A model generated the notes under the pieces. The model did not search any database. It saw nothing but the letters and a program-made list of their open reading frames with translations, and was not told the origin of the DNA. The translations under genes and the position numbers were made by a program. A stretch of 64,000 nucleotides of DNA from Gemmatimonas sp. (lineage in GTDB: Bacteria; Gemmatimonadota; Gemmatimonadetes; Gemmatimonadales; Gemmatimonadaceae): positions 1-64,000 of the forward strand of contig JANYJW010000056.1 in assembly GCA_025361705.1 (NCBI GenBank), read 5' to 3'. Shown one piece after another: positions 1 through 64,000 of this stretch (positions within the stretch are counted from its first letter, which is position 1; every line of letters begins with the position of its first letter).

Positions 1-83
1 CCATTGGCGCCGTCCTCCTGCCGATCACCTCGGCGGGAGGGCGGCGTCTCTCATTTCCACGCTCGATGGCGGAGGATTTCACC

Positions 84-977
84 ATGTACGCGCCCTGCAA
101 TAAGGAGCCCGGCTCTGACAGTCGACCCACGGCCGACGTCGTCACCGTCGTGGACTCCACCCTTCAGGACCGGCTGACCCTCGCCCTTGGCGAGGTCGCC
201 CGGCCGGTGCACTTGGCCTCGGTATCGGCAGCCCTGTCGGTCGTTCGTGAACGGCCCGTCCGGGCAGTCCTCCTGGGCCAGGACTCCATGACCACCCGTT
301 CCGCGCCCGAGGTCGGCAAGCTCGCCGTGACCTGTGGCGGCACTCTGATCGCGGTGGTGGGCGGCTGGACTCCGAGCCTCTCGGACACCCTGCTCGCGTT
401 CGGCCGCTACGGCGTCCGCGACGCGGTCGACGTGTCCAGCCGAGACGGCCTGTCCCGGTTGAGGGACCTCATCACCCGCGCCGAGTGGGAGCTGGCGAAC
501 CGCGTCGCGCGGGCGCTGGAACCCAGCATGCAGGAGGCGTCCGAAGAGATGCGGTTCTTCATGAACTACCTCGTCCGGACGGCCCCGTTCGTCGGCTCCG
601 CCACCGTCTTCGCCGCTGGGCTCCGGGTGAGGCAGAGCTCGCTCAACTCCCGGTTCTTTCGGGCAGGGCTTCCGTCGCCCAAGAAGTATCTGGCCTACAT
701 CCGGTTGTTGTTCGCCGCCGCGCTGCTTGAGCAGCCGATCGTCTCGGCGGCTCAGGCTGCGCGCCGTCTGAACTACTCGTCACCCCAGAGCTTCATGCGT
801 CACGTACGAGATCAACTTGGCGTGTCGGTGAGCGAGTTCCGGCAAGAGTACACGTTCGAAGCGCTGGCCCATCACGTCGTCTTTCACACCCTTTCAAAAC
901 ACGGAGCAACGATCAGATGGTTCAGGCCGCTCGGCACGGTCATCCCCGAGGGGGAAGATCGCGCCGGAGTCGGATGA
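84..977 (+). CDS. AraC-type HTH regulator with receiver-like N-terminal domain
   Basis: A regulator of about 297 residues. The C-terminal quarter has the paired helix-turn-helix layout of AraC/XylS proteins, seen around AAQAARRLNYSSPQSFMRHV followed by the second helix region ending GVSVSEFR. The N-terminal 120 residues alternate hydrophobic strands and helices like a receiver domain but lack the acidic pair and a clear phospho-acceptor aspartate, so it is probably a pseudo-receiver. The ATG at 84 is preferred over the ATG at 66 because GGAGG lies eight bases before it. A second protein of the same architecture lies at 20589-21404. The gene ends in a strong terminator at 1010-1040, so it is a separate unit from the ATPase genes downstream. 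The target genes are unknown. Confidence 0.75.
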   Translation: MYAPCNKEPGSDSRPTADVVTVVDSTLQDRLTLALGEVARPVHLASVSAALSVVRERPVRAVLLGQDSMTTRSAPEVGKLAVTCGGTLIAVVGGWTPSLSDTLLAFGRYGVRDAVDVSSRDGLSRLRDLITRAEWELANRVARALEPSMQEASEEMRFFMNYLVRTAPFVGSATVFAAGLRVRQSSLNSRFFRAGLPSPKKYLAYIRLLFAAALLEQPIVSAAQAARRLNYSSPQSFMRHVRDQLGVSVSEFRQEYTFEALAHHVVFHTLSKHGATIRWFRPLGTVIPEGEDRAGVG

Positions 978-1009
978 CCGATGCACACGGAATCATGGGC
1001 ACCCACCCA

Positions 1010-1040
1010 GACCAGCGACTCAGTCGCTGGTCTTTTCTAT
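1010..1040 (+). terminator. Rho-independent terminator after the AraC-type gene
   Basis: A nine-base perfect stem (GACCAGCGA / TCGCTGGTC) with a five-base loop is followed directly by TTTTCTATTT on the plus strand. It closes the transcript of the upstream regulator. Confidence 0.85.
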
Positions 1041-1110
1041 TTGAGCGGTATCAGAGTGTGCCGAACGCATGCTGTTCCCTCTGCCATCGGCTCGTGCATT
1101 CCGGAACAAT

Positions 1111-2310
1111 ATGGGAATGAATGAACGCCTTGATCACAATCCCGTCACGCTATTGGCGCGCACGAACACCACCCGCAACGTGCGGGTGTTCGGCATTCGT
1201 CAAGTCGACCGCCGCAGTCACATGGCGATCCTCGGAAAAACCGGCACCGGCAAGTCCGCGCTCTTGCAGTCGATTGTCCTTCAGGACATCGCGGCTGGGA
1301 CGGGAGGTGCACTGTTCGATCCGCACGGCGATCTCGTGCGAGCCGTGGCAGCTCGTATACCGCTGAACCAGCGTGCGGCGATCGTCTTCCTCGACGCGAC
1401 TGACCCAACACTTCAACTCCGATTCAACCCATTCGCCAACGTCCCGGAGGGCCAGCGCGCATTGGCGGCGGCCGGGCTCGTCGAGGTCTTCAAGAAGATC
1501 TGGTCCGACGACTGGGGGCCTCGATTGGAGCACTTGCTCCGAAATGTGGTCTTCACTCTCCTCGAACGACCCGATTCGACGCTCGCCGACGTTCCGCGAC
1601 TCATCGCCGACCGCACGTTCCGTTCGCAGGTGGTCGAGTCCATTGGCGACGCAATCGTTCGGGATTTCTGGACCAACGAGTTCGAGAAGTACTCGCCAGG
1701 CTTCCGGTCCGTCGTCGTGGCACCGCTGCAGAACAAGATCGGCGCCCTCCTCACCGACCCGACGCTCCGGCGCATCCTCGTCGAACCCGGCGAGGCCCTC
1801 GACCTGCGCCGCCTCATGGACGAAGGGAAGATCCTCCTCGTGAACGTGGATAAAGGGCTGATCGGCGAAGGGCCGGCGGCCACGCTCGGCTCGTTCCTAC
1901 TCTCGCACCTGGCACTGGCCGCGATCTCCCGAAGCAACGTCCCCGAGAGCGAACGCCGGGACTTTTCCATCGTTCTCGACGAGTTCCAAACCTTCACCAC
2001 GCTCTCGGTTGCGACCATGCTCGCGGAGCTTCGAAAGTTCCGGGTCGGCATGGTCCTGGCCAACCAACACCTGTCGCAAGTAGACCCCGCCATTCGGGAC
2101 GCGGTTTTCGGGAACGCCGGTACCCTCATCGCGTTTCGCGTCGGCGCCGCAGATGGAGCCTTCTTGGCGCGCGAGTTCGCGCCCACGTTCGCTGCGGAGG
2201 ACTTCATCTCGTTGCCTCTCTATCACATCTACATCCGCCTCCTCATCGACGGCGAGCCCTCACGCCCTTTTTCGGCCACCACGCTTCCGCCCCTATCGCC
2301 GCGCGGCTAA
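1111..2310 (+). CDS. T4CP/HerA-like P-loop ATPase (type IV secretion DNA-binding domain type)
   Basis: An ATPase of about 399 residues. The Walker A motif GKTGTGKS is at residues 42-49 and the Walker B motif IVLDEF has its acidic pair at D290-E291. A DPHGDL block follows the first core strand, and LANQHLSQ lies in the sensor region. These are features of the VirD4/TraG coupling-protein and HerA branch of the FtsK-HerA superfamily, which pumps or translocates DNA. There is no N-terminal membrane anchor, so it is cytoplasmic and may rely on the membrane protein encoded next. It is a paralogue of the central ATPase region of the 1029-residue protein at 3013-6102. The start at 1111 is one of several in-frame ATGs (also 1069 and 1117). 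No relaxase, VirB4 or pilus gene is visible nearby, so a conjugation role cannot be claimed. Confidence 0.8.
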   Translation: MGMNERLDHNPVTLLARTNTTRNVRVFGIRQVDRRSHMAILGKTGTGKSALLQSIVLQDIAAGTGGALFDPHGDLVRAVAARIPLNQRAAIVFLDATDPTLQLRFNPFANVPEGQRALAAAGLVEVFKKIWSDDWGPRLEHLLRNVVFTLLERPDSTLADVPRLIADRTFRSQVVESIGDAIVRDFWTNEFEKYSPGFRSVVVAPLQNKIGALLTDPTLRRILVEPGEALDLRRLMDEGKILLVNVDKGLIGEGPAATLGSFLLSHLALAAISRSNVPESERRDFSIVLDEFQTFTTLSVATMLAELRKFRVGMVLANQHLSQVDPAIRDAVFGNAGTLIAFRVGAADGAFLAREFAPTFAAEDFISLPLYHIYIRLLIDGEPSRPFSATTLPPLSPRG

Positions 2311-2354
2311 CTGCACTCTCTTCATGGGGTTCGCTCCCTTTGAATGGAGGCAGA

Positions 2355-3011
2355 GTGGCGCAGTCGGCAGAGGTCATTTCGCACTGGCATCAATCCGTCG
2401 ACGGACTCAGCACCTCGACGCTCGATTTCTACGCAGCCGTTGAAAAGGCGATTCAGGCGAAGGAAGTCGCGGACATTCGTATTGAACGGATCGAGGTGCC
2501 GGAGCACGGGCTGCTCTCCGCGAAGCGAGTGTACCTCGGTGTGAGCTATGGCCGGTTGCGGTTCGACATCTGCGGCGCCCCGTTCGGCAAAGACTTCTTC
2601 TTTTCATGGTGGCTCGTGAAGCGGACGCCCGGCTTCGCCGCGCTGTGGGGATGCGCCACGCTCATCGGGCTACCGATCATCGCGCTCGGGTTCATCAGCG
2701 TGATGGGCTTCTTCAAGGGCATCATCTTTGCACTGCTGGCCGTCGTGATCGGTTTCGCCATTCTGCGGAGCAGCGCCTCCGATGGATGGAACGCGATCGA
2801 GGATGTGATCCTCGCCATGCCGGTCACGGGTGTCTTGTACGCGAAGTTCGTCAAGCCGGTGACGTACTTCTCAGAGGACACGCGCCTCATGTTCGAGGAG
2901 ACCGTGCACCGGATAGTCCTGCAGGTGGTGGGCGGAATCCTCACGCTCAACAAGCTGCCCGAGATTCCGGCCGAAAAGTTGAAGCCACAGTCCAAGAAGG
3001 CGCTCGCGTAG
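2355..3011 (+). CDS. Membrane protein between two T4CP/HerA-like ATPases
   Basis: A protein of about 218 residues with a soluble N-terminal part of some 90 residues, two adjacent transmembrane helices (about 94-116 and 120-138) and a C-terminal soluble part of about 80 residues. I do not recognise the family. GTG 2355 is chosen because GGAGG lies just before it; a TTG at 2340 is also in frame. It starts 44 bases after the small ATPase and ends one base before the large ATPase gene, so the three genes look co-transcribed. The placement suggests it anchors one or both ATPases at the membrane, which is inference only. Confidence 0.7.
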   Translation: MAQSAEVISHWHQSVDGLSTSTLDFYAAVEKAIQAKEVADIRIERIEVPEHGLLSAKRVYLGVSYGRLRFDICGAPFGKDFFFSWWLVKRTPGFAALWGCATLIGLPIIALGFISVMGFFKGIIFALLAVVIGFAILRSSASDGWNAIEDVILAMPVTGVLYAKFVKPVTYFSEDTRLMFEETVHRIVLQVVGGILTLNKLPEIPAEKLKPQSKKALA

Positions 3012-3012
3012 C

Positions 3013-6000
3013 ATGCATCCGCACGACCTCCAGCGCCTCTTCGACGACTGGGAGTCGCAGACGCGGGGCGTCCGCCCGTCGCCGGGTCGTGTGGCGGTGG
3101 ATCCAGCGTTTACGCCGCTCTTCGCGAGCAAGCGTGTGCGTACGGCGGTGCTCGATGACGGGCGCCGGCCCGGCCTTTTCGAGCGCGTGAAGGAGGCTGC
3201 GCGCGCGCCGACGTCGGCTGTGGAGGCGCCAGAGGAACCAGACACCGCGCGGCACGATTTTCTTGGCGACCTTGTTGAGTTCGAACTGCTCCTGCCGCGC
3301 GATTTCGTCGTCAAGGCCGGTGCGGCGAGAAACTGGCTTGCGTCACTCCACAGCCTCGCCGAACCGCTCAGCATGGAGATCATTGGGTCGCCCGAGCGGG
3401 TGACCGTGGTGATCTGCTGCGGCGCTGCGGACCGTATCTCGGTCGTTGGGGCGACGCGTGCCCATTTCCCCGAAGCCAAGCTCCGTCAAGGAACGGATGT
3501 ACTGCGCAGAGCGTGGACGCGCGACGAAGGCCACGCCATCATCGTCGGGATGGGCCTGCAGGAGCGTGTTTTCCGGCAACTCCGCTCCGATGACCGGCTC
3601 GACGCCGATCCGTTGATCGGCATCGTCGGGGTGCTCGATCAGTTGTCCGCTGGGGAGTTGGGCGTCGTCCAGGTGATTCTCGCTTCGGCCAGTCCGAAGT
3701 GGAAGAAGGAGTTCGAGGACTTCGCGGCGAGCATCGACGACGTGGACAAGGTGATGTCGCTGATCCGCACCAAGTTCGCCGAACCCACCTATGCGGCTGT
3801 GCTCCGGATCGCCGCCATTGCGGCTGATGAAGACGAAGCCGTGGATCTCGCGCAGCGGCTGGCGTACGCGGTAGCCGGTGCCACCCGATCCGAGTCGAAC
3901 GAACTTGCCCCCGCGGACTTGGGCGATCACGGCTTCGACGCGGAGATGGAAGACCTCTTGGATCGCGCCACGCACCGCAGCGGCATGCTGCTGTCGCTGT
4001 CTGAGGTGCTGACGCTGGTGCATCCGCCGTCCGCGTCCGTTCGGTCGGAGCGATTGCTGCGGCAGGGCTCGCGCAGCAAGGCCGCACCCGCGTCAGCGGT
4101 CGGCAAGGCGCTGCTTATCGGCACGAACGAACACGATGGCGAGACACGCAACGTCTCGCTTTCTGTGGAGGAGCGCCTAAGGCACACCTATGTCATCGGT
4201 GCCAGCGGTACCGGCAAGAGCACGCTGCTCTTGTCGATGATCGCGCAGGACATCGCCGCTGGCAACGGCTTCGCAGTGCTCGACCCGCACGGCGACCTGA
4301 TCCACGACGTGCTCGCTCGCATACCGGCGGAACGTGCCGGGGACGTCATCGTGTTCGATCCGGCCGACGAAGCCTTCCCGGTTGGGTTCAACATCCTGTC
4401 GGCCCACTCGGAACTCGAACGCACGCTGCTCTCGTCCGACCTTGCGGCGGTCTTCAAGCGTCTCTCCACGACGTTCGGCGACCAGATGGCGACCGTGCTC
4501 GGGAACGCGATTCTCGCATTCCTCGAAAGCACGGAAGGCGGGACACTCATCGACTTGCGGCGCTTCCTGATCGACAAGAGCTTCCGTGCCCGCTTCCTCG
4601 AAACCGTGCAGGACGAGCAGGTGGTGTCGTACTGGCAGGAAGAGTTCGCCCTCTTGAAGGGACTGCCCCACGCGCCGCTCCTGACCCGTCTCAACACCTT
4701 CCTTCGTCCGAAGCTCATTCGGCACATGGTCGCCCAGAAGGAAAGCCTCGACATGCGCGCCATCATGGATGGCCGGAAGGTCCTGCTCGCCAAGCTCTCG
4801 CAAGGCGGCATCGGTGAAGAGAACTCACATCTGCTCGGCTCGCTCGTCGTCGCGAAGATCGCGCAGGCCGCGATGAGCCGGCAGGACGAGGCGGCCGCGG
4901 GGCGCGTGCCGTTCTTTTTGTACATTGACGAGTTCCATCATTTCATCACACCGTCCATCGCCGCCATCCTCTCCGGCGCTCGCAAGTACGGGCTCGGCCT
5001 GACGCTCGCGCATCAGGAGATGCGCCAGCTCAAGAGCCGGAGCGAGGAGGTGGCCGGAGCCGTACTCGGCAACGCGTACACCCGTCTCGTGTTTCGTGTC
5101 GGCGACCAGGACGCACGGACGCTCGCGGACGGATTCTCATTCTTCGAGGCGAAGGATCTTCAGAACCTTGGCCTCGGTGAAGCGATAGCCCGCATCGAAC
5201 GCCCGGACTTCGATTTCAACCTTCGGACTGCTCCACTCCCGTCCGTGCCTGAGCAGACGGCACATGCGCGCAGCGCCGCAGTGATTGACGCTTCGCGCGC
5301 TCGCTACGCGAAGCCGAGAGCCGAGGTCGAAGCAATACTGCGTGCGAGCATCTCAGAGGAGCAGCAGGAGGACGAGGGCAGGGCCGCAGCACCGAAGCGA
5401 CGTCGTGCAGCGAAGGCGGAGGCTCCGGCCCAGTCGCAGCCTGCGCTGGCGCCGGCCGTCGAACGACTTCCGGGCCGAGGTGGTCCGCAGCACAAGTACT
5501 TGCAGCAGCTCGTTCGAAAGCTGGCTGAGGATCGGGGATACACCGTGTCGGTCGAGCGTCCCGTGCTGGACGGACACGGCCACATCGACGTTCATTTGCA
5601 GCGCGGCGACGTGTCGATCGGGTGCGAGATCTCGGTGAGCACCGGCGCCGAGCACGAGACACAGAACCTCTCAAAGTGTTTGTCGGCCGGGTTCGGCTAT
5701 GCGGTCCTCATCAGTCCCGAGGAGGAGACGCTCGTCGAGGCGCGAGCGCTCTTCGGACACTACGATAAGCGGGTCCGTTTCGTCTCGCCGGACGGGTTCA
5801 TCGCATTCCTTGAGGAGTTCGAGGCATCCGCCGGGCGAGACGAGGCCAAGAAGCCAAAACGGCCGCAGGCGCGACCCGAGGGGCAGGACGATGCTCCAGC
5901 GGGCAAGCGCATGCTGATCGCCGAGGATGCGGCGGAGTACCTCGGTCTCGCGACGCAGACGCTCGCCAAGATGCGGTGGAGTGGTGATTCGCCGCCGTTC

Positions 6001-6102
6001 TTCAAGGTGGGGCGGAGGGTGCTGTACGAGCGGGATGAGCTGGATGCGTGGTTGGCGGAGAGGAAGAGAAAGTCAACATCCGACCCAGGTGATCGCGCCT
6101 GA
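3013..6102 (+). CDS. T4CP/HerA-like ATPase fused to a nuclease-like domain and an excisionase-type HTH
   Basis: A protein of 1029 residues. Residues 1 to about 370 form a mixed alpha/beta region like the N-terminal part of long type IV secretion conjugative-transfer proteins. The ATPase core follows, with Walker A GASGTGKS at 396-403, DPHGDL after it, and Walker B YIDEF with D639-E640. After a charged Ala/Arg/Pro linker (about 780-820) comes a domain of about 110 residues. It holds D859 and the E872-I-S874 motif, arranged like a PD-(D/E)XK nuclease in which the usual lysine is serine. Residues 967-1023 are a typical HTH_17/excisionase module (AAEYLG, KVGRR, ELDAWL). It begins one base after the membrane-protein stop. 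The fusion of translocase, nuclease-like and DNA-binding modules could act in DNA transfer, element excision or defence; the sequence does not decide. Confidence 0.8.
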   Translation: MHPHDLQRLFDDWESQTRGVRPSPGRVAVDPAFTPLFASKRVRTAVLDDGRRPGLFERVKEAARAPTSAVEAPEEPDTARHDFLGDLVEFELLLPRDFVVKAGAARNWLASLHSLAEPLSMEIIGSPERVTVVICCGAADRISVVGATRAHFPEAKLRQGTDVLRRAWTRDEGHAIIVGMGLQERVFRQLRSDDRLDADPLIGIVGVLDQLSAGELGVVQVILASASPKWKKEFEDFAASIDDVDKVMSLIRTKFAEPTYAAVLRIAAIAADEDEAVDLAQRLAYAVAGATRSESNELAPADLGDHGFDAEMEDLLDRATHRSGMLLSLSEVLTLVHPPSASVRSERLLRQGSRSKAAPASAVGKALLIGTNEHDGETRNVSLSVEERLRHTYVIGASGTGKSTLLLSMIAQDIAAGNGFAVLDPHGDLIHDVLARIPAERAGDVIVFDPADEAFPVGFNILSAHSELERTLLSSDLAAVFKRLSTTFGDQMATVLGNAILAFLESTEGGTLIDLRRFLIDKSFRARFLETVQDEQVVSYWQEEFALLKGLPHAPLLTRLNTFLRPKLIRHMVAQKESLDMRAIMDGRKVLLAKLSQGGIGEENSHLLGSLVVAKIAQAAMSRQDEAAAGRVPFFLYIDEFHHFITPSIAAILSGARKYGLGLTLAHQEMRQLKSRSEEVAGAVLGNAYTRLVFRVGDQDARTLADGFSFFEAKDLQNLGLGEAIARIERPDFDFNLRTAPLPSVPEQTAHARSAAVIDASRARYAKPRAEVEAILRASISEEQQEDEGRAAAPKRRRAAKAEAPAQSQPALAPAVERLPGRGGPQHKYLQQLVRKLAEDRGYTVSVERPVLDGHGHIDVHLQRGDVSIGCEISVSTGAEHETQNLSKCLSAGFGYAVLISPEEETLVEARALFGHYDKRVRFVSPDGFIAFLEEFEASAGRDEAKKPKRPQARPEGQDDAPAGKRMLIAEDAAEYLGLATQTLAKMRWSGDSPPFFKVGRRVLYERDELDAWLAERKRKSTSDPGDRA

Positions 6103-6113
6103 GACACCTGTGA

Positions 6114-6587
6114 CTAGAGAATCGCCGTTGCTCCGCAGAACGTCCCAATCCAGTACAGAAGATGAAATAGGGCCTGATCCCCGCGCTCGACGGTTGTCTC
6201 GCCACCAATCGATTGTCCAGCCCAACCGATTCGCCCGAGGGTTGCGGCAGAGAGTACCAGAATCGATGCCACCCCAAGGGCGGACGCAGGAGCACCGACG
6301 AGCAGTTGATGGCGAGCGACATATGCCGACAACACCGCGCTTCCCATCGAACCCCACGACACGAGCAGACGTCGGCGCATCAGCCGCAATCGCACCCGGG
6401 TGGCGACGCAGAGCTTCCCTAAGGCCTCCTCACGTTGCGCATCAGAGCCGGCTCGGAGGGCAGCATTGCGTTGAAGCTCGGCCCGCATGTCAATATCGGC
6501 GAGGCGTCTCGAGAACCGGTCGGGGGCGAACACACCCATCACAACCCATGCGAGCGGTGCTCGTGACCGGAGACTCTCAATCTTCAT
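6114..6587 (-). CDS. Small multi-helix membrane protein at the end of the CBASS-like operon
   Basis: A protein of 157 residues with a basic, helical N-terminal half and three hydrophobic segments (about 74-90, 99-119 and 139-156). I do not recognise the family. It lies 60 bases downstream of the glycosylase-like gene on the same strand, so it is probably the last gene of the same transcript. Only 11 bases separate its stop from the convergent ATPase gene and no terminator is visible between them. It may be a second membrane effector, a regulator of the SLATT-like effector, or unrelated cargo. Confidence 0.6.
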   Translation of the reverse strand: MKIESLRSRAPLAWVVMGVFAPDRFSRRLADIDMRAELQRNAALRAGSDAQREEALGKLCVATRVRLRLMRRRLLVSWGSMGSAVLSAYVARHQLLVGAPASALGVASILVLSAATLGRIGWAGQSIGGETTVERGDQALFHLLYWIGTFCGATAIL

Positions 6588-6647
6588 TGGCGAGCCTCGA
6601 CAATCCGCAAGATCAGCAACTCGGGTGAGTGCGTTCGGCGCTGTTGA

Positions 6648-7304
6648 TCATTGAGCCAGCAGAGCGAACTGGCTGCAAGGCTGACTAGAAATGGTGGAGA
6701 AGCGCCACAGTACCGTGTCCACCGCACCGACAGGATGGCCGACGACGTCTGAGATGCATTCACAGAGCGATTGCGCACTAGCGAAGCCCATACTCGCCGC
6801 GAGCCGCGCCAAGTGACGATCCTCCTTGGCCATCGATACGCCTAGATTCTTCAGCAAGTGCGCAGTTGTCACTCTGCCAATGTAAGGCAGTTTGGCGACC
6901 ACGGTCTGCGGTGAGCCGGCGGATAACACCGAGTCGAGTCCGTGTTGCGCGAGCACTCGGGCAACATCAACGATCGCGCGCACCTTCCCAGCATGACCAA
7001 ATACCCGCAGGGCTGATTGTTCGCAGAAATTAGCAGTGTCAACGATGCGCTGCGCAGATTGCCATTCGAAGAAGCAGGAAGAGAAAGCGTCGAAGAGTTT
7101 GCTCACCACGGACTCGCGGAAACCGCTATTCAGCACCACCCACGCGTACTCCCTCAGAAAGCGCGGTTCCGTAATGCGCCCCGGTCGCGCGAAGAAAAAG
7201 GTGTCTATCTCCGCCGCGAACCCCTCATTCTCAATCGTAGATAGAGCTTTGAGGTATGCTCGCGCCAATCCCTCTGAGGTGTATTGCCCCTCCACGCGTC
7301 TCAC
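6648..7304 (-). CDS. cap11: HhH/OGG-like DNA glycosylase-fold protein, Cap11-like
   Basis: A helical protein of about 218 residues. The C-terminal part holds a helix-hairpin-helix with LPYIGRVTTAHLL (about 139-151) followed by KEDRHLARL with D162. This matches the HhH-GPD glycosylase fold (OGG1, EndoIII), where that aspartate is catalytic. The lysine that OGG1-type bifunctional enzymes carry in the hairpin (GVGTK) is valine here, so any activity would be monofunctional. A GTG at 7304 overlaps the stop of the SLATT-like gene as GTGA; GTG 7295 has a better-spaced GGAGA. OGG-like genes are a defining accessory of type IV CBASS. The identification rests on motif plus context; the substrate is unknown. 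Confidence 0.7.
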   Translation of the reverse strand: MRRVEGQYTSEGLARAYLKALSTIENEGFAAEIDTFFFARPGRITEPRFLREYAWVVLNSGFRESVVSKLFDAFSSCFFEWQSAQRIVDTANFCEQSALRVFGHAGKVRAIVDVARVLAQHGLDSVLSAGSPQTVVAKLPYIGRVTTAHLLKNLGVSMAKEDRHLARLAASMGFASAQSLCECISDVVGHPVGAVDTVLWRFSTISSQPCSQFALLAQ

Positions 7305-7894
7305 TCTCCGATTTCCGCGTGCCTGACAGCTCCTGGCGTATGCCGCCACGCGAGAGCCAAGCGCAACAAAGTGCGATTCGCAAACGGATATCTATCAAGA
7401 ACTCTACTCAACAGCACCTTCTGCAGGTGCGACGCCTTGAGTTCCAGGAATAAGCCTTCGGGAATTGCAGCGAGGCCTTGTGCTCGGAGAGTCGCAGCGT
7501 CGAGGGCCCGGCTCAGCTCCTCTACACCAGCCGCAGAGTTTCGCCGAAGCATGCCCAGTTGAGCTTTTGTCTCGGCGAGGACCGCCGTTGCGTTCCCGTG
7601 TACCGCTCCGGCTTCTTTCCATCCAATACGAAGCTGCAAGATCGCAAGCACGAACACACCGACGGATACCCAGCCAGCTACTACCCCGGCCGCAGCCTTC
7701 GAAATGCCTAACGAGTCCGAAAGTGCCTGGGGCGCGAACACGAGCGCACAAAGCATGGCGGACAGCGTGAGGATCAGGAGATCGAGCACCAGCGCGCGTC
7801 GTGCATAGCGGTCACGCAGCATCGAATGCGCACTCATCATCTGATCCGTAACCCGGTGCCGTTTGCCGACCTCATCGTGCAGCAACGTGGTCAT
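7301..7894 (-). CDS. Two-helix SLATT-like membrane effector of the CBASS-like operon
   Basis: A protein of 197 residues with two transmembrane helices (about 35-54 and 67-88). A long helical cytoplasmic part begins with WKEAGAVHGNA, the pattern seen in SLATT domains (SMODS and SLOG-associating two-TM effectors). In nucleotide-signalling defence systems these proteins are thought to form or disrupt membrane pores after binding a cyclic nucleotide. Its ATG overlaps the stop of the CD-NTase gene by four bases (ATGA), which implies translational coupling. The family call is by eye from topology and the post-TM motif. A generic two-TM effector is the alternative. Confidence 0.7.
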   Translation of the reverse strand: MTTLLHDEVGKRHRVTDQMMSAHSMLRDRYARRALVLDLLILTLSAMLCALVFAPQALSDSLGISKAAAGVVAGWVSVGVFVLAILQLRIGWKEAGAVHGNATAVLAETKAQLGMLRRNSAAGVEELSRALDAATLRAQGLAAIPEGLFLELKASHLQKVLLSRVLDRYPFANRTLLRLALAWRHTPGAVRHAEIGE

Positions 7895-8817
7895 GGTTCG
7901 TCACCAAAGATCTCTTTCCACGCACCAAGTTGCTTCGACATCGATGCCACCTTCAAGCGGCGCGCGGTGCGCCTGAACGCATCAGCAACAACCTGCCGCT
8001 GAAGGCTGTTGGCAGATCCGAGGTACGAATCGACGTGCACAGACTGTCCTGTCGAATCCACGATAGGGCTCATGACACGTTCCGAGCCAGTAGAGAAGAA
8101 GTGAATGAGCATGTCTCGTGGTGTCAATCGCTCGGAGTAATGCTTGAAGACGTCGACAGCAAGCGCCTCCGCATGATAGCCCGTCAGTTGATGCTGTGCG
8201 GGGAACTCAGCCATCAGCGCCTTGGCAAGCTTCACGACGGGGACGACCTTGTTGCCGTGCGCGGCGTTCACTTTCGATAGCTCCGACGCGAATCCGCGCG
8301 GGTCGATTTCCGACCACGCAGATCCGCTGGCGTCGGAGATGAGAGCTCGGTCACCCCTACGAAGAGCGGGAAGCAGCTGCACCTCCGCATCCGCAAACTT
8401 CAGCGTGATCGCGAGGTTCCCTACGCTCACTTCGGTAGTAGCAAATCGGTCGCGCAGCAGCTGAGCAAGTTGCTGCTTTACCGTGTCTGGTGATTCGTTT
8501 GCCAACTCTGTTCCATCGACGAAGACCAATGCGTCAACGTCACTGATGCCGTCGACGTAGGTGTGCTTCGCGATCGAGCCGCCGAACAGTAGGTCAACTT
8601 CGCTATCGTGCGCGGCTTCAATTGTGGCACGAATCTGATCGAGGTGCTTTCGAATTGCCTCGACGTCTCGGTCATTGAAGTCCGTTAGAAGTTCTCCGAG
8701 GTACGAGTTGACCTCAGCATCGAATCCCGCGTCAGCGAGTTCGACTTCGGCCGTGCCGAGGAGCCTCTTGACCTGTTCGACGTCGGAACTGAAGTAGGAT
8801 CCGCCACTTCCGCCCAT
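7891..8817 (-). CDS. cGAS/DncV-like nucleotidyltransferase (CD-NTase), CBASS signal synthase
   Basis: An enzyme of 308 residues predicted to make a cyclic oligonucleotide on phage infection. The nucleotidyltransferase core shows GGSIAKHTYVDGISDVD (79-95), the GG/S plus DxD motif with D93 and D95. The third acidic residue is likely E145 in AEVQLLPA. The second domain has GYHAEALAVDVF, and the C-terminus ends with a WKEIFG block, both typical of bacterial CD-NTases. GGGAGGT lies six bases before the ATG. The upstream TGT-like gene stops two bases away and the effector overlaps downstream. The N-terminus MGGSGGSYF would expose glycine after methionine removal, which matters for the modification reported in type IV CBASS. 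The cyclic product cannot be predicted from the sequence. Confidence 0.88.
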   Translation of the reverse strand: MGGSGGSYFSSDVEQVKRLLGTAEVELADAGFDAEVNSYLGELLTDFNDRDVEAIRKHLDQIRATIEAAHDSEVDLLFGGSIAKHTYVDGISDVDALVFVDGTELANESPDTVKQQLAQLLRDRFATTEVSVGNLAITLKFADAEVQLLPALRRGDRALISDASGSAWSEIDPRGFASELSKVNAAHGNKVVPVVKLAKALMAEFPAQHQLTGYHAEALAVDVFKHYSERLTPRDMLIHFFSTGSERVMSPIVDSTGQSVHVDSYLGSANSLQRQVVADAFRRTARRLKVASMSKQLGAWKEIFGDEP

Positions 8818-8819
8818 TG

Positions 8820-9818
8820 TCAGACCTCCCGTAGCCGGATGTCGAGCACCTCTGCGGAGTCGCGAAACAGGCTGCTATATGGACCCAGCTTGGAATAGTC
8901 ACCGCCGACGGCGAATCGAGCCAATCGACTTGCGAGGTCTCGGAGATACTCGATGTTCGCTTGTAGGACTCTCACTCTGATGAAATCGTCCCGACGGTCA
9001 ATTCCGACTCGCAACGCGCCGGCATTGAATCGGTACATCGCGACCGACTCGGAGAAGCCGTAGCGCATCCAGCTGAGGCCATCGAAAACCTCGGCCCCGG
9101 CGATGAAGAGGAGGGGTACGGTGATGGGATCGAGGCATCCGAACACGTGAATCGGGGCCTCGACACCGGCGGCATCAAGCGCACGGCGGATTCGCGCGAG
9201 GTTCACCATGCGGTCCAGTGTTGAACCTCCGAGCTCCTTTTCCGTGAGCCCCACCAAGTCAAAGGGCTTCAGCTTCGAGGCAGCTGATTCGACGTTCTCC
9301 ACCTGAACGTATTTCTGGTTTGCCGTTTCGGGCTTAATCAGAATCGCAAGCTGCTGCGCTGGACAAAGTGCCCGCAATTGCAACCCTTCGTCGATTTGCT
9401 CGTCTAGCGAGACCCGTCTAGTAGGCGAGTCGAAAGTGACTACGATGGCGCTCACGTGCGCCGGCCATGACGCGACAACGGCCTTGTGGAGGTCCGCAGA
9501 CCACTCGCCCTTTTGAGGCGGCTCAAATGAGACCGCAGATAGATCCTCGTACGACGAGACCTCGTAGCCGCCGGAGTCCAAGATGGTCACTGTCGTCAAC
9601 TGCGACGAAGGTGCCGGCAGAAACCCGTGATGAACGTCGAACGCGCTTATGAGCTGCGAATCGTACAGGTACTCCGTCGCGACCTCATAGAGTTCAGCAA
9701 CCTCTGAGTGTCCGTCTTTCCTCAGTGCAAACCCTTTGCTTGAGAACGACGGCACGAGAAGCGGCGTCCGGTAACGCTCGCCCGAGGGATGCGTTATCAC
9801 CCGCGAACGTGGCATCAT
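8820..9818 (-). CDS. cap10: TGT-like (queuine tRNA-ribosyltransferase family) enzyme, Cap10-like
   Basis: A TIM-barrel protein of about 333 residues related to tRNA-guanine transglycosylase. ILDSGGYEV places D81 where TGT has its base-recognition DSGGFQ motif, TFDSPTRR (D130) matches the second substrate aspartate, and EVFDGLSW places D246 at the nucleophile position. The C-terminal zinc site of canonical TGT (three Cys and one His) is missing, and the protein is shorter than the usual 370 or more residues. The ATG at 9818 overlaps the QueC-like stop by four bases and has AAGGTGG upstream; an in-frame opening extends further upstream but runs over the QueC-like gene. In type IV CBASS a TGT-like gene sits beside QueC-like and CD-NTase genes, as here. 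A tRNA-modifying role is less likely given the operon. Confidence 0.8.
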   Translation of the reverse strand: MMPRSRVITHPSGERYRTPLLVPSFSSKGFALRKDGHSEVAELYEVATEYLYDSQLISAFDVHHGFLPAPSSQLTTVTILDSGGYEVSSYEDLSAVSFEPPQKGEWSADLHKAVVASWPAHVSAIVVTFDSPTRRVSLDEQIDEGLQLRALCPAQQLAILIKPETANQKYVQVENVESAASKLKPFDLVGLTEKELGGSTLDRMVNLARIRRALDAAGVEAPIHVFGCLDPITVPLLFIAGAEVFDGLSWMRYGFSESVAMYRFNAGALRVGIDRRDDFIRVRVLQANIEYLRDLASRLARFAVGGDYSKLGPYSSLFRDSAEVLDIRLREV

Positions 9819-10414
9819 TTCTGTTCCCACCTTCTTCGATCCTTGCAGGAGGGACATTTCCCACACGGCGTATCTGCACGCTCGCAGCTGTGCAACAGCG
9901 TCATGTCTATTCCGAGTTCGTCGGCCAGAATGAAGACCTGCGACTTGTTGAATTGCAGGAGGGGACACCAGAGGGCCACGCGTCCGTCTGAGTAGACATC
10001 CAGAACTTCCTGAACGGTCTTCGCGAAGGTCGGACTGCAGTCCGCATATGGGGTGCCAGCGTGGACGCCGATGACGACCAACCGGTTCCGTGGTAGCGCC
10101 CTGTTCGCCGCGCAAGCGAGCAGCATCAAGTTCCTTGCCGCGATGTCCCCGTCGGCGACGATGAAACCGCTAATCCGAACGACAGCTAGTGTCGACTCGA
10201 AATGGCTCGCAACGCGTCGGGCCGACTCCAGTTCCGCCCGGCGCGGGTGTTGTCCGTAGTCGACGAACACAGACTCGACTTTCGCTCCTTCCTTTCGGAG
10301 GAGCGCCAGGCAGACCGCCGAATCTACGCCCCCGCTGAGGAGCAGCACCGCGCGGCGCGAAGGGCTCCGCTTAGGTCGCTCCACCCGAGTCTTGGCCTTC
10401 AAGCCCTTGGTCAC
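9815..10414 (-). CDS. cap9: QueC-like 7-cyano-7-deazaguanine synthase family enzyme, Cap9-like
   Basis: A PP-loop ATP pyrophosphatase of about 199 residues. SGGVDSAV at 27-34 is the PP-loop motif and VDYGQ follows as in QueC. The C-terminus has Cys177, Cys184, Cys187 and Cys190 in a C-x6-C-x2-C-x2-C pattern, the QueC zinc site. QueC converts carboxy-deazaguanine to preQ0. In type IV CBASS the homologue is reported, from memory, to attach a deazaguanine to the CD-NTase N-terminus. It is the first gene of the operon and overlaps the TGT-like gene. No queD, queE or queF lies nearby, so the enzyme must draw on host carboxy-deazaguanine. Start is uncertain: TTG 10450, GTG 10414 or GTG 10384. Confidence 0.85.
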   Translation of the reverse strand: MTKGLKAKTRVERPKRSPSRRAVLLLSGGVDSAVCLALLRKEGAKVESVFVDYGQHPRRAELESARRVASHFESTLAVVRISGFIVADGDIAARNLMLLACAANRALPRNRLVVIGVHAGTPYADCSPTFAKTVQEVLDVYSDGRVALWCPLLQFNKSQVFILADELGIDMTLLHSCERADTPCGKCPSCKDRRRWEQK

Positions 10415-10573
10415 GAAGGCAGAACATACCCCTGGGCTAAGGCGAGGCAAGGCAAGATCCGGCCACCGGCCAAGTCGACCTGCTCCTCTTTGCCCGCGAC
10501 CAACGAAGGTCGCCCGGCTACGGCAATGCTAGCTCGGCAAAGTCAGACGCGTCGCACGCCCGGCCTTCCTACG

Positions 10574-10933
10574 TCAGCCCGTGCCCTGATCGTCCCCGCG
10601 CGCCGCCAGCTCGTTCACGCACGCCTGACGCAGCGGCCCCAGTTCGTCCTCGACGATCTTCGCAATCGTCGAATCGTCCACCGCGTCGTACTCGTGACGG
10701 AGCACGTTGCCCAAACCGCGAATGCCGCGCCACGAGACCTGGGGCTGCCGCTCCTCGATCATCGGGCCGAGCTTCTTCGCGGCTTCGCTGATCCGTTCGA
10801 GGCATCGCTCCACCGCGTCGCGCGTCTTGTCGTCGAGCTCGGCGTCAGGCTTCATGCCCTTCAGGTGGGCGCGCACCCGATCGATGTTGGTGACGATGTC
10901 CTGCAGCCGTTCGTGCGGCACCTCAGAAGGCAT
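10574..10933 (-). CDS. hepT: HepT-like HEPN toxin (DUF86)
   Basis: A helical protein of 119 residues. It has the DUF86/HepT signature near the C-terminus, IRGLGNVLRHEYDAVD, with the histidine and tyrosine of the HEPN RNase motif. The arginine normally before the asparagine is glycine, as in a common DUF86 subgroup. HepT toxins are ribonucleases or tRNA-targeting proteins neutralised when the partner MntA adenylylates the conserved tyrosine. The ATG at 10933 overlaps the mntA stop by 11 bases, so both genes are translated from one message. The pair follows the CBASS-like operon on the same strand. Confidence 0.8.
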   Translation of the reverse strand: MPSEVPHERLQDIVTNIDRVRAHLKGMKPDAELDDKTRDAVERCLERISEAAKKLGPMIEERQPQVSWRGIRGLGNVLRHEYDAVDDSTIAKIVEDELGPLRQACVNELAARGDDQGTG

Positions 10934-11222
10934 ACACCGCCTGCGCCTCAGCGCTCGGGCGCACATGAGCACGGAGGCGGTCGCGCCGGGCGACGTCGAC
11001 GTCCTGCCCCACGATCTGTTCAAGGTCAGCCGCTATGCCGGCGTACGCGAAGAAGTCGTCGGCCACACCGGGTGTGAGGTCGACGAACAGGTCTACATCG
11101 CTGTCGGCTCGCTGCTCCGAACGCACGACCGAACCGAACACCGCGACGTGCACAACGCCGCGTTCACGAAGTTCGACTTCGTGGGCGCGGAGCTTCGCTA
11201 GGATGTTCGTGAGGAGCGACAT
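10923..11222 (-). CDS. mntA: MntA-type antitoxin nucleotidyltransferase
   Basis: A minimal nucleotidyltransferase of 99 residues. VFGSVVRSEQRADSDVDLFV gives the canonical GS-x10-DxD motif. MntA transfers AMP from ATP to HepT, which inactivates the toxin. It is the upstream partner of hepT with an 11-base overlap, the usual order of this toxin-antitoxin type. An ATG at 11222 has TAGG nine bases upstream. The next features upstream on this strand are the terminator and tRNA-Pro. Confidence 0.85.
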   Translation of the reverse strand: MSLLTNILAKLRAHEVELRERGVVHVAVFGSVVRSEQRADSDVDLFVDLTPGVADDFFAYAGIAADLEQIVGQDVDVARRDRLRAHVRPSAEAQAVYAF

Positions 11223-11310
11223 GAGAAGAACCTACTCCCGAGGGGGCTGGCCTACAACACGCGCACGCGCCATCCGACGTCGCGCCAAAGGCTTCCTATG
11301 TGCTTCCTAC

Positions 11311-11342
11311 AAACAAAATGCCCAGCGATCAACTCGCTGGGC
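11311..11342 (-). terminator. Rho-independent terminator after tRNA-Pro
   Basis: A nine-base perfect stem GCCCAGCGA / TCGCTGGGC with a five-base loop is followed on the minus strand by ATTTTGTTT. It lies about 40 bases downstream of the tRNA-Pro 3' end and ends that transcript before mntA. Confidence 0.85.
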
Positions 11343-11380
11343 GTTCTGTCATAAAATCATGTAAATCAACCACTTCCATC

Positions 11381-11456
<76 letters not shown>

Positions 11457-11522
11457 ATCATCGGTAAAGTCTCGTCCAACACCAGCGTCGTCCGTCCCTC
11501 GTCCTTCGTCTCTCGTCCCACA

Positions 11523-11596
11523 TGCGCCCGGAGGAAGTCGAATCCCCAACCTTCTGATCCGTAGTCAGATGCTCTATCCAGTTGAGCTACGAGCGC
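11523..11596 (-). tRNA. tRNA-Arg(ACG)
   Basis: A 74-base cloverleaf on the minus strand with acceptor stem GCGCTCG / CGGGCGC and a T-arm containing GGATTCGACTCC-like pairing. The anticodon loop CTACGGA sits inside stem TCTGA / TCAGA, giving anticodon ACG. It lies 66 bases upstream of tRNA-Pro and probably shares its transcript. Confidence 0.93.
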
Positions 11597-11771
11597 AAAT
11601 CCGTCCCGCGTCACCCCTCAGGACGCCTGCGCCGGCGCAACCACGCGCCGGCGAGACTCAAAATATATTCACGGCCGACCGCAAGGTCAATCAGCCAAAC
11701 CGCTCTTTCGTCGCCCGCTTCCGCCTCGCGACCGAGCAAGAACGCCTCGGTCGCATCCGCGAACCGGCTCC

Positions 11772-13370
11772 CTACTTGATCGGCGCGTACCGCCAGGCGG
11801 CGATCTTCGGCTTGGTCGAGGCAATCGTGAACGTCCCGGTCTGCCCGGCCGCCACCGATGCCACCTTCGCCACCTGCGTGTCCACCACCGCGCCCGACAG
11901 GTCGAGGAACTCGAACGTAATCTCGAACGCGCGCGCCGTCTTGGTGCGGTTCTCCACGTCACCCTTCAGGTTCGCCCGGTCGGAATAGCGCACGAACTCG
12001 GTGACCAACACGCGCTGCGGCATGTCGTCCGACAGCTTCATGTACTTCGCCACGGAATCGGCCCACGGACTCGGCGGCGTCACGACCGGCGCCGGCGCCG
12101 GCGCGGCCGGCACCTTCGCGCCCGGCTTGGCACCCGGCTTCGCCGGCGCAACCGGTGCCGGCGTTGCCGCCGGCGCCGGCGTGGCCGGCTTGTTCTGCTC
12201 GTTGATCACGTTGTACGCATAGGCGAACAGCGACACGTTGTCCGGGTTGCTCGGGTCAATCGACACGAGCTTCTGCACCATGGGCAGCATGTCCTGCGGC
12301 TTGCGCAGCTCGTACAACAGCGCCGCGCCATTGTACAACGCATCGCGGGCGTTCGGGTTCTTCGCCAGCGTCGCCTGGAACAGCCGCACCGCGTCCGCCG
12401 TCTTGCCGTTGCGGTTGGCGCAGATCGCCGCCTGCAGCACCGACATGTCGCTGAACTTGTCGAGCGCCGCATCCACCATGCTGTAGCACTTCACGAAGAG
12501 CGACGAATCCTTGAGCGACGTCGCCGCCATGCCCAGGCCGGAGAGGGCGTAGGGCGTGGCATCAGCCGACGGCGCCTCCGTGGTCAGCGTGACCAGCGCC
12601 GCCGCCGCCTTCTTCAACGTCGCCGAGCGCGCCGGCTCCGGCTGGAGCTCGGCGTATTCCAGGCCCACCTGGCCAATCTGGAACAGCACCGCACGGCGAT
12701 CGTCGTTGTACATCGTGTCGCCGACGGTCGCCGCGAGGGCCAGGTCCAGCTGCTTCAACATGTCGCCCTGGCTGCCGCGAATCTGCGCCACGGCGGCATA
12801 GACGCGGTGGGCATACGGCGACGTCGCGTCGAGCACCTGCGACGACTTGGCATAGGCCTCGGCCGAATCCACCTGATTTGTCTGCAGCGCCTTGAACGCC
12901 GCGTTGATGCGATCCTGCCACGGCTTCGACTGGCGCCACACCTTCGTCTCGGAGAGGCACCCCGGATTTCCGGTCTCAACCGTCTTGAAGAGCGAGTCGG
13001 CCGTCCTGGCGAGGTCGATCACCGCGTCCTTGGGCTCGCCCCAGTTGAGCGTGCCGCGCGTCGCGGTCGGTCCGGCGTTCGGCTGCATCATCTGCAGGAG
13101 CAGCATCTGCCCCGCAAACAGGTTCACCGCCAGCGGATTCGCAGCAATCGTCTTCGGATTGCTGAGCGTCTTCATGATGTTCTTGATGCTCTTGCCGCGC
13201 TCATCGCCCGGCGCCTGCTGAATGGCCTGCGCGCGCGTGATGTTGTAGAGGGTGACGAGCTCCTTCGGCTGATTGAAGTCGACAGGGCACGTCGCGGCCG
13301 CCGGTTGCTGCGCCGTCAGGGGGGCCGCCGCCAGCGCGGCCAGAAGCGAGATTCGGAGAATGGGCGTCAT
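11772..13370 (-). CDS. Secreted TPR-repeat protein with Pro/Ala-rich linker
   Basis: A protein of about 532 residues starting with a signal peptide (ILRISLLAALAAAPLTAQQ). The middle carries degenerate tetratricopeptide repeats. Around residues 395-445 is a Pro/Ala/Lys-rich linker (PAPAATPAPVAPAKPGAK) encoded by CCGGCG-type repeats, followed by a beta-rich domain of about 100 residues. TPR proteins act as assembly scaffolds; here the location would be periplasmic. A longer in-frame opening runs back across the tRNA-Val gene, so the start at 13370, just before the signal peptide, is the sensible one. The gene lies between tRNA-Val and tRNA-Arg. The specific function is unknown. Confidence 0.8.
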   Translation of the reverse strand: MTPILRISLLAALAAAPLTAQQPAAATCPVDFNQPKELVTLYNITRAQAIQQAPGDERGKSIKNIMKTLSNPKTIAANPLAVNLFAGQMLLLQMMQPNAGPTATRGTLNWGEPKDAVIDLARTADSLFKTVETGNPGCLSETKVWRQSKPWQDRINAAFKALQTNQVDSAEAYAKSSQVLDATSPYAHRVYAAVAQIRGSQGDMLKQLDLALAATVGDTMYNDDRRAVLFQIGQVGLEYAELQPEPARSATLKKAAAALVTLTTEAPSADATPYALSGLGMAATSLKDSSLFVKCYSMVDAALDKFSDMSVLQAAICANRNGKTADAVRLFQATLAKNPNARDALYNGAALLYELRKPQDMLPMVQKLVSIDPSNPDNVSLFAYAYNVINEQNKPATPAPAATPAPVAPAKPGAKPGAKVPAAPAPAPVVTPPSPWADSVAKYMKLSDDMPQRVLVTEFVRYSDRANLKGDVENRTKTARAFEITFEFLDLSGAVVDTQVAKVASVAAGQTGTFTIASTKPKIAAWRYAPIK

Positions 13371-13454
13371 CGGATCTATGGGGTGGTGCCGGTCCGCCGG
13401 CAGTGACGCGGAGGAAGGTAACAAAACGCCCCACGAGTTGCTCTCGTGAGGCAA

Positions 13455-13528
13455 TGGGCGGTACAAGACTCGAACTTGTGACCTCCACGATGTCAACGTG
13501 GCGCTCTAACCAACTGAGCTAACCGCCC
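13455..13528 (-). tRNA. tRNA-Val(GAC)
   Basis: A 74-base cloverleaf on the minus strand with acceptor GGGCGGT / ACCGCCC, discriminator A and T-arm GTTCGAGTC. The anticodon stem CCACG / CGTGG encloses loop TTGACAT, giving anticodon GAC. Confidence 0.96.
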
Positions 13529-13665
13529 AATCCCGGGGCTCAAGGCGCCGCCCGGCCGCACCGATACTCCGGAACATGCCACGCCCGTCTCGCACCCCGC
13601 GGTGGACCCGACGCCAGCCGATCGTCTATCGTCCCACCGCCATCGATTCTCGACCATCCTGCTAA

Positions 13666-13738
13666 AGCGGGAAACGGGACTCGAACCCGCGACCCCAACC
13701 TTGGCAAGGTTGTGCTCTACCAACTGAGCTATTCCCGC
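13666..13738 (-). tRNA. tRNA-Gly(GCC)
   Basis: A 73-base cloverleaf on the minus strand with acceptor GCGGGAA / TTCCCGC and T-arm GGTTCGAGTCC. The anticodon stem CAACC / GGTTG encloses loop TTGCCAA, giving anticodon GCC. Confidence 0.96.
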
Positions 13739-13794
13739 AATTGTCCCGGATTGGGATCCGGAACCGGACGACCCGTGTAGTACCGGATCCCCAG

Positions 13795-13867
<73 letters not shown>

Positions 13868-13918
13868 AGGCCCTGACAGGCGCGAGAGTGCTCCCAAGCG
13901 TTCCGTCAGGAACCAAAA

Positions 13919-13947
13919 AAGCTATCCGGACGTATCATCAAGGTCAA
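13919..13947 (-). promoter_or_regulatory. Candidate sigma-70 promoter of the tRNA cluster
   Basis: On the minus strand TTGACC (13942-13947) is separated by 17 bases from TAGCTT (13919-13924), and tRNA-Ala starts about 50 bases downstream. The -35 is strong and the -10 is moderate. Confidence 0.55.
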
Positions 13948-13972
13948 GCGGTGTCTCTGGCGGAAATCCCGA

Positions 13973-14002
13973 TTGTCGCTATTTTACGGCTCCTTTCATA
14001 AT
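13973..14002 (+). promoter_or_regulatory. Candidate promoter of the sigma-factor gene
   Basis: TTGTCG (13973-13978) and CATAAT (13997-14002) are spaced by 18 bases in a locally AT-rich stretch, 130 bases upstream of the sigma-factor ATG. Confidence 0.5.
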
Positions 14003-14133
14003 GCAGTCAGCAATGGCCGCGCCGCCGACGTAGTACTGGTGTGCGCGCCGTCGCCGAACCGGGACCGGCCCGTCTGGGCCGCCCGCCATACGAAAATCCA
14101 CCCTCGGGCCCCCTGGCTCGTCGAGGAATAGTC

Positions 14134-15024
14134 ATGGCCACCGAAGTCAAGCGCCGTCGCCGTCGTGCCGTCCCCGCGGGGATCGCGCCCAGCGAGCCCG
14201 AGCGCGACATCCTCGATCAGTACCTCTACGAGGTCAGCACCTATCCCCTCCTCAAGGGGACCGAGGAAATCGACGTCGCACGCAAGATCCGCGCGGGCGA
14301 CCCCGATGCCCTGCAGGAACTGGTCAAGCGCAACCTCCGCTTCGTCATCTCCGTCGCCAAGAAATACCAGAACCGCGGCCTGCCGCTCATCGACCTCATT
14401 GGCGAGGGCAATGTCGGCCTGCTCACGGCGGCGCGGAAGTTCGATCCGGACCAGGGCGTCAAGTTCATCTCCTACGCGGTGTGGTGGATCCGGCAGGCCA
14501 TCCTGTCGTCCCTCGCCCGTCAGGGGCGCACGGTGCGCGTGCCGCTCAACCGTACCGCCGATCTCTCGCGCATCATCAAGGCGTCGGAGATCCTGCGCCA
14601 GAAGATGCGTCGCGAACCGACCCCCGAGGAGCTGGCCAAGGTGACCGGCCTCTCGGTCGACGTCGTCTCGTCGCTCGCCGCCCTCAACAGCGGCGACGTG
14701 CGCCTCGACGCCCCCATGGATCCCGATGGCGACCGCTCGCTCATCGAGCGCTTTGTCGCCGACGAAATGCCCGACACGGAGGAGGAGGCGATGAACCGCT
14801 TCCTCACCGACGAGATCGAGCAGGCGCTCGGCACGCTGCCGCCGCGCGACGCCAAGGTGCTGCGCCTCTACTTTGGCCTCGAAGGCGGACGCGAGCACAC
14901 GCTCGAGGAAATCGGCTCGATGCTCGGCGTCACGCGCGAACGCGTCCGCCAGCTGCGCGACCGCGCGCTCAAGCGGCTGCGCGAGGGCGACGTGGGACGG
15001 GCGCTGCAGAGTTTCAGCTCCTAG
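14134..15024 (+). CDS. Sigma-70 family RNA polymerase sigma factor (RpoD/RpoS-like, no region 1.1)
   Basis: A protein of 296 residues. After a short basic N-terminus (KRRRRR) come region 1.2, the region 2 block (NLRFVISVAKKYQ, LIGEGNVGLL, FISYAVWWIRQAI), region 3 (TPEELA) and region 4 (TLEEIGSMLGVTRERVRQLR). It directs core polymerase to -35/-10 promoters. It lacks the acidic region 1.1 and the long non-conserved insert of most primary sigma factors. It is either a compact primary sigma or a group 2 factor; the window does not settle which. GAGG lies eight bases before the ATG at 14134. A TTGTCG/CATAAT promoter candidate lies upstream. Confidence 0.92.
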   Translation: MATEVKRRRRRAVPAGIAPSEPERDILDQYLYEVSTYPLLKGTEEIDVARKIRAGDPDALQELVKRNLRFVISVAKKYQNRGLPLIDLIGEGNVGLLTAARKFDPDQGVKFISYAVWWIRQAILSSLARQGRTVRVPLNRTADLSRIIKASEILRQKMRREPTPEELAKVTGLSVDVVSSLAALNSGDVRLDAPMDPDGDRSLIERFVADEMPDTEEEAMNRFLTDEIEQALGTLPPRDAKVLRLYFGLEGGREHTLEEIGSMLGVTRERVRQLRDRALKRLREGDVGRALQSFSS

Positions 15025-15141
15025 CTCCGCCCGCAGGGCCAGTGATGGCAGACGTGAGATGGCAGAGGTTGGATGGCAGATGGGCCCGGCACGAGCACTC
15101 GCGCCGGGCCCATCTCCGTTCGCACCATCGCCAACCGCAAT

Positions 15142-15186
15142 CCGGAATCGTGATCCCGGATCGTGATCCCGGATCGTGATCCGGAT
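15142..15186. repeat. Three-copy 13-bp tandem repeat (CGGATCGTGATCC)
   Basis: Successive units CGGAATCGTGATCC, CGGATCGTGATCC and CGGATCGTGATCC, then a partial unit, fill the gap between the sigma-factor gene and the SusD gene. Three dispersed TGGCAGA heptamers lie just upstream (15043-15082). Confidence 0.8.
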
Positions 15187-15217
15187 TCCATGTCCTCAAT
15201 CCGCAGGAAAGCAGAAC

Positions 15218-15246
15218 GGCCACCAACCCAAGGGGTTGGTGGCCGT
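15218..15246 (-). terminator. Terminator hairpin after the first SusD gene
   Basis: A near-perfect stem CGGCCACCAACCC / GGGTTGGTGGCCG with a tiny loop lies about 20 bases downstream of the susD stop on the minus strand. The run after it (TTCTGCTTTCC) is only moderately T-rich. Confidence 0.6.
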
Positions 15247-15267
15247 TCGTCCAGCAATGAAAGGTGC

Positions 15268-16659
15268 TTACTGCCCGTCGAGGCAGCCGTTCGGCTTCAC
15301 CGGACGTGCATCACACTCGGCCTGCGGAATCGGCATGACCCTGGCCACGAACTGGCCGGCCCGGTCAATCGGCAGCGCCGAGAGACGGTTCCAGCGGCGC
15401 ATGTCGACCCAGCGGATGCCTTCGAACAGCGTCGACATCCGCTTCTCGTAGACGATGGCGTCGAGGTTCACCGTCGCGATCGCGGGCAGCTTGCCCGACA
15501 CCGCACGGATGTTGTTCACGTCGGCCAGCGCCGACGTCGTGTTGCCCGTGGCCAGGTTCGCCTCGGCGCGGATGAGGATGAGCTCCTCATTGCGGATGAT
15601 CGACGCCGGCGAGCTGGGCGTCGGGTACATCGTGAACCGGTACGTCGCCGAGATGTTGTTCGGATGCGGCACCGGGTTGGCCAGCGCCACCACCTTGCGC
15701 AGCACGCGGTCGTCCAGCGTCACGCCGTCCGCCTGCTTCTGGGCGTCCGTGGCCGCGCTGGCATGCGCGTACTTGTAGCTCTGCTGCGCGAAACTGTTGG
15801 CGTTGAGGCCGTCGCCCGTCGCGGCCGAATAGATGTGCATCGGGCCGACGTCGAGCGCAGACTGCGTGGCCGCCGCACCGATCGGCGTCACGAACGACTC
15901 GGCCAGCGCGGCCAGGGCGTTCGCGTAGCAGGGTGCGCCACAGCCCTGCGTGGCGCGGATGACCTCGATGCGCGCCTTGAAGGCGCGGTTGAACTTCAGG
16001 AACGTCGCCGGCGTGTCAAAGCCCGCGTAGCCCGCGTGCAGCTGGAACGCGAAGGTCGACCCGGCTGCAGTCAACGACGTCTTCCCTTCGTCCAGGAAGC
16101 CGGAGATGGCCTTGTACATCGAGTCACGGCTCACGAACGGCGCCGGCGTGGCCGGATCGGCGGGAATCTCCGTCGGTCCTGCCAGCGAGTCACGCGAGGC
16201 GGCGATGATGTACAGGTCGTACGCGCGCATCGTCTTGGCAAACCCGATGGCGCCTGCCTTCTTGTCGGCCGGGAGGCTCGACGCGTTGGCCGCGGCGATC
16301 AGGTTGACTTCGTTCTTCATGTTCTGGTACGGGCCCGTCCAGTTGCCCGACGCGAACCCGGCCCGCTCAAGGCGCTGCGGATTCAGGATGCCCGTCAGGT
16401 AGTTGGACACGGTGCGCGCATCGGTCGCAAAGTAGTTGTACGACTCCCGCGCAAAGATGCCCGCATCCGACACCCAGCCGGCGTAGTTGCCGCGCTCGCC
16501 CGCCTGAATGCCGGTGACGAGCAGCTGGATGCCGTTGGGGTCGGTGGCCACGCCCGCGACCGTCGGCGCATTGTAGTTCGGAATGGACAGGCGGTCAGCA
16601 CTGCACGCCGCCAGGACCACGAGCGCTCCAGGGAGCGCCCACTTCCTCAGGCTCTTCAT
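15268..16659 (-). CDS. SusD/RagB-family outer-membrane lipoprotein
   Basis: A lipoprotein of about 463 residues with lipobox LVVLAAC and an N-terminal IPNYNAPT segment usual for SusD proteins of this phylum. The C-terminal half has the RagB pattern (IRNEELILIRAEANL, YEKRMSTLFEGIRWVDMRRW). SusD caps the SusC barrel outside the cell and captures the oligosaccharide or peptide substrate. The ATG at 16659 is chosen because GAGG lies seven bases before it; an upstream ATG at 16698 is in frame. It is the downstream partner of the SusC gene ending at 16702. The substrate is unknown. Confidence 0.9.
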   Translation of the reverse strand: MKSLRKWALPGALVVLAACSADRLSIPNYNAPTVAGVATDPNGIQLLVTGIQAGERGNYAGWVSDAGIFARESYNYFATDARTVSNYLTGILNPQRLERAGFASGNWTGPYQNMKNEVNLIAAANASSLPADKKAGAIGFAKTMRAYDLYIIAASRDSLAGPTEIPADPATPAPFVSRDSMYKAISGFLDEGKTSLTAAGSTFAFQLHAGYAGFDTPATFLKFNRAFKARIEVIRATQGCGAPCYANALAALAESFVTPIGAAATQSALDVGPMHIYSAATGDGLNANSFAQQSYKYAHASAATDAQKQADGVTLDDRVLRKVVALANPVPHPNNISATYRFTMYPTPSSPASIIRNEELILIRAEANLATGNTTSALADVNNIRAVSGKLPAIATVNLDAIVYEKRMSTLFEGIRWVDMRRWNRLSALPIDRAGQFVARVMPIPQAECDARPVKPNGCLDGQ

Positions 16660-16701
16660 CAGAGGTCCTCTCATCGTAGTGGTTGTCTCTCGCGTCATCG
16701 C

Positions 16702-19700
16702 TTAGAACCCGATGTCGAGTGAGAAGGCGACGTTGCGGCTCGGCGGGAACGGCGCGAGGTCGACGAAGCGGGCGACCGTGTTGCCGCCATTGTTCACTTC
16801 GGGGTCGAAGCCGTTGTAGCCGGAGATGATCCACAGGTTGCGGCCGGAGATGCTGGCGCGCGCCGTCTTGGCCCCGGGGATCTTGCTCGCCCAGTAGTTC
16901 GACAGCTGGTAGCCGATGTTGATCTCGCGCACCTTGGCGAAGTCGCCACGCTGGATGTACTGCAGCGTGTTGGCGCCGCCTGCCCACGAGTCGTACCGGT
17001 AGGCGCCCAGCGGCTTGCCGGCCGTCGGCGACGGCTTGTCATAGTCCCAGGTGTTGTAGCCTTCGTCGAAGGTGTTCAGCGTCATGTTCGACAGCGAGCC
17101 GCCACGACGGTAGTCCACCAGCGCGCTCACGCTCACGCTCTTGTACGTCCACTCATTGGAGAACGTCAGGAGGTAGGTCGGGTTGGCATCGGCGATCGGG
17201 AAGTTCGGCGTCACCGTCTTGGTGACCGGGTCCGTGTAGTTGCCGTAGATCTGCGAGGCCGGGAAGCCCGGCTGGAAGCGCAGGCGGCCATACGCGTTGC
17301 CGAAGCCGCCGGCTGCGCCGATGGTGAACGGCAGCACGCCCGCCGGGAACTTCGTGATGCGTGCGCGGTTCTGCGTCCAGTTCACGCGCGACAGCCACGT
17401 GAGGTCCTTGCGCTGGATGACGGAGAACGTCGTGCCGATCTCGTAGCCCTTCGATTCCATCACGCCGCCGTTCACCACGGTCTGCGAGATGCCCGTCGAG
17501 GCGGCCAGCACCGGACGGACCAGCAGGTTGGTGATGTTGCGGTCGAAGAACGTCGCCTCGATGCGCACGCGCTCCTTGAGGAACGAGGCGTCGATGCCGT
17601 ATTCCTTTTCGGCCAGACGCTCGGGCTCGATGTTGCTGTTGCCCACCGACCCCGGCACGCCGAAGCCTGCCAGGCCGCCGATCAGGCCATACGACGCGAT
17701 CGTCAGATCGCGGTCGCCGTAGTTGGGCTGGTTGCCCGACTGGCCGTAGTTGGCGCGGAACTTGATTTCATCCGTGTACGGGATGATCGGGTTCACCCAG
17801 CGGTACGACGTCGAGAAGCGCGGGAACGTGAAGATCTTGGTGCGGTCGCCGTTCACGCTCGACCGCTCGCCGCGCACGGCGGCCGAGACGTAGAGCTTCT
17901 CGTTGAGCAGCTGCGCTTCTTCCTGCAGGTAGTAGGCCTGATTGCGCACGCCCGACTGGCCCTGTGCCACCGTCGTGTTGGCGCCGCCGGCGGCGTTCAC
18001 CTGCTGCGGGCCGAGGCCGCGTCCCACGATGGTGAAGTCGTTGCCATGCCGGCCTTCCACCTGGATGCCGCTCTGGAACGTCGAGTTCCAGCCCGACCCG
18101 GTATACGCCCACGTGCCGCCGATCGTCGCATTGGTCTGGAGGCTCGTGCCGTCACCCTGAATGACCGTGCCTGGGTAGACGCCGCCCTGGGTCGACCCGA
18201 ACTTCTGCAGCTGCAACGCAACCGGGGCCACGATGTAGTTCTCGCTGGAGAACCGGTCGGCGCCGCCCGAAGCCGCGAAGTTGATGTTGTTGTGCTCGTT
18301 CGAGAAGGCGCTGTAGTTGACGCGCCCGCTGAGGATCATGCGGTACACGTCCTCGTTGTTCGTCATCAGGTTGAACGTCTGGAACGGATTCGACGAGCTG
18401 GACGCGCCGTACGGGAACGGGTTGACCGGCCACAGGCCCGAGGCGTCCCGCTTGCTCAAGTCCGCGATCGCCGGGGTGTACGCGAAGTTGTAGATCGGCG
18501 ACGAGAGCGCGTTGTCATTGTTCGAGATGCCGCGCTGCGAGAACGAGTGCATCACGTTGGAACCGATGTTCACCGAGATCTTGCTGCCGATCGCCTGGTC
18601 GAGGTTGGCGCGCACCGACTGGCGGCGGGCCCCGGTGTTGATGGCGGTGCCAGCTTCCTGCTTGTCCTGCGCCGACACGAAGTAGCGCGTGTTGTTGGCG
18701 CCGCCCGACAGCGAGAGCAGCGTCTCGGTCGACGGGTCGGTGCGGCCGTAGAACATCTGCTGGTAGTCGTAGTACGGGCACGTGGCCGTGCAGTTCGCCG
18801 CGACGACGGCGCGCATGTCGGCGTTGCCCGCCACGTCGGCGATGGTCGTCGGCGTGAAGTGCCGCGAGCCCCGCTTGCGGATGAGCTGGAACGTGCCGAC
18901 GCGCTGCGTCAGGTTGAACTTCGGGGCACCCGTGGCGCCCTTCTTGGTCGTGATGACGATGACGCCGTTGGTCGCCTGCGAGCCATAAATGGCCGACGCG
19001 GCCGCGCCCTTGAGGACTTCGACGTTCTCGATGTCCGCCGGGTTGATGTCGGCGAGACGGTTCGTGCCGTTCTCTTCACCGCTGTTCAGCGAGCCGGTGA
19101 CGACGGAGAGGCTGTTGCCACGCACGGCATTCGAAATGATGACGCCGTCGACCACGTACAGCGGGTCGATCTTGCCGATCAGTGACGAGGCGCCGCGGAT
19201 CTGCACCTGACCGCCGCCACCCGGGGCGCCGTTGTTCATGCTGATCGACGCGCCCACCACCTTGCCCTGCATCGAGCTTTCCAGCGACACCGACGGCACG
19301 CGGGCGAGATCGACCGCCGTGACGGACGAGATCGCCGTCGCCGCGCTGCGCTTCTCGATCGTCGACGCCACGCCGGTGACCGTCACGCCCTCGAGCTGCA
19401 GCACGTCCTTGTCCAGCGCAAAGTCGGCCTTGGCCTGCGACGCCGTCAGGCGCGCCGTCAGCCGCTTGAACCCGATGGCACGCGCCTGCAGCGTGACATC
19501 GCCCGCCGGAATGCGAAGGCGATACTCGCCCCGCTCATTCGTGCGTGTGCCGATCGCCTGGCCAAGCACGCCGACGCTCGCGTCCTGCAGGGGGGCGCCG
19601 CCCACCTGCGTGACCTTGCCGGACACCTCCCGCGCGCCCTGCGCCAGAACGGACGTTCCGCTCCCGGCGAAGAACAGCACGGCAGCCGCCGCGATGAGAA

Positions 19701-19713
19701 TCCTCTTACCCAC
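16702..19713 (-). CDS. SusC/RagA-family TonB-linked outer-membrane transporter
   Basis: A protein of about 1003 residues. A signal peptide (KRILIAAAAVLFFAGSGTSVLAQ) is followed by a carboxypeptidase regulatory-like domain (VSGKVTQVGGAPLQDASVGV), a plug domain with the SusC signature (IENVEVLKGAAASAIYGSQA, NGVIVITTKKG) and a 22-strand barrel ending in FSLDIGF. It imports large nutrients using TonB energy. The GTG at 19713 follows GGAGGT; a longer opening to 19806 has no such site. It is followed at once by its SusD partner. No glycan enzyme genes lie nearby, so the substrate cannot be guessed. Confidence 0.92.
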   Translation of the reverse strand: MGKRILIAAAAVLFFAGSGTSVLAQGAREVSGKVTQVGGAPLQDASVGVLGQAIGTRTNERGEYRLRIPAGDVTLQARAIGFKRLTARLTASQAKADFALDKDVLQLEGVTVTGVASTIEKRSAATAISSVTAVDLARVPSVSLESSMQGKVVGASISMNNGAPGGGGQVQIRGASSLIGKIDPLYVVDGVIISNAVRGNSLSVVTGSLNSGEENGTNRLADINPADIENVEVLKGAAASAIYGSQATNGVIVITTKKGATGAPKFNLTQRVGTFQLIRKRGSRHFTPTTIADVAGNADMRAVVAANCTATCPYYDYQQMFYGRTDPSTETLLSLSGGANNTRYFVSAQDKQEAGTAINTGARRQSVRANLDQAIGSKISVNIGSNVMHSFSQRGISNNDNALSSPIYNFAYTPAIADLSKRDASGLWPVNPFPYGASSSSNPFQTFNLMTNNEDVYRMILSGRVNYSAFSNEHNNINFAASGGADRFSSENYIVAPVALQLQKFGSTQGGVYPGTVIQGDGTSLQTNATIGGTWAYTGSGWNSTFQSGIQVEGRHGNDFTIVGRGLGPQQVNAAGGANTTVAQGQSGVRNQAYYLQEEAQLLNEKLYVSAAVRGERSSVNGDRTKIFTFPRFSTSYRWVNPIIPYTDEIKFRANYGQSGNQPNYGDRDLTIASYGLIGGLAGFGVPGSVGNSNIEPERLAEKEYGIDASFLKERVRIEATFFDRNITNLLVRPVLAASTGISQTVVNGGVMESKGYEIGTTFSVIQRKDLTWLSRVNWTQNRARITKFPAGVLPFTIGAAGGFGNAYGRLRFQPGFPASQIYGNYTDPVTKTVTPNFPIADANPTYLLTFSNEWTYKSVSVSALVDYRRGGSLSNMTLNTFDEGYNTWDYDKPSPTAGKPLGAYRYDSWAGGANTLQYIQRGDFAKVREINIGYQLSNYWASKIPGAKTARASISGRNLWIISGYNGFDPEVNNGGNTVARFVDLAPFPPSRNVAFSLDIGF

Positions 19714-20142
19714 GTGACCTCCAAGGAAAGTGGTCGAACAGACGAACACGACCCAACAGCACAAGTGCTTCACGAACGGCAATGCACGGCGTACCGCCAC
19801 AGCCACCGCGCCGGCGATTCATGGGATCGCCCGCGCGCTTCGTGTCAGGAACTGGACGTAACAACAAGGCAACAACGGGGTCTGGGTGTCAACCCCTACA
19901 GTTTCGACCGATCTTCCCGCACGTCACGCTGAATAAGCTGCCGGAAAACCTCACAAATACAACGGTCTATCCCCCACTACTCACTGTTTTGGCACTGCGT
20001 CACCGATCAAGGCCGAGAATTGCAAACAAGTGAGTTTGGCCCAATTTCGACACAATTTCGACTGCCCTCGCCCTCCCGCGAACGCCCCTTCATATTCCCG
20101 TGCCACTTCCCCTGTCCGCTCTTTTGTGATCTCACTCGACTG
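19714..20142. other. Divergent intergenic region between susC and the NUDIX gene
   Basis: About 430 bases without a supported gene. It is more AT-rich around 19930-20040 than the flanks. It must hold the minus-strand susC promoter and the plus-strand NUDIX promoter. A TTGACA is present on the minus strand at 19887-19892, but I find no convincing -10 element 16-18 bases from it. Confidence 0.5.
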
Positions 20143-20592
20143 ATGAAGGCCCGCGCCCGCACGCCGCGCGAGGAAGTGTCCGCTGGCGGCATCGTCTTTC
20201 GACGGTCGCCCGACGGCGTGCGCTTTCTGCTCATTCGCGACAGCTACAAGAACTGGGGATTTCCCAAGGGGCATCTCGAGGGCGCCGAGCTCCCTGACGC
20301 GGCCGCGATGCGCGAAGTCGGTGAGGAGACGGGCTTGCAGGGCCTCGCACTCAGGGGCCCGGTCGGGATCATCGACTGGCACTTCAGGTTCCGCGGCCAA
20401 CTGGTGCACAAGGTCTGCCACTTCTTTCTCATCGAAGCCGCTGCGGGGAATGCCCGTCCGTTGCGCAAGGAAGGCATCACCGCCTGCCGGTGGCTGACGC
20501 TCGATGACGCGGTGTCGATGGTGTCGTACGACAATGCGCGGACGGTGCTCGCGCGTGCTGCGGCACTGCTCGCGGCGGGGGACCGCGCGTGA
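20143..20592 (+). CDS. NUDIX hydrolase
   Basis: A protein of 149 residues with a complete Nudix box: G-x5-E-x7-REV-GEETGL between residues 38 and 60 (GHLEGAELPD then AAAMREVGEETGL). This family hydrolyses nucleoside diphosphates linked to another moiety. The pattern with an N-terminal VSAGGIVFRR strand and NWGFPKGH is like diadenosine tetraphosphate or diphosphoinositol phosphate hydrolases. The start at ATG 20143 gives a normal length; upstream in-frame sequence lacks the domain. It overlaps the following regulator gene by four bases (GTGA), so the two are coupled. Confidence 0.88.
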   Translation: MKARARTPREEVSAGGIVFRRSPDGVRFLLIRDSYKNWGFPKGHLEGAELPDAAAMREVGEETGLQGLALRGPVGIIDWHFRFRGQLVHKVCHFFLIEAAAGNARPLRKEGITACRWLTLDDAVSMVSYDNARTVLARAAALLAAGDRA

Positions 20593-21404
20593 CCGCCATG
20601 TCCGCCCACACGCCGGCGCCCGAGTTCGTGCCGACGGTGCTTGCGGTTGCCACGCGGGACAAGGCGCGCGATCTCCTGCGGCGCGCCTTTACGCGCCGCC
20701 GGGCGCACCTGATGGTCGTGCGCACGGCCGATGCGGCGGGTGCAGCGTTGCGCACGACGCTGGTCGACGCCGTCGTCGTCGATGTCGGCGCTCCCACCGA
20801 CGACACATGGGCCGTGGCCGGCCTCGCGCGCGAGCTGCCCAGCATTCCCTTCTTCGCGCTGGCCGCGCCGCGTCCCGCCGACGCGGCGGTGCTTGGCCGA
20901 TGCGCCGCGCTGGATTTCGCCGACCTGTTGGCCGAGGGCGTCGACGACGCGGCGGTGCGCGATCTGGTGGTGCCGCATGCGTTCTCGGTGCGGTTTGCGG
21001 CGGCGCTGCATGGGGCGCACGCTGCCCTTGGCCTCGAGGCCACGCTGCAGCAGCGCGCGTGGGAGGTCATCGTGGCGGCCGGCGGCCGCCCCGTGCGCAC
21101 CGATGCCATTGCCGCCTCGCTGGGCGTCACCCGCGAGCATCTCAGTCGCTCGTTCGCCGCCGCGGGCGCGCCCAATCTCAAGCGCGTCATCGACCTGGTG
21201 CGTCTCATTGCCGCCGCCGAGCTGGCCAAGAACCCGGGCTACGACCTCGCGGATGTGGCGGCCGTGCTCCAGTTCGCGTCGCCGTCGCACCTGGCCAATA
21301 CCGCCGACCGGGTGGCCGGCATTCGGGCGGCGTCGCTCACGCGACTGCGGGCGCGCGACCTTCTGCTGCGGTTCGCGCAGGGTCGGTCGCGGAGCCGGGA
21401 CTGA
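20589..21404 (+). CDS. AraC-type HTH regulator with pseudo-receiver domain
   Basis: A protein of 271 residues (GTG start overlapping the NUDIX stop; an ATG at 20598 is possible). Residues 1 to about 120 resemble a receiver fold (VLAVATRDKARDLL, AVVVDVGAP), with one aspartate after strand 3 but no acidic pair after strand 1, so phosphorylation is doubtful. The C-terminal part has AraC-like helices (DAIAASLGVTREHLSRSFAA, DVAAVLQFASPSHLAN). The architecture matches the regulator at 84-977, but the sequence is diverged. It precedes the second SusC/SusD pair by about 270 bases, so it may regulate that locus. Confidence 0.75.
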   Translation: MTAMSAHTPAPEFVPTVLAVATRDKARDLLRRAFTRRRAHLMVVRTADAAGAALRTTLVDAVVVDVGAPTDDTWAVAGLARELPSIPFFALAAPRPADAAVLGRCAALDFADLLAEGVDDAAVRDLVVPHAFSVRFAAALHGAHAALGLEATLQQRAWEVIVAAGGRPVRTDAIAASLGVTREHLSRSFAAAGAPNLKRVIDLVRLIAAAELAKNPGYDLADVAAVLQFASPSHLANTADRVAGIRAASLTRLRARDLLLRFAQGRSRSRD

Positions 21405-21671
21405 AGAATCGGTATTTCCCTCACGAAAATGAAAGGGAAACCCCTAGGTTTATAGGCGCGACGGCTCACTACATTAAGGCGCCGTACGTGGAAGCCGGCG
21501 GTAGCGAGCGGGAACTCAGGGGGGCATCCCCCGGATTTCCCTCTCTGTCGTGTTGCTGACTCCCCGGCGGTTGAGGCTATCCCATCGGTGCACGTGCCAC
21601 GCACTCTCCGGTTGGCGCGCGTTCGTTTGGTTCTGCGGTATTTCTCCCACCCCAGATATATGAGGATCACG

Positions 21672-24600
21672 ATGGATCACATCACTCTTCGAGCGTGGCC
21701 GCGGCGGCTTGCCGCTGCGGTGTGTCTGCTCGTGCTGGCAGGGGTTGCCAGCGCCCAATCCGTGACCATAGCGGGCAAGGTCACGTCGGAGGCCGGGCAG
21801 CCGATCGTCGGCGCGAATGTTGGCGTCACGCTAGGGAATCAGGTGTACGGTGGCATCGCCAAGGATCGCGGCGTCTACAGCTTCAGCGTTCCTGCGGCCG
21901 CGGCCGCCAAGGGCCAGACGGCCACGCTGACCGCGCGCTTCTTCGGCTTTGCCCCGCTCAAGAAGACCGTGACGTTCACGGGTTCGGCCGTGACGGTGGA
22001 CTTCGTGATGAAATCCGATCCGTTCCGTCTGACGGAACTGGTGATCACGGGCGTCGCGACGGAAACGTCGCTGAACAAGGTCCCGTTCTCGATCGCCAAG
22101 GTGTCGGCCGAGAAGATGAGCGAAGTGCCGGCGGGGAACCCGATTTCGGCGCTGGCCGGCAAGGTGACGGGCACGCGCATCGAGATGGGCAGCGGCGAGC
22201 CGGGAGCGGCGCCGACTATCCGTCTGCGTGGGTCGACAAACCTCGGCGCCGGCAACAGCACGCCGATCATCCTGCTTGATGGCGTCATCACGAAGTTCTC
22301 GATGGCCGACATTGACGCGAGCGACGTCGAGAACATCGAAGTCCTGAAGGGCGCGGCGGCTGCCTCGTTCTACGGGTCCGATGCGGCCAACGGCGTGATC
22401 AACATCACGACGAAGCGCGGCAAGGGCGGCGCCGACGGCGAAGTGCAGATGAAGGTGCGCACGGAGTTCGGCTCTTCGAGCATCGAGCATTATGTGCCGC
22501 TCAATGAGCATCATCCGTACGTGCTCAATGCGGACGGCTCGTTCAAGGTGGACGCCGGCGGCTTCCGCACCCTCGAAGCCCTCAATGTCTATGACAAACC
22601 GTTCCCTTCCTCCGGCGCCGACCGCTGGCGCAACCAGCTGAAGGAGTGGCTGGATCCGGGCACGTTCTATACGAACAACATCCAGATCGCGATGAAGCGT
22701 GGCAACACGAACTTCGCCACCTCGTTCACGTCCGACCACGATCAGGGCATTCTCCCGATGCGCCGCGGCTTCTTCCGCCAGAGCGCGCGTATCAACGTCG
22801 ATCAGGCGATCACCTCCAAGATCGACATGTCGACCAGCGTGACCTACGGCTCGAGCAGCTACGACTTCCCGTTGGGCGACACGGGCGTCTGGTTCAACCT
22901 GCTGCAGGCGCCGCCCGATCTTGATCTGGCGCATCCCGACGCGACGAAGGACGTTCTGTACTATCCGAAGCTGCCGGTGACCAAGGGCGGCGGCCTGCGC
23001 GCGAACCCGTTGTACAGCCTGTCGACCGTGTCGAACCAGTACAACCGCGAGCGTCTGCTCGGCTCGGGTTCGGTGCGGTACCGTCCCTTCGAGTGGCTCA
23101 AGCTGGACGCGTCGTACGGCACCGACCGCTCCAACACGCGCAACGAGAACTACACGCCGCGTGGCACGCTGTCGGCGACCGGCGCCGTGGGCAACGGATC
23201 GCTCAGCAACAACGCCAACAACGACGTGGCCGAGAACTCGCAGGCCAACGCCGTGGCATCGAAGCTCTGGTTTGGCAACCTGAACACGACGACCCGCCTC
23301 AGCTACCTCGTCGAGCGGTTCCATACGATTTACAACTACTCCGGCGGTTCCAAGCTGAACGTGTCCTCCGTGCCGGACATGGCCGCGCTCGATCCGACGC
23401 AGCTCAACGTGAGCTCGTATAACCACGAGCTGAACTCGGTCAATTACATGGTCGGCCAGACGTTCGACTACAAGGACCGCTACGTGCTCGACGGCCTCTA
23501 TCGCCGCGACGGCTCGTCGCTGTTCGGCCGTGATGCGCGCTGGGCGAACTTCTATCGCGTCGCCGGCACGTACCGCCTCACCGAAGACTTCCAGATCCCG
23601 CACGTGCAGGAACTCCGGCTGCGCGCCGCGCAGGGTACCGCCGGTCTGCGCCCGTCGTTCGCCGATCAGTACGAGACGTACTCGCTGAGCGCTGGCCAGT
23701 ATTCCAAGAACCAGCTCGGCAACTACGACCTCAAGCCGGCGGTCCAGACCGAGAAGGAGTACGGCGTTAACATGCAGTTCCTCAACCGCTTCGACCTGGA
23801 AGTGGTGCACGCCACGCGCCGTACGGTGGGTGCGTTTCTGTCTGTCCCGCTTTCGCTCGCCCAGTCGGGCGGCTTCCGCACGCAGGTGCAGAACGCCGCG
23901 ACCGTCGGCGCGAAGACGTGGGAGTTCTCGCTGCAGTCGAACGTCTGGGACGGCCCGAACCTGAAGTACACGCTCGGCTTGACCGCCGACCACACGACGC
24001 AGATGATCGAGAAGCTGGGATCGGCGCCGTTCCGTGTGAACGCCACCGGCGCGCAGGGTCAGGACGCCTTCTTCTACAAGGAAGGCGAACCGCTCGGCAT
24101 CATGTACGGTGCCAAGTGGGTGCGCAACGTCAACCAACTGCTCGACAACCCGGCCAACAAGGCCAACGCTTCGTTCTCCGTGGGCGACTATACCGTCAAC
24201 TCTGACGGCTTTGTGGTGCTCAAGGCGAACAAGGGCAAGATCAATGAAACGCCGATCAAGTACGTCGATGCAACCGGCGGCACGAACTTCGTGATCGGCG
24301 ACGTGAATCCGGACCTGAACTACGGCATCTCGAACACGCTGCGCTACAAGAACCTCCAGCTGTACGCGCTGTTCAGCGCCGTGAAGGGCGGCAAGATCTA
24401 CAACTTCACCAAGCAGTGGATGACGCAGGATAGCCGCACCGCGGTGCAGGACCAGTCCGGGAAGCCCGCCGCGGACCGCATCTCCGATGGCTTTTACCAG
24501 GTGCTTTACAATGGTCTCGTCGCCAGCGACGCCTTCGTGGAAGACGGCTCGTTTGTGAAGCTGAAGGAACTCTCGGTCAGCTACACACTGAGCAAGAACA

Positions 24601-24797
24601 TCCTCGACAAGCTGCAGGTGGCCGGCCTCGTGAAGGGCGCCAAGATCGCCTTCATTGGCCGCAACCTGATGACGTGGACCAAATACAGTGGCTTCGATCC
24701 AGAAGTGACGTCGGCTTCCGACTTCAACTTCCGGATGGACGGCTTCCGGTATCCCAACTTCCGCAAGATCACCGGCCAGTTCGAACTCACCTTCTGA
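21672..24797 (+). CDS. SusC/RagA-family TonB-linked outer-membrane transporter
   Basis: A protein of 1041 residues with a signal peptide ending LLVLAGVASAQ. It continues with a carboxypeptidase regulatory-like domain (VTIAGKVTSEAGQPIVGANV), a plug with VENIEVLKGAAAASFYGSDA and NGVINITTKRG, and a beta barrel ending in FRKITGQFELTF. It is a TonB-dependent importer working with the SusD lipoprotein encoded four bases downstream. The ATG at 21672 has GAGGATC seven bases before it. The substrate is unknown. It shares domain order but limited sequence with the other two SusC proteins in this window, so the three systems probably take different substrates. Confidence 0.92.
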   Translation: MDHITLRAWPRRLAAAVCLLVLAGVASAQSVTIAGKVTSEAGQPIVGANVGVTLGNQVYGGIAKDRGVYSFSVPAAAAAKGQTATLTARFFGFAPLKKTVTFTGSAVTVDFVMKSDPFRLTELVITGVATETSLNKVPFSIAKVSAEKMSEVPAGNPISALAGKVTGTRIEMGSGEPGAAPTIRLRGSTNLGAGNSTPIILLDGVITKFSMADIDASDVENIEVLKGAAAASFYGSDAANGVINITTKRGKGGADGEVQMKVRTEFGSSSIEHYVPLNEHHPYVLNADGSFKVDAGGFRTLEALNVYDKPFPSSGADRWRNQLKEWLDPGTFYTNNIQIAMKRGNTNFATSFTSDHDQGILPMRRGFFRQSARINVDQAITSKIDMSTSVTYGSSSYDFPLGDTGVWFNLLQAPPDLDLAHPDATKDVLYYPKLPVTKGGGLRANPLYSLSTVSNQYNRERLLGSGSVRYRPFEWLKLDASYGTDRSNTRNENYTPRGTLSATGAVGNGSLSNNANNDVAENSQANAVASKLWFGNLNTTTRLSYLVERFHTIYNYSGGSKLNVSSVPDMAALDPTQLNVSSYNHELNSVNYMVGQTFDYKDRYVLDGLYRRDGSSLFGRDARWANFYRVAGTYRLTEDFQIPHVQELRLRAAQGTAGLRPSFADQYETYSLSAGQYSKNQLGNYDLKPAVQTEKEYGVNMQFLNRFDLEVVHATRRTVGAFLSVPLSLAQSGGFRTQVQNAATVGAKTWEFSLQSNVWDGPNLKYTLGLTADHTTQMIEKLGSAPFRVNATGAQGQDAFFYKEGEPLGIMYGAKWVRNVNQLLDNPANKANASFSVGDYTVNSDGFVVLKANKGKINETPIKYVDATGGTNFVIGDVNPDLNYGISNTLRYKNLQLYALFSAVKGGKIYNFTKQWMTQDSRTAVQDQSGKPAADRISDGFYQVLYNGLVASDAFVEDGSFVKLKELSVSYTLSKNILDKLQVAGLVKGAKIAFIGRNLMTWTKYSGFDPEVTSASDFNFRMDGFRYPNFRKITGQFELTF

Positions 24798-24818
24798 CCG
24801 ATGAGGAGCCCTATTCCT

Positions 24819-26333
24819 ATGATGCGATATACTCGATCCGGGTTGGCTGCCGCCGCGATGCTCCTCGTCGTGGGCGCGTGCACCGCTCCCCTGGAAATCA
24901 AGAACAACGACGCGCCAGACGTGCTGCGCGTTCTGGCGACCCCCAATGACGTGAAGAGCGTGGCAGCGTCGTCGCTCAACACGTGGTACCTCGGCGCGAC
25001 CTCCGCCGATCCGTACCTGATGTTTGAAGTGACGTCCAATCACGCGACGGCCAACTACGGCAACTTCGGCATGCGCTACAACAACGAAGAGCCGCGCACG
25101 CCGTACGACAACAACTCATCCAGCGGCGACGCTCCCGTCGCGCTCGATCCGTGGAACGCGTTTTACGGCTCACTGGGCGCGTCCAACGATGCCATGAAGG
25201 CGTTCAAGGCCGGCGTGAAGCTCACGAACGACGCCGAGACGGATCAGTACAAGACGCTCGCCACCTTCGTGCAGGCGCTCTCGTTGGGCGAACTTGGGCT
25301 GATCTTCGACAAGGCGTTTGTGGTGGACGAAAACACCACGGACAAGCCAGCGCTTGTCCCGTACACGGCGGTCATCACGGCTTCGCTCGCCAAGTATGAT
25401 GCGGCGATTGCCGCGTCCGCAGGCAAGACCTACACCTTCCCCGCGTCCGTCTTCCCGCTCGACAAGGTGACGTTCAACGCGTCGACGCTGAATCGCATCG
25501 CCAACACGATGGCAGCGCGCACGCTCGCCTACTCGGCGCGCACGCTTGCCGAGACGAACGCGTTGTCGTGGACGAGGATTCTCGGCTACGCCGAGAAGGG
25601 CATCTCCGGCTCGGGCGGCGCGCCGTTCGACTTCACCATCGTCGGCGACGGTGGCATTTCGTGGTGGAACGACGCGATGGGCGCGCCGAACTCCACGTGG
25701 GGCGTGGCGGTCTGCACGAAGACCATCAACATGATGGCGCCAAACGTTGCGTGGCCGTTCACCGGTACCATGGTGGCCCCGGCAGGGACGTACGACAAAC
25801 GACTTGGCGGCTACCCCTTTGATGACAACACGGGCGACGTCGCGGCGGGGCACGCCGACTTCGGCTACTACGGCTCCGTGTTCGGCAACCCGGCGCGCGG
25901 CATTTGGAAGCAGAGCCCCTACGTCTATACCCGCTACTACTACATGGGGTGGGATTGGGCGACGAGCTATCAGGGCCCGATGCCGTATACGCTCGCGGCC
26001 GAGAACGACCTGCTGATCGCCGAGGCACTGGCTCGCACGGGTGGCGATCTGGCGCGCGCGGCAACGCTGATCAACAAGACGCGCGTGACGCGTGGCGGTC
26101 TCACGCCGGCGACGGCGGGCGATGGTGCCGCGAAGCTGTTGCAGTACGTCGCGTACGAGAACGACATTGAGCTCTACAGCACCGGCGCGAACGGCATGTA
26201 CGAGCGCCGTCGTATCGACAACCTGCAGGTCGGAACGGTGCGGCACCTGCCGGTGCCGGCCAAGGAACTCGAAACGCTGGGTCTGCCGATCTACACGTTC
26301 GGCGGCGCCACGGCGAATCCGACCGGCAAGTAG
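24819..26333 (+). CDS. SusD/RagB-family outer-membrane lipoprotein
   Basis: A lipoprotein of about 504 residues with lipobox LLVVGAC. It has SusD-type features: an early LEIKNNDAPDVLRVLATP segment, helical TPR-like pairs, and the C-terminal AAENDLLIAEALARTGG and YENDIELYSTGANGMYERRR. AGGAG lies ten bases before the ATG at 24819 (a second ATG follows directly), which favours it over the ATG at 24801. It follows its SusC partner and is closed by a very stable terminator. Confidence 0.88.
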   Translation: MMRYTRSGLAAAAMLLVVGACTAPLEIKNNDAPDVLRVLATPNDVKSVAASSLNTWYLGATSADPYLMFEVTSNHATANYGNFGMRYNNEEPRTPYDNNSSSGDAPVALDPWNAFYGSLGASNDAMKAFKAGVKLTNDAETDQYKTLATFVQALSLGELGLIFDKAFVVDENTTDKPALVPYTAVITASLAKYDAAIAASAGKTYTFPASVFPLDKVTFNASTLNRIANTMAARTLAYSARTLAETNALSWTRILGYAEKGISGSGGAPFDFTIVGDGGISWWNDAMGAPNSTWGVAVCTKTINMMAPNVAWPFTGTMVAPAGTYDKRLGGYPFDDNTGDVAAGHADFGYYGSVFGNPARGIWKQSPYVYTRYYYMGWDWATSYQGPMPYTLAAENDLLIAEALARTGGDLARAATLINKTRVTRGGLTPATAGDGAAKLLQYVAYENDIELYSTGANGMYERRRIDNLQVGTVRHLPVPAKELETLGLPIYTFGGATANPTGK

Positions 26334-26340
26334 TCGGCCC

Positions 26341-26408
26341 CAGGGCAGAAGGCAAGAAGCAACCGGGTGCGCGCCACGAGGCGCGCACCCGGTTGCTTCT
26401 TGCGCCCT
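26341..26408 (+). terminator. Very stable terminator hairpin after the second SusD gene
   Basis: A perfect 24-bp stem (26352-26375 with 26380-26403) and a four-base loop, extended by a CAGGGC / GCCCTG outer stem across a five-base bulge. It lies between the plus-strand susD stop and the minus-strand lipoprotein stop, so it can serve both directions. Confidence 0.8.
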
Positions 26409-26424
26409 GTCTCGGGAACTCGGG

Positions 26425-26964
26425 CTATTCGACCCGCGTCAGCACAGCGCAGGCCAGCACCGCGTCGAGCGTCTGCCCGGCAGAATAGACCTCGACGTGA
26501 TACAACACGCCCGGCGTCAGGGAGACCGCCAGGTCCGACTCGAGGACGCCACGCCCAGAGGACCCCAGGTCGATCGCGCCAAACTTCGAGACGGCAGCCA
26601 CCGCGATGGCGCCGTTGCCGCACGCGCCGGGAACGATGGCCCACGGCAGCTGTTCGTTGCTCAGGTTGAGGCTAATGTCCAGGCGCACCCGCGTCTGGCT
26701 GTTGGCCACCCCGCTTGAGATCAACGTGACCGACCCGCTCACCCGGATCTTCTCGACGGCCCTGACCGCCCCGGTGCTCTGCAGGATCGGCTTGAACGTT
26801 CCCTTGAGCACCATCGACCGACTCACGGTGGGCCGCGCCGTTGCCGCCGCTGGCGGTGTGGGCCCGAGGCTCGGCGGAGCGCCGCCACCGCGCCCTGATC
26901 CCGCGCACGCGGATGCGGCAGACAGGAGGAGTGCCATTGAGAGTATGCTTCCCTGCGATACCAC
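26425..26964 (-). CDS. Putative lipoprotein of unknown function
   Basis: A protein of 179 residues from a GTG start. The N-terminus has a hydrophobic stretch ending in SAASAC, a plausible lipobox, followed by a Gly/Pro-rich spacer and a beta-rich C-terminal domain (VKV-like alternation, LYHVEVYSAGQTLDAVLAC). I do not recognise the family. It lies 47 bases downstream of the plug/TonB-domain protein on the same strand and ends facing a shared hairpin with susD. Confidence 0.65.
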   Translation of the reverse strand: MVSQGSILSMALLLSAASACAGSGRGGGAPPSLGPTPPAAATARPTVSRSMVLKGTFKPILQSTGAVRAVEKIRVSGSVTLISSGVANSQTRVRLDISLNLSNEQLPWAIVPGACGNGAIAVAAVSKFGAIDLGSSGRGVLESDLAVSLTPGVLYHVEVYSAGQTLDAVLACAVLTRVE

Positions 26965-27011
26965 GGTGACTCCCTCGAAATAGTAGGTCGCGTAGATAGC
27001 CAGTCGGCGGC

Positions 27012-28097
27012 TTACGGCGCCGGATGTGCAAACTTCACGGGAAGACGCACCAGCTGGCGGACGCGGCGTCCGCCGCGCACCGCCGGCTCGAACTTCGCCC
27101 GGACCAGCCCGTCGCGCACCGACTCCAGAAATGCCGGATGCGGCGACGAGACGACGACGATGAACTGCGGGTCGACGCGCCCGAGGGCGTCGACGACGAA
27201 CTCGACCACGGCATCGCCGTCAACGCCTGCGCGCCAGAGCGAGTCCGGGTAGATGGGAACGAAGGTGCCCGGCAGGGCGTGCGCCGCCGTGTCCACCTCG
27301 GCGGCGGTGAAAACGGACCGTTGCGCGACGAGGCGCTGCAGGTCCGTGCTCGACATCGGCTTCTTTGTGCGCGGCGCCGGGCGGAAGGGGCGCGACCAGA
27401 CCGCGATCACCCCGCAGCTGGTCATCCCGCGCGGGGCTGCGAGTTCAGCCGGCACGGTGAGCATGCTCATGTAGATCTCGATCCCTTCCACCGACGCTGG
27501 GTCGATGAAATCGACGTCGAACTCTCCCGCACCAGCCGCGAAGCCGTCGATGAAGACGAGCGGTGGACAGTTCTGCCCCCGAAAGCGCACGGCATTGCGA
27601 AAGGCGTTCGAACTCACGAGGTGCACGCCGGGAACGCCGCCCAGCAGATCGCTGAATGACGTGGAAGACGATGCGTCGATGCGTTCGCGCGTGATGAAGG
27701 TTCCCACTTTCATCTGGCGGCGCATGTTGAATCCGGCGAGCCGCGAATCGAACGGTTGGCGGCGCTCGGTCACCCGCACCTCTTCGAGCGGGACCGGCGC
27801 GAGCTCAACGGCAATGAGCACGTCGACTGAGGCCCCGTCGATGATCACCGCGTCCACAGTGCCGGGTCGGAATCCCATTCTCCGCGCGGCCAGTCGTATG
27901 GGGCCGGGGCGAAGGCCGGTGACGCGAAACGCGCCGCTCGCATCCGTCAGCGCGCTCACCTCGGCGCGGTCCTCCAATCGAATCTCCACGCCGACGACAC
28001 CGAAGCCGGATGGCTCGCGCACGTGTCCGGTGAGCGTTCCCTGCGCGAGCACGGGGAGGGCGAAAATGACCGCCAGGGAAATGATGGCTGGATGCAT
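27012..28097 (-). CDS. Barrel-less plug protein with carboxypeptidase-regulatory and C-terminal TonB domains
   Basis: A protein of about 361 residues. A signal peptide (IISLAVIFALPVLAQ) leads into a carboxypeptidase regulatory-like domain (LTGHVREPSGFGVVGVEI). A plug-like domain follows (SFSDLLGGVPGVHL, CPPLVFIDG, VEGIEIYMSM), without any barrel. The last 80 residues look like a TonB C-terminal domain (GDAVVEFVVDALGRVDPQ, VRAKFEPAVRGGRRVRQL). Plug domains normally sit inside a receptor and TonB_C normally contacts one, so having both in one small protein is unusual. ATG 28097 is chosen at the signal peptide; the frame stays open further upstream to 28583, but that stretch has no protein character. 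Confidence 0.75.
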   Translation of the reverse strand: MHPAIISLAVIFALPVLAQGTLTGHVREPSGFGVVGVEIRLEDRAEVSALTDASGAFRVTGLRPGPIRLAARRMGFRPGTVDAVIIDGASVDVLIAVELAPVPLEEVRVTERRQPFDSRLAGFNMRRQMKVGTFITRERIDASSSTSFSDLLGGVPGVHLVSSNAFRNAVRFRGQNCPPLVFIDGFAAGAGEFDVDFIDPASVEGIEIYMSMLTVPAELAAPRGMTSCGVIAVWSRPFRPAPRTKKPMSSTDLQRLVAQRSVFTAAEVDTAAHALPGTFVPIYPDSLWRAGVDGDAVVEFVVDALGRVDPQFIVVVSSPHPAFLESVRDGLVRAKFEPAVRGGRRVRQLVRLPVKFAHPAP

Positions 28098-28763
28098 CTC
28101 AGCGCAACATGGAGAGCTCGACGTGCCGCCACCAGAGGGGCGTTGGCGGTCCGCTTGGGCGCGCGCCCCAGCGGCGGCTGTTTCTCGCAGTTCTCGCTCC
28201 TTGGCTGCCTTCACCTCACCGGGCGCTGCGCATTCCGGCCAGCCCCACCAGCTTCCGTCGGGTCGCCGAGGTGTCGCCACTTCGGCCGCTCCCAGCGCAA
28301 TTGAGGTCGTGCGGGGACCAGAACTTCCGGTTGATGGATGATGAGCTACCTGGAGGCCGTCTTGGAGCCGCGAATGCGCGAAAGGTCCGCCCTGGGCGGC
28401 GGTTGCCTGTCCTGCGCGGCGGACGGTGCGGCGGACAGCGTGCGGAGCAGGTCCGCAGCCCACCGTGCGTGTTGAGTCAGGGAGGAAAAAGTCTCGCGCG
28501 GGTGGGGCTGGAGCGCAGTTGCCGCGTGGCGGCGACCGAATCGGGTCGACCGGCAGGTGAGAGCCTCGAGGTCGGGCCGCCAATACGCGCTTCCGAACGC
28601 CTTGATGTCCGGCCCCTCAGGTGACTAATTTCACGAGCTATACCAAAACGGCGCCCAGTCCTGCTGCGCGGCGCTGCGAAGGCGCTGTGCGTCGCGCTCG
28701 GCGACGCTCCGCACCCTGCACCACACCCTGTACCACACCCTGTACCCTTCCCAAGCACCCGTC
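28098..28763. other. Intergenic region upstream of atpA
   Basis: About 665 bases with no gene I can support. Reading frames on both strands stay open for part of it, but their composition is that of GC-rich non-coding sequence. Near 28711-28749 there are direct repeats of ACCACACCCTGT just before atpA. Confidence 0.5.
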
Positions 28764-30326
<1,563 letters not shown>

Positions 30327-30329
30327 GCA

Positions 30330-30364
30330 TGTCGCTCGTCTCCCGTCACTCGTCTCCCGTCTAG
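30330..30364. repeat. Short CTCGTCTCCCGTC-type tandem repeat between atpA and atpG
   Basis: TCGCTCGTCTCCCGTCACTC followed by GTCTCCCGTC repeats a GTCTCCCGTC unit across the whole 41-base gap. Similar GAGACGAGAGAC sequence, reverse complemented, occurs at 35353-35415. Confidence 0.7.
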
Positions 30365-30367
30365 ACC

Positions 30368-32706
<2,339 letters not shown>

Positions 32707-32709
32707 TCG

Positions 32710-32958
32710 ATGCTCAACGTCTCGGTGGTTTCGCCCGAAGCGACGCTCTTCGACGGGGAGGCGTCCTCGGTGGTGGCACCGGCCTTCGACGGCGAAGTCG
32801 GAATCCTGGAGAACCACGCGCCGATGATCACGGTGCTGGGGCAGGGGACGCTGCGCGTGGAGGGCGCCACGCCGATGCGATTCCACGTGTCCGGTGGCTT
32901 CGTGCAGGTGGTGGACAACACCGTGCGCGTGGTCACCGAAAAGGCGACGCCGGCGTAG
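32710..32958 (+). CDS. atpC: ATP synthase F1 subunit epsilon, short form
   Basis: A protein of only 82 residues. It has the complete N-terminal beta-sandwich of epsilon (LNVSVVSPEATLFDGEASSV, GEVGILENHAPMITVLGQG) but no C-terminal helical hairpin, which in longer homologues (about 130-140 residues) inhibits ATP hydrolysis. Short epsilon subunits are known in some phyla. It starts three bases after atpD and is followed by a terminator. Confidence 0.93.
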   Translation: MLNVSVVSPEATLFDGEASSVVAPAFDGEVGILENHAPMITVLGQGTLRVEGATPMRFHVSGGFVQVVDNTVRVVTEKATPA

Positions 32959-32983
32959 TCGTCGGCGGGCATGTGGTGCGGGG

Positions 32984-33012
32984 GGCCGCTCGATGTTCGA
33001 GCGGCCTTGTGC
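32984..33012 (+). terminator. Terminator of the atp cluster
   Basis: A perfect ten-base stem GGCCGCTCGA / TCGAGCGGCC with loop TGT is followed by TTGTGCGTT on the plus strand, 25 bases after the atpC stop. Confidence 0.75.
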
Positions 33013-33079
33013 GTTGGGGGAGGGCCTTTGCGTTGAGGGCCCCGTATGCTCCGACGCGGCGCGCCGATATCTTGCGCGG

Positions 33080-35353
33080 ATGCGAATTCCAGCACTTCTG
33101 CTTGGCGCCGCGCTGTGTGCGGCAACGGCCAAGGGGCAGCAGCCCAGGCCTCCTGTCGCCGTGCCGCGCCTCGAGGCGCGCATCACGGTGGACGGTGTGC
33201 TCGATGAGGAGGTGTGGAAACAGGCGGCCGTGCTCGACGGTTTCCACCAATACATGCCGTCCGACAGCCGCCCCGCGCAGGAGCGCACCGAGGTGCTGGT
33301 GTGGTATGCGCCCGACGCCCTGATGGTGGGCATCCGGGCGTACGCGGCCGACGTGGGCTCGCTGCGCGCCACGCGCGCAGACCGCGACAAGATTGGCAAC
33401 GACGACCGCGTCATCCTCTACCTCGACACGTTCAACGACCACCGGCGCGCGTTCATGTTTGGCGTCAATGCGCTGGGTGTGCAGCTCGATGGCGTGCGCA
33501 CGGAGGGGGCCGTGAGTGCGGCCAACATGTTTGGCGGCAGCGTCGACTACAATCCCGACTTCTTCTACGAGTCGCGCGGACGCCTCACGGCGCAGGGCTA
33601 CGAGGTGGAACTGCGCATTCCGTTCAAGAGCCTGCGTCTGCCGGGGACCGGCGCGCAGAGCTGGGGCTTCAATGTGCACCGGTTTTCGCCGTCCACCGGC
33701 TACGAAGACACATGGACGGACGTGCGACGGGCCGGAGCGAGCTTCATCGCGCAGGGTGGCACGCTGACGGGCTTCCACGATCTCGAACGTGGCGTGGTCA
33801 CCGAGGTGCAGCCGTTCGTCACGGCCGCGGCGGCCGGCGTACGCGATGCGGCCGGCGGGTTCACGCGCGCGACGCCGACCACGACGGCCGGGGCCAACCT
33901 GCGGCTTGGCTTCACGCAGTTCTCACTCGATGCTGCGTTCAACCCCGATTTCAGCCAGGTCGAGAGTGATGCGGGGCTGGTGACGCTGAACGAACGGTTT
34001 GCGCTCTACGTGCCCGAGAAACGCCCGTTCTTTTTGGAGGGCATCGAGCTCTTCGCCACGCCCAACCAGCTCGTCTACACGCGGCAACTGGTCGATCCGT
34101 CGGTGGGCGGCAAGGTGACGGGCAAGATGGGCGCGTACAGCGTGGCGCTGCTCAGCGCGCGCGATCATCAGGGCGCGGGCGACGCGCAGTTTCAGATTGG
34201 GCGCGTGCGCCGCGATCTGGGTGGGGCGTCCAATGCGGGTCTGACGCTGACGGACAAGGAACGCGGCGATGCATTCAATCGCGTCGCGGCGGGCGATGTG
34301 CGGTGGGTGTACAGCAAGTTGTACTACCTCGAGGCGCAACTCGGCACGGCCGCCACGCGGGACGCCGCCGGATCGTCGCGGCAGGGCGCCATCTGGAAGA
34401 TCGAGAACGATCGCACGGGTCGGCACTGGGGGTACAACTTCCAGTGGATCGACATCGGACGCGAGTTCGAGAGCCAGTCGGGCTTCGTGCCGCGCACCAA
34501 CATCACCAGCTGGCATTGGTACAACCGTTTCTCGTGGTACGGTGTGCCGGGTGCGCGGCTGGAGAGCATCACGACTTTCTTTGGCCCGACCCGCATCTGG
34601 CGGTCGGCAGGCGCCGCGTCGAGCGCGCCCCTCGAGGGCAAGGACAACGTCACGGTCATGATTCGCCTGCGCGGCGGATGGAACATCACCACCGATGCCG
34701 GGCGCCAGTTCTTCTTTGTGGATCCGGCCGCCTACTCGCGCTACGCCGTACGCGGCGGCGCGTCGTACGAGTCGTACGTTCCGTCGGCGTGGCAGTCGGG
34801 ACTGGCCGACCTCAAGCTCTCGGTGGGCACACCGGTGCTGCAGCGCGCCAACGCCTCGGTGACCGTGGAGCGACTGACGTCGCCGATCTTCGCCGAGGGC
34901 TCGCGCGGCACCGACCTGCGCGTCTCGGGCTCGCTGTCACTGCGTCCCACTGCTGCCGCCCGCGTCGAGGCGACGCTGGCGTCGTCGCGGATCACGCGGC
35001 GGTACGATGGCAGCGAGTTCGCGCGGACACTGATTCCGCGTGTGAAGGCCGAGTACCAGCTGACCCGCGCGATGTTCGTGCGCGTGGTCGGGGAGTATCG
35101 GTCCGAACGGCGCGATGCGTTGCATGCCGACGCCAACGGCGGGGTGCTGTACCTCAATCAGGCCGCGAGCACACCGACGGCCGCCAGCCGACTGCGCGTG
35201 GACTGGCTCGCGTCGTTCCAACCGGTGCCCGGCACGGTGGCGTTTCTCGGCTACGGCACGGGGTTGGACGCGCCGCGCGCCGACGAGTTTTCGACGCTGC
35301 GGCGGAGTGACGATGCGTTCTTTGTGAAGTTGGCGTATCAGTTTCGACGGTAG
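33080..35353 (+). CDS. DUF5916 outer-membrane protein with CBM9-like N-terminal domain
   Basis: A protein of about 757 residues. A signal peptide (IPALLLGAALCAATAKGQ) is followed by a CBM9-like beta-sandwich (ARITVDGVLDEEVWKQAAVL, VYLDTFNDHRRAF-like). The DUF5916 region starts at PEKRPFFLEGIELF and is rich in alternating beta strands, ending in KLAYQFRR, an aromatic-ended barrel terminus. Such proteins are common in Bacteroidota and Gemmatimonadota and probably form an outer-membrane barrel; the substrate is unknown. ATG 33080 is at the signal peptide; the in-frame opening upstream overlaps the atpC end and terminator. Confidence 0.85.
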   Translation: MRIPALLLGAALCAATAKGQQPRPPVAVPRLEARITVDGVLDEEVWKQAAVLDGFHQYMPSDSRPAQERTEVLVWYAPDALMVGIRAYAADVGSLRATRADRDKIGNDDRVILYLDTFNDHRRAFMFGVNALGVQLDGVRTEGAVSAANMFGGSVDYNPDFFYESRGRLTAQGYEVELRIPFKSLRLPGTGAQSWGFNVHRFSPSTGYEDTWTDVRRAGASFIAQGGTLTGFHDLERGVVTEVQPFVTAAAAGVRDAAGGFTRATPTTTAGANLRLGFTQFSLDAAFNPDFSQVESDAGLVTLNERFALYVPEKRPFFLEGIELFATPNQLVYTRQLVDPSVGGKVTGKMGAYSVALLSARDHQGAGDAQFQIGRVRRDLGGASNAGLTLTDKERGDAFNRVAAGDVRWVYSKLYYLEAQLGTAATRDAAGSSRQGAIWKIENDRTGRHWGYNFQWIDIGREFESQSGFVPRTNITSWHWYNRFSWYGVPGARLESITTFFGPTRIWRSAGAASSAPLEGKDNVTVMIRLRGGWNITTDAGRQFFFVDPAAYSRYAVRGGASYESYVPSAWQSGLADLKLSVGTPVLQRANASVTVERLTSPIFAEGSRGTDLRVSGSLSLRPTAAARVEATLASSRITRRYDGSEFARTLIPRVKAEYQLTRAMFVRVVGEYRSERRDALHADANGGVLYLNQAASTPTAASRLRVDWLASFQPVPGTVAFLGYGTGLDAPRADEFSTLRRSDDAFFVKLAYQFRR

Positions 35354-35415
35354 GCGAGAGACGAGAGACGAGAGACGAGAGACCCGAGACGGGAGACCAG
35401 AGACGGGAGGCGGGA
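35353..35415. repeat. GAGAC-type tandem repeat after the DUF5916 gene
   Basis: Purine-rich repeats of GAGACGA and GAGACGG (GCGAGAGACGAGAGACGAGA and onward) run for about 60 bases between two genes. Confidence 0.8.
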
Positions 35416-35517
35416 GCCTGCGTTGCCAAACGCTGATCTGCACCGGCGACAGTGACTCGGCACTTTCGGCGCTCGTCTGAGGTACGAATATCCTCGTCCT
35501 CGCCGGAGCGTTTCGTC

Positions 35518-36156
35518 GTGAAGCAATTCCTGCTTGTCATCTTGCTGGTCCCCGCCGTGGTGCGGGGGCAGTCCTATACCTATCCGTCGTTCCAGTTGCC
35601 CACGCTGGTCGAGCGGGAGTACAACTTTGCCGCCGCCGACGGTGGGCGCGCGGGCACGACGTTGCTGTTCCAGTGGCGCGAAGCGACCGCAGCCGCCTGG
35701 CAGGTCGGCGTGGACGCGGGGCTCGCCGACCCGGACGGCAGTACGATGACGCGACTGGTGCTTGGCGGACATGCCGCCTACCAGTGGTCGCGCGCGACGG
35801 TCGACTTCCCCTTCGACGTGGCCCTCACCGGCGGCCTGGGCTTTTCCGGCGTCGACGGTCACACCGTGTGGCGCGTTCCCGTGGGAGCGTCGGTGGGGCA
35901 TCGCTTTGCGCTCGATCGTGGCATGAGCGTGACGCCATACGCGCATCCGCGGCTCTCGTTCGATCGCTGCAACGACTGCAAGGCGGGGGCCGCGGATACC
36001 AAGCTCAATGTGGCCGTCGACGTGGGGGGAAGCCTGCAGTTCACCGAGCAGGTGGCACTGCGGGTGGTTGCCACGGCTGGCGGGAGCGACCACCTGGGTT
36101 CGGGCAATGGCATCGGCTTCAGCATTGCGTGGACGCCAAAGGGACTCAAGAAATAG
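35518..36156 (+). CDS. Outer-membrane beta-barrel-like protein of unknown function
   Basis: A protein of 212 residues with a signal peptide (VKQFLLVILLVPAVVRGQ). Amphipathic strands with alternating glycines and aromatics follow (RLVLGGHAAYQWSR, GGLGFSGVDGHTVWRVPVGA), consistent with a small barrel of eight or ten strands. Two cysteines in DRCNDCKAG may pair. GTG 35518 has GGAG nine bases upstream. It converges with kdtA, and the two stops are only 18 bases apart. Confidence 0.7.
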   Translation: MKQFLLVILLVPAVVRGQSYTYPSFQLPTLVEREYNFAAADGGRAGTTLLFQWREATAAAWQVGVDAGLADPDGSTMTRLVLGGHAAYQWSRATVDFPFDVALTGGLGFSGVDGHTVWRVPVGASVGHRFALDRGMSVTPYAHPRLSFDRCNDCKAGAADTKLNVAVDVGGSLQFTEQVALRVVATAGGSDHLGSGNGIGFSIAWTPKGLKK

Positions 36157-36174
36157 ACGGCCGCGGCCGCGCCG

Positions 36175-37455
36175 CTACAGCAGCGCGGTGACCAGCGCGA
36201 AGCTCCGCTCCGCGGCCCCGCAGCCGGCTTTGACCAGGGCACGGGCGCGGCCGCCCGCGTCGGCCCGCGACGATGCAATGCGCAGCCACTCGATGAGCGC
36301 ATCGCCGAGCGCCTGCGCGTTTGCCACCGACCGGCCGCCCTGTGCGTCGATGAGCAATGTGGCATCGCGGCTGTCGCGGCACTGGGGGCCAAAGAGCACC
36401 GGCGCTCCATACGCGGCGGGCTCGATCACGGAGTGCAGGCCGGCCGCGTGGAATCCGCCACCCACGTAGGCGACGTCGGCGAGCGCGTAGAGGTCGCCGA
36501 GCACTCCCACACGATCCACGAGTACGAGATCCGCCGCGTGGGCGTCGTCTGCGCCAAGGCGCGCCACGCGCAGCGCATCGCGTTGCGCCCAGACTGCCAC
36601 GGACGCGAGGTGCCCCGCGGTCGGCTCATGCGGGGCAATGATGAGCCGCGCATCGGGCAGTACGCGCCGCACGGCGCACCACGCGTCGCGCAGCACCGCA
36701 TGGTCGCCCGGCCAGGTGGAGCCCGCGACCAGCGTCGGGCGCACGGACGCCAGTGGGGCGAGCAACGGCGCGAGGCGGTCGACCGCTTGGGCGCGCGCCC
36801 ACACCTGGTCGTAACGCGTGTCGCCGGTCACCTGCGTGCGGTGCACATCAACCCCGAGCGCCACCAGCCGGGCGGCGTCGGCGGCGTCGATGGCGCCAAC
36901 CACACTGAGGGCAGCGTAGGCATCGTGCAGCAGCGCCCGCGCCAGCACGCCCTGGCGGCCCGAGCCTTCGGCGAGCGTCGCCGCGATGAGCCCCACCCGT
37001 ACGCCCTGCCGCACCGCCTCGTCAACAAGGACGGGCCAGACGTCGAGCTTGCTGAAGACCAGGGCTGTGGGACGGATCGCGCGCAGGGCGGTGCGCGCGC
37101 TGCGGCGTGTGTCGAAAGGCAGGTAATCCGCGAAGTCGGCACCGACGTGCGCGGCAAAGTCCGCGGCGCTGCTGGAGAAGTGCGTGTAGGCCACCTGCAC
37201 GTCGGGGCGGCGCTGGCGCAGCAACTCGATCACTGGGCGCGCCTGCAGTCCTTCCCCGACTGAAGGGGCGTGCAGCCAGACGAGCGGCCGAGCCGGATCG
37301 CGGTGGGCGGCGCCCCATGCGGCGAAGCGGTCGAGGACGCCGCGGCGTCCTGCGAGTGACCGCAGGGTCTTTCCGTCGCCGCGGGGGGCGCGCGCAACCG
37401 TGAGTTCCGCCAGCGAACCGGCAGCGGCGTAGGCGGCGCGCAGGGCGGGGTTCAC
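36175..37455 (-). CDS. waaA: 3-deoxy-D-manno-octulosonic acid transferase (Kdo transferase)
   Basis: A protein of about 426 residues of the WaaA/KdtA GT-B family, which adds Kdo from CMP-Kdo to lipid A precursor at the inner membrane. The N-terminal domain has LVWLHAPSVGEGLQARP, with the acceptor-site SVGE motif. The C-terminal domain has LVAGSTWPGDHAVL, APHEP and YVGGGFHAAGLHSVIEPAAY, standard family blocks. It indicates an LPS-bearing outer membrane. The start is GTG 37455, 14 bases after the stop of the DsbA-like gene; the frame also stays open upstream inside that gene. Confidence 0.92.
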   Translation of the reverse strand: MNPALRAAYAAAGSLAELTVARAPRGDGKTLRSLAGRRGVLDRFAAWGAAHRDPARPLVWLHAPSVGEGLQARPVIELLRQRRPDVQVAYTHFSSSAADFAAHVGADFADYLPFDTRRSARTALRAIRPTALVFSKLDVWPVLVDEAVRQGVRVGLIAATLAEGSGRQGVLARALLHDAYAALSVVGAIDAADAARLVALGVDVHRTQVTGDTRYDQVWARAQAVDRLAPLLAPLASVRPTLVAGSTWPGDHAVLRDAWCAVRRVLPDARLIIAPHEPTAGHLASVAVWAQRDALRVARLGADDAHAADLVLVDRVGVLGDLYALADVAYVGGGFHAAGLHSVIEPAAYGAPVLFGPQCRDSRDATLLIDAQGGRSVANAQALGDALIEWLRIASSRADAGGRARALVKAGCGAAERSFALVTALL

Positions 37456-37468
37456 ACCCGGGGGACGG

Positions 37469-38179
37469 CTACTTGCCGGCGGGCTTGGCCGCGAGGGCGG
37501 CGTCGAGCGCCTCGCGGAAGGTGGCCAGCGGCTGCGCGCCAATCAACGGACGGCCACCGACGAAGAAGGTGGGCGTGGACTGTGCGCCCGCCGTGCCCGC
37601 ACGCTCGGCGTCTCCCTGGATGAGCGGCTGCATCACGCCCGATGTGACGCAGGCGCGCCACGTGTCGACGTCGGCGCCGGCATCGCGTGCGAGCGCCTCA
37701 AAGGCCGGTTGCGCGTCGGCGAGGTTGCTCCATTCCTGCTGCGTGCGGAAGAGCGCATCCTGCACCGGCCAGAACTTGCCCTGCACGCTGGCGCACATGG
37801 CCGCGTGCGCGGCCGGCATGGCATTGGGGTGCATGGAGAGCGGCAGGTTGACGTAGGCGACGCGGATCTTGCCGGTCACAACGTATTCCGTGCGCACGGC
37901 GTTCCACACTTCGTCATGCCAGCGCTTGCAATAGGGGCACTGGAAGTCGCTGATGATGATCATCCATACTGTGGCGCTGGGGTTGCCGATGATGCGTCCG
38001 GCGTCGGCCTTGGTGAGCACGGCGCTGGCCGAGTCGCCGGCCGGCCGAGTGGCGGTGGCTGGCTGGAGCGCGGCGGCATCGGCAGCCCGCGTGGCAGCGC
38101 GCGTGGCGGCGGCGCCCTGACTGCCGGAGCACCCGAGCAGGGCGAGAACAAGCACGATGCGGAACGGTCGGCGTGGCAT
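37469..38179 (-). CDS. DsbA-family thioredoxin-fold lipoprotein
   Basis: A protein of 236 residues with lipobox LALLGC, then an Ala/Thr-rich spacer and a thioredoxin-fold domain with CPYC in ISDFQCPYCKRWHDEV and the cis-proline loop QSTPTFFVGG. It is of the DsbA/DsbG-like (thioredoxin_4) type that oxidises or isomerises disulfides in the periplasm, here probably membrane-tethered. Two further cysteines (AMCAS, RACVT) may form a second pair. It lies just upstream of waaA on the same strand. Confidence 0.88.
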   Translation of the reverse strand: MPRRPFRIVLVLALLGCSGSQGAAATRAATRAADAAALQPATATRPAGDSASAVLTKADAGRIIGNPSATVWMIIISDFQCPYCKRWHDEVWNAVRTEYVVTGKIRVAYVNLPLSMHPNAMPAAHAAMCASVQGKFWPVQDALFRTQQEWSNLADAQPAFEALARDAGADVDTWRACVTSGVMQPLIQGDAERAGTAGAQSTPTFFVGGRPLIGAQPLATFREALDAALAAKPAGK

Positions 38180-38460
38180 CAGCGGTGGGGAAGTCGGACG
38201 ACCTGCGGCGAGCGGCCGGAACCGCCTGTGAAGTGCCTAAGTGTACTCGCCGCAGGGCGCGGGCGCGACTTCAGGGTGCCCGTACCAGGCACTGTGCACA
38301 ACTGCATCACAATCGAGCGTCAGCGGTCCGTCAGCGCGCGTCAGACGGATCACCCGTGGCGATGTCGCCACCGAAGGGCTGTGCTAACGAATTACCACTA
38401 TTTCATTTACGGGTTTGCGAGCACCGAATTGTTCTGTAGTGAAATACCCTACAAATGCGG

Positions 38461-38489
38461 TTGCGCAATTCTCTCACCCTTCGTAGGAT
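38461..38489 (+). promoter_or_regulatory. Candidate promoter for the third SusC/SusD operon
   Basis: TTGCGC (38461-38466) and TAGGAT (38484-38489) are spaced by 17 bases. This is a sequence match only. Confidence 0.35.
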
Positions 38490-38497
38490 ACGCGCTT

Positions 38498-38511
38498 GTG
38501 ACGAACGTCAC
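38498..38511. promoter_or_regulatory. 14-bp palindrome near the predicted transcription start (candidate operator)
   Basis: GTGACGAACGTCAC is a perfect six-base inverted repeat around AA, centred about 15 bases after the candidate -10. The half-site ACGTCACGCT also occurs upstream of the first susC gene, at about 19919. Confidence 0.4.
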
Positions 38512-38753
38512 GCTTCCTGAGTAGGGGAGTGTGCAACCCTAGGGCCGTTGGCTCTCGGGTGTGGTGTCTTTTGTGGTTTTTTTGTGCAGGCCAGAAGCGA
38601 AGGCCCCCGATTTGTTGTTCTTGCGGGAGACAGGGTGTGCCTACACCGGGTTCCCGTTGAAGTTCCGCTCCAGAAGGTGTGGGGCAGCAGTGCGAAGCTC
38701 CTGAAGTCGCAGTTCGATCAGCTCTTCACCTTTTGGAAGGGAGTTCGAAGACC

Positions 38754-41700
38754 ATGAGTACTCGGTTTCGCTGGATTACGACCGCGGTACTGGCTCTCCT
38801 GCTCGGCGTTTCGGCGTCTGCGTTTGCGCAGAACGCCACCATCACCGGCAAGATCGTGTCGGATGGCGGGCAGCCGTTGTACGGAGCCAATGTTGTGATC
38901 GATGCCCTGCAGGTCTCGGTCGGTACCACCGCCTCTGGCGTGTACTCGATCGTGATCCCGGGCGCACGCGTCAAGGGGCAGGTGGTGGTGATGCGTATCC
39001 GCGCCATCGGCTACCAGCCGATCGTGCAGAACATCACGCTCAATGCCGGCACGCAGACCTTCAACTACGAGTTGAAGACGGACGTCAACCGCCTGAACCA
39101 GGTGGTGGTGACCGGTGTGGCGGGCGCGACGGAAGTGAAGAAGCTCGCGTTCTCCGTAGCGCAGATTTCGCAGGCTGATGTGCCGGTGGCGGGTTCCAAT
39201 CCGCTGTCGCAGCTGCAGGGGAAGGTGGCGGGTGCCAACATCGTGTCGGCCAGCGGCCGCCCGGGTACGGCACCGTCGATCATCCTTCGTGGCCCGCAGT
39301 CGATCAATGCGAGCGGTCGTGGCCAGGAGCCGCTGTACATCATTGACGGCGTAGTCTCGCAGGGCGGCCTGGCGGACATCAATCCGCAGGACATCGACAA
39401 CATCGAAGTGGTGAAGGGCGCCGCGGCGTCGTCGATGTACGGATCGCGCGCCGGCAACGGCGTCATCCAGATCACGACGCGCTCGGGCAAGACGTCGCAG
39501 GACGGCATCAAGTTCCGCGCCAACATGGAGTACGGCCAGTCGGACGTCGAGCACATCTACGGCATTCCGAACCGCAACAACCTGTTGATGAACGAGGACA
39601 TGACGCGCTTTTGCATCAACACGGCAGGCGCGCCGGACTGCACGCGCACGGTGGACATCTACGCCGAAGCGTACCGCATCAACGATCAGGGCGGGGACTT
39701 CGCGCTTTCCCCGGTGCTGTTCACGAACGACGCGGGCATTTCGACGCGCCCGAGCTACAAGAACATGCGGGCCCTGTACACGTTGAATCAGTATCCGCGG
39801 GCGGGCACGCCGATCCGCCAGATGCTGACCGATGGCGCGCAGTACAACGCGACGGTGGACGCCACCGGGCGCGTGGGGCGCACGAACTTCTTCTTCTCGG
39901 CCAACTCGTTCCGTCAGGCGGGTTCGCTGCGGTACGTCGATGGCTACACGCGCAACGCCGTCCGCCTGAACCTCGACCAGCAGATGGCGGGGAACTGGAA
40001 CTTCAGCGTGCGCACGGCCTACACGCAGGCCGTCGACAATCAGGGCAACACGTACTGGCTCTCCCTCACGCGCCAGCCGGCCAACGCCGAGCTGCTCAAG
40101 CGTGACTCAAAGGGTCGCCTGTTCATCCGCACCATCCCGCAGTCGGGCGGTGCGCAGAACTACAACCCGGCGTACGCGACGGAAGCGGAGCATCCCCGCA
40201 ATCGCATCGGCCGCTTCGTGGGTGGTGCCTCGGTCAAGTGGCAGCCGCTGACGTGGCTCGACGCCATGGGCGAGTTCGGATACGACACGCGCAATAACGA
40301 TTACCGGGATCAGTGGGACAAGGGATTCCGCACCACGGCGGCGAGTTCGACCAATCTGGGCGGCCTCTCGTACAGCTCCAGCCAGTCGTTCGCGATGAAC
40401 GGCGCGCTGATGGTCACGGCCCGCAAGTCCTGGTTCGAGAATTCTCTCGACTCGCGCATCACCGCCCGCGCCTCGTACGAGTCATCGGACGACCGCGGCA
40501 TGGGCCTGAGCGGGTCCAACCTGGCCGTGCCGGGTCTGGCCACGCCGAACTCGGTCATCAGCAGCCAGGCCATCAACGGCTACTCGCAGCAGGTCCGCGC
40601 GCTCGGCATGTTCACCAACCTCGATCTCGACTACAAGGGCCGCTACATCGTGGGTGGCCTGGTGCGTCGTGACGCGGCGTCGCTGTTCGGCGCCTCGCAG
40701 CGCTGGCAGACCTACGGCCGCGGATCGTTTGCGTGGCGCGTGAGCGAGGAGCCCTGGTTCAAGGTCGCCAAGATCTCGGACCTCAAGCTGCGCGTCTCCG
40801 AAGGCACGGCGGGCAATCGCCCGCAGTACAGCGCGCAGTACGAGACGTTCTCCCTGAGCGGCGGCACGTTCACGCCGTCCAACCTGGGCAATCGGAACCT
40901 GCGTCCGGAAGTGTCGCGTGAAATCGAGATCGGCCTCGACGTCGAACTGATGAACAAGTACGGCATCACGATCACCAACGCGCACAACGTCATCAATGAC
41001 CAGCTGCTTCCCGTGACGCCGCCCGCCTCGTCGGGCTTCGGCACGCAGTGGCAGAACGCGGGCGAGCTGACGAACAAGACCTGGGAAGTGTCGTTGAACG
41101 TGCCGATCATCCAGAGTCGCGATCTCAGCTACTCGGTGCGCTTCAACTACGACGCCACCTCGTCCATCGTGTCGCGCCTCGACATGCCGGAGACCTTCTA
41201 CACCGCCAACGGCCAGCAGGGCTCGGAGACGATGTTCAAGATCAAGCAGGGCGAGGTGTTCGGTTCCATCTGGGGCCAGTACTTCCTCAAGTCCTGCACC
41301 GAGCTTCCGACCGCCTTCCAGTCGAAGTGCGGGTCCGGCCAGGATTACCAGAAGAACAGCGACGGCTTCATCGTGTACGTCGGCGCGGGCAACACGCCGG
41401 CGGATGGCATCACGAAGAACCTGTGGTTCACGCGCATCCCGGCCGCCCAGGCGCCCTGGGGCGGCGGCACGACGATCGACAACATGAGCTGGGGCTCGCC
41501 GATCCTGCGGCGTGACTCCACGGGCGCCGTTGCGCTCTACAACCTCGGCCATGCGCTGCCCAAGTTCCACTGGTCGTTCAGCCAGAACTTCGGGTTCAAG
41601 AAGTTCACGGCCTACGCGCTCCTCGACGCGACGGTTGGCAAGTCGGTGTGGAACGAGCAGCGCCAGTGGTCGCTCGGCGACTTCCAGACGGCCGAGGCCG

Positions 41701-42071
41701 ACCAGTTCGGCAAGTCGGTCGCCGACGCCAAGCCGCTTGGCTATTACTACCGCACCGTGTCGAACGGCCCGAGCTTCGGAGGCCTCTACAACATCCTGGC
41801 TCCGAGCAATCACTCGGTGGAAGACGCGAGCTTCGTGAAGCTGCGCGAACTGTCAATCGGCTACCGCTTCGGCAAGCTGCCCGGCGCGCCGGGTGACTGG
41901 ACGGTTTCGTTCATCGGCCGCAACCTGAAGACGTGGACCAAGTACACGGGCTACGATCCCGAAGTGGGCACCGCGGGCGGCCAGCTCGGCTCGGGGGCGC
42001 TCAACGCCATCGACGCCTACGGGTTCCCGAATCTTCGGCAGGTCACCTTCTCGATCGGCACCAGCTTCTGA
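38754..42071 (+). CDS. SusC/RagA-family TonB-linked outer-membrane transporter
   Basis: A protein of 1105 residues, the longest of the three SusC proteins here. The signal peptide (LALLLGVSASAFAQ) is followed by a carboxypeptidase regulatory-like domain (ATITGKIVSDGGQPLYGANV). The plug contains IDNIEVVKGAAASSMYGSRA and NGVIQITTRSG, and the barrel ends in VTFSIGTSF. Two cysteine-containing extracellular segments (RFCINTAGAPDCTRT, SCTELP to KCGSG) may hold disulfides. It is followed after 66 bases by its SusD partner and two small lipoproteins, likely one operon. Confidence 0.93.
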   Translation: MSTRFRWITTAVLALLLGVSASAFAQNATITGKIVSDGGQPLYGANVVIDALQVSVGTTASGVYSIVIPGARVKGQVVVMRIRAIGYQPIVQNITLNAGTQTFNYELKTDVNRLNQVVVTGVAGATEVKKLAFSVAQISQADVPVAGSNPLSQLQGKVAGANIVSASGRPGTAPSIILRGPQSINASGRGQEPLYIIDGVVSQGGLADINPQDIDNIEVVKGAAASSMYGSRAGNGVIQITTRSGKTSQDGIKFRANMEYGQSDVEHIYGIPNRNNLLMNEDMTRFCINTAGAPDCTRTVDIYAEAYRINDQGGDFALSPVLFTNDAGISTRPSYKNMRALYTLNQYPRAGTPIRQMLTDGAQYNATVDATGRVGRTNFFFSANSFRQAGSLRYVDGYTRNAVRLNLDQQMAGNWNFSVRTAYTQAVDNQGNTYWLSLTRQPANAELLKRDSKGRLFIRTIPQSGGAQNYNPAYATEAEHPRNRIGRFVGGASVKWQPLTWLDAMGEFGYDTRNNDYRDQWDKGFRTTAASSTNLGGLSYSSSQSFAMNGALMVTARKSWFENSLDSRITARASYESSDDRGMGLSGSNLAVPGLATPNSVISSQAINGYSQQVRALGMFTNLDLDYKGRYIVGGLVRRDAASLFGASQRWQTYGRGSFAWRVSEEPWFKVAKISDLKLRVSEGTAGNRPQYSAQYETFSLSGGTFTPSNLGNRNLRPEVSREIEIGLDVELMNKYGITITNAHNVINDQLLPVTPPASSGFGTQWQNAGELTNKTWEVSLNVPIIQSRDLSYSVRFNYDATSSIVSRLDMPETFYTANGQQGSETMFKIKQGEVFGSIWGQYFLKSCTELPTAFQSKCGSGQDYQKNSDGFIVYVGAGNTPADGITKNLWFTRIPAAQAPWGGGTTIDNMSWGSPILRRDSTGAVALYNLGHALPKFHWSFSQNFGFKKFTAYALLDATVGKSVWNEQRQWSLGDFQTAEADQFGKSVADAKPLGYYYRTVSNGPSFGGLYNILAPSNHSVEDASFVKLRELSIGYRFGKLPGAPGDWTVSFIGRNLKTWTKYTGYDPEVGTAGGQLGSGALNAIDAYGFPNLRQVTFSIGTSF

Positions 42072-42137
42072 CGACGCGGGTCGCCGGTGGTGCCGTCGAA
42101 TGGCGGTGCCACCGGGTGACCGAACTGAGGACTTTCA

Positions 42138-43772
42138 ATGCGCAAGCATTTTCTCTGGATCGGGGCGGCGCTCGCGGCTGTGACCGCGTGCGGCAATGAC
42201 CTCGAAGTATCCAATTTGAATAACCCTGACGTCGCCCGTGCGTATGCATCGCCGGCCGGCGTGGAGGGCGTGGTGGGCGGACTTGGCCAGAACCTGAACA
42301 ACACGGAACGGGCCAGCGAATCCATCAACACGCAATCCAAGATTTTGTCGGGCGAGCAGTTCGCGACCGTCGCGAACTTCGGCATGGCCGCGCGCTCGAG
42401 CATTCCACGCACGCCGATTTCCAACGATCTTGGCAACGACGTGCAGACCGGCAACCGGGCCAACTGGGACACATTCTCCCGCGCCGAGCGTTCGGCGTGC
42501 GTGGCCGTGGCCGCCATCAATACGTATCAGGCCAAGGGCCAGACGATGGGCAGCACGGCGCAGGATGCGCGTGCCAAGGCCTTTGCCTACATGATCGCCG
42601 GCGAGGCGCTGGGTTACCTGTCGCTCGGGTATGACTCCGCCGCCATCGTGACGCCGCAGACGGGAAGCTCGGAGATCCCGCCGTTGTCCGGATACAAGGC
42701 CGTGAACGCGGCCGCGCTGACGTTGCTCGACTCGGCGATTGCTGTCGCCAACTCGGCGGCGGCAGCGACTGGCAACAACGGCTTTCCGCTGCCCAGCACC
42801 TGGATCAGCGGCCGGGCGGATCTGAGCATTGCCAACTTCACGCGGCTGGTGCGCTCGTACAAGGCGCGCATCCGCGCGGGTGTGGCACGCACGGCGGCGG
42901 AACGCGCCGCAGTGGACTGGGCCGCGGTCATCAGCGACGCGACCAACGGCATCACGGCCGATAACAACGTCAGCATCGGTGGAAGCACCGGCTGGACGGC
43001 CGGATTTGACGCCAACCAGGCCTACGTCGTCGGTGGGTGGCACTCGTTGGGCCTGATGTACTACGGCATGGCTGACGTGTCGGGCGGTTACGACGCATGG
43101 CTGAAGATTGCGGCCGACGCGCGTCGCGCGTTCCTCGTGGTGACGCCCGACAAGCGGTGGCCGCAGGGCGCCACGCGCGCGGCGCAGCAGGCCGAGATGC
43201 CGACGACCCAGTCGGCACTTCCGGCGGGGCGCTACCTGCGCAACCGTGGAGCTGGTGACGATGTGGCGACCATTGGCTGGGGCGAGTCGTGGTATGACCA
43301 TCGCCGCTACCAGGCGGTTTATCAGGCCAACATCACCGGTCCGTACACCGACATGTCGAAGACGGAAGTCGACATGCTGGCGGCCGAGGGCTACATCCGC
43401 ACCGGCAACCTCGCGGCGGCGGCGGCCCTGATTGACCTCACGCGCATCAAGAACGGACTGCCGTCGGTTGGCGTGCCGGCCAGCGCCAGCGCGCCGATTT
43501 CGACCGCGGCGGACTGCGTGCCGCGCGTGCCGCAGGCGCCGACGTTCACGTCGACGGCGTGCGGCAGCATCCTTGAGGCAATGAAGTACGAGAAGCGCAT
43601 GGAAACGTCGTTCACGGGTTATCTCGTGTGGTACGCCGACAACCGCGGTTGGGGCGACCTCGTGACCGGGACGATCGTGGAATGGCCGGTGCCGTACCAG
43701 GAAATGCAGTCACGGTTTGCGACGTGGCATTCCGGTTCGAACGCCGCCCCGAAGGGAACCTACGGCTTCTGA
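42138..43772 (+). CDS. SusD/RagB-family outer-membrane lipoprotein
   Basis: A lipoprotein of 544 residues with lipobox ALAAVTAC and the SusD N-terminal segment LEVSNLNNPDVARAYASP. The C-terminal part contains DMLAAEGYIRTGNLAAAAAL and the YEKRMETSFTGYLVWYADNR block. GAGG lies eight bases before the ATG. It is the surface binding partner of the upstream SusC. An insert of Ala- and Ser-rich sequence with a CVPR to ACGS cysteine pair near 465-485 makes it a little longer than the other two SusD proteins. Confidence 0.9.
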   Translation: MRKHFLWIGAALAAVTACGNDLEVSNLNNPDVARAYASPAGVEGVVGGLGQNLNNTERASESINTQSKILSGEQFATVANFGMAARSSIPRTPISNDLGNDVQTGNRANWDTFSRAERSACVAVAAINTYQAKGQTMGSTAQDARAKAFAYMIAGEALGYLSLGYDSAAIVTPQTGSSEIPPLSGYKAVNAAALTLLDSAIAVANSAAAATGNNGFPLPSTWISGRADLSIANFTRLVRSYKARIRAGVARTAAERAAVDWAAVISDATNGITADNNVSIGGSTGWTAGFDANQAYVVGGWHSLGLMYYGMADVSGGYDAWLKIAADARRAFLVVTPDKRWPQGATRAAQQAEMPTTQSALPAGRYLRNRGAGDDVATIGWGESWYDHRRYQAVYQANITGPYTDMSKTEVDMLAAEGYIRTGNLAAAAALIDLTRIKNGLPSVGVPASASAPISTAADCVPRVPQAPTFTSTACGSILEAMKYEKRMETSFTGYLVWYADNRGWGDLVTGTIVEWPVPYQEMQSRFATWHSGSNAAPKGTYGF

Positions 43773-43784
43773 GGCTGAGATTTC

Positions 43785-44282
43785 ATGACGACTCCTTCGA
43801 TGAACCGGCGTAGGCGCTACTGGCGCCGGTTTGTCGGCGGTCTCTGCGCTGTCACGCTGTCGCTGCAGATGGGCTGCTACACGTTCAAGCCCCTGCAGGC
43901 CGGCGTACCGGCGACGGGCAATCGGATTGCGGTGGTGCTGAATGACCGCGGCCGGTTCACCCTGGGAGACAAGCTGGGGTCAGCAGTAGACAATGTTGAC
44001 GGGCTGTTGGTCGAGGTGGACAGTGCCAGCGTCACCCTCGAGGTGTACCGGACGACTGACATGCGGGGCGGGACGACCACATGGACGGGCGAACGGGTCC
44101 GGGTGCCGAAGGATGCGATTGTCGGTTACCAGGAGCGCAGCTTTTCCAAGCGCCGCACCTATTTGCTCGTTGGCACGGCAGTTGGTGTCATCGCAGCCAC
44201 GATGTTGATGGCGAACCTCAACCTGTTCAGTTCCGTCAGCCGTCCGGATCCAACTGGCGGTACCACAGGCAACACCAGGTAG
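43785..44282 (+). CDS. Small lipoprotein with C-terminal membrane segment
   Basis: A protein of 165 residues. A basic N-terminus (NRRRRYWRR) precedes a hydrophobic stretch ending LQMGCYTF, a plausible lipobox. A small beta-rich domain (VVLNDRGRFTLGD, VRVPKDAIVGYQER) and a second hydrophobic helix (LLVGTAVGVIAATMLMANL) follow. I do not recognise the family. It starts 13 bases after the SusD gene and likely belongs to the same operon. Confidence 0.65.
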   Translation: MTTPSMNRRRRYWRRFVGGLCAVTLSLQMGCYTFKPLQAGVPATGNRIAVVLNDRGRFTLGDKLGSAVDNVDGLLVEVDSASVTLEVYRTTDMRGGTTTWTGERVRVPKDAIVGYQERSFSKRRTYLLVGTAVGVIAATMLMANLNLFSSVSRPDPTGGTTGNTR

Positions 44283-44336
44283 CGGTTGTACGACCTACCT
44301 GATTCCTACGACGTTCTTTCACGGAGTCTCAGACTC

Positions 44337-45176
44337 ATGCGGATTTCCAAGTTTCCCCTGCTGGTTGCCGTAGTGGCTCTCGGTGCCGTCGGATGCAAGA
44401 CGAGCGACGGGTCCTTGACGGCCAGCACCACCCCGGCGCTCGCGTATGTGCGGTACGTCAACGCTGTGCCGGACACCATGAACACGACCGTGCGCTTTGT
44501 GGACTACCTCGAGTTCACGCCGCAGACCTTCACCGATGTCGCGTTCCGCGCCTTCGGTCAGGGCATGTATCAGGGCCTCAAGCCCGGGTCGCGTCACTTC
44601 AAGATCTTCAACTCCGACATCGTCAACTACTCCACGGCGGGCAACACCGCCGTGCTGTCGGACCAGACGCTCAGTTTTGAGGCTGGCAAGTACTACACGA
44701 TCCTCTTCACGGGCTATGCCCGTGGCAATGGCCAGAAGGTCGTGGTGTTTGAGGACGTGATTACGGCACCCGGCGCCAACGTGGCGTTGCGCGTACTGAA
44801 CGCGAATACCGGCCTTGGCTCGGTGGACGTGTACAAGCTTGCCGCGGTGGGTGACGCGGTTGCCGGTTCTCCGACGATTGCCGCGGTGGCCGAGCAGAAG
44901 TACTCGTCGTACACGACGTTTGCTCCGGGCGCGTTCGCGCTCCGGGCGGCGAACGCTGCCAACCCGACGGGCCTCGGCACGACGGGCACGACGGCGCCGA
45001 CCGGCACGGCCGGCACGACGTCGGCGGATCCGATCGGTGGCGCCACGGTTGCCGGCACGGTCATGACGGCCATGGTGTTCCCGGCGTCGGTGACGGGTTC
45101 GCTGGCCGTTGCGTCCACAGTACCGAGCATCGTGTTCATCGTGGACAAGCAGCCGCCGCGTACGACGTCGCCGTAA
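44337..45176 (+). CDS. DUF4397-like lipoprotein
   Basis: A protein of 279 residues with lipobox ALGAVGC. The core matches DUF4397: YVRYVNAVPDTMNTTVRFVD, a beta strand set and YTILFTGYARGNGQ, then ALRVLNANTGLGSVDVYKL. A Gly/Thr-rich low-complexity stretch (about 215-235, GTTGTTAPTGTAGTT) precedes the final strands. DUF4397 domains are found in surface or periplasmic proteins of unknown role. It is the last gene of the third SusC/SusD operon and is followed by a hairpin. Confidence 0.75.
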   Translation: MRISKFPLLVAVVALGAVGCKTSDGSLTASTTPALAYVRYVNAVPDTMNTTVRFVDYLEFTPQTFTDVAFRAFGQGMYQGLKPGSRHFKIFNSDIVNYSTAGNTAVLSDQTLSFEAGKYYTILFTGYARGNGQKVVVFEDVITAPGANVALRVLNANTGLGSVDVYKLAAVGDAVAGSPTIAAVAEQKYSSYTTFAPGAFALRAANAANPTGLGTTGTTAPTGTAGTTSADPIGGATVAGTVMTAMVFPASVTGSLAVASTVPSIVFIVDKQPPRTTSP

Positions 45177-45199
45177 CGGACGGTTGGAAATAGCAGGAC

Positions 45200-45236
45200 G
45201 ACACGGCCGCCGGCGACCTCGCCGGCGGTCGTGTCC
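45200..45236 (+). terminator. Hairpin after the DUF4397-like gene
   Basis: The stem GACACGGCCGCCGGC / GCCGGCGGTCGTGTC, with one G-U pair, has a six-base loop. There is no T-run, so termination efficiency is uncertain. Confidence 0.5.
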
Positions 45237-45254
45237 CATATCCCGGAGCCCACC

Positions 45255-46019
45255 GTGAACGTGTCCCCCCGGCGCACGTTTTGGCGCTGCACGTTGTTAA
45301 GCGCACTGCTTGTCGCGTGTCCAATCCACGCGCAGGTGATGCGGGGCGTGGTGCGGTCGCAGACGACGTCGCGCGTCATCGAGCGCGCGCGGTTGACGGC
45401 GCAGGACCGGGCCGGGCGGGTGGTGGGCGAGGCGACCTCGGATGATGAGGGGCGCTTTGTATTGCGCCTCGACGGCAGCGGACAGCCGTTCGTGGTGACC
45501 GTGCGGCGCATCGGCGTCGAGCCGTCGACGACCGCTGAGTTCACGCTGACGCCAGCGGACACCGTCGCGTACGAATTCTCCATTCCGGAGAAGTCGGTGA
45601 TGGGTGACACCGTGCGCGTGATGGGGATGGCCTCCTTCAATGATTCCAAGTACAGGGAGGCGCTGCGGCGCGGGTGGAAGGTCTTTTCCCCTGAGGAGGT
45701 GGCGATTCACCGCGACAAGGCCGGCAACGTGTACGACCTGTTGCGTTGGGCGGGAGCCAGCAGCCTGGTGATTCCCACGCGACCGACCGAGTGCGTGAAA
45801 TCGGCCCGGTACATCGCGGGAGACCGCCGCAGCGACCGGTGCATGGTGTGGATCGTCGACGGTGTCGTGCTGGGGCCGACGCCGGTGCTGAATCCATCGG
45901 ATACCTACTTCATGGCCATCCTGACGGCCTCGGAGTCGGCCGTGCAGTTCGGCGACAAGGCGCCGTGGGGGGCCATTGTGCTGTACACGCGGATGAATGG
46001 GGACAGACTGCGGCCGTGA
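45255..46019 (+). CDS. Carboxypeptidase-regulatory plus plug-like protein without a barrel
   Basis: A protein of 254 residues. A signal peptide (WRCTLLSALLVACPIHAQ) leads into a carboxypeptidase regulatory-like domain (MRGVVRSQTTSRVIERARL, TSDDEGRFVLRLDG). A domain follows that resembles the TonB plug (NVYDLLRWAGASSLVI, CMVWIVDGVVLGP, WGAIVLYTR), but there is no beta barrel. GTG 45255 has GGAG six bases upstream. It is similar in plan to the 27012-28097 protein but lacks the TonB domain. Function unknown. Confidence 0.7.
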   Translation: MNVSPRRTFWRCTLLSALLVACPIHAQVMRGVVRSQTTSRVIERARLTAQDRAGRVVGEATSDDEGRFVLRLDGSGQPFVVTVRRIGVEPSTTAEFTLTPADTVAYEFSIPEKSVMGDTVRVMGMASFNDSKYREALRRGWKVFSPEEVAIHRDKAGNVYDLLRWAGASSLVIPTRPTECVKSARYIAGDRRSDRCMVWIVDGVVLGPTPVLNPSDTYFMAILTASESAVQFGDKAPWGAIVLYTRMNGDRLRP

Positions 46020-46026
46020 GGCGAAC

Positions 46027-46064
46027 ACGGGCACGGCGTGGGCACTGGCACGGGCACGGGCACG
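46027..46064. repeat. GGGCAC hexamer tandem repeat
   Basis: Imperfect tandem copies of GGGCAC and TGGCAC run through this intergenic segment. Confidence 0.65.
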
Positions 46065-46206
46065 GTGGGGCTCGCCGGAGGTTGCGGCGGGCTCTTTGCG
46101 TTTCCTGACCTTGTGAGCCGCGTTTGGGCGTAACTTTCCGGTGGTCCCGTCCGTAGGGCACCTCAGCGCCGTGTGTGCGGGCGCATTCCCCACCGGAGAA
46201 GAACAG

Positions 46207-47016
46207 ATGCCCCTGGCGGTGCAAGCCGCCCTGCTGGCGATGACAGTCCTGGCGCAGGAGCCACAGATTCCTGCGCCGCGAGGCTATGTCAACGACTTCG
46301 CGGGGGTGATTGGTGCCGAGGCGGCGGCGCGGATGGAACGCGTGATTGGCGACGTGCGCGCCAAGTCGGGCGGCGAGATCGTGGTGGTGACGCTTGCCGA
46401 CATCGGTGATCGAAACCCGGGCGACGTGGCGCTGCAGATCGGCCGCCAGTGGAAGGTGGGGGCGGCGGCCGAGGTGGGTGACCGCAAGCGGAACACGGGC
46501 CTTGTGATTCTGGTGGTGCCCAAGGAAACGAGTTCCAACGGCCGCGGCCAGATCAGCCTGATGACCGGCAATGGCGCCGAGGGGTTCATCACCGACGCGC
46601 GGGCCGGGGACTTCCGTCGCGAGGCGACGCCGCTGCTGATGGCGAGAGACTACGGGGCGGCCATCGAGCTGATGACGGTTCGCGTGGCGCAGGCCTACTC
46701 GGCGGAGTTCGGCTTTTCGCTCGACGGCGGCACCGAGGTGCCGCGTGCGCCGCCGAACCGCCGAAGGCCCGGCGGGATTCCCCCGGGATTCTTCCTCATC
46801 GGCTTCTTCGTGCTGATGGCGCTGCTGGGAGGGCGTGGGCGCGGGAGCAACGGGTGCCTCTGGTTCATGCTCGGGCAGGCGATGGGCGGCGGGCGTGGGG
46901 GCTTTGGCGGCGGATCGTTTGGCGGTGGTGGCGGTGGGGGATTCGGAGGCGGCGGTTTCGGCGGGTTTGGCGGCGGCGGCGGATTCTCGGGCGGTGGCTC
47001 GAGTGGGAGTTGGTGA
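46207..47016 (+). CDS. TPM-domain (YgcG-type) membrane protein with glycine-rich tail
   Basis: A protein of 269 residues. The signal peptide (LAVQAALLAMTVLAQ) is followed by the TPM domain (YVNDFAGVIGAEAAARMERV, SGGEIVVVTLADIGDR, RKRNTGLVILVV, RREATPLLMARDYGAAI). After it come a transmembrane helix (PGFFLIGFFVLMALLGG) and a Gly/Ser/Phe-rich tail. TPM proteins often pair with LemA, as here with an intervening nucleotidyltransferase-like gene, and are linked to membrane stress and photosystem repair in other organisms. GGAGAAG precedes the ATG. Confidence 0.9.
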   Translation: MPLAVQAALLAMTVLAQEPQIPAPRGYVNDFAGVIGAEAAARMERVIGDVRAKSGGEIVVVTLADIGDRNPGDVALQIGRQWKVGAAAEVGDRKRNTGLVILVVPKETSSNGRGQISLMTGNGAEGFITDARAGDFRREATPLLMARDYGAAIELMTVRVAQAYSAEFGFSLDGGTEVPRAPPNRRRPGGIPPGFFLIGFFVLMALLGGRGRGSNGCLWFMLGQAMGGGRGGFGGGSFGGGGGGGFGGGGFGGFGGGGGFSGGGSSGSW

Positions 47017-47017
47017 C

Positions 47018-47740
47018 ATGGCCAAGATGACGCTGGATCAACTGGTGGAGCAGCTGAAGGCGGCGCACGGCGACGCGTTGGCGGCGGTGGTGCTCTACGG
47101 CTCAGCCGCGCGGCACCAGGGCCCTCCGACGGGCGCGCTGGACGTGCTGGTTGTGGTGCGCACACTTGCGGATGACGCGCTGCGCGCCGCCGGTGCGGCA
47201 ACGCGCTCGTGGATGGAAGCGGGGCATCCCGCGCCGCTGACGCTGACGTCGGCCGAGTGGGCGTCGAGCGCCGACATCTTTGCCATCGAGTACGCGGACT
47301 TGCTGTCAGCGCATCGCGTGCTGCACGGGGCATTGGTCACCGAGGGGATCGCGGTGCACCAGCACGACCTGCGGCTGCAGCTTGAGCGTGAGGTGATGGG
47401 CAAGGTGCTGCAGCTGCGCCGCGCGATGCAGGCGCACCACGGTGACGGCAAGGCGCAGCGCCTGCTGCTTGAGGCGGCGCGCGGCGGGATCTTTGCCCTG
47501 TTCCGCGCGACGCTGCGACTGACGGATGGCGTTGCCGAGGCGCACGGCGACAGCGAGGTGGTGGCGCGGGCGGTGTCGGCGAAGGCGGGTTTTGATGCCG
47601 TGCCGTTCGTGGCGCTGGTTGCGCACACGCGCGGGACGGTGAAGATCAGTGATCGCGAGGCGGCCGGCGTGCTGCGCGGGTGCCATGATGGGCTGGCGGC
47701 GCTGGCGGGGTGGATGGACAAGATGGCGGTGGACGACTAG
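47018..47740 (+). CDS. Nucleotidyltransferase-fold protein between TPM and LemA genes
   Basis: A protein of 240 residues. VVLYGSAARHQGPPTGALDV resembles the Pol-beta nucleotidyltransferase GS-x-DxD motif, but the second aspartate is missing (LDVLVVV), so catalysis is doubtful. The rest is helical, like kanamycin-nucleotidyltransferase C-terminal bundles. It starts one base after the TPM gene stop, so the genes are coupled. Function unknown; the constant neighbourhood suggests a role with TPM and LemA. Confidence 0.75.
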   Translation: MAKMTLDQLVEQLKAAHGDALAAVVLYGSAARHQGPPTGALDVLVVVRTLADDALRAAGAATRSWMEAGHPAPLTLTSAEWASSADIFAIEYADLLSAHRVLHGALVTEGIAVHQHDLRLQLEREVMGKVLQLRRAMQAHHGDGKAQRLLLEAARGGIFALFRATLRLTDGVAEAHGDSEVVARAVSAKAGFDAVPFVALVAHTRGTVKISDREAAGVLRGCHDGLAALAGWMDKMAVDD

Positions 47741-47748
47741 GTGGGTTT

Positions 47749-47838
47749 TGGCAGATGGCAGATGGCAGATGGCAGATGGCAGATGGCAGATGGCAGATGG
47801 CAGATGGCAGATGGCAGATGGCAGATGGCAGATGGCAG
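47749..47838. repeat. TGGCAGA heptamer array, 12 exact copies plus a partial
   Basis: Twelve perfect head-to-tail copies of TGGCAGA (47749-47832) are followed by TGGCAG. The array fills the gap between the nucleotidyltransferase-like gene and lemA. The same heptamer occurs singly at 15043-15082 and near 59473. Confidence 0.97.
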
Positions 47839-47867
47839 GTCCCCTTTCCTTACGGAGTGAAAATCAG

Positions 47868-48434
47868 ATGCGACGTCGCGGTTTGTTCCTCTTGCTGCCG
47901 CTTATGCTGGCGGGTTGCGGGTACAACACCATCCAGAGCTACGACGAAGCGGCCGCGAAGGCCAAGCAGGATATCGAGGTGCAGCTGCAGCGCCGAGCCG
48001 ATCTGGTGCCGAACCTGGTGAATACGGTCAAGGGCTTTGCGCAGCAGGAGCAGGACGTGTTTGTGAAGGTCACCGAAGCCCGCGCTGGGCTCACGGGCGC
48101 CATCAAGGGTGGCAAGATGGCCGAGATGGCCGATGCCAACCAGCAGCTCACGGGCGCGCTGAGCCGGATGATGGTGACGGTGGAGGCGTATCCGCAGCTG
48201 AAGAGCGACAAGAACTTCCTGCAGCTGCAGGATGAGCTGACGGGGACGGAGAACCGGATTGCGGTGTCGCGGAAGGACTACAACGAGATGGTGGGGACGT
48301 ACAACGCGTACATCCGCAAGTTCCCGCAGGTGCTCACGGCGAAGGTGACCGGCGCGAAGGCGCGCGAGTACTTCGAGGTGTCGAACGCGGCGGCGCGTGA
48401 GGCGCCGACGGTGGACTTCAACAAGAAGCCGTAG
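47868..48434 (+). CDS. lemA: LemA-family lipoprotein
   Basis: A protein of 188 residues with lipobox LMLAGC. The LemA core follows: YNTIQSYDEAAAKAKQDIEV, LVPNLVNTVKGFAQQEQDVF, ENRIAVSRKDYNEMVGTYNA and a C-terminal YFEVS. LemA proteins form an elongated helical bundle at the cell envelope with unknown function. The ATG at 47868 is the natural start; an upstream opening through the TGGCAGA array stays in frame, but only because the repeat has no stop. Confidence 0.93.
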   Translation: MRRRGLFLLLPLMLAGCGYNTIQSYDEAAAKAKQDIEVQLQRRADLVPNLVNTVKGFAQQEQDVFVKVTEARAGLTGAIKGGKMAEMADANQQLTGALSRMMVTVEAYPQLKSDKNFLQLQDELTGTENRIAVSRKDYNEMVGTYNAYIRKFPQVLTAKVTGAKAREYFEVSNAAAREAPTVDFNKKP

Positions 48435-48452
48435 CGTTGTGATCGTGCAGGG

Positions 48453-48488
48453 ACGAAGGGCCGCTTCGGACACGAGGCGGCCCTTCGT
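48453..48488 (+). terminator. Terminator hairpin after lemA
   Basis: A perfect 12-base stem ACGAAGGGCCGC / GCGGCCCTTCGT lies 18 bases after the lemA stop, followed by GGTTCTTCG with a weak T-run. Confidence 0.6.
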
Positions 48489-48585
48489 GGTTCTTCGCTC
48501 ACGTCCGTCGTGGTGCCTGGCGTGATTCGGGTTGTATTCGGTATCTCAATTGTCCCCCTCGCCCGGGTGTGGTTAGGTTCCTCGG

Positions 48586-49554
48586 ATGCCACGCCGTTGG
48601 ACCATCATGATCGTGCCGCACGGCACGTCGTCACCCCGGAGCTACGAGCTCGGGGAGCGCGGACTGCGCGTGGGGCTCGGCGCGGCGGCGGTGCTGGCAC
48701 TCCTGGTGGTGTTTGCGGCGGCGGTGCTGTTCACGCCGTGGGCAACGCCGTCGGCGCGGCTGGCGGCCCGAGAAAACGGGCGGCTCAAGGCCGAACTTGC
48801 CAGCATCGACGTGCGGTTGCGGACCCTGATCGACACGATTGCGAGCATCGAGCATCAGGATAAGCGGATTCGCACGCTTGCGGGCATTGACCCGGATACC
48901 ACGGGTGACGTGGCGGCCAAGGAGGTCTCGGGGCTTGGTGCGGGGACGGCAGCCACGGCGCTGCCCGCATTGCCAGGGACGGCTGCCACGCCGCAACGGT
49001 TTGCCAGCAAGCCGTTTCTGGGGCGGCTCGGATTTGGCGGGGCGCGTCCCGATCTTGACCGGATGATTCGCCGGGCCACCGAGCTGTCAGCGAGCTTCCG
49101 CGCGGTGAGCGACACGCTGTCGCGCAACGTGGAGCGCATGGCCAACCTGCCGTCGATCATGCCGACGCAGGGGTGGCTGACAAGCCAGTTCTCGCGCAGC
49201 CGCTTTCATCCGATCCTGCACACGTCGCGGGCGCATGAGGGCGTCGACGTGGTGGCGCCGATGGGATCGCCGATTGTCGCGCCGGCGGCGGGCCGGGTGA
49301 TCTTTGTGGGCCGTGAGAGCGGCTACGGGCTGATGGTGCAGATCGACCACGGCAACGGTCTGGTGTCGACGTACGCCCACGCGTCGCGGCTGGTGGCGAC
49401 GGTTGGACTGCACGTCACCCGCGGCCAGCTGATTGCCTTTGTGGGGAACAGCGGGCTCAGCACAGGACCGCACCTGCACTACGAGATCAGCCTGCACGGC
49501 AAGCCGGTGGATCCACTGACGTTCGTGATGCCGGCGGGGAAGATCACGGATTGA
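48586..49554 (+). CDS. M23-family (LytM) murein peptidase with coiled-coil domain
   Basis: A protein of 322 residues. One transmembrane helix (VLALLVVFAAAVLF, about 35-52) precedes a coiled-coil region (about 60-105) and a C-terminal LytM domain with HEGVD and HLHYE, the zinc ligands. This is the layout of cell-wall hydrolases or of their activators. Both zinc histidine motifs are complete, so it is probably an active glycyl-type endopeptidase. It is preceded by a terminator and followed by a hairpin, so it is a single-gene unit. Confidence 0.92.
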   Translation: MPRRWTIMIVPHGTSSPRSYELGERGLRVGLGAAAVLALLVVFAAAVLFTPWATPSARLAARENGRLKAELASIDVRLRTLIDTIASIEHQDKRIRTLAGIDPDTTGDVAAKEVSGLGAGTAATALPALPGTAATPQRFASKPFLGRLGFGGARPDLDRMIRRATELSASFRAVSDTLSRNVERMANLPSIMPTQGWLTSQFSRSRFHPILHTSRAHEGVDVVAPMGSPIVAPAAGRVIFVGRESGYGLMVQIDHGNGLVSTYAHASRLVATVGLHVTRGQLIAFVGNSGLSTGPHLHYEISLHGKPVDPLTFVMPAGKITD

Positions 49555-49578
49555 GACGGGAGTGACGTCCCATTGAGC

Positions 49579-49614
49579 AACGGACAACGAGTGATCAGAT
49601 CACCGTTGTCCGTT
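49579..49614 (+). terminator. Terminator hairpin after the M23 peptidase gene
   Basis: A perfect 11-base stem AACGGACAACG / CGTTGTCCGTT with an inner GTGA / TCAC pairing, followed by TGTTGT on the plus strand. Confidence 0.65.
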
Positions 49615-49640
49615 TGTTGTCTCCCATGGTCCGCCGCTGC

Positions 49641-49710
49641 GCTCATGTCGCTGCGCTCACGTCGCGGCGCTCACGTCGTTGCGCTCACGTCGCGGCGCTC
49701 ACGTCGCGGC
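49641..49710. repeat. 14-bp tandem repeat (GCTCACGTCGCGGC), five copies, reaching into metG
   Basis: Five head-to-tail units, GCTCATGTCGCTGC then GCTCACGTCG(C/T)(G/T)GC four times. The last unit overlaps the metG stop codon and final codons (49699-49710). Confidence 0.9.
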
Positions 49711-51261
49711 GGGCGGCGTCTCGGGTTTTGGGAAGAGCGGCACGCCCTTGGTCACCTTCCATCCGCTGACATCGATGGCGTGGTCGAGGCGCACGGTGGT
49801 GACGTCGCCGCTGCCACCGAGCTGCGCCCAGAGCGCCTGCATCTTGTGCGGCATGACCGGGGCCAGCCACGCGGCGAGGTGCGCCAGGGAGGCGGTCAGC
49901 GTGCGCAGCACCTCGTCGAGCGCTGCGGCATTGGCGGGGTCCTTGGCGAGCACCCATGGCTGCGTGCGCTGGATGTACTCGTTGGTGCGCCGGGCGATGT
50001 CCATGAGGGCCGCGATGGCCTCGTGGGGGCGGTGGCGGCGCGCGCCATCCACGGCCGCGCGGGCGAGCGCGAGCGCGTCGCGATGCGCCGTGAACAGCGC
50101 CTCCTCGGGAGCGCCCGACGGGACGACGCCGGCGCGGTACTTCTCGATCATGGCGATGGAGCGGCTGCCGAGGTTGCCGAGGGTGTTGGCGAGGTCGGAG
50201 TTGTAGACCTCCTCGAAGCGCTCCCACGAGAAGTTGCCGTCGCCGTCGAAGGGCACGTCACGCAGCAGGTAATAGCGGAACGCGTCGACGCCGTAGCGGT
50301 CGATGGCCTCGGCGAGCGCGAGCTTGACGCCTGCTGACTTGGAGAAGCGTTCGCCGCCCAGCGAAATGAAGCCGTGCGCCCAGACTTGCGCGGGAAGCGG
50401 CTCGCCGGCGGCCATGAGCATGGCCGGCCAGATGACGGCATGAAAGCGCGTGATGTCCTTGCCGATGACGTGCAGGTCGGCGGGCCAGGCGGCCTTCTCG
50501 CTGAAGCCGGGGAAGCAACGCGCCGTCCAATAGTTGGGGAGCGCATCGAACCAGACATAGGTCGTCTGGACGTCACCATTGGACAGCGGGCGAGGGAAGG
50601 GGACGCCCCAGTCAAAGCGCGAACGGCTGGCGGAAATGTCGTCGAGCCCCTGTTCGAGGAGCTGGAGGATCTCGTTGCGCCGGCTTTCCGGTTCGAGAAA
50701 CCCGGGATTGGCGGCGAAGAGCGCCTTGAGTGGCGCCGTGTATGCGGAGAGGCGGAAGAACCAGTTGTGCTCGGTGACTTCCTCGAGGGTGCGCGTGGGG
50801 TGCACGGTGCACTTGCCGTCGACGATGTCGGCGCCCTGCTTGAAGCTCTCGCAGCCGACGCAGTACATGCCGGTGTACGAGCGCTCGTAGAAATTGCGCC
50901 GGCCGTCGGGGAGCGCGGCATCGGCGGCGAAGATCTGCTCAATGAGCCGCGTGACGGCGGCCTTGTGTTCGGGCGCCGTGGTGCGGATGAACTGGTCGTA
51001 AGAAATGCCGAGCAACTTCCACATTGCCTGGAACTGCACGGCGATGTCGTCGACGAACTGCTGCGGCGGAACGCCCTGCTGCTCCGCGGTCTGCGCCACC
51101 TTCTGTCCGTGCTCGTCCATGCCGATGAGCAAATGGACGTCATACCCGAACTGGCGATGGAACCGGGCCATGGTGTCGGCGCCGATTTTCTCGAGCGCGT
51201 GCCCCAGATGCGGCTCGCCGTTGGCGTAGTCGATGGCGGTGGTCAGGAAGAAGCGCGGCAC
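49699..51261 (-). CDS. metG: Methionyl-tRNA synthetase
   Basis: A protein of 520 residues. HLGH at 18-21 is the HIGH motif and FSKSAG at 306-311 is the KMSKS motif. A knuckle with CVGC lies in the connective insert. It joins methionine to tRNA-Met in the cytoplasm. There is no C-terminal EMAP-II dimerisation domain, so it is the short form. The last codons and stop lie in a 14-bp tandem repeat that continues past the gene, so the C-terminus has probably been altered by repeat growth. It is the last gene of a dnaE-accA-ricT-metG operon; its start is four bases from the ricT stop. Confidence 0.96.
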   Translation of the reverse strand: MPRFFLTTAIDYANGEPHLGHALEKIGADTMARFHRQFGYDVHLLIGMDEHGQKVAQTAEQQGVPPQQFVDDIAVQFQAMWKLLGISYDQFIRTTAPEHKAAVTRLIEQIFAADAALPDGRRNFYERSYTGMYCVGCESFKQGADIVDGKCTVHPTRTLEEVTEHNWFFRLSAYTAPLKALFAANPGFLEPESRRNEILQLLEQGLDDISASRSRFDWGVPFPRPLSNGDVQTTYVWFDALPNYWTARCFPGFSEKAAWPADLHVIGKDITRFHAVIWPAMLMAAGEPLPAQVWAHGFISLGGERFSKSAGVKLALAEAIDRYGVDAFRYYLLRDVPFDGDGNFSWERFEEVYNSDLANTLGNLGSRSIAMIEKYRAGVVPSGAPEEALFTAHRDALALARAAVDGARRHRPHEAIAALMDIARRTNEYIQRTQPWVLAKDPANAAALDEVLRTLTASLAHLAAWLAPVMPHKMQALWAQLGGSGDVTTVRLDHAIDVSGWKVTKGVPLFPKPETPPAAT

Positions 51262-51264
51262 TGG

Positions 51265-52698
51265 TCAGTCGTCCGTGTTCGAGGGCGGCGCGTCGGCGCC
51301 GTCGGTGGTGCCGGGGTGTTGGCCGTCGCCGCGATGGCGCCGACCGCCGCGCCGACCGCGCCGACGCCGGCCGCGTCGGTGCTCACCGTCTGCGGATGCG
51401 GTGTCGGGGGAGTGCGTGGCGTCCAGCGGTGCAGGAGATGCGGGCGGCGGCGCTGGTTCCACCGGCATTTCCCGTGGGGTTGAGGTCGCCGCCGGCGCGG
51501 GAGGCGCCGAGCGTGCGGGGCGCGATTCGTGACGCGGGTGTTGCTCGTGGCTGGTGGGCCGACGCGAATCGCGATCTTTGTCAGGAGTCTGCGCTGCGAG
51601 CGGTTCGCCGCGCGGGTCGCCGCGCGGTTCGCCGCGTGGCTCGGTGCGCGGGTCGGGCCGGCGCTCGGTGCGCGCATCGGTGCGCGCGGGTGGTGCGGAT
51701 TCAGCGCGTGCATCGCGGCGCGGCTCGCGCGCCTTGTGGCCCTCGCGGCCCGGGGGCGCGCTGCGGGTGCGCTGCGGCGCCACGGCCTGCGCAGGGGGCG
51801 TGGCGCGTTCCTCGCCCTCCTCGGCATGCTCGTCGTCACGGGCTTCGTCGTCGACGGGCATGGTCTCGCCGGCGAGTTCCCGGCGGAACTGGGCGAGTGG
51901 GATGGTGCGCACGTCGCCCGCCGGGTTCCGCAGGGTGACGAGGTCGCGGAAGATGTCTGTGCCGTCGACCTTTTCTTCTCCCTCGAGCGTCTGGACGATC
52001 TTGCCCTGCTTGGGGAAGCGCTTGCGCGCCGCGACGTAGAACTCGTGCTCATAGCGCAGGCAGCACATCAGGCGGCCACACGCGCCGGAGATCTGTGTGG
52101 GGGTGATGGTGGAGAGCCGCTGTTCCTTGGCGAGCGATGTCTTGACGGGGAGGAGTTCGGGGAGCCAGGACGACGAGCAGAGCTGTCGTCCGCAGTGCCC
52201 GACGCCGTCGAGGCGTCTGGCCTCATCGCGCGGCCCGATGTGCCACATCTGCACGCGGACGCCAAAATGCCCCTCGAGCTGCCGGACGAGGGTGCGAAAG
52301 TCGACGCGCTCCTCGGCGGTGAAGTAGAACGTGAGCCGGCGGCGGTCCCACTGCCACTCGGCGTCGGAAATCTTCATCTGCAGGGTGAGGGCGCGCACCT
52401 TTTGCACGGCAAAGCGTCGGGCCTGCTCCTCGTCGGTGCGCAGGACCCCGGCCTTGGTGATATCGTCGGTGGCAGCCAGGCGCAGAGCGGTGCGCAGCGG
52501 TTCGCGCTGCTCCTTGCCGTGGGTGGTGCCGGCGCGGCGGCGTTCGGCGAGTTCGCCCGTGGCGTGGACGTGGCCGAGGTCTTCGCCGCGTTCGACTTCG
52601 ACGATGATGGCCGCGTGCACCGGCGGCGGCGCCTCGAACGTCCAGCGGAAGAACTCGCGGCGGTTGCCCTTGAACGCGACTTCGATGAGATGGTCCAC
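51265..52698 (-). CDS. ricT: RicT/YaaT-type PSP1-domain protein with a long disordered tail
   Basis: A protein of about 477 residues. The first 270 form the PSP1/RicT domain (VEVERGEDLG, GHFGVRVQMWHIGPRDEARR). Cysteines in HCGRQLC, ACGRLMCCLRYE match the iron-sulphur cluster-binding cysteines of RicT in the Firmicutes RicAFT complex, which tunes mRNA maturation with RNase Y. The last 200 residues are low-complexity Arg/Pro/Glu/Ala sequence (RTEPRGEPRGDPRGEP, RRGRRRRGRRGGRRHRGD), similar to disordered RNA-binding tails of RNase E. GTG 52698 starts two bases from the accA stop; a longer opening inside accA is unlikely. Confidence 0.88.
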   Translation of the reverse strand: MDHLIEVAFKGNRREFFRWTFEAPPPVHAAIIVEVERGEDLGHVHATGELAERRRAGTTHGKEQREPLRTALRLAATDDITKAGVLRTDEEQARRFAVQKVRALTLQMKISDAEWQWDRRRLTFYFTAEERVDFRTLVRQLEGHFGVRVQMWHIGPRDEARRLDGVGHCGRQLCSSSWLPELLPVKTSLAKEQRLSTITPTQISGACGRLMCCLRYEHEFYVAARKRFPKQGKIVQTLEGEEKVDGTDIFRDLVTLRNPAGDVRTIPLAQFRRELAGETMPVDDEARDDEHAEEGEERATPPAQAVAPQRTRSAPPGREGHKAREPRRDARAESAPPARTDARTERRPDPRTEPRGEPRGDPRGEPLAAQTPDKDRDSRRPTSHEQHPRHESRPARSAPPAPAATSTPREMPVEPAPPPASPAPLDATHSPDTASADGEHRRGRRRRGRRGGRRHRGDGQHPGTTDGADAPPSNTDD

Positions 52699-52699
52699 C

Positions 52700-53665
52700 C
52701 TACTCCCCGAACTGGCCCATCTTGAGGAACTTCTCGCGGCGACGCCGCACGAGCTTTTCGGGCTTGAGCTTGCGCAGCTCATCGAGGTGGTTCACGAGGG
52801 ACTCGTGCAGCGTGGCGGCGACGGCTTCGTGATTGGCGTGCGCGCCACCCTCGGGTTCGGGCAGGATCTCGTCGATGATGCCGAGTTCGAGGAGGTCGGG
52901 CGCGGTGATGCGTAGGGCACTCGCCGCGCGTTCGCGCATTTCGGGGCTCTTGCCGTCCTTCCACAAAATGGCGGCGCAGCCTTCGACCGTGATCACGGAG
53001 TAGACCGAATGCTCGAACATCATCACGCGGTCAGCGACGCCGAGGGCGAGCGCGCCGCCCGAGCCGCCCTCGCCGATGACGGTGGCGATGATGGGCACCT
53101 TGAGTTCGCTCATCGAGAACAGGTTGCGCGCGATGGCCTCGGACTGCCCGCGCTCTTCGGCGCCCAGTCCGGCCCACGCGCCCGGGGTGTCGATGAAGGT
53201 GAGGACGGGGACGTGGAACTTTTCGGCCAGCCGCATCAGGCGCAGGGCCTTGCGATAGCCCTCGGGGTGGGGCATGCCGAAGTTGCGGTGGATGTTCTCC
53301 TTGGTGTCGCGCCCGCGTTGGTGGCCGATGATCATCACGGTTTCGCCGTCGAGGCGAGCCCAGCCGCCCACGATGGCAGCGTCGTCACGGAACAGCCGGT
53401 CGCCGTGCAGTTCGATGAAGTCGGTGAACACCAGGCGGACGTAGTCGAGCGTGAAGGGGCGGCGCGAGTTGCGCGCCACCTGCACCTTCTGCACGGGCGT
53501 GAGGTTGCGGTAGACGTCGCGCCGCATCTCGGAGAGCTTGAGCTCGAGCGGCGCGAGTTCTGCGGTAATGTTGATGCTCTGCTCTTCGGTGCTGCGTCGC
53601 ATCTCTTCGATCTGGCGTTCCAGTTCGATGATGGGTTTTTCGAACTCCAGGGCCGATGTTCCCAT
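52700..53665 (-). CDS. accA: Acetyl-CoA carboxylase carboxyltransferase subunit alpha
   Basis: A protein of 321 residues. The carboxyltransferase alpha motifs are present: ERQIEEMRR coiled coil, ARNSRRPFTLDYV, FDDAAIVGG-like, IGHQRGRDTKENIHRNFGMP and the oxyanion loops VIGEGGSGGALALGVAD. It transfers carboxyl from biotin to acetyl-CoA with AccD. The ATG at 53665 is one base after the dnaE stop. It lies in the dnaE-accA-ricT-metG operon; accA next to dnaE is a common arrangement. Confidence 0.97.
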   Translation of the reverse strand: MGTSALEFEKPIIELERQIEEMRRSTEEQSINITAELAPLELKLSEMRRDVYRNLTPVQKVQVARNSRRPFTLDYVRLVFTDFIELHGDRLFRDDAAIVGGWARLDGETVMIIGHQRGRDTKENIHRNFGMPHPEGYRKALRLMRLAEKFHVPVLTFIDTPGAWAGLGAEERGQSEAIARNLFSMSELKVPIIATVIGEGGSGGALALGVADRVMMFEHSVYSVITVEGCAAILWKDGKSPEMRERAASALRITAPDLLELGIIDEILPEPEGGAHANHEAVAATLHESLVNHLDELRKLKPEKLVRRRREKFLKMGQFGE

Positions 53666-53666
53666 G

Positions 53667-56600
53667 TCAGCTCCCGCGCACCAGGCGCACGCGCTCCTCA
53701 CCAAGGAGCGCCCGTAGTTCCAGCAGTGAGGTGCCCGTGGTCGAGATGGTCAGCGACGACGAGCGGAAACGTGAGAAGGCGCCATCGGCGCCCGTCCAAT
53801 GCAGTTCCAGCGGTGCCTGCCCAGGGTGCGAGACGGCCACGGCGCGCACATCCTGCATCACCCCGCCGTGCAGCCCGCTGCCGGCGGCCATGTGCAGCAC
53901 CACCGCAATCTGCCCTGTAGCGCGCAACTCGGCGAGCCGGGTGACGCTTTCGACGATGAACGTGGGGTTCTCCACGCCCTGGTCGCGGCGCGAGTAACTC
54001 CCCTTGATGAGCACGGGGACGTCGGTCTGCACCCGATCGCCGATGGCGGCCCACGCCTCGGGGAAGACGAGCACTTCGCCGGCGCCGGAGAAGTCCTCGA
54101 CGGCAAGGCGTGCGAACTCGGCGCCCGACTTCTTGCTCAGTTGGCGTCGAATGGCGGTGACCACGCACCCGATGGAGACAGGCTTCTCGGTCCACGTGCC
54201 GAGGGCGGCAATGGTGCTCGACGCCAGCAACTCGCACTCGGCGCGGAATGGTTCGAGCGGGTGCCCGGAGATATAGAAGCCGAGGATTTCCTTTTCGCGC
54301 TGCAGGCGCTCGCTTTCGCTGAGCGGCTTGAGGGTCGGGAGCGTGGGCGCCACCTGCTGCCTGGTGTCGCTGGACGCGCCGCCGAAGTCACCGAAGAGCG
54401 AGTGCTGCCCCGACGAGCGTTCCTGCTGCTGCAGGGATGCCGCCTGCATGGCGCCGTCGAGTGCGGCGGCGAGCTGGGCGCGGTGCCCGAGGCCATCGAG
54501 GGCCCCGGCGTAGCAGAGGGCCTCGAGCACGCGCTTGTTGCAGCTGCGCAGGTCGACGCGGTCGCACAATTCGTAGAGCGTGGTGACGGGTTTGTCCGCA
54601 CGCGCGGCGATGATCGTGTCGATGGCGGAGCGGCCGACGTTGCGGACGGCACCGAGGCCGAAGCGGATGCGCTGTTCGCCGACGACCGTGAACTTGTAGC
54701 CCGACTCGTTGACGTCAGGCGGAAGGATCTGGAGCCCGAGGTCGCGTGCCTCGTTGATGTACTGCACCACCTTGTCGGTGAAGCCGATGTTCGCCGAGAG
54801 CAGCGCGGCCATGAACTCGGCCGGGTAGTGCGCCTTGAGGTACGCCGTCTGGAACGACAGGACGGAGTACGCCACCGAGTGCGATTTGTTGAAGCCGTAG
54901 CGGCCGAATGTCTCGATCTGCCCGCCGAGTTCCTCGATAATGCGTTTGTCGTAGCCGCGCGCGATGGCCTTGGTGACGAACTTGCCGATCTCCTTCTTGA
55001 TGAGCTCGGCGTCCTTCTTGCCGACGGCCTTGCGCAGCACGTCGGCTTCGGCCAGCGAGATGCCGGCGAGCCGCTGGGCGATACGCATCACCTGTTCCTG
55101 GTAGGTGATGACGCCGTAGGTGGGGGCGAGAATTTCTTCGAGCTCGGGGAGTGCGTACGAGACGGGTTCCTCGCCCTTCTTGCGGCGCTGGTAGACCTTG
55201 TGCATGCCGGCGTCGAGCGGGCCGGGGCGCATGAGCGCGTTGGACGCGACGAGGTCGTCGAAGCGGTCGGCGCGCATGCCACGCACCATGTCGGTGGCGA
55301 GCGGTGATTCGAACTGGAAGACGCCGGCCGTGCGTCCCGCGCGGAGCATGCGGTAGGTGGCCTCGTCGTCGTACGGGATGGCGTCGAGGTCGATGGACTC
55401 GCCGCGGCGCTGCTTGATGGAGACGAGCGCGTCGTGGATGACGGTGAGCGTCGTGAGGCCGAGGAAATCCATCTTCAACATGCCGGCGTGCTCGAGCATG
55501 TTCATGTCGTACTGCGTCACGACCACGCGCTCGTCGCTGCCCGACCCCGAGCCCTTGGACTCCTGCGTGCAGACCGGCACGTACTCGTCGAGCGGGCCCG
55601 GGGCGATGACAATGCCGGCGGCGTGGATGCCGGCGTGGCGCGAGAGCCCTTCGAGGGCGATGGCGAAGTCGAACAGCTGGGCGTGGCGCTCGTCCTGCTC
55701 GTAGAGCTTACGGACTTCGGAGACCTTGGCGATGGCCTCCTTGACGGTCAGTGAGTAATTGGCCGCGTTGGGAATGAGCTTGGCGATCGCGTCCGTCTCG
55801 CCGGGCGAGAAGCCGAGGACGCGCCCGACGTCCTTGATGGCGGCGCGGCTCTTGAGCGTCCCGAAGGTGATGATCTGCCCCACCGAGTCGCGGCCATACT
55901 TGTCCCGCACGTAGTCGATGACCTCGCCGCGGCGCTCTTCGCAGAAGTCGACGTCGATGTCGGGCATCGACACGCGCTCGGGATTCAGGAAGCGCTCGAA
56001 AAGGAGGTCGTACTTGAGCGGGCAGACGTCGGTGATCTTCAGCGAATACGCGACGATCGACCCGGCCGCCGAGCCGCGTCCGGGGCCCACCGGAATGCCG
56101 CGGTCGCGCGCCGCCTGGATGAAGTCAGCGACGATGAGGAAGTAGCCGGCGTAGCCCGTCTTGGTAATGACGTCGAGTTCGTAGTCGAGCCGCTCGCGCA
56201 CCTCGCGCGGCATCGGATTGCCGTAGCGGACCACGGCGCCATCGGTCGCCAGCTGGATGAGGAGCTGGTTTTCCGTCTTGACGCCTGCCGGCAACGGGAA
56301 CGACGGCACGTGGTACTTCTTGCCGAACTGCACATCCACCTGATCGGCGATCTTCAGCGTGTTTTCGAGGACGTCGGGGCGGCTGTCGAAGTGGGCGCGG
56401 ATCTCGGGAGCACTCTTGAAGAAGAGCCCGCGGTCGTAGCGCATGCGGTCGGCATCGGTGCGGTCCTTCTTGAGGCCAATGCAGAGCAGGACGTCGTGCG
56501 CATCGTGGTCCTCGGCGCGCAGGAAGTGCGCATCGTTGGTGGCGATGACCGGGAGGTTCAGCGTGCCGGCAAGCGAGAAGACGCGCTCGTTGAGGATGGT

Positions 56601-57146
56601 TTGGTCACCCGCGTCGTGCGCCTGGACCTCGAGGTAGTAGCGATCCGTGAAAACGTCGGCATACCACTCGGCCGCCTTGCGCGCATCGTCGGGGCGGTCG
56701 GCGAGCAGGTGGTGGGCAACTTCGCCCGCCATGCATGCCGAGGAGACGATGAGCCCTTCGTTATACTTGGCAAGGAGTTCGCGGTCGACGCGGGGCTTAC
56801 CGTAGAAGCCCTCGGTGTAGGCCAGCGACGAGAGCTTCACCAGATTGCGGTACCCGGCGAGATTCTGGGCGAGCAGGATGAGGTGGTAGTAGTTGCGTTC
56901 GCCCGGGCCGCCGCGCGTGCGGGCCCGGCGATCGCCCGATGCGACGTACGCCTCCATGCCGATGATGGGTCGGAGCTTGGCCTTTCGGGCCTTCTCCTGG
57001 AACTCCCACGCGGCGTGCAGGTTACCGTGATCGGTGATGGCGAGCGCCGGTTGCTCGAACTCCAGCGCCCGGGCAATCAGGTCATCGATCCGGTTGGCTC
57101 CGTCGAGGAGCGAGAACTCGGAATGGCAGTGCAGATGGACGAACAT
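53667..57146 (-). CDS. dnaE: DNA polymerase III subunit alpha
   Basis: A protein of 1159 residues, standard for DnaE1. The PHP domain (FVHLHCHSEFSLLDGANRID, TDHGNLHAAWEF) is followed by the palm with GRGSAAGS and PDIDVDF (catalytic D396 and D398). Then come the finger domain, tandem helix-hairpin-helix, and a C-terminal OB domain (GEVLVFPEAW, LIKGSY). It is the replicative polymerase core. ATG 57146 lies about 10 bases after a TATCCT -10 element, so the leader is almost absent. It starts the four-gene operon. Confidence 0.98.
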   Translation of the reverse strand: MFVHLHCHSEFSLLDGANRIDDLIARALEFEQPALAITDHGNLHAAWEFQEKARKAKLRPIIGMEAYVASGDRRARTRGGPGERNYYHLILLAQNLAGYRNLVKLSSLAYTEGFYGKPRVDRELLAKYNEGLIVSSACMAGEVAHHLLADRPDDARKAAEWYADVFTDRYYLEVQAHDAGDQTILNERVFSLAGTLNLPVIATNDAHFLRAEDHDAHDVLLCIGLKKDRTDADRMRYDRGLFFKSAPEIRAHFDSRPDVLENTLKIADQVDVQFGKKYHVPSFPLPAGVKTENQLLIQLATDGAVVRYGNPMPREVRERLDYELDVITKTGYAGYFLIVADFIQAARDRGIPVGPGRGSAAGSIVAYSLKITDVCPLKYDLLFERFLNPERVSMPDIDVDFCEERRGEVIDYVRDKYGRDSVGQIITFGTLKSRAAIKDVGRVLGFSPGETDAIAKLIPNAANYSLTVKEAIAKVSEVRKLYEQDERHAQLFDFAIALEGLSRHAGIHAAGIVIAPGPLDEYVPVCTQESKGSGSGSDERVVVTQYDMNMLEHAGMLKMDFLGLTTLTVIHDALVSIKQRRGESIDLDAIPYDDEATYRMLRAGRTAGVFQFESPLATDMVRGMRADRFDDLVASNALMRPGPLDAGMHKVYQRRKKGEEPVSYALPELEEILAPTYGVITYQEQVMRIAQRLAGISLAEADVLRKAVGKKDAELIKKEIGKFVTKAIARGYDKRIIEELGGQIETFGRYGFNKSHSVAYSVLSFQTAYLKAHYPAEFMAALLSANIGFTDKVVQYINEARDLGLQILPPDVNESGYKFTVVGEQRIRFGLGAVRNVGRSAIDTIIAARADKPVTTLYELCDRVDLRSCNKRVLEALCYAGALDGLGHRAQLAAALDGAMQAASLQQQERSSGQHSLFGDFGGASSDTRQQVAPTLPTLKPLSESERLQREKEILGFYISGHPLEPFRAECELLASSTIAALGTWTEKPVSIGCVVTAIRRQLSKKSGAEFARLAVEDFSGAGEVLVFPEAWAAIGDRVQTDVPVLIKGSYSRRDQGVENPTFIVESVTRLAELRATGQIAVVLHMAAGSGLHGGVMQDVRAVAVSHPGQAPLELHWTGADGAFSRFRSSSLTISTTGTSLLELRALLGEERVRLVRGS

Positions 57147-57156
57147 TGAACTGATA

Positions 57157-57185
57157 AGGATAGCGCCGGCGCGGGGCGCCGTCAA
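57157..57185 (-). promoter_or_regulatory. Sigma-70-like promoter of the dnaE operon
   Basis: On the minus strand TTGACG (57180-57185) and TATCCT (57157-57162) are spaced by exactly 17 bases. The -10 ends about 10 bases before the dnaE ATG, so the predicted transcript is leaderless or has only a few leader bases and no Shine-Dalgarno site. Confidence 0.7.
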
Positions 57186-57220
57186 AGCAGTTATTACCCG
57201 GGTGTGGAGCGCGTAATCGC

Positions 57221-59461
57221 TTGTTAGCCAATGCTTTAGTTTCGTTTCGCGGCTGGCGGCCGTGGCTTCTTGCGGCGCTCCCGGTGCTTGCCGGGTGCGT
57301 GCACGAGCGCGTGCTGTCGGTTGGGTGGAACTACAGGCTCGAGGTGGTGGCGGGTGACGGCCAGTCGGCGCCGGCCGGCAGCACGTTGGCGCATGCCCTC
57401 TCCGTGAGTGTGCGCGACGCGGCGGGGGCGCCGGTAAAGGCCGCCGTGGTCGTCTTTCGGGTGATGGCCAGCACTGACGGCACGGCGATGGTGGACTCCA
57501 TCGCCGTGACCGACGGTGCTGGCGTGGCGGCGGCCGAACTGCATCTTGGCTCACGAACGGGGCCGGTCGCGGTCTGGGCATTTCCCGCGGGAGCCGAGGA
57601 CCGCACGGTGCACTTCACGGCGACGGCGACCGGGGGGCCGGTGCTCGCTGGCGTGCTGCCGGTGAACGTGGGGCCCGGCGACACGCTGGCGCTGGCGGGG
57701 AGCGCATTGGGTGGTGTGACGTCGACGGTCGATTTCGGTGGGCGGCGCGTGCGTCCTTTGAGTGGCGGCGGCGGCGACCTGCTGGTGGTGGTCCCGGATT
57801 GCCTGCCGGCAGGGAACGTCGATGTGCGCGTCCTCAGCGGCACGGTGTGGACGGCCGTGCGGCAGGTGAGTTACTCGCCGCGTCGTCGGCTCATCACGCT
57901 GCAGCCGTACGAGAGCGTGGTGATCGGGGCGGGCGAACTGGCAACGTGTGCGTCGCTGGTCACGGTGGCCGGCGCCGACTTTGTGGTCATTCCACAGTTC
58001 GCGGCCAAGGCGGACTCGCCGGTGCCGTTGATGGTGCATGTGGCGGCGGGCGCCGCTGCAACCGCCGCGCAGGTCTTTGGCGGTTCGGGGGGTCGCGCGG
58101 CGCTGCGCGAGGCGCAGCCTGGGGCGCAGCCTGGGGCGCAGGCGCAACTGGATGTCGCGATCCGTGACGAGGAACGGCGCCTGGCGTCGATCGCACGTGC
58201 GGAGCCGTTCAGCCGTCCGCCGATGGCGGCGGTGGCGCTGGAGAGCCTGCGCATGTTCCACGTGATCGTGAGCCTGGCGGGTGACTCGACGACGCACGTG
58301 ACGGGGCGGCTGCGTTTCACGGGCGCGCACGTGGCCATCTACGTGGACACAATGGTGCCCTCCGCGTTCAGCGACGCGGCACTCGAGCGGATGGGACGAC
58401 TGTACGACACCGACCTGTACGGGGTGGTGACGTCGACATTCGGGCCCGAACCGGACATCGACCACAACGGCAGGGTGCTGATCTTCCTGACGCCGCGCGT
58501 CAACGCACTGGTGGCAGCGGGCGACTGCGGCCAGCGGGGCTTCGTGACGGGGTTCTTCCATGGCCGCGACCTGCTGGCGACGGTGCCGCACTCGAACGCC
58601 GGCGAGCTCTTCTACGGGATGGTGCCGGACTCGTCGGCGCACTTCAGTTGCGCGCACACGGCGGCCGACGCGGAGCGCCTGTTGCAAGGAACGTTCGTGC
58701 ACGAGTTTCAGCACCTCGTGTCGTTCTTTCATCACGTGCTGGCGCGCGGCGGGAACCCCGAGGAGACGTGGATCAACGAGGGGTTGAGCCACATCGCCGA
58801 GGAGATGGCGTCGAAGCTGTTCGAGGCCCGGTATCCGGCGCCGCTGGGGCGTTCAACGACCACGCAGCTCTTTCCTGACTCGGCGTCGCCGTTCATCAGC
58901 CCGCAGATGCTGAATGCGTACGTGTACCTGTACACAACGTCGAGCCATTCGGTGACGACCTTTGCTGGGACCGGATCGCTCGAGGAACGCGGCGCCGTGT
59001 GGCTGTTTCTGCGTTGGCTTGGTGACCAGAAGGGCGAGGCGATCTACCAGCGGCTGGTGCAGACGTCACTGACGGGAATGGCCAATCTGGAGGCGCGTGC
59101 GGACGAACCGTTTGCGCGGTTGTTCGGCGACTTTGCGACGGCGATCTGGGCCGACAGCATCGTGGGCGTTCCGCGCACCGCGGTGGCACCGCGCTACCGG
59201 TTTCTGAGTCGCAACCTGCGACAGTTGATGGCACGCGAGGCGACCATTGCTCAGTGGCCGGACCCGTTTCCGTTCACGCCGATGCGGATCTGGACCACGG
59301 GGTCCGCCGAGGGGCCGCTGATGCCGGGGTCGATGGTGTACTTGAGGATGGGCCCGTTTGGCGCGGGTTCGGGGAGCGCGACGCTGAGCTTCGCAAGGAC
59401 CGACAGTGGGGCGTTTGCGGCGGCGGCGGGAGCACAGTTGGGGGTGTTGCGGGTGAAGTGA
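57221..59461 (+). CDS. M30-like zinc metallopeptidase lipoprotein with Ig-like domains
   Basis: A protein of 746 residues. Lipobox LPVLAGC follows a signal peptide. Residues 40-130 are a bacterial Ig-like (Big_1-type) domain, and 130-220 an IPT/TIG-like domain. The peptidase domain holds HEFQH at 494-498 with WINEGLSHIAEE just after, supplying the third zinc ligand and matching peptidase M30 (hyicolysin). The start is TTG 57221, the only in-frame start near the signal peptide; its Shine-Dalgarno is weak. It is divergent from dnaE. Probably a cell-surface protease. Confidence 0.75.
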   Translation: MLANALVSFRGWRPWLLAALPVLAGCVHERVLSVGWNYRLEVVAGDGQSAPAGSTLAHALSVSVRDAAGAPVKAAVVVFRVMASTDGTAMVDSIAVTDGAGVAAAELHLGSRTGPVAVWAFPAGAEDRTVHFTATATGGPVLAGVLPVNVGPGDTLALAGSALGGVTSTVDFGGRRVRPLSGGGGDLLVVVPDCLPAGNVDVRVLSGTVWTAVRQVSYSPRRRLITLQPYESVVIGAGELATCASLVTVAGADFVVIPQFAAKADSPVPLMVHVAAGAAATAAQVFGGSGGRAALREAQPGAQPGAQAQLDVAIRDEERRLASIARAEPFSRPPMAAVALESLRMFHVIVSLAGDSTTHVTGRLRFTGAHVAIYVDTMVPSAFSDAALERMGRLYDTDLYGVVTSTFGPEPDIDHNGRVLIFLTPRVNALVAAGDCGQRGFVTGFFHGRDLLATVPHSNAGELFYGMVPDSSAHFSCAHTAADAERLLQGTFVHEFQHLVSFFHHVLARGGNPEETWINEGLSHIAEEMASKLFEARYPAPLGRSTTTQLFPDSASPFISPQMLNAYVYLYTTSSHSVTTFAGTGSLEERGAVWLFLRWLGDQKGEAIYQRLVQTSLTGMANLEARADEPFARLFGDFATAIWADSIVGVPRTAVAPRYRFLSRNLRQLMAREATIAQWPDPFPFTPMRIWTTGSAEGPLMPGSMVYLRMGPFGAGSGSATLSFARTDSGAFAAAAGAQLGVLRVK

Positions 59462-59535
59462 GACGGACCGGAGATGGCAGTTGGCAGGTGAACGAGTGTT
59501 GTCCGCTGGATGCTGGTGGTGGCACATTGAGGGTG

Positions 59536-60489
59536 ATGATGCGTCGATATCTGCTGAGGTTGATGGCGACTGTGGCGAGCGTGCTGGCCGCGCGCGGCGC
59601 GCAGGCGCAGCGAGCTGGCACAGTGCTGGCGCTCCCGGCGAGCGCGCGCGCGGCGGGCGCGGCGGACGCGGCACCGCTTGCCACGGGAGCGAGCGCGCTG
59701 TTCTACGGCGCGCAGAACCTGCCGGCGGAGCGATCGGCGGCCGTGAGCGCGGGCACGTGGATCGGGGGGGCGCAGTTTGCGACGGCGGCAGTGTCGTCTG
59801 CGCTCGGTCCGCGGGGCGCGTGGGCCATCGGGGTGCAGTCGCTCGACTACGGCAGCACGGGCGAGATCGTGGCGGACCCGCTGACCGGCGGGACGCGGGG
59901 GACTGAAACGGGAAATCGTGTGGGGGCGAGCGAGCTGGCGGTGACTGCGGGCGTGTCGCACCGCGGCCGCGCATTCCGGCAGGGGCTTTCGCTCGCGTAC
60001 GTGCACGCGCAGGTGGCCGACCTGACGGGGTCGGTCGTCGCCCTGAGCACGGGCGCCGGGTTGACGTTGCGCGGATGGGACCTCGAGTGGGCGGCGCAGC
60101 ACGCAGGCAACACGACCATGAAGCTCGGACGAAGCGCCTCGACGCTGGTTTTCACGCAACGCGTGGCGCTGCAGACGCCGGGCCGGACGTTGGTTGGTGG
60201 GCGATGGGTGGGCCTGGCGGAGTGGCGCGACGTGCGCGGCGAAGGGCGCACAGCACTGGTCGGGGCTGAAGGGACCTTTGTCACCGCGGCGGGCTGGCAG
60301 CTGGCGGTGCGCGGCGCCGCCGCGTCGCACTCGGTGGAAACGGCGCGCGATCCGTGGTCCGTGGGAGGGAGTGCGCAACGCGGCGCGTGGTCGCTGGACT
60401 ATGCGTATCAGGGCTTCGGCGCGCTGGGGGCAGTGCATCGCATGGGGGTGACATGGCGCTCGCGCGGCCCGCGAAGCCCCTCCCACTGA
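59536..60489 (+). CDS. PorV/PorQ-like outer-membrane protein
   Basis: A protein of 317 residues with a signal peptide (LRLMATVASVLAARGAQAQ). The N-terminal motif LPASARAAGAADAAPLATGA, then SALFYGAQNL, is a diverged form of the GARA-GG-TA-NPA pattern of PorV/PorQ and UPF0164 outer-membrane proteins, followed by barrel-like strands. In Bacteroidota PorV serves type IX secretion, but no other type IX gene lies here. The NPAG core is lost (YGAQN), so the assignment is tentative. It follows the metallopeptidase gene and overlaps the next gene. Confidence 0.65.
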   Translation: MMRRYLLRLMATVASVLAARGAQAQRAGTVLALPASARAAGAADAAPLATGASALFYGAQNLPAERSAAVSAGTWIGGAQFATAAVSSALGPRGAWAIGVQSLDYGSTGEIVADPLTGGTRGTETGNRVGASELAVTAGVSHRGRAFRQGLSLAYVHAQVADLTGSVVALSTGAGLTLRGWDLEWAAQHAGNTTMKLGRSASTLVFTQRVALQTPGRTLVGGRWVGLAEWRDVRGEGRTALVGAEGTFVTAAGWQLAVRGAAASHSVETARDPWSVGGSAQRGAWSLDYAYQGFGALGAVHRMGVTWRSRGPRSPSH

Positions 60490-61538
60490 GCGGCGCCGCG
60501 ATGCGGGTGCGCTGGGGGAGTGTGGGGCTGGCGATCCTCGTCGCACTGGGCGGCGCGGCGGTGTTGACGGCGGCGACCCGCACCGGTCGATACCTGGTGC
60601 GCGCGGCGTGGGAAGAGGGAAAGATCCTCCGCCGTCGGCGCGCGATTGCCGATCTCGTGAGCGATCCGCGCACAGACGCCGCGACGCGCGGCAAGCTGCA
60701 ACTGGTGCTCGCGGCGCGCGCGTACGCCATGGATTCGCTGGGCTTGCCGGCGCGCAACGCGTTCACGCAGTACACGCGGCTGCCCTCCGACACGCTCGTG
60801 CTGGTGCTGAGCGGTGCGGCCCGCGACACGCTCGCGCCGGTGACTTGGTGGTTTCCCGTGGTCGGGCGCGTGCCCTACAAGGGGTTCTTTGACGTGCGCG
60901 AAGCAGTGCGTGAAGAAGACCGCTTGCGCGCACGTGGATTCGACGCCTACCTGCGTCCGGCATCGGCCTTCAGTACGCTGGGCTGGTTCAACGATCCGGT
61001 GCTCTCGACGACGCTGCGCGCCGATTCGGCCGACGTGGCCAACACGGTCGTGCACGAGCTGACGCACAACCGCTACTACGCCCGCAACGCCGCGATCTTC
61101 AACGAGAGTTTCGCGAGCTTCGTGGGCGCGCGCGGCGCGGCGGCGTTCTTCCGCGCCCGCGGCGATACGGCCAATGCGGGGCGGTGCGACCGGCGCTGGG
61201 AGGATGACAAGCAGTTGTCCGTGTTTTGGATGCGCCTGTCCGATGCGCTGGAGACGGCGTACGCAGCGCATCCAGGCGCGGCTGGCAAGGCGGATCGCCT
61301 TGCGGCGCGCGACCGGGTGACCGCCTGGGCGCGGCGGCAACTGGTGGACAGCGTGGGGCCGCAGCTCACCACGTACCCCGCGGGGTACGCATCGCGTGTG
61401 CGGCTGGACAACGCTGCCCTGCTGGCGCGGCGCATCTACATGACGGGGCTTGGCAGCTTCGATGCGACGTGGGAGCGCGAGGGGCGCGACCTGCGACGGA
61501 CGATTGGTGCCGTCATTGCGGAGCACGAAAGACGTTGA
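60453..61538 (+). CDS. Predicted aminopeptidase (PF10023 family)
   Basis: A protein of 361 residues. A single N-terminal transmembrane helix (VGLAILVALGGAAVLTAA) is followed by the PF10023 region with WWFPVVGRVPYKGFF, the zinc motif HELTH at 201-205 and the glutamate in FNESFASFVG. Members are predicted membrane-anchored metallo-aminopeptidases. ATG 60453 overlaps the upstream gene by 37 bases; ATG 60501, just after that gene stops, would remove the first 16 residues and keep the helix. Confidence 0.85.
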   Translation: MALARPAKPLPLSGAAMRVRWGSVGLAILVALGGAAVLTAATRTGRYLVRAAWEEGKILRRRRAIADLVSDPRTDAATRGKLQLVLAARAYAMDSLGLPARNAFTQYTRLPSDTLVLVLSGAARDTLAPVTWWFPVVGRVPYKGFFDVREAVREEDRLRARGFDAYLRPASAFSTLGWFNDPVLSTTLRADSADVANTVVHELTHNRYYARNAAIFNESFASFVGARGAAAFFRARGDTANAGRCDRRWEDDKQLSVFWMRLSDALETAYAAHPGAAGKADRLAARDRVTAWARRQLVDSVGPQLTTYPAGYASRVRLDNAALLARRIYMTGLGSFDATWEREGRDLRRTIGAVIAEHERR

Positions 61539-61558
61539 ACGACAACAGAAGCGGTGGG

Positions 61559-61606
61559 CGGCACGCTGTACGCTGTACGCCGTGCGCTGTACGCCGTGCG
61601 CCGTAG
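61559..61606. repeat. CGCTGTACGC/CGTGCGC-type tandem repeat
   Basis: Imperfect tandem copies of a 10-base unit (GCTGTACGCC, GTGCGCTGTACGCCGTGCGC) fill the gap between the aminopeptidase and helicase stops. Confidence 0.75.
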
Positions 61607-61608
61607 AG

Positions 61609-63705
61609 CTACTGCTTTGCTTCGAAGCGGCTCTGCATGAGGGCGCGGAGGTCGACGACGGGCGCGGCCGGTGCGTCCGGTGCGTCCGGTGACGGCAGCT
61701 GGGCCGCTGGCGGTTCGGCGACGACGCGCTGCATCGTGGCGCGCACGCCACGGTCGAGGAAGCGGGAGACTTGATCGAACGTGTAGTCGGCCCCTCGGCG
61801 CGTGTCGTACACGTTGAGCGGATACGAAACGGCCAAGTGGTTGCGGGCGCGCGTCAGCGCGACGTACATCAGGCGCCGCTCCTCGTCGATCTGGTCGTCT
61901 GATCCGAGCGCGCGAGACAGCGGGAAGTACCCGTCGACCGCCCAGATGACGAACACGGCATCCCACTCACGCCCCTTGGCGCTGTGCGCGGTGGAAAGCA
62001 CCAGGGTGTCGTCCTCGGCGTCGGAGCCGAAGCCGAGGTCCTGCGTGCCTTGCGGCGGCTCGAGCGCGAGCGCGCTGAGGAAGGCGGCGCGGCTGGGGTA
62101 GCCGCCGGCGATGGTCTGCAACTGGTCGAGGTCGGCGAGTCGCGGGTCAGGGCGGTCGTATTTTTCGCGCAGGATGTCGTCGTAGAGCACGCGTACGCGG
62201 GCGATTTCTCGCGCGACGGCGCCCTCGTCATCCGGCGCGCCGGTGCGCAGCATGTCGAGCAGTGTGACGAGCGACTGGTGCGCGGCCTTGGCGCGCGGCG
62301 GGGGGCGGAACTGGCCGAAGGCGGCATGGCTCCACGCGTGCTGTGCCATCACGTCCATCGCATTGCGCGCCGTCACTTCGCCGATGCCCGGCATGAGCAG
62401 CAGGAGGCGGTACCAGCTCACCTCGTCGCGCGGATTCTCAAGCACGCGCAGGAAGGCGAGCACATCCTTGACGTGCGCGGCTTCGAGGAACTTGAGGCCG
62501 CCCCACTTGTCGAAGGGGATGTTGCGCGCCGTCAACTCGATTTCGAGGTCAGCGCTGTGGTACCCGGCGCGGAAGAGCACGGCGATCTCGCGCAGAGGGG
62601 TGCCCTCCTCGTGCAGCTCGAGGATGCGGTCGACCACGAAGCGCGTCTGCGTTGGCTCGTCCTGTGCGGTGACGAGCCAGGGCCGGTCGCCGCCCGTGCG
62701 CCGCGTGAAGAGCGACTTGGAGTAGCGCTCACCGGCGCGCGAGATGAGGAGGTTGGAGGTGTCGAGGATGGGCTGCGTGGAGCGGTAGTTCTCCTCGAGC
62801 GCGACGACGGTGGCGCCGGGGAACTCGCGTGGGAAGTCGAGAATGTTGCGGATGGTGGCACCGCGGAACGAGTAGATGCTCTGCGCGTCGTCGCCGACCA
62901 CCGTCAGGTTGCGGTGCGCGCGGCACATCCCGCGCAGGATGCGCGCCTGCAGGAGGTTGGTATCCTGATACTCGTCGACGAGGATGTGATCGTAGAGGCC
63001 CGCGATGCGGTCGGCGAGCGCGGGAACCTGCTCGAGCAGGGTCGCCCAGAAGAGCAGGAGGTCGTCGTAGTCGACGAGGTTGCGTTCCTGCTTGCGCTGC
63101 GTGTAGTCGGCGTAGACCCGCGCGATCTCCTCCTCGTGCTCGACGAAGCGCGGATACTCCTCGCGCAGCAGGGCGCCGACCGGGATGTCGGTGTTGACAT
63201 GGCGCGAGTAGAGCTGGTGCAGCGTCTCCTTCTTGGGGAAGCGCTTGGTGCGGTCGCCGAAGCCGAGCCGGGCGCGCGAGAACTGCATCAGGTCCTCGGC
63301 GTCCGACTGGTCCATGATGGTGAAGTCGGGGCGCAATCCTGCCTGCTCGCCGAAGCGCCGCAGGAGGCGATGCGCGGTGGCGTGAAACGTGCCGCCCTGC
63401 ACGCTGCGGCTGGCGCTGCCCACGAGGCGTTCGGCGCGGGCGAGCATCTCCTGTGCCGACCGGCGCGTGAAGGTGAGGAGGAGGATGCGTTCGGGACGAA
63501 CGCCGCGTTCGAGGAGAACGCCGACGCGATGCACGAGCGTGCGTGTCTTGCCGGTGCCCGCGCCGGCGACAATGAGCAGGGGCCCTTCGCCATGCATGGC
63601 GGCGCGCCGCTGGGCGTCATTGAGGCCGTCGGCGGCGCTTCCGGCATCGCTGCGCGGCGCGACCTCGCGCTCGCGCGCGGCATAGATGCGGGGGTCATCG
63701 GTCAC
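61609..63705 (-). CDS. UvrD/Rep/PcrA-type superfamily I DNA helicase
   Basis: A protein of about 698 residues with the full SF1A motif set: Q motif GLNDAQRRAA, Walker A GAGTGKT, LLLTFTRRSAQEML, VDEYQDTN, GDDAQSIYSFRGA, EENYRSTQPIL, STAHSAKGREWDAVFV and YVALTRARNHL. It unwinds DNA 3' to 5' during repair and replication restart. GTG 63705 is used; TTG 63738 is also in frame. The C-terminal tail after 650 is Pro/Ala-rich. It is convergent with the aminopeptidase gene. Confidence 0.93.
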   Translation of the reverse strand: MTDDPRIYAAREREVAPRSDAGSAADGLNDAQRRAAMHGEGPLLIVAGAGTGKTRTLVHRVGVLLERGVRPERILLLTFTRRSAQEMLARAERLVGSASRSVQGGTFHATAHRLLRRFGEQAGLRPDFTIMDQSDAEDLMQFSRARLGFGDRTKRFPKKETLHQLYSRHVNTDIPVGALLREEYPRFVEHEEEIARVYADYTQRKQERNLVDYDDLLLFWATLLEQVPALADRIAGLYDHILVDEYQDTNLLQARILRGMCRAHRNLTVVGDDAQSIYSFRGATIRNILDFPREFPGATVVALEENYRSTQPILDTSNLLISRAGERYSKSLFTRRTGGDRPWLVTAQDEPTQTRFVVDRILELHEEGTPLREIAVLFRAGYHSADLEIELTARNIPFDKWGGLKFLEAAHVKDVLAFLRVLENPRDEVSWYRLLLLMPGIGEVTARNAMDVMAQHAWSHAAFGQFRPPPRAKAAHQSLVTLLDMLRTGAPDDEGAVAREIARVRVLYDDILREKYDRPDPRLADLDQLQTIAGGYPSRAAFLSALALEPPQGTQDLGFGSDAEDDTLVLSTAHSAKGREWDAVFVIWAVDGYFPLSRALGSDDQIDEERRLMYVALTRARNHLAVSYPLNVYDTRRGADYTFDQVSRFLDRGVRATMQRVVAEPPAAQLPSPDAPDAPAAPVVDLRALMQSRFEAKQ

Positions 63706-63884
63706 GATGCCTGAATATATGAAGGGAGGGCCTGACAACGGATCCGGGTGGCCGCCCGTGCCGTTACCCCGACACGGGGGCGCGTGTCACAGGCGCCGCG
63801 ACGTCCTTGCCATCCAGGCGACCATCCGCGACCGTAGATAGCCGGGGTTGGCATTTGTGGACCCGACAACGCGAGGAGTCCCCC

Positions 63885-64000
63885 ATGCATCGTCTCGTGA
63901 GGATGGCGCTACTGCTGGCACTGTCGGCGCTGGCGGCGCGGGCGCAGGATGCAGGCTCGATCATGGTGTTTGGCGTTGTGCGAAACGCTGCGGGCGTGGC
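63885..64000 (+). CDS. Start of a secreted protein with regulatory-like domain, cut by window end
   Basis: Only the first 38 codons are present. GAGGAG lies six bases before the ATG. The sequence is a signal peptide (ALLLALSALAARAQ) followed by the beginning of what looks like a carboxypeptidase regulatory-like domain (SIMVFGVVRNAAGV). The rest is outside the window, so the class is unknown; a SusC or plug protein is possible. Confidence 0.6.
   Translation, partial: MHRLVRMALLLALSALAARAQDAGSIMVFGVVRNAAGV

Follow-up and report, generated by a model that had tools for sequence, protein, structure and literature searches.

The gene for protein A lies in the window, the whole stretch of 64,000 nucleotides analysed here, and belongs together with the genes of a second ATPase (B) and a membrane protein (2TM) to a module that very probably forms the backbone of integrative elements, since it is retained while the cargo is exchanged and is linked to recombinases and repeats of the target site. 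Within this backbone of regulator, B, 2TM and A, protein A could well be the central motor, translocating DNA for the processing or transfer of the element, a proposal that we regard as evenly balanced. The family of site-specific integrative elements with mostly defence cargo is apparently undescribed so far. No paper on such a module was found in the open-licence literature, which is weak evidence of absence.

Domain architecture of protein A

Protein A (1029 aa; 3013..6102, + strand) is encoded by a single open frame and, as the initial annotation had proposed, contains a translocase-type ATPase. The TrwB/HerA-type ATPase domain (aa 366-760; 4108..5292, +) was recognised by Pfam and by its motifs. 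It matches TrwB_AAD_bind (E 5.9e-12), TraG-D_C (3e-7) and DUF87 (7e-5) over residues ~380-703, with the Walker A sequence GASGTGKST at residues 396-404 and an FFLYIDEF motif beginning at residue 634. In the Pfam scan no family covers either the first 360 residues or residues 780-960. The N-terminal and C-terminal parts of A were modelled with AlphaFold, at moderate confidence because few sequences were usable.

The N-terminal domain (NTD; aa 84-347; 3262..4053, +) was modelled on residues 1-390 with seven sequences, and residues ~85-340 mostly reached pLDDT values of 65-92. The top 13 Foldseek rows for this model are all R388 TrwK/VirB4. VIA-align superimposed it on 7o42_E with Z 16.9 and 3.1 A over 237 residues, the runners-up being ESX-3 (Z 10.4) and unrelated oxidases (near 7.5). 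The Pfam VirB4 family CagE_TrbE_VirB is not among the matches of A up to E 1. As judged from the model, A has a VirB4 architecture of NTD and ATPase to which nuclease-like and HTH additions are joined. An ordinary type IV coupling protein (T4CP) was thus rejected as the full answer for A, because the N-terminal fold is of the VirB4 type; the earlier label of T4CP/HerA ATPase holds for the ATPase core and fails for a simple T4CP.

Residues 801-1029 were modelled with six sequences (mean pLDDT 73, core 80-92). Residues ~822-940 are predicted to adopt an alpha-beta-beta-beta-alpha-beta arrangement, the topology of the PD-(D/E)XK superfamily, and the domain was delimited to aa 819-940 (5467..5832, +) from the AlphaFold model, VIA-align and its invariant residues. 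VIA-align ranks AF1548 first (Z 10.8), then NucS/EndoMS (10.3 and 10.1) and Can2 and Cdn1 (9-10), with FokI, BamHI and Hjc behind them (Z 7-8). A match to a non-nuclease family, which would have spoken against the nuclease-like assignment, was not seen among the best PDB neighbours, nearly all of which are PD-(D/E)XK proteins. D859 and E872-I-S874 are located where they had been reported, and their nuclease-like arrangement corresponds to this predicted fold: the second strand of the model carries D859 and the third E872. Both residues are invariant across the A proteins, as are E882, N885 and K888. No A protein has K at position 874, which is occupied by S, G or A; the canonical lysine of the (D/E)xK motif is missing. 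K888 is placed by the model on the helix after the third strand and may stand in for this lysine. Nuclease activity of the domain is conceivable on the basis of the predicted fold. Three more distant domains (L087, L088 and one on a Natrinema plasmid) also begin with GRG...H-x-Y, keep the Asp as well as the Glu and are likewise without the ExK lysine; K888 is not kept by all of them.

At the C-terminus, the HTH_17 domain that had been noted before was detected by Pfam at residues 971-1017 (E 2.4e-10; 40.9 bits against a cut-off of 27), within an excisionase-type domain spanning aa 964-1022 (5902..6078, +). Among solved structures, that of the excisionase RdfS comes closest (Z 8.4; profile E 5e-9). 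Within the bacterial family, the most similar HTH_17 sequences belong to stand-alone excisionase-like proteins with 35-54% identity, and the loci of three of these (L017, L019, L026) contain matches to the tyrosine integrase of the G128 island described below. HTH_17 as a constant part of A was rejected: three of the eleven A proteins (L048, G307, G387) end in a different short tail. In the core tree L124, with the HTH, is sister to L048, without it (support 100/99), and the HTH state has therefore changed more than once. The initial view of A as a three-module fusion was accordingly correct as to the modules and incomplete as a whole, since the VirB4-like NTD, 2TM, ATPase B and the probable backbone role of the module had been missed and HTH_17 is not always present.

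Five close relatives of A with 61-94% identity were found in the same bacterial family, one of which (G039) leaves its contig inside the HTH. Five divergent relatives share 41-57% identity and come from the same class as the window (G307, 44%; G387, 41%), from Acidobacteriota (L047, 56%; L048, 46%) and from one IMG/VR contig (L124, 45%). The genome loci carrying A are nearly all from metagenome-assembled genomes. A gene-fusion or assembly artefact was rejected in view of the ten further relatives and the low dN/dS. Between A and its 94% relative this ratio is 0.04 for the ATPase, 0.05 for the nuclease-like domain and 0.05 for the HTH, with looser linkers, and the gene is thus, by sequence comparison, under purifying selection.

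Some more remote ATPases were also noted. An 880-aa protein with 33-34% identity to A (L043, G157:C11) adjoins a region that by inspection resembles a CRISPR array. A relative with 33% identity on an Embleya plasmid is located within an operon of the type IV secretion system (T4SS) type. Upstream of gyrB and gyrA, Saccharibacteria encode A-like ATPases whose N-terminal part is long (L049, L068). A comM link of these Saccharibacteria relatives was dropped, because synteny in the two loci read is with gyrB/gyrA; comM is ~5 kb off.

The gene module and its integration sites

The module begins in the window with a gene for an AraC-type HTH_18 regulator of 303 aa (66..977, +; HTH_18 E 4.9e-11). Such a regulator precedes the module in the closer relatives, and genes of 300-325 aa occupy its place in G128, G173, G039 and G001. 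It is followed by ATPase B, a short VirD4/HerA-like protein of ~400 aa (1117..2310, +; TrwB_AAD_bind E 9.9e-8), whose frame is open from 1069 and whose start in common with its relatives is at 1117. B is 37% identical to A over residues 378-747, and the relatives of B share 43-95% identity. The third gene encodes 2TM (218 aa; 2355..3011, +), with a likely GTG start and a hydrophobic centre (hydropathy peak at residues 92-143), and ends one base before A in the window. 2TM matches no Pfam family, and a PDB sequence search gave only chance-looking matches. In each of the ten loci that show both genes, 2TM immediately precedes A, and in eight of them B is found as well. The gap between B and 2TM often holds inserted genes (G173, G039, G001, G307). 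In G173 and G039 (L035:11845-15704 and L036) the insertion is flanked by repeats with the 3' end of B, of 80 bp (89%) and 42 bp (81%). This arrangement would suit an integration site at the end of B.

The boundaries of the elements could be traced in several genomes. In G128, a sister genome, the module is enclosed by copies of the tRNA-Pro 3' end at a distance of 32.6 kb (C15 114,970 and 147,615), and a tyrosine integrase is encoded ~160 bp from one of them. The island of the window, only one end of which is in the same contig, ends with the 3' half of tRNA-Pro(CGG) (11379..11429, −; gene 11382-11456), copies of which are present on either side of the G128 island as well as on another contig of the window's own assembly (C47). 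The latter copy, perfect over 48 bp (G000:C47:5057-5104), probably marks the far end of this island of the window, which is split between contigs. An empty site for this island was not obtained, as the flanking gene on C47 is absent from the genus relatives. Beside the tRNA-Pro, a pair of genes at 10574-11222 (−) appears by inspection to be HEPN/MNT-like, and contig C47 begins with sequence resembling that MNT region (L110:2-283). The probable other island end (C47 1-5057, L110) encodes a TOTE-type primase-helicase (PF22548, E 1.2e-90).

In a divergent lineage the elements are arranged as B-2TM-A...serine recombinase and interrupt the same codon of comM (yifB) in three genomes of two phyla. 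The serine recombinases of L048, G307 and G387 are related at 57-64% and run into a comM broken after ...L(V/I)AAMNP (L048 ~22759, L089 ~2590, L091 ~16815). In one of the three genomes, G436 (Bryobacteraceae), the C-terminal half of comM at ~61,674 and the N-terminal half at ~104,532 delimit an element of 42.9 kb, with TG common to both junctions at the break. In G387 the recombinase begins ~24 bp after A and a truncated comM 3' end is located ~33 kb away, while in the stretches of G307 that were read the other comM half was not found. In G307 a 617-aa protein with a reverse transcriptase domain (L089:5680-7530, −; PF00078, E 1.1e-8) is encoded between A and the recombinase. A recombinase together with target repeats or a split gene, as expected of a site-specific integrative element, was present in G128 and G436.

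The type of integration site parallels the C-terminus of A. A lacks the HTH in exactly the three copies carried by the comM serine-recombinase elements. Where the flanks of HTH-bearing copies could be read (window, G128, G121, G173, G001, L047, L124), a tRNA gene or the 3' half of one is close by. This correlation is drawn from few lineages, and the islands of G128 and G001 hold other serine recombinases too.

Cargo, associated genes and candidate functions

Relaxase (PF03432) and VirB4 (PF03135) families, the two Pfam models of the genome-wide search for relaxase and T4SS genes, were absent from nine genomes or records carrying A. Furthermore, no relaxase or T4SS family was seen among the called genes of the delimited 42.9-kb element, island genes having been called by a simple script that may miss some. 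The earlier statement that no relaxase or T4SS channel is near A is thus borne out at the sensitivity used, and in the neighbourhoods of its homologues A was not encountered in conjugation operons with relaxase and VirB4. Among defence systems, the best PADLOC match of A is mad8, and the HerA model of PADLOC also matches its ATPase. The resemblance to MADS is limited to A itself, that is to the ATPase (mad8, mad3) and the HTH (MAD1, below the cut-off). Membership in MADS was rejected, as there is no mad1-mad8 set and the neighbours scanned contain no other mad genes.

The cargo of the elements varies and is largely defensive. The window carries, convergent with A, a full type IV CBASS set of OGG, 2TM effector, CD-NTase, TGT (Cap10-like) and QueC (Cap9-like) (6648..10450, −; PADLOC E 2.8e-39 to 1.2e-113). 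In G128 the cargo is an ARMADA-like helicase-helicase-methylase-UvrD cluster with the gene order described in PMC12458937, and in the 42.9-kb element of G436 it is a type I restriction-modification system.

A-B-2TM might itself be a defence or entry-exclusion system, in which a membrane-anchored HerA-type pump would capture incoming DNA for degradation by the PD-(D/E)XK-fold domain. The nuclease fold with its invariant acidic residues, the defence genes beside the module in several islands, the PADLOC matches to mad8 and HerA, the related ATPase next to a CRISPR-like region and the failure to find a relaxase or VirB4 family are all compatible with this. We nevertheless consider it doubtful, because the module behaves as a backbone that is kept while the defence cargo changes and is contiguous with the recombinase in G387, because an excisionase-type HTH is part of most A copies and because the ExK lysine is missing. 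Of the two roles suggested initially, in element mobility or against invading DNA, the former is thus better supported, whereas the link to defence runs through the neighbouring cargo and is at most putative for A itself.

A second gene set, of a RuvC-like protein, an HTH protein, a ~450-aa P-loop-like protein and a serine recombinase, recurs in the islands of G128, G001, G387 and G436 (L093:9339-13634, L094:5483-10127, L145:5519-10544, L146:12684-17291). The ~450-aa protein matches no Pfam family; relatives of it are encoded on three viral contigs (L149-L151). On a plasmid of Sulfitobacter mediterraneus (L131, NZ_CP081110.1 90051-111097) a B homologue with 45% identity lies near a serine recombinase and is followed by transposases; this region also has weak HTH and RuvC-like matches to the second set, and no A was seen in it. 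The IMG/VR contig with an A homologue (L142, G434:C1:1-5600) also has genes for a replication initiator of the RepA type (PF10134, E 2.7e-12) and for a primase-like protein with Toprim, and a similar primase-like gene adjoins B in L048. It could be argued from the RuvC-like and primase-like neighbours, from the excisionase-type HTH_17 and from the lack of a recognised channel or relaxase that A-B-2TM has a purely intracellular role, in partitioning, replicating or excising the element, and none in transfer between cells. This seems improbable to us, as the VirB4-type NTD and the membrane protein point to the envelope and the HTH is absent from three A proteins.

Since the module combines a VirB4-type NTD with a membrane protein and a pair of ATPases, DNA translocation for processing or transfer is its likeliest task, with A as the motor. 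If VirB4-VirB3 and VirD4 are taken as models, the NTD would dock A onto 2TM. The ATPases of A and B would then translocate DNA, and the PD-(D/E)XK-fold domain may bind or cut the DNA that is moved, while HTH_17, where present, could direct A to the DNA of the element. In this way the module would process and move element DNA without a recognisable relaxase. Several observations count against A as a motor: neither an outer channel nor a relaxase was recognised, which leaves the exit of DNA from the cell unexplained, and the 34% ATPase relative by a CRISPR-like region as well as the mad8 match would rather suit a role in defence. In a bolder version, A-B-2TM would be a minimal relaxase-free mobilisation machine, and A would couple excision, processing and transfer by joining in one polypeptide a pump of the VirB4 type, a domain that cuts DNA with a catalytic lysine in a new position, and the excisionase-type DNA-binding domain of the element itself. 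This version appears unlikely to us at present.

For many defence islands, to our knowledge, no way of moving between cells has been described. A conserved VirB4-like motor with nuclease-like and excisionase-like additions, kept through changes of the defence cargo, is a candidate, and the genes of A, B and 2TM should provide a genetic handle on a possible relaxase-free movement of islands. The comM insertions show that a family of defence-carrying elements uses this gene as an integration site in two phyla.

Comparison with known systems

Like VirB4/TrwK of T4SS, A has the same predicted NTD fold followed by a translocase ATPase, with a membrane protein encoded adjacent to it. It differs in lacking a Pfam CagE_TrbE_VirB match and in its additional PD-(D/E)XK-fold and HTH_17 domains, and the elements differ from T4SS in that no relaxase or other T4SS family was found in them. 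With VirD4/TrwB coupling proteins and HerA, A shares the ATPase core (TrwB_AAD_bind, TraG-D_C, DUF87), whereas its NTD is of the VirB4 and not of the T4CP type and it is paired with a second such ATPase, B. The middle domain resembles PD-(D/E)XK nucleases such as AF1548, NucS/EndoMS and Can2/Cdn1 in its predicted fold and in the placing of its conserved Asp (strand 2) and Glu (strand 3), but has Ser, Gly or Ala in place of the ExK lysine and an invariant lysine, K888, on the following helix. The HTH_17 domain is similar in sequence and fold to RdfS/AlpA-type excisionases; these are small separate proteins, whereas in A the domain is fused to an ATPase.

On the level of whole elements, the closest parallel is provided by tRNA-integrated, defence-carrying satellite-like elements with tRNA 3'-end repeats, an integrase and defence cargo such as ARMADA, which encode HUH endonucleases and prophage-like genes (PMC12458937). 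The islands with A share with them the tRNA 3'-end repeats, the integrase and the ARMADA-type cargo, but no HUH protein was found in them and they carry the VirB4-like motor module instead.
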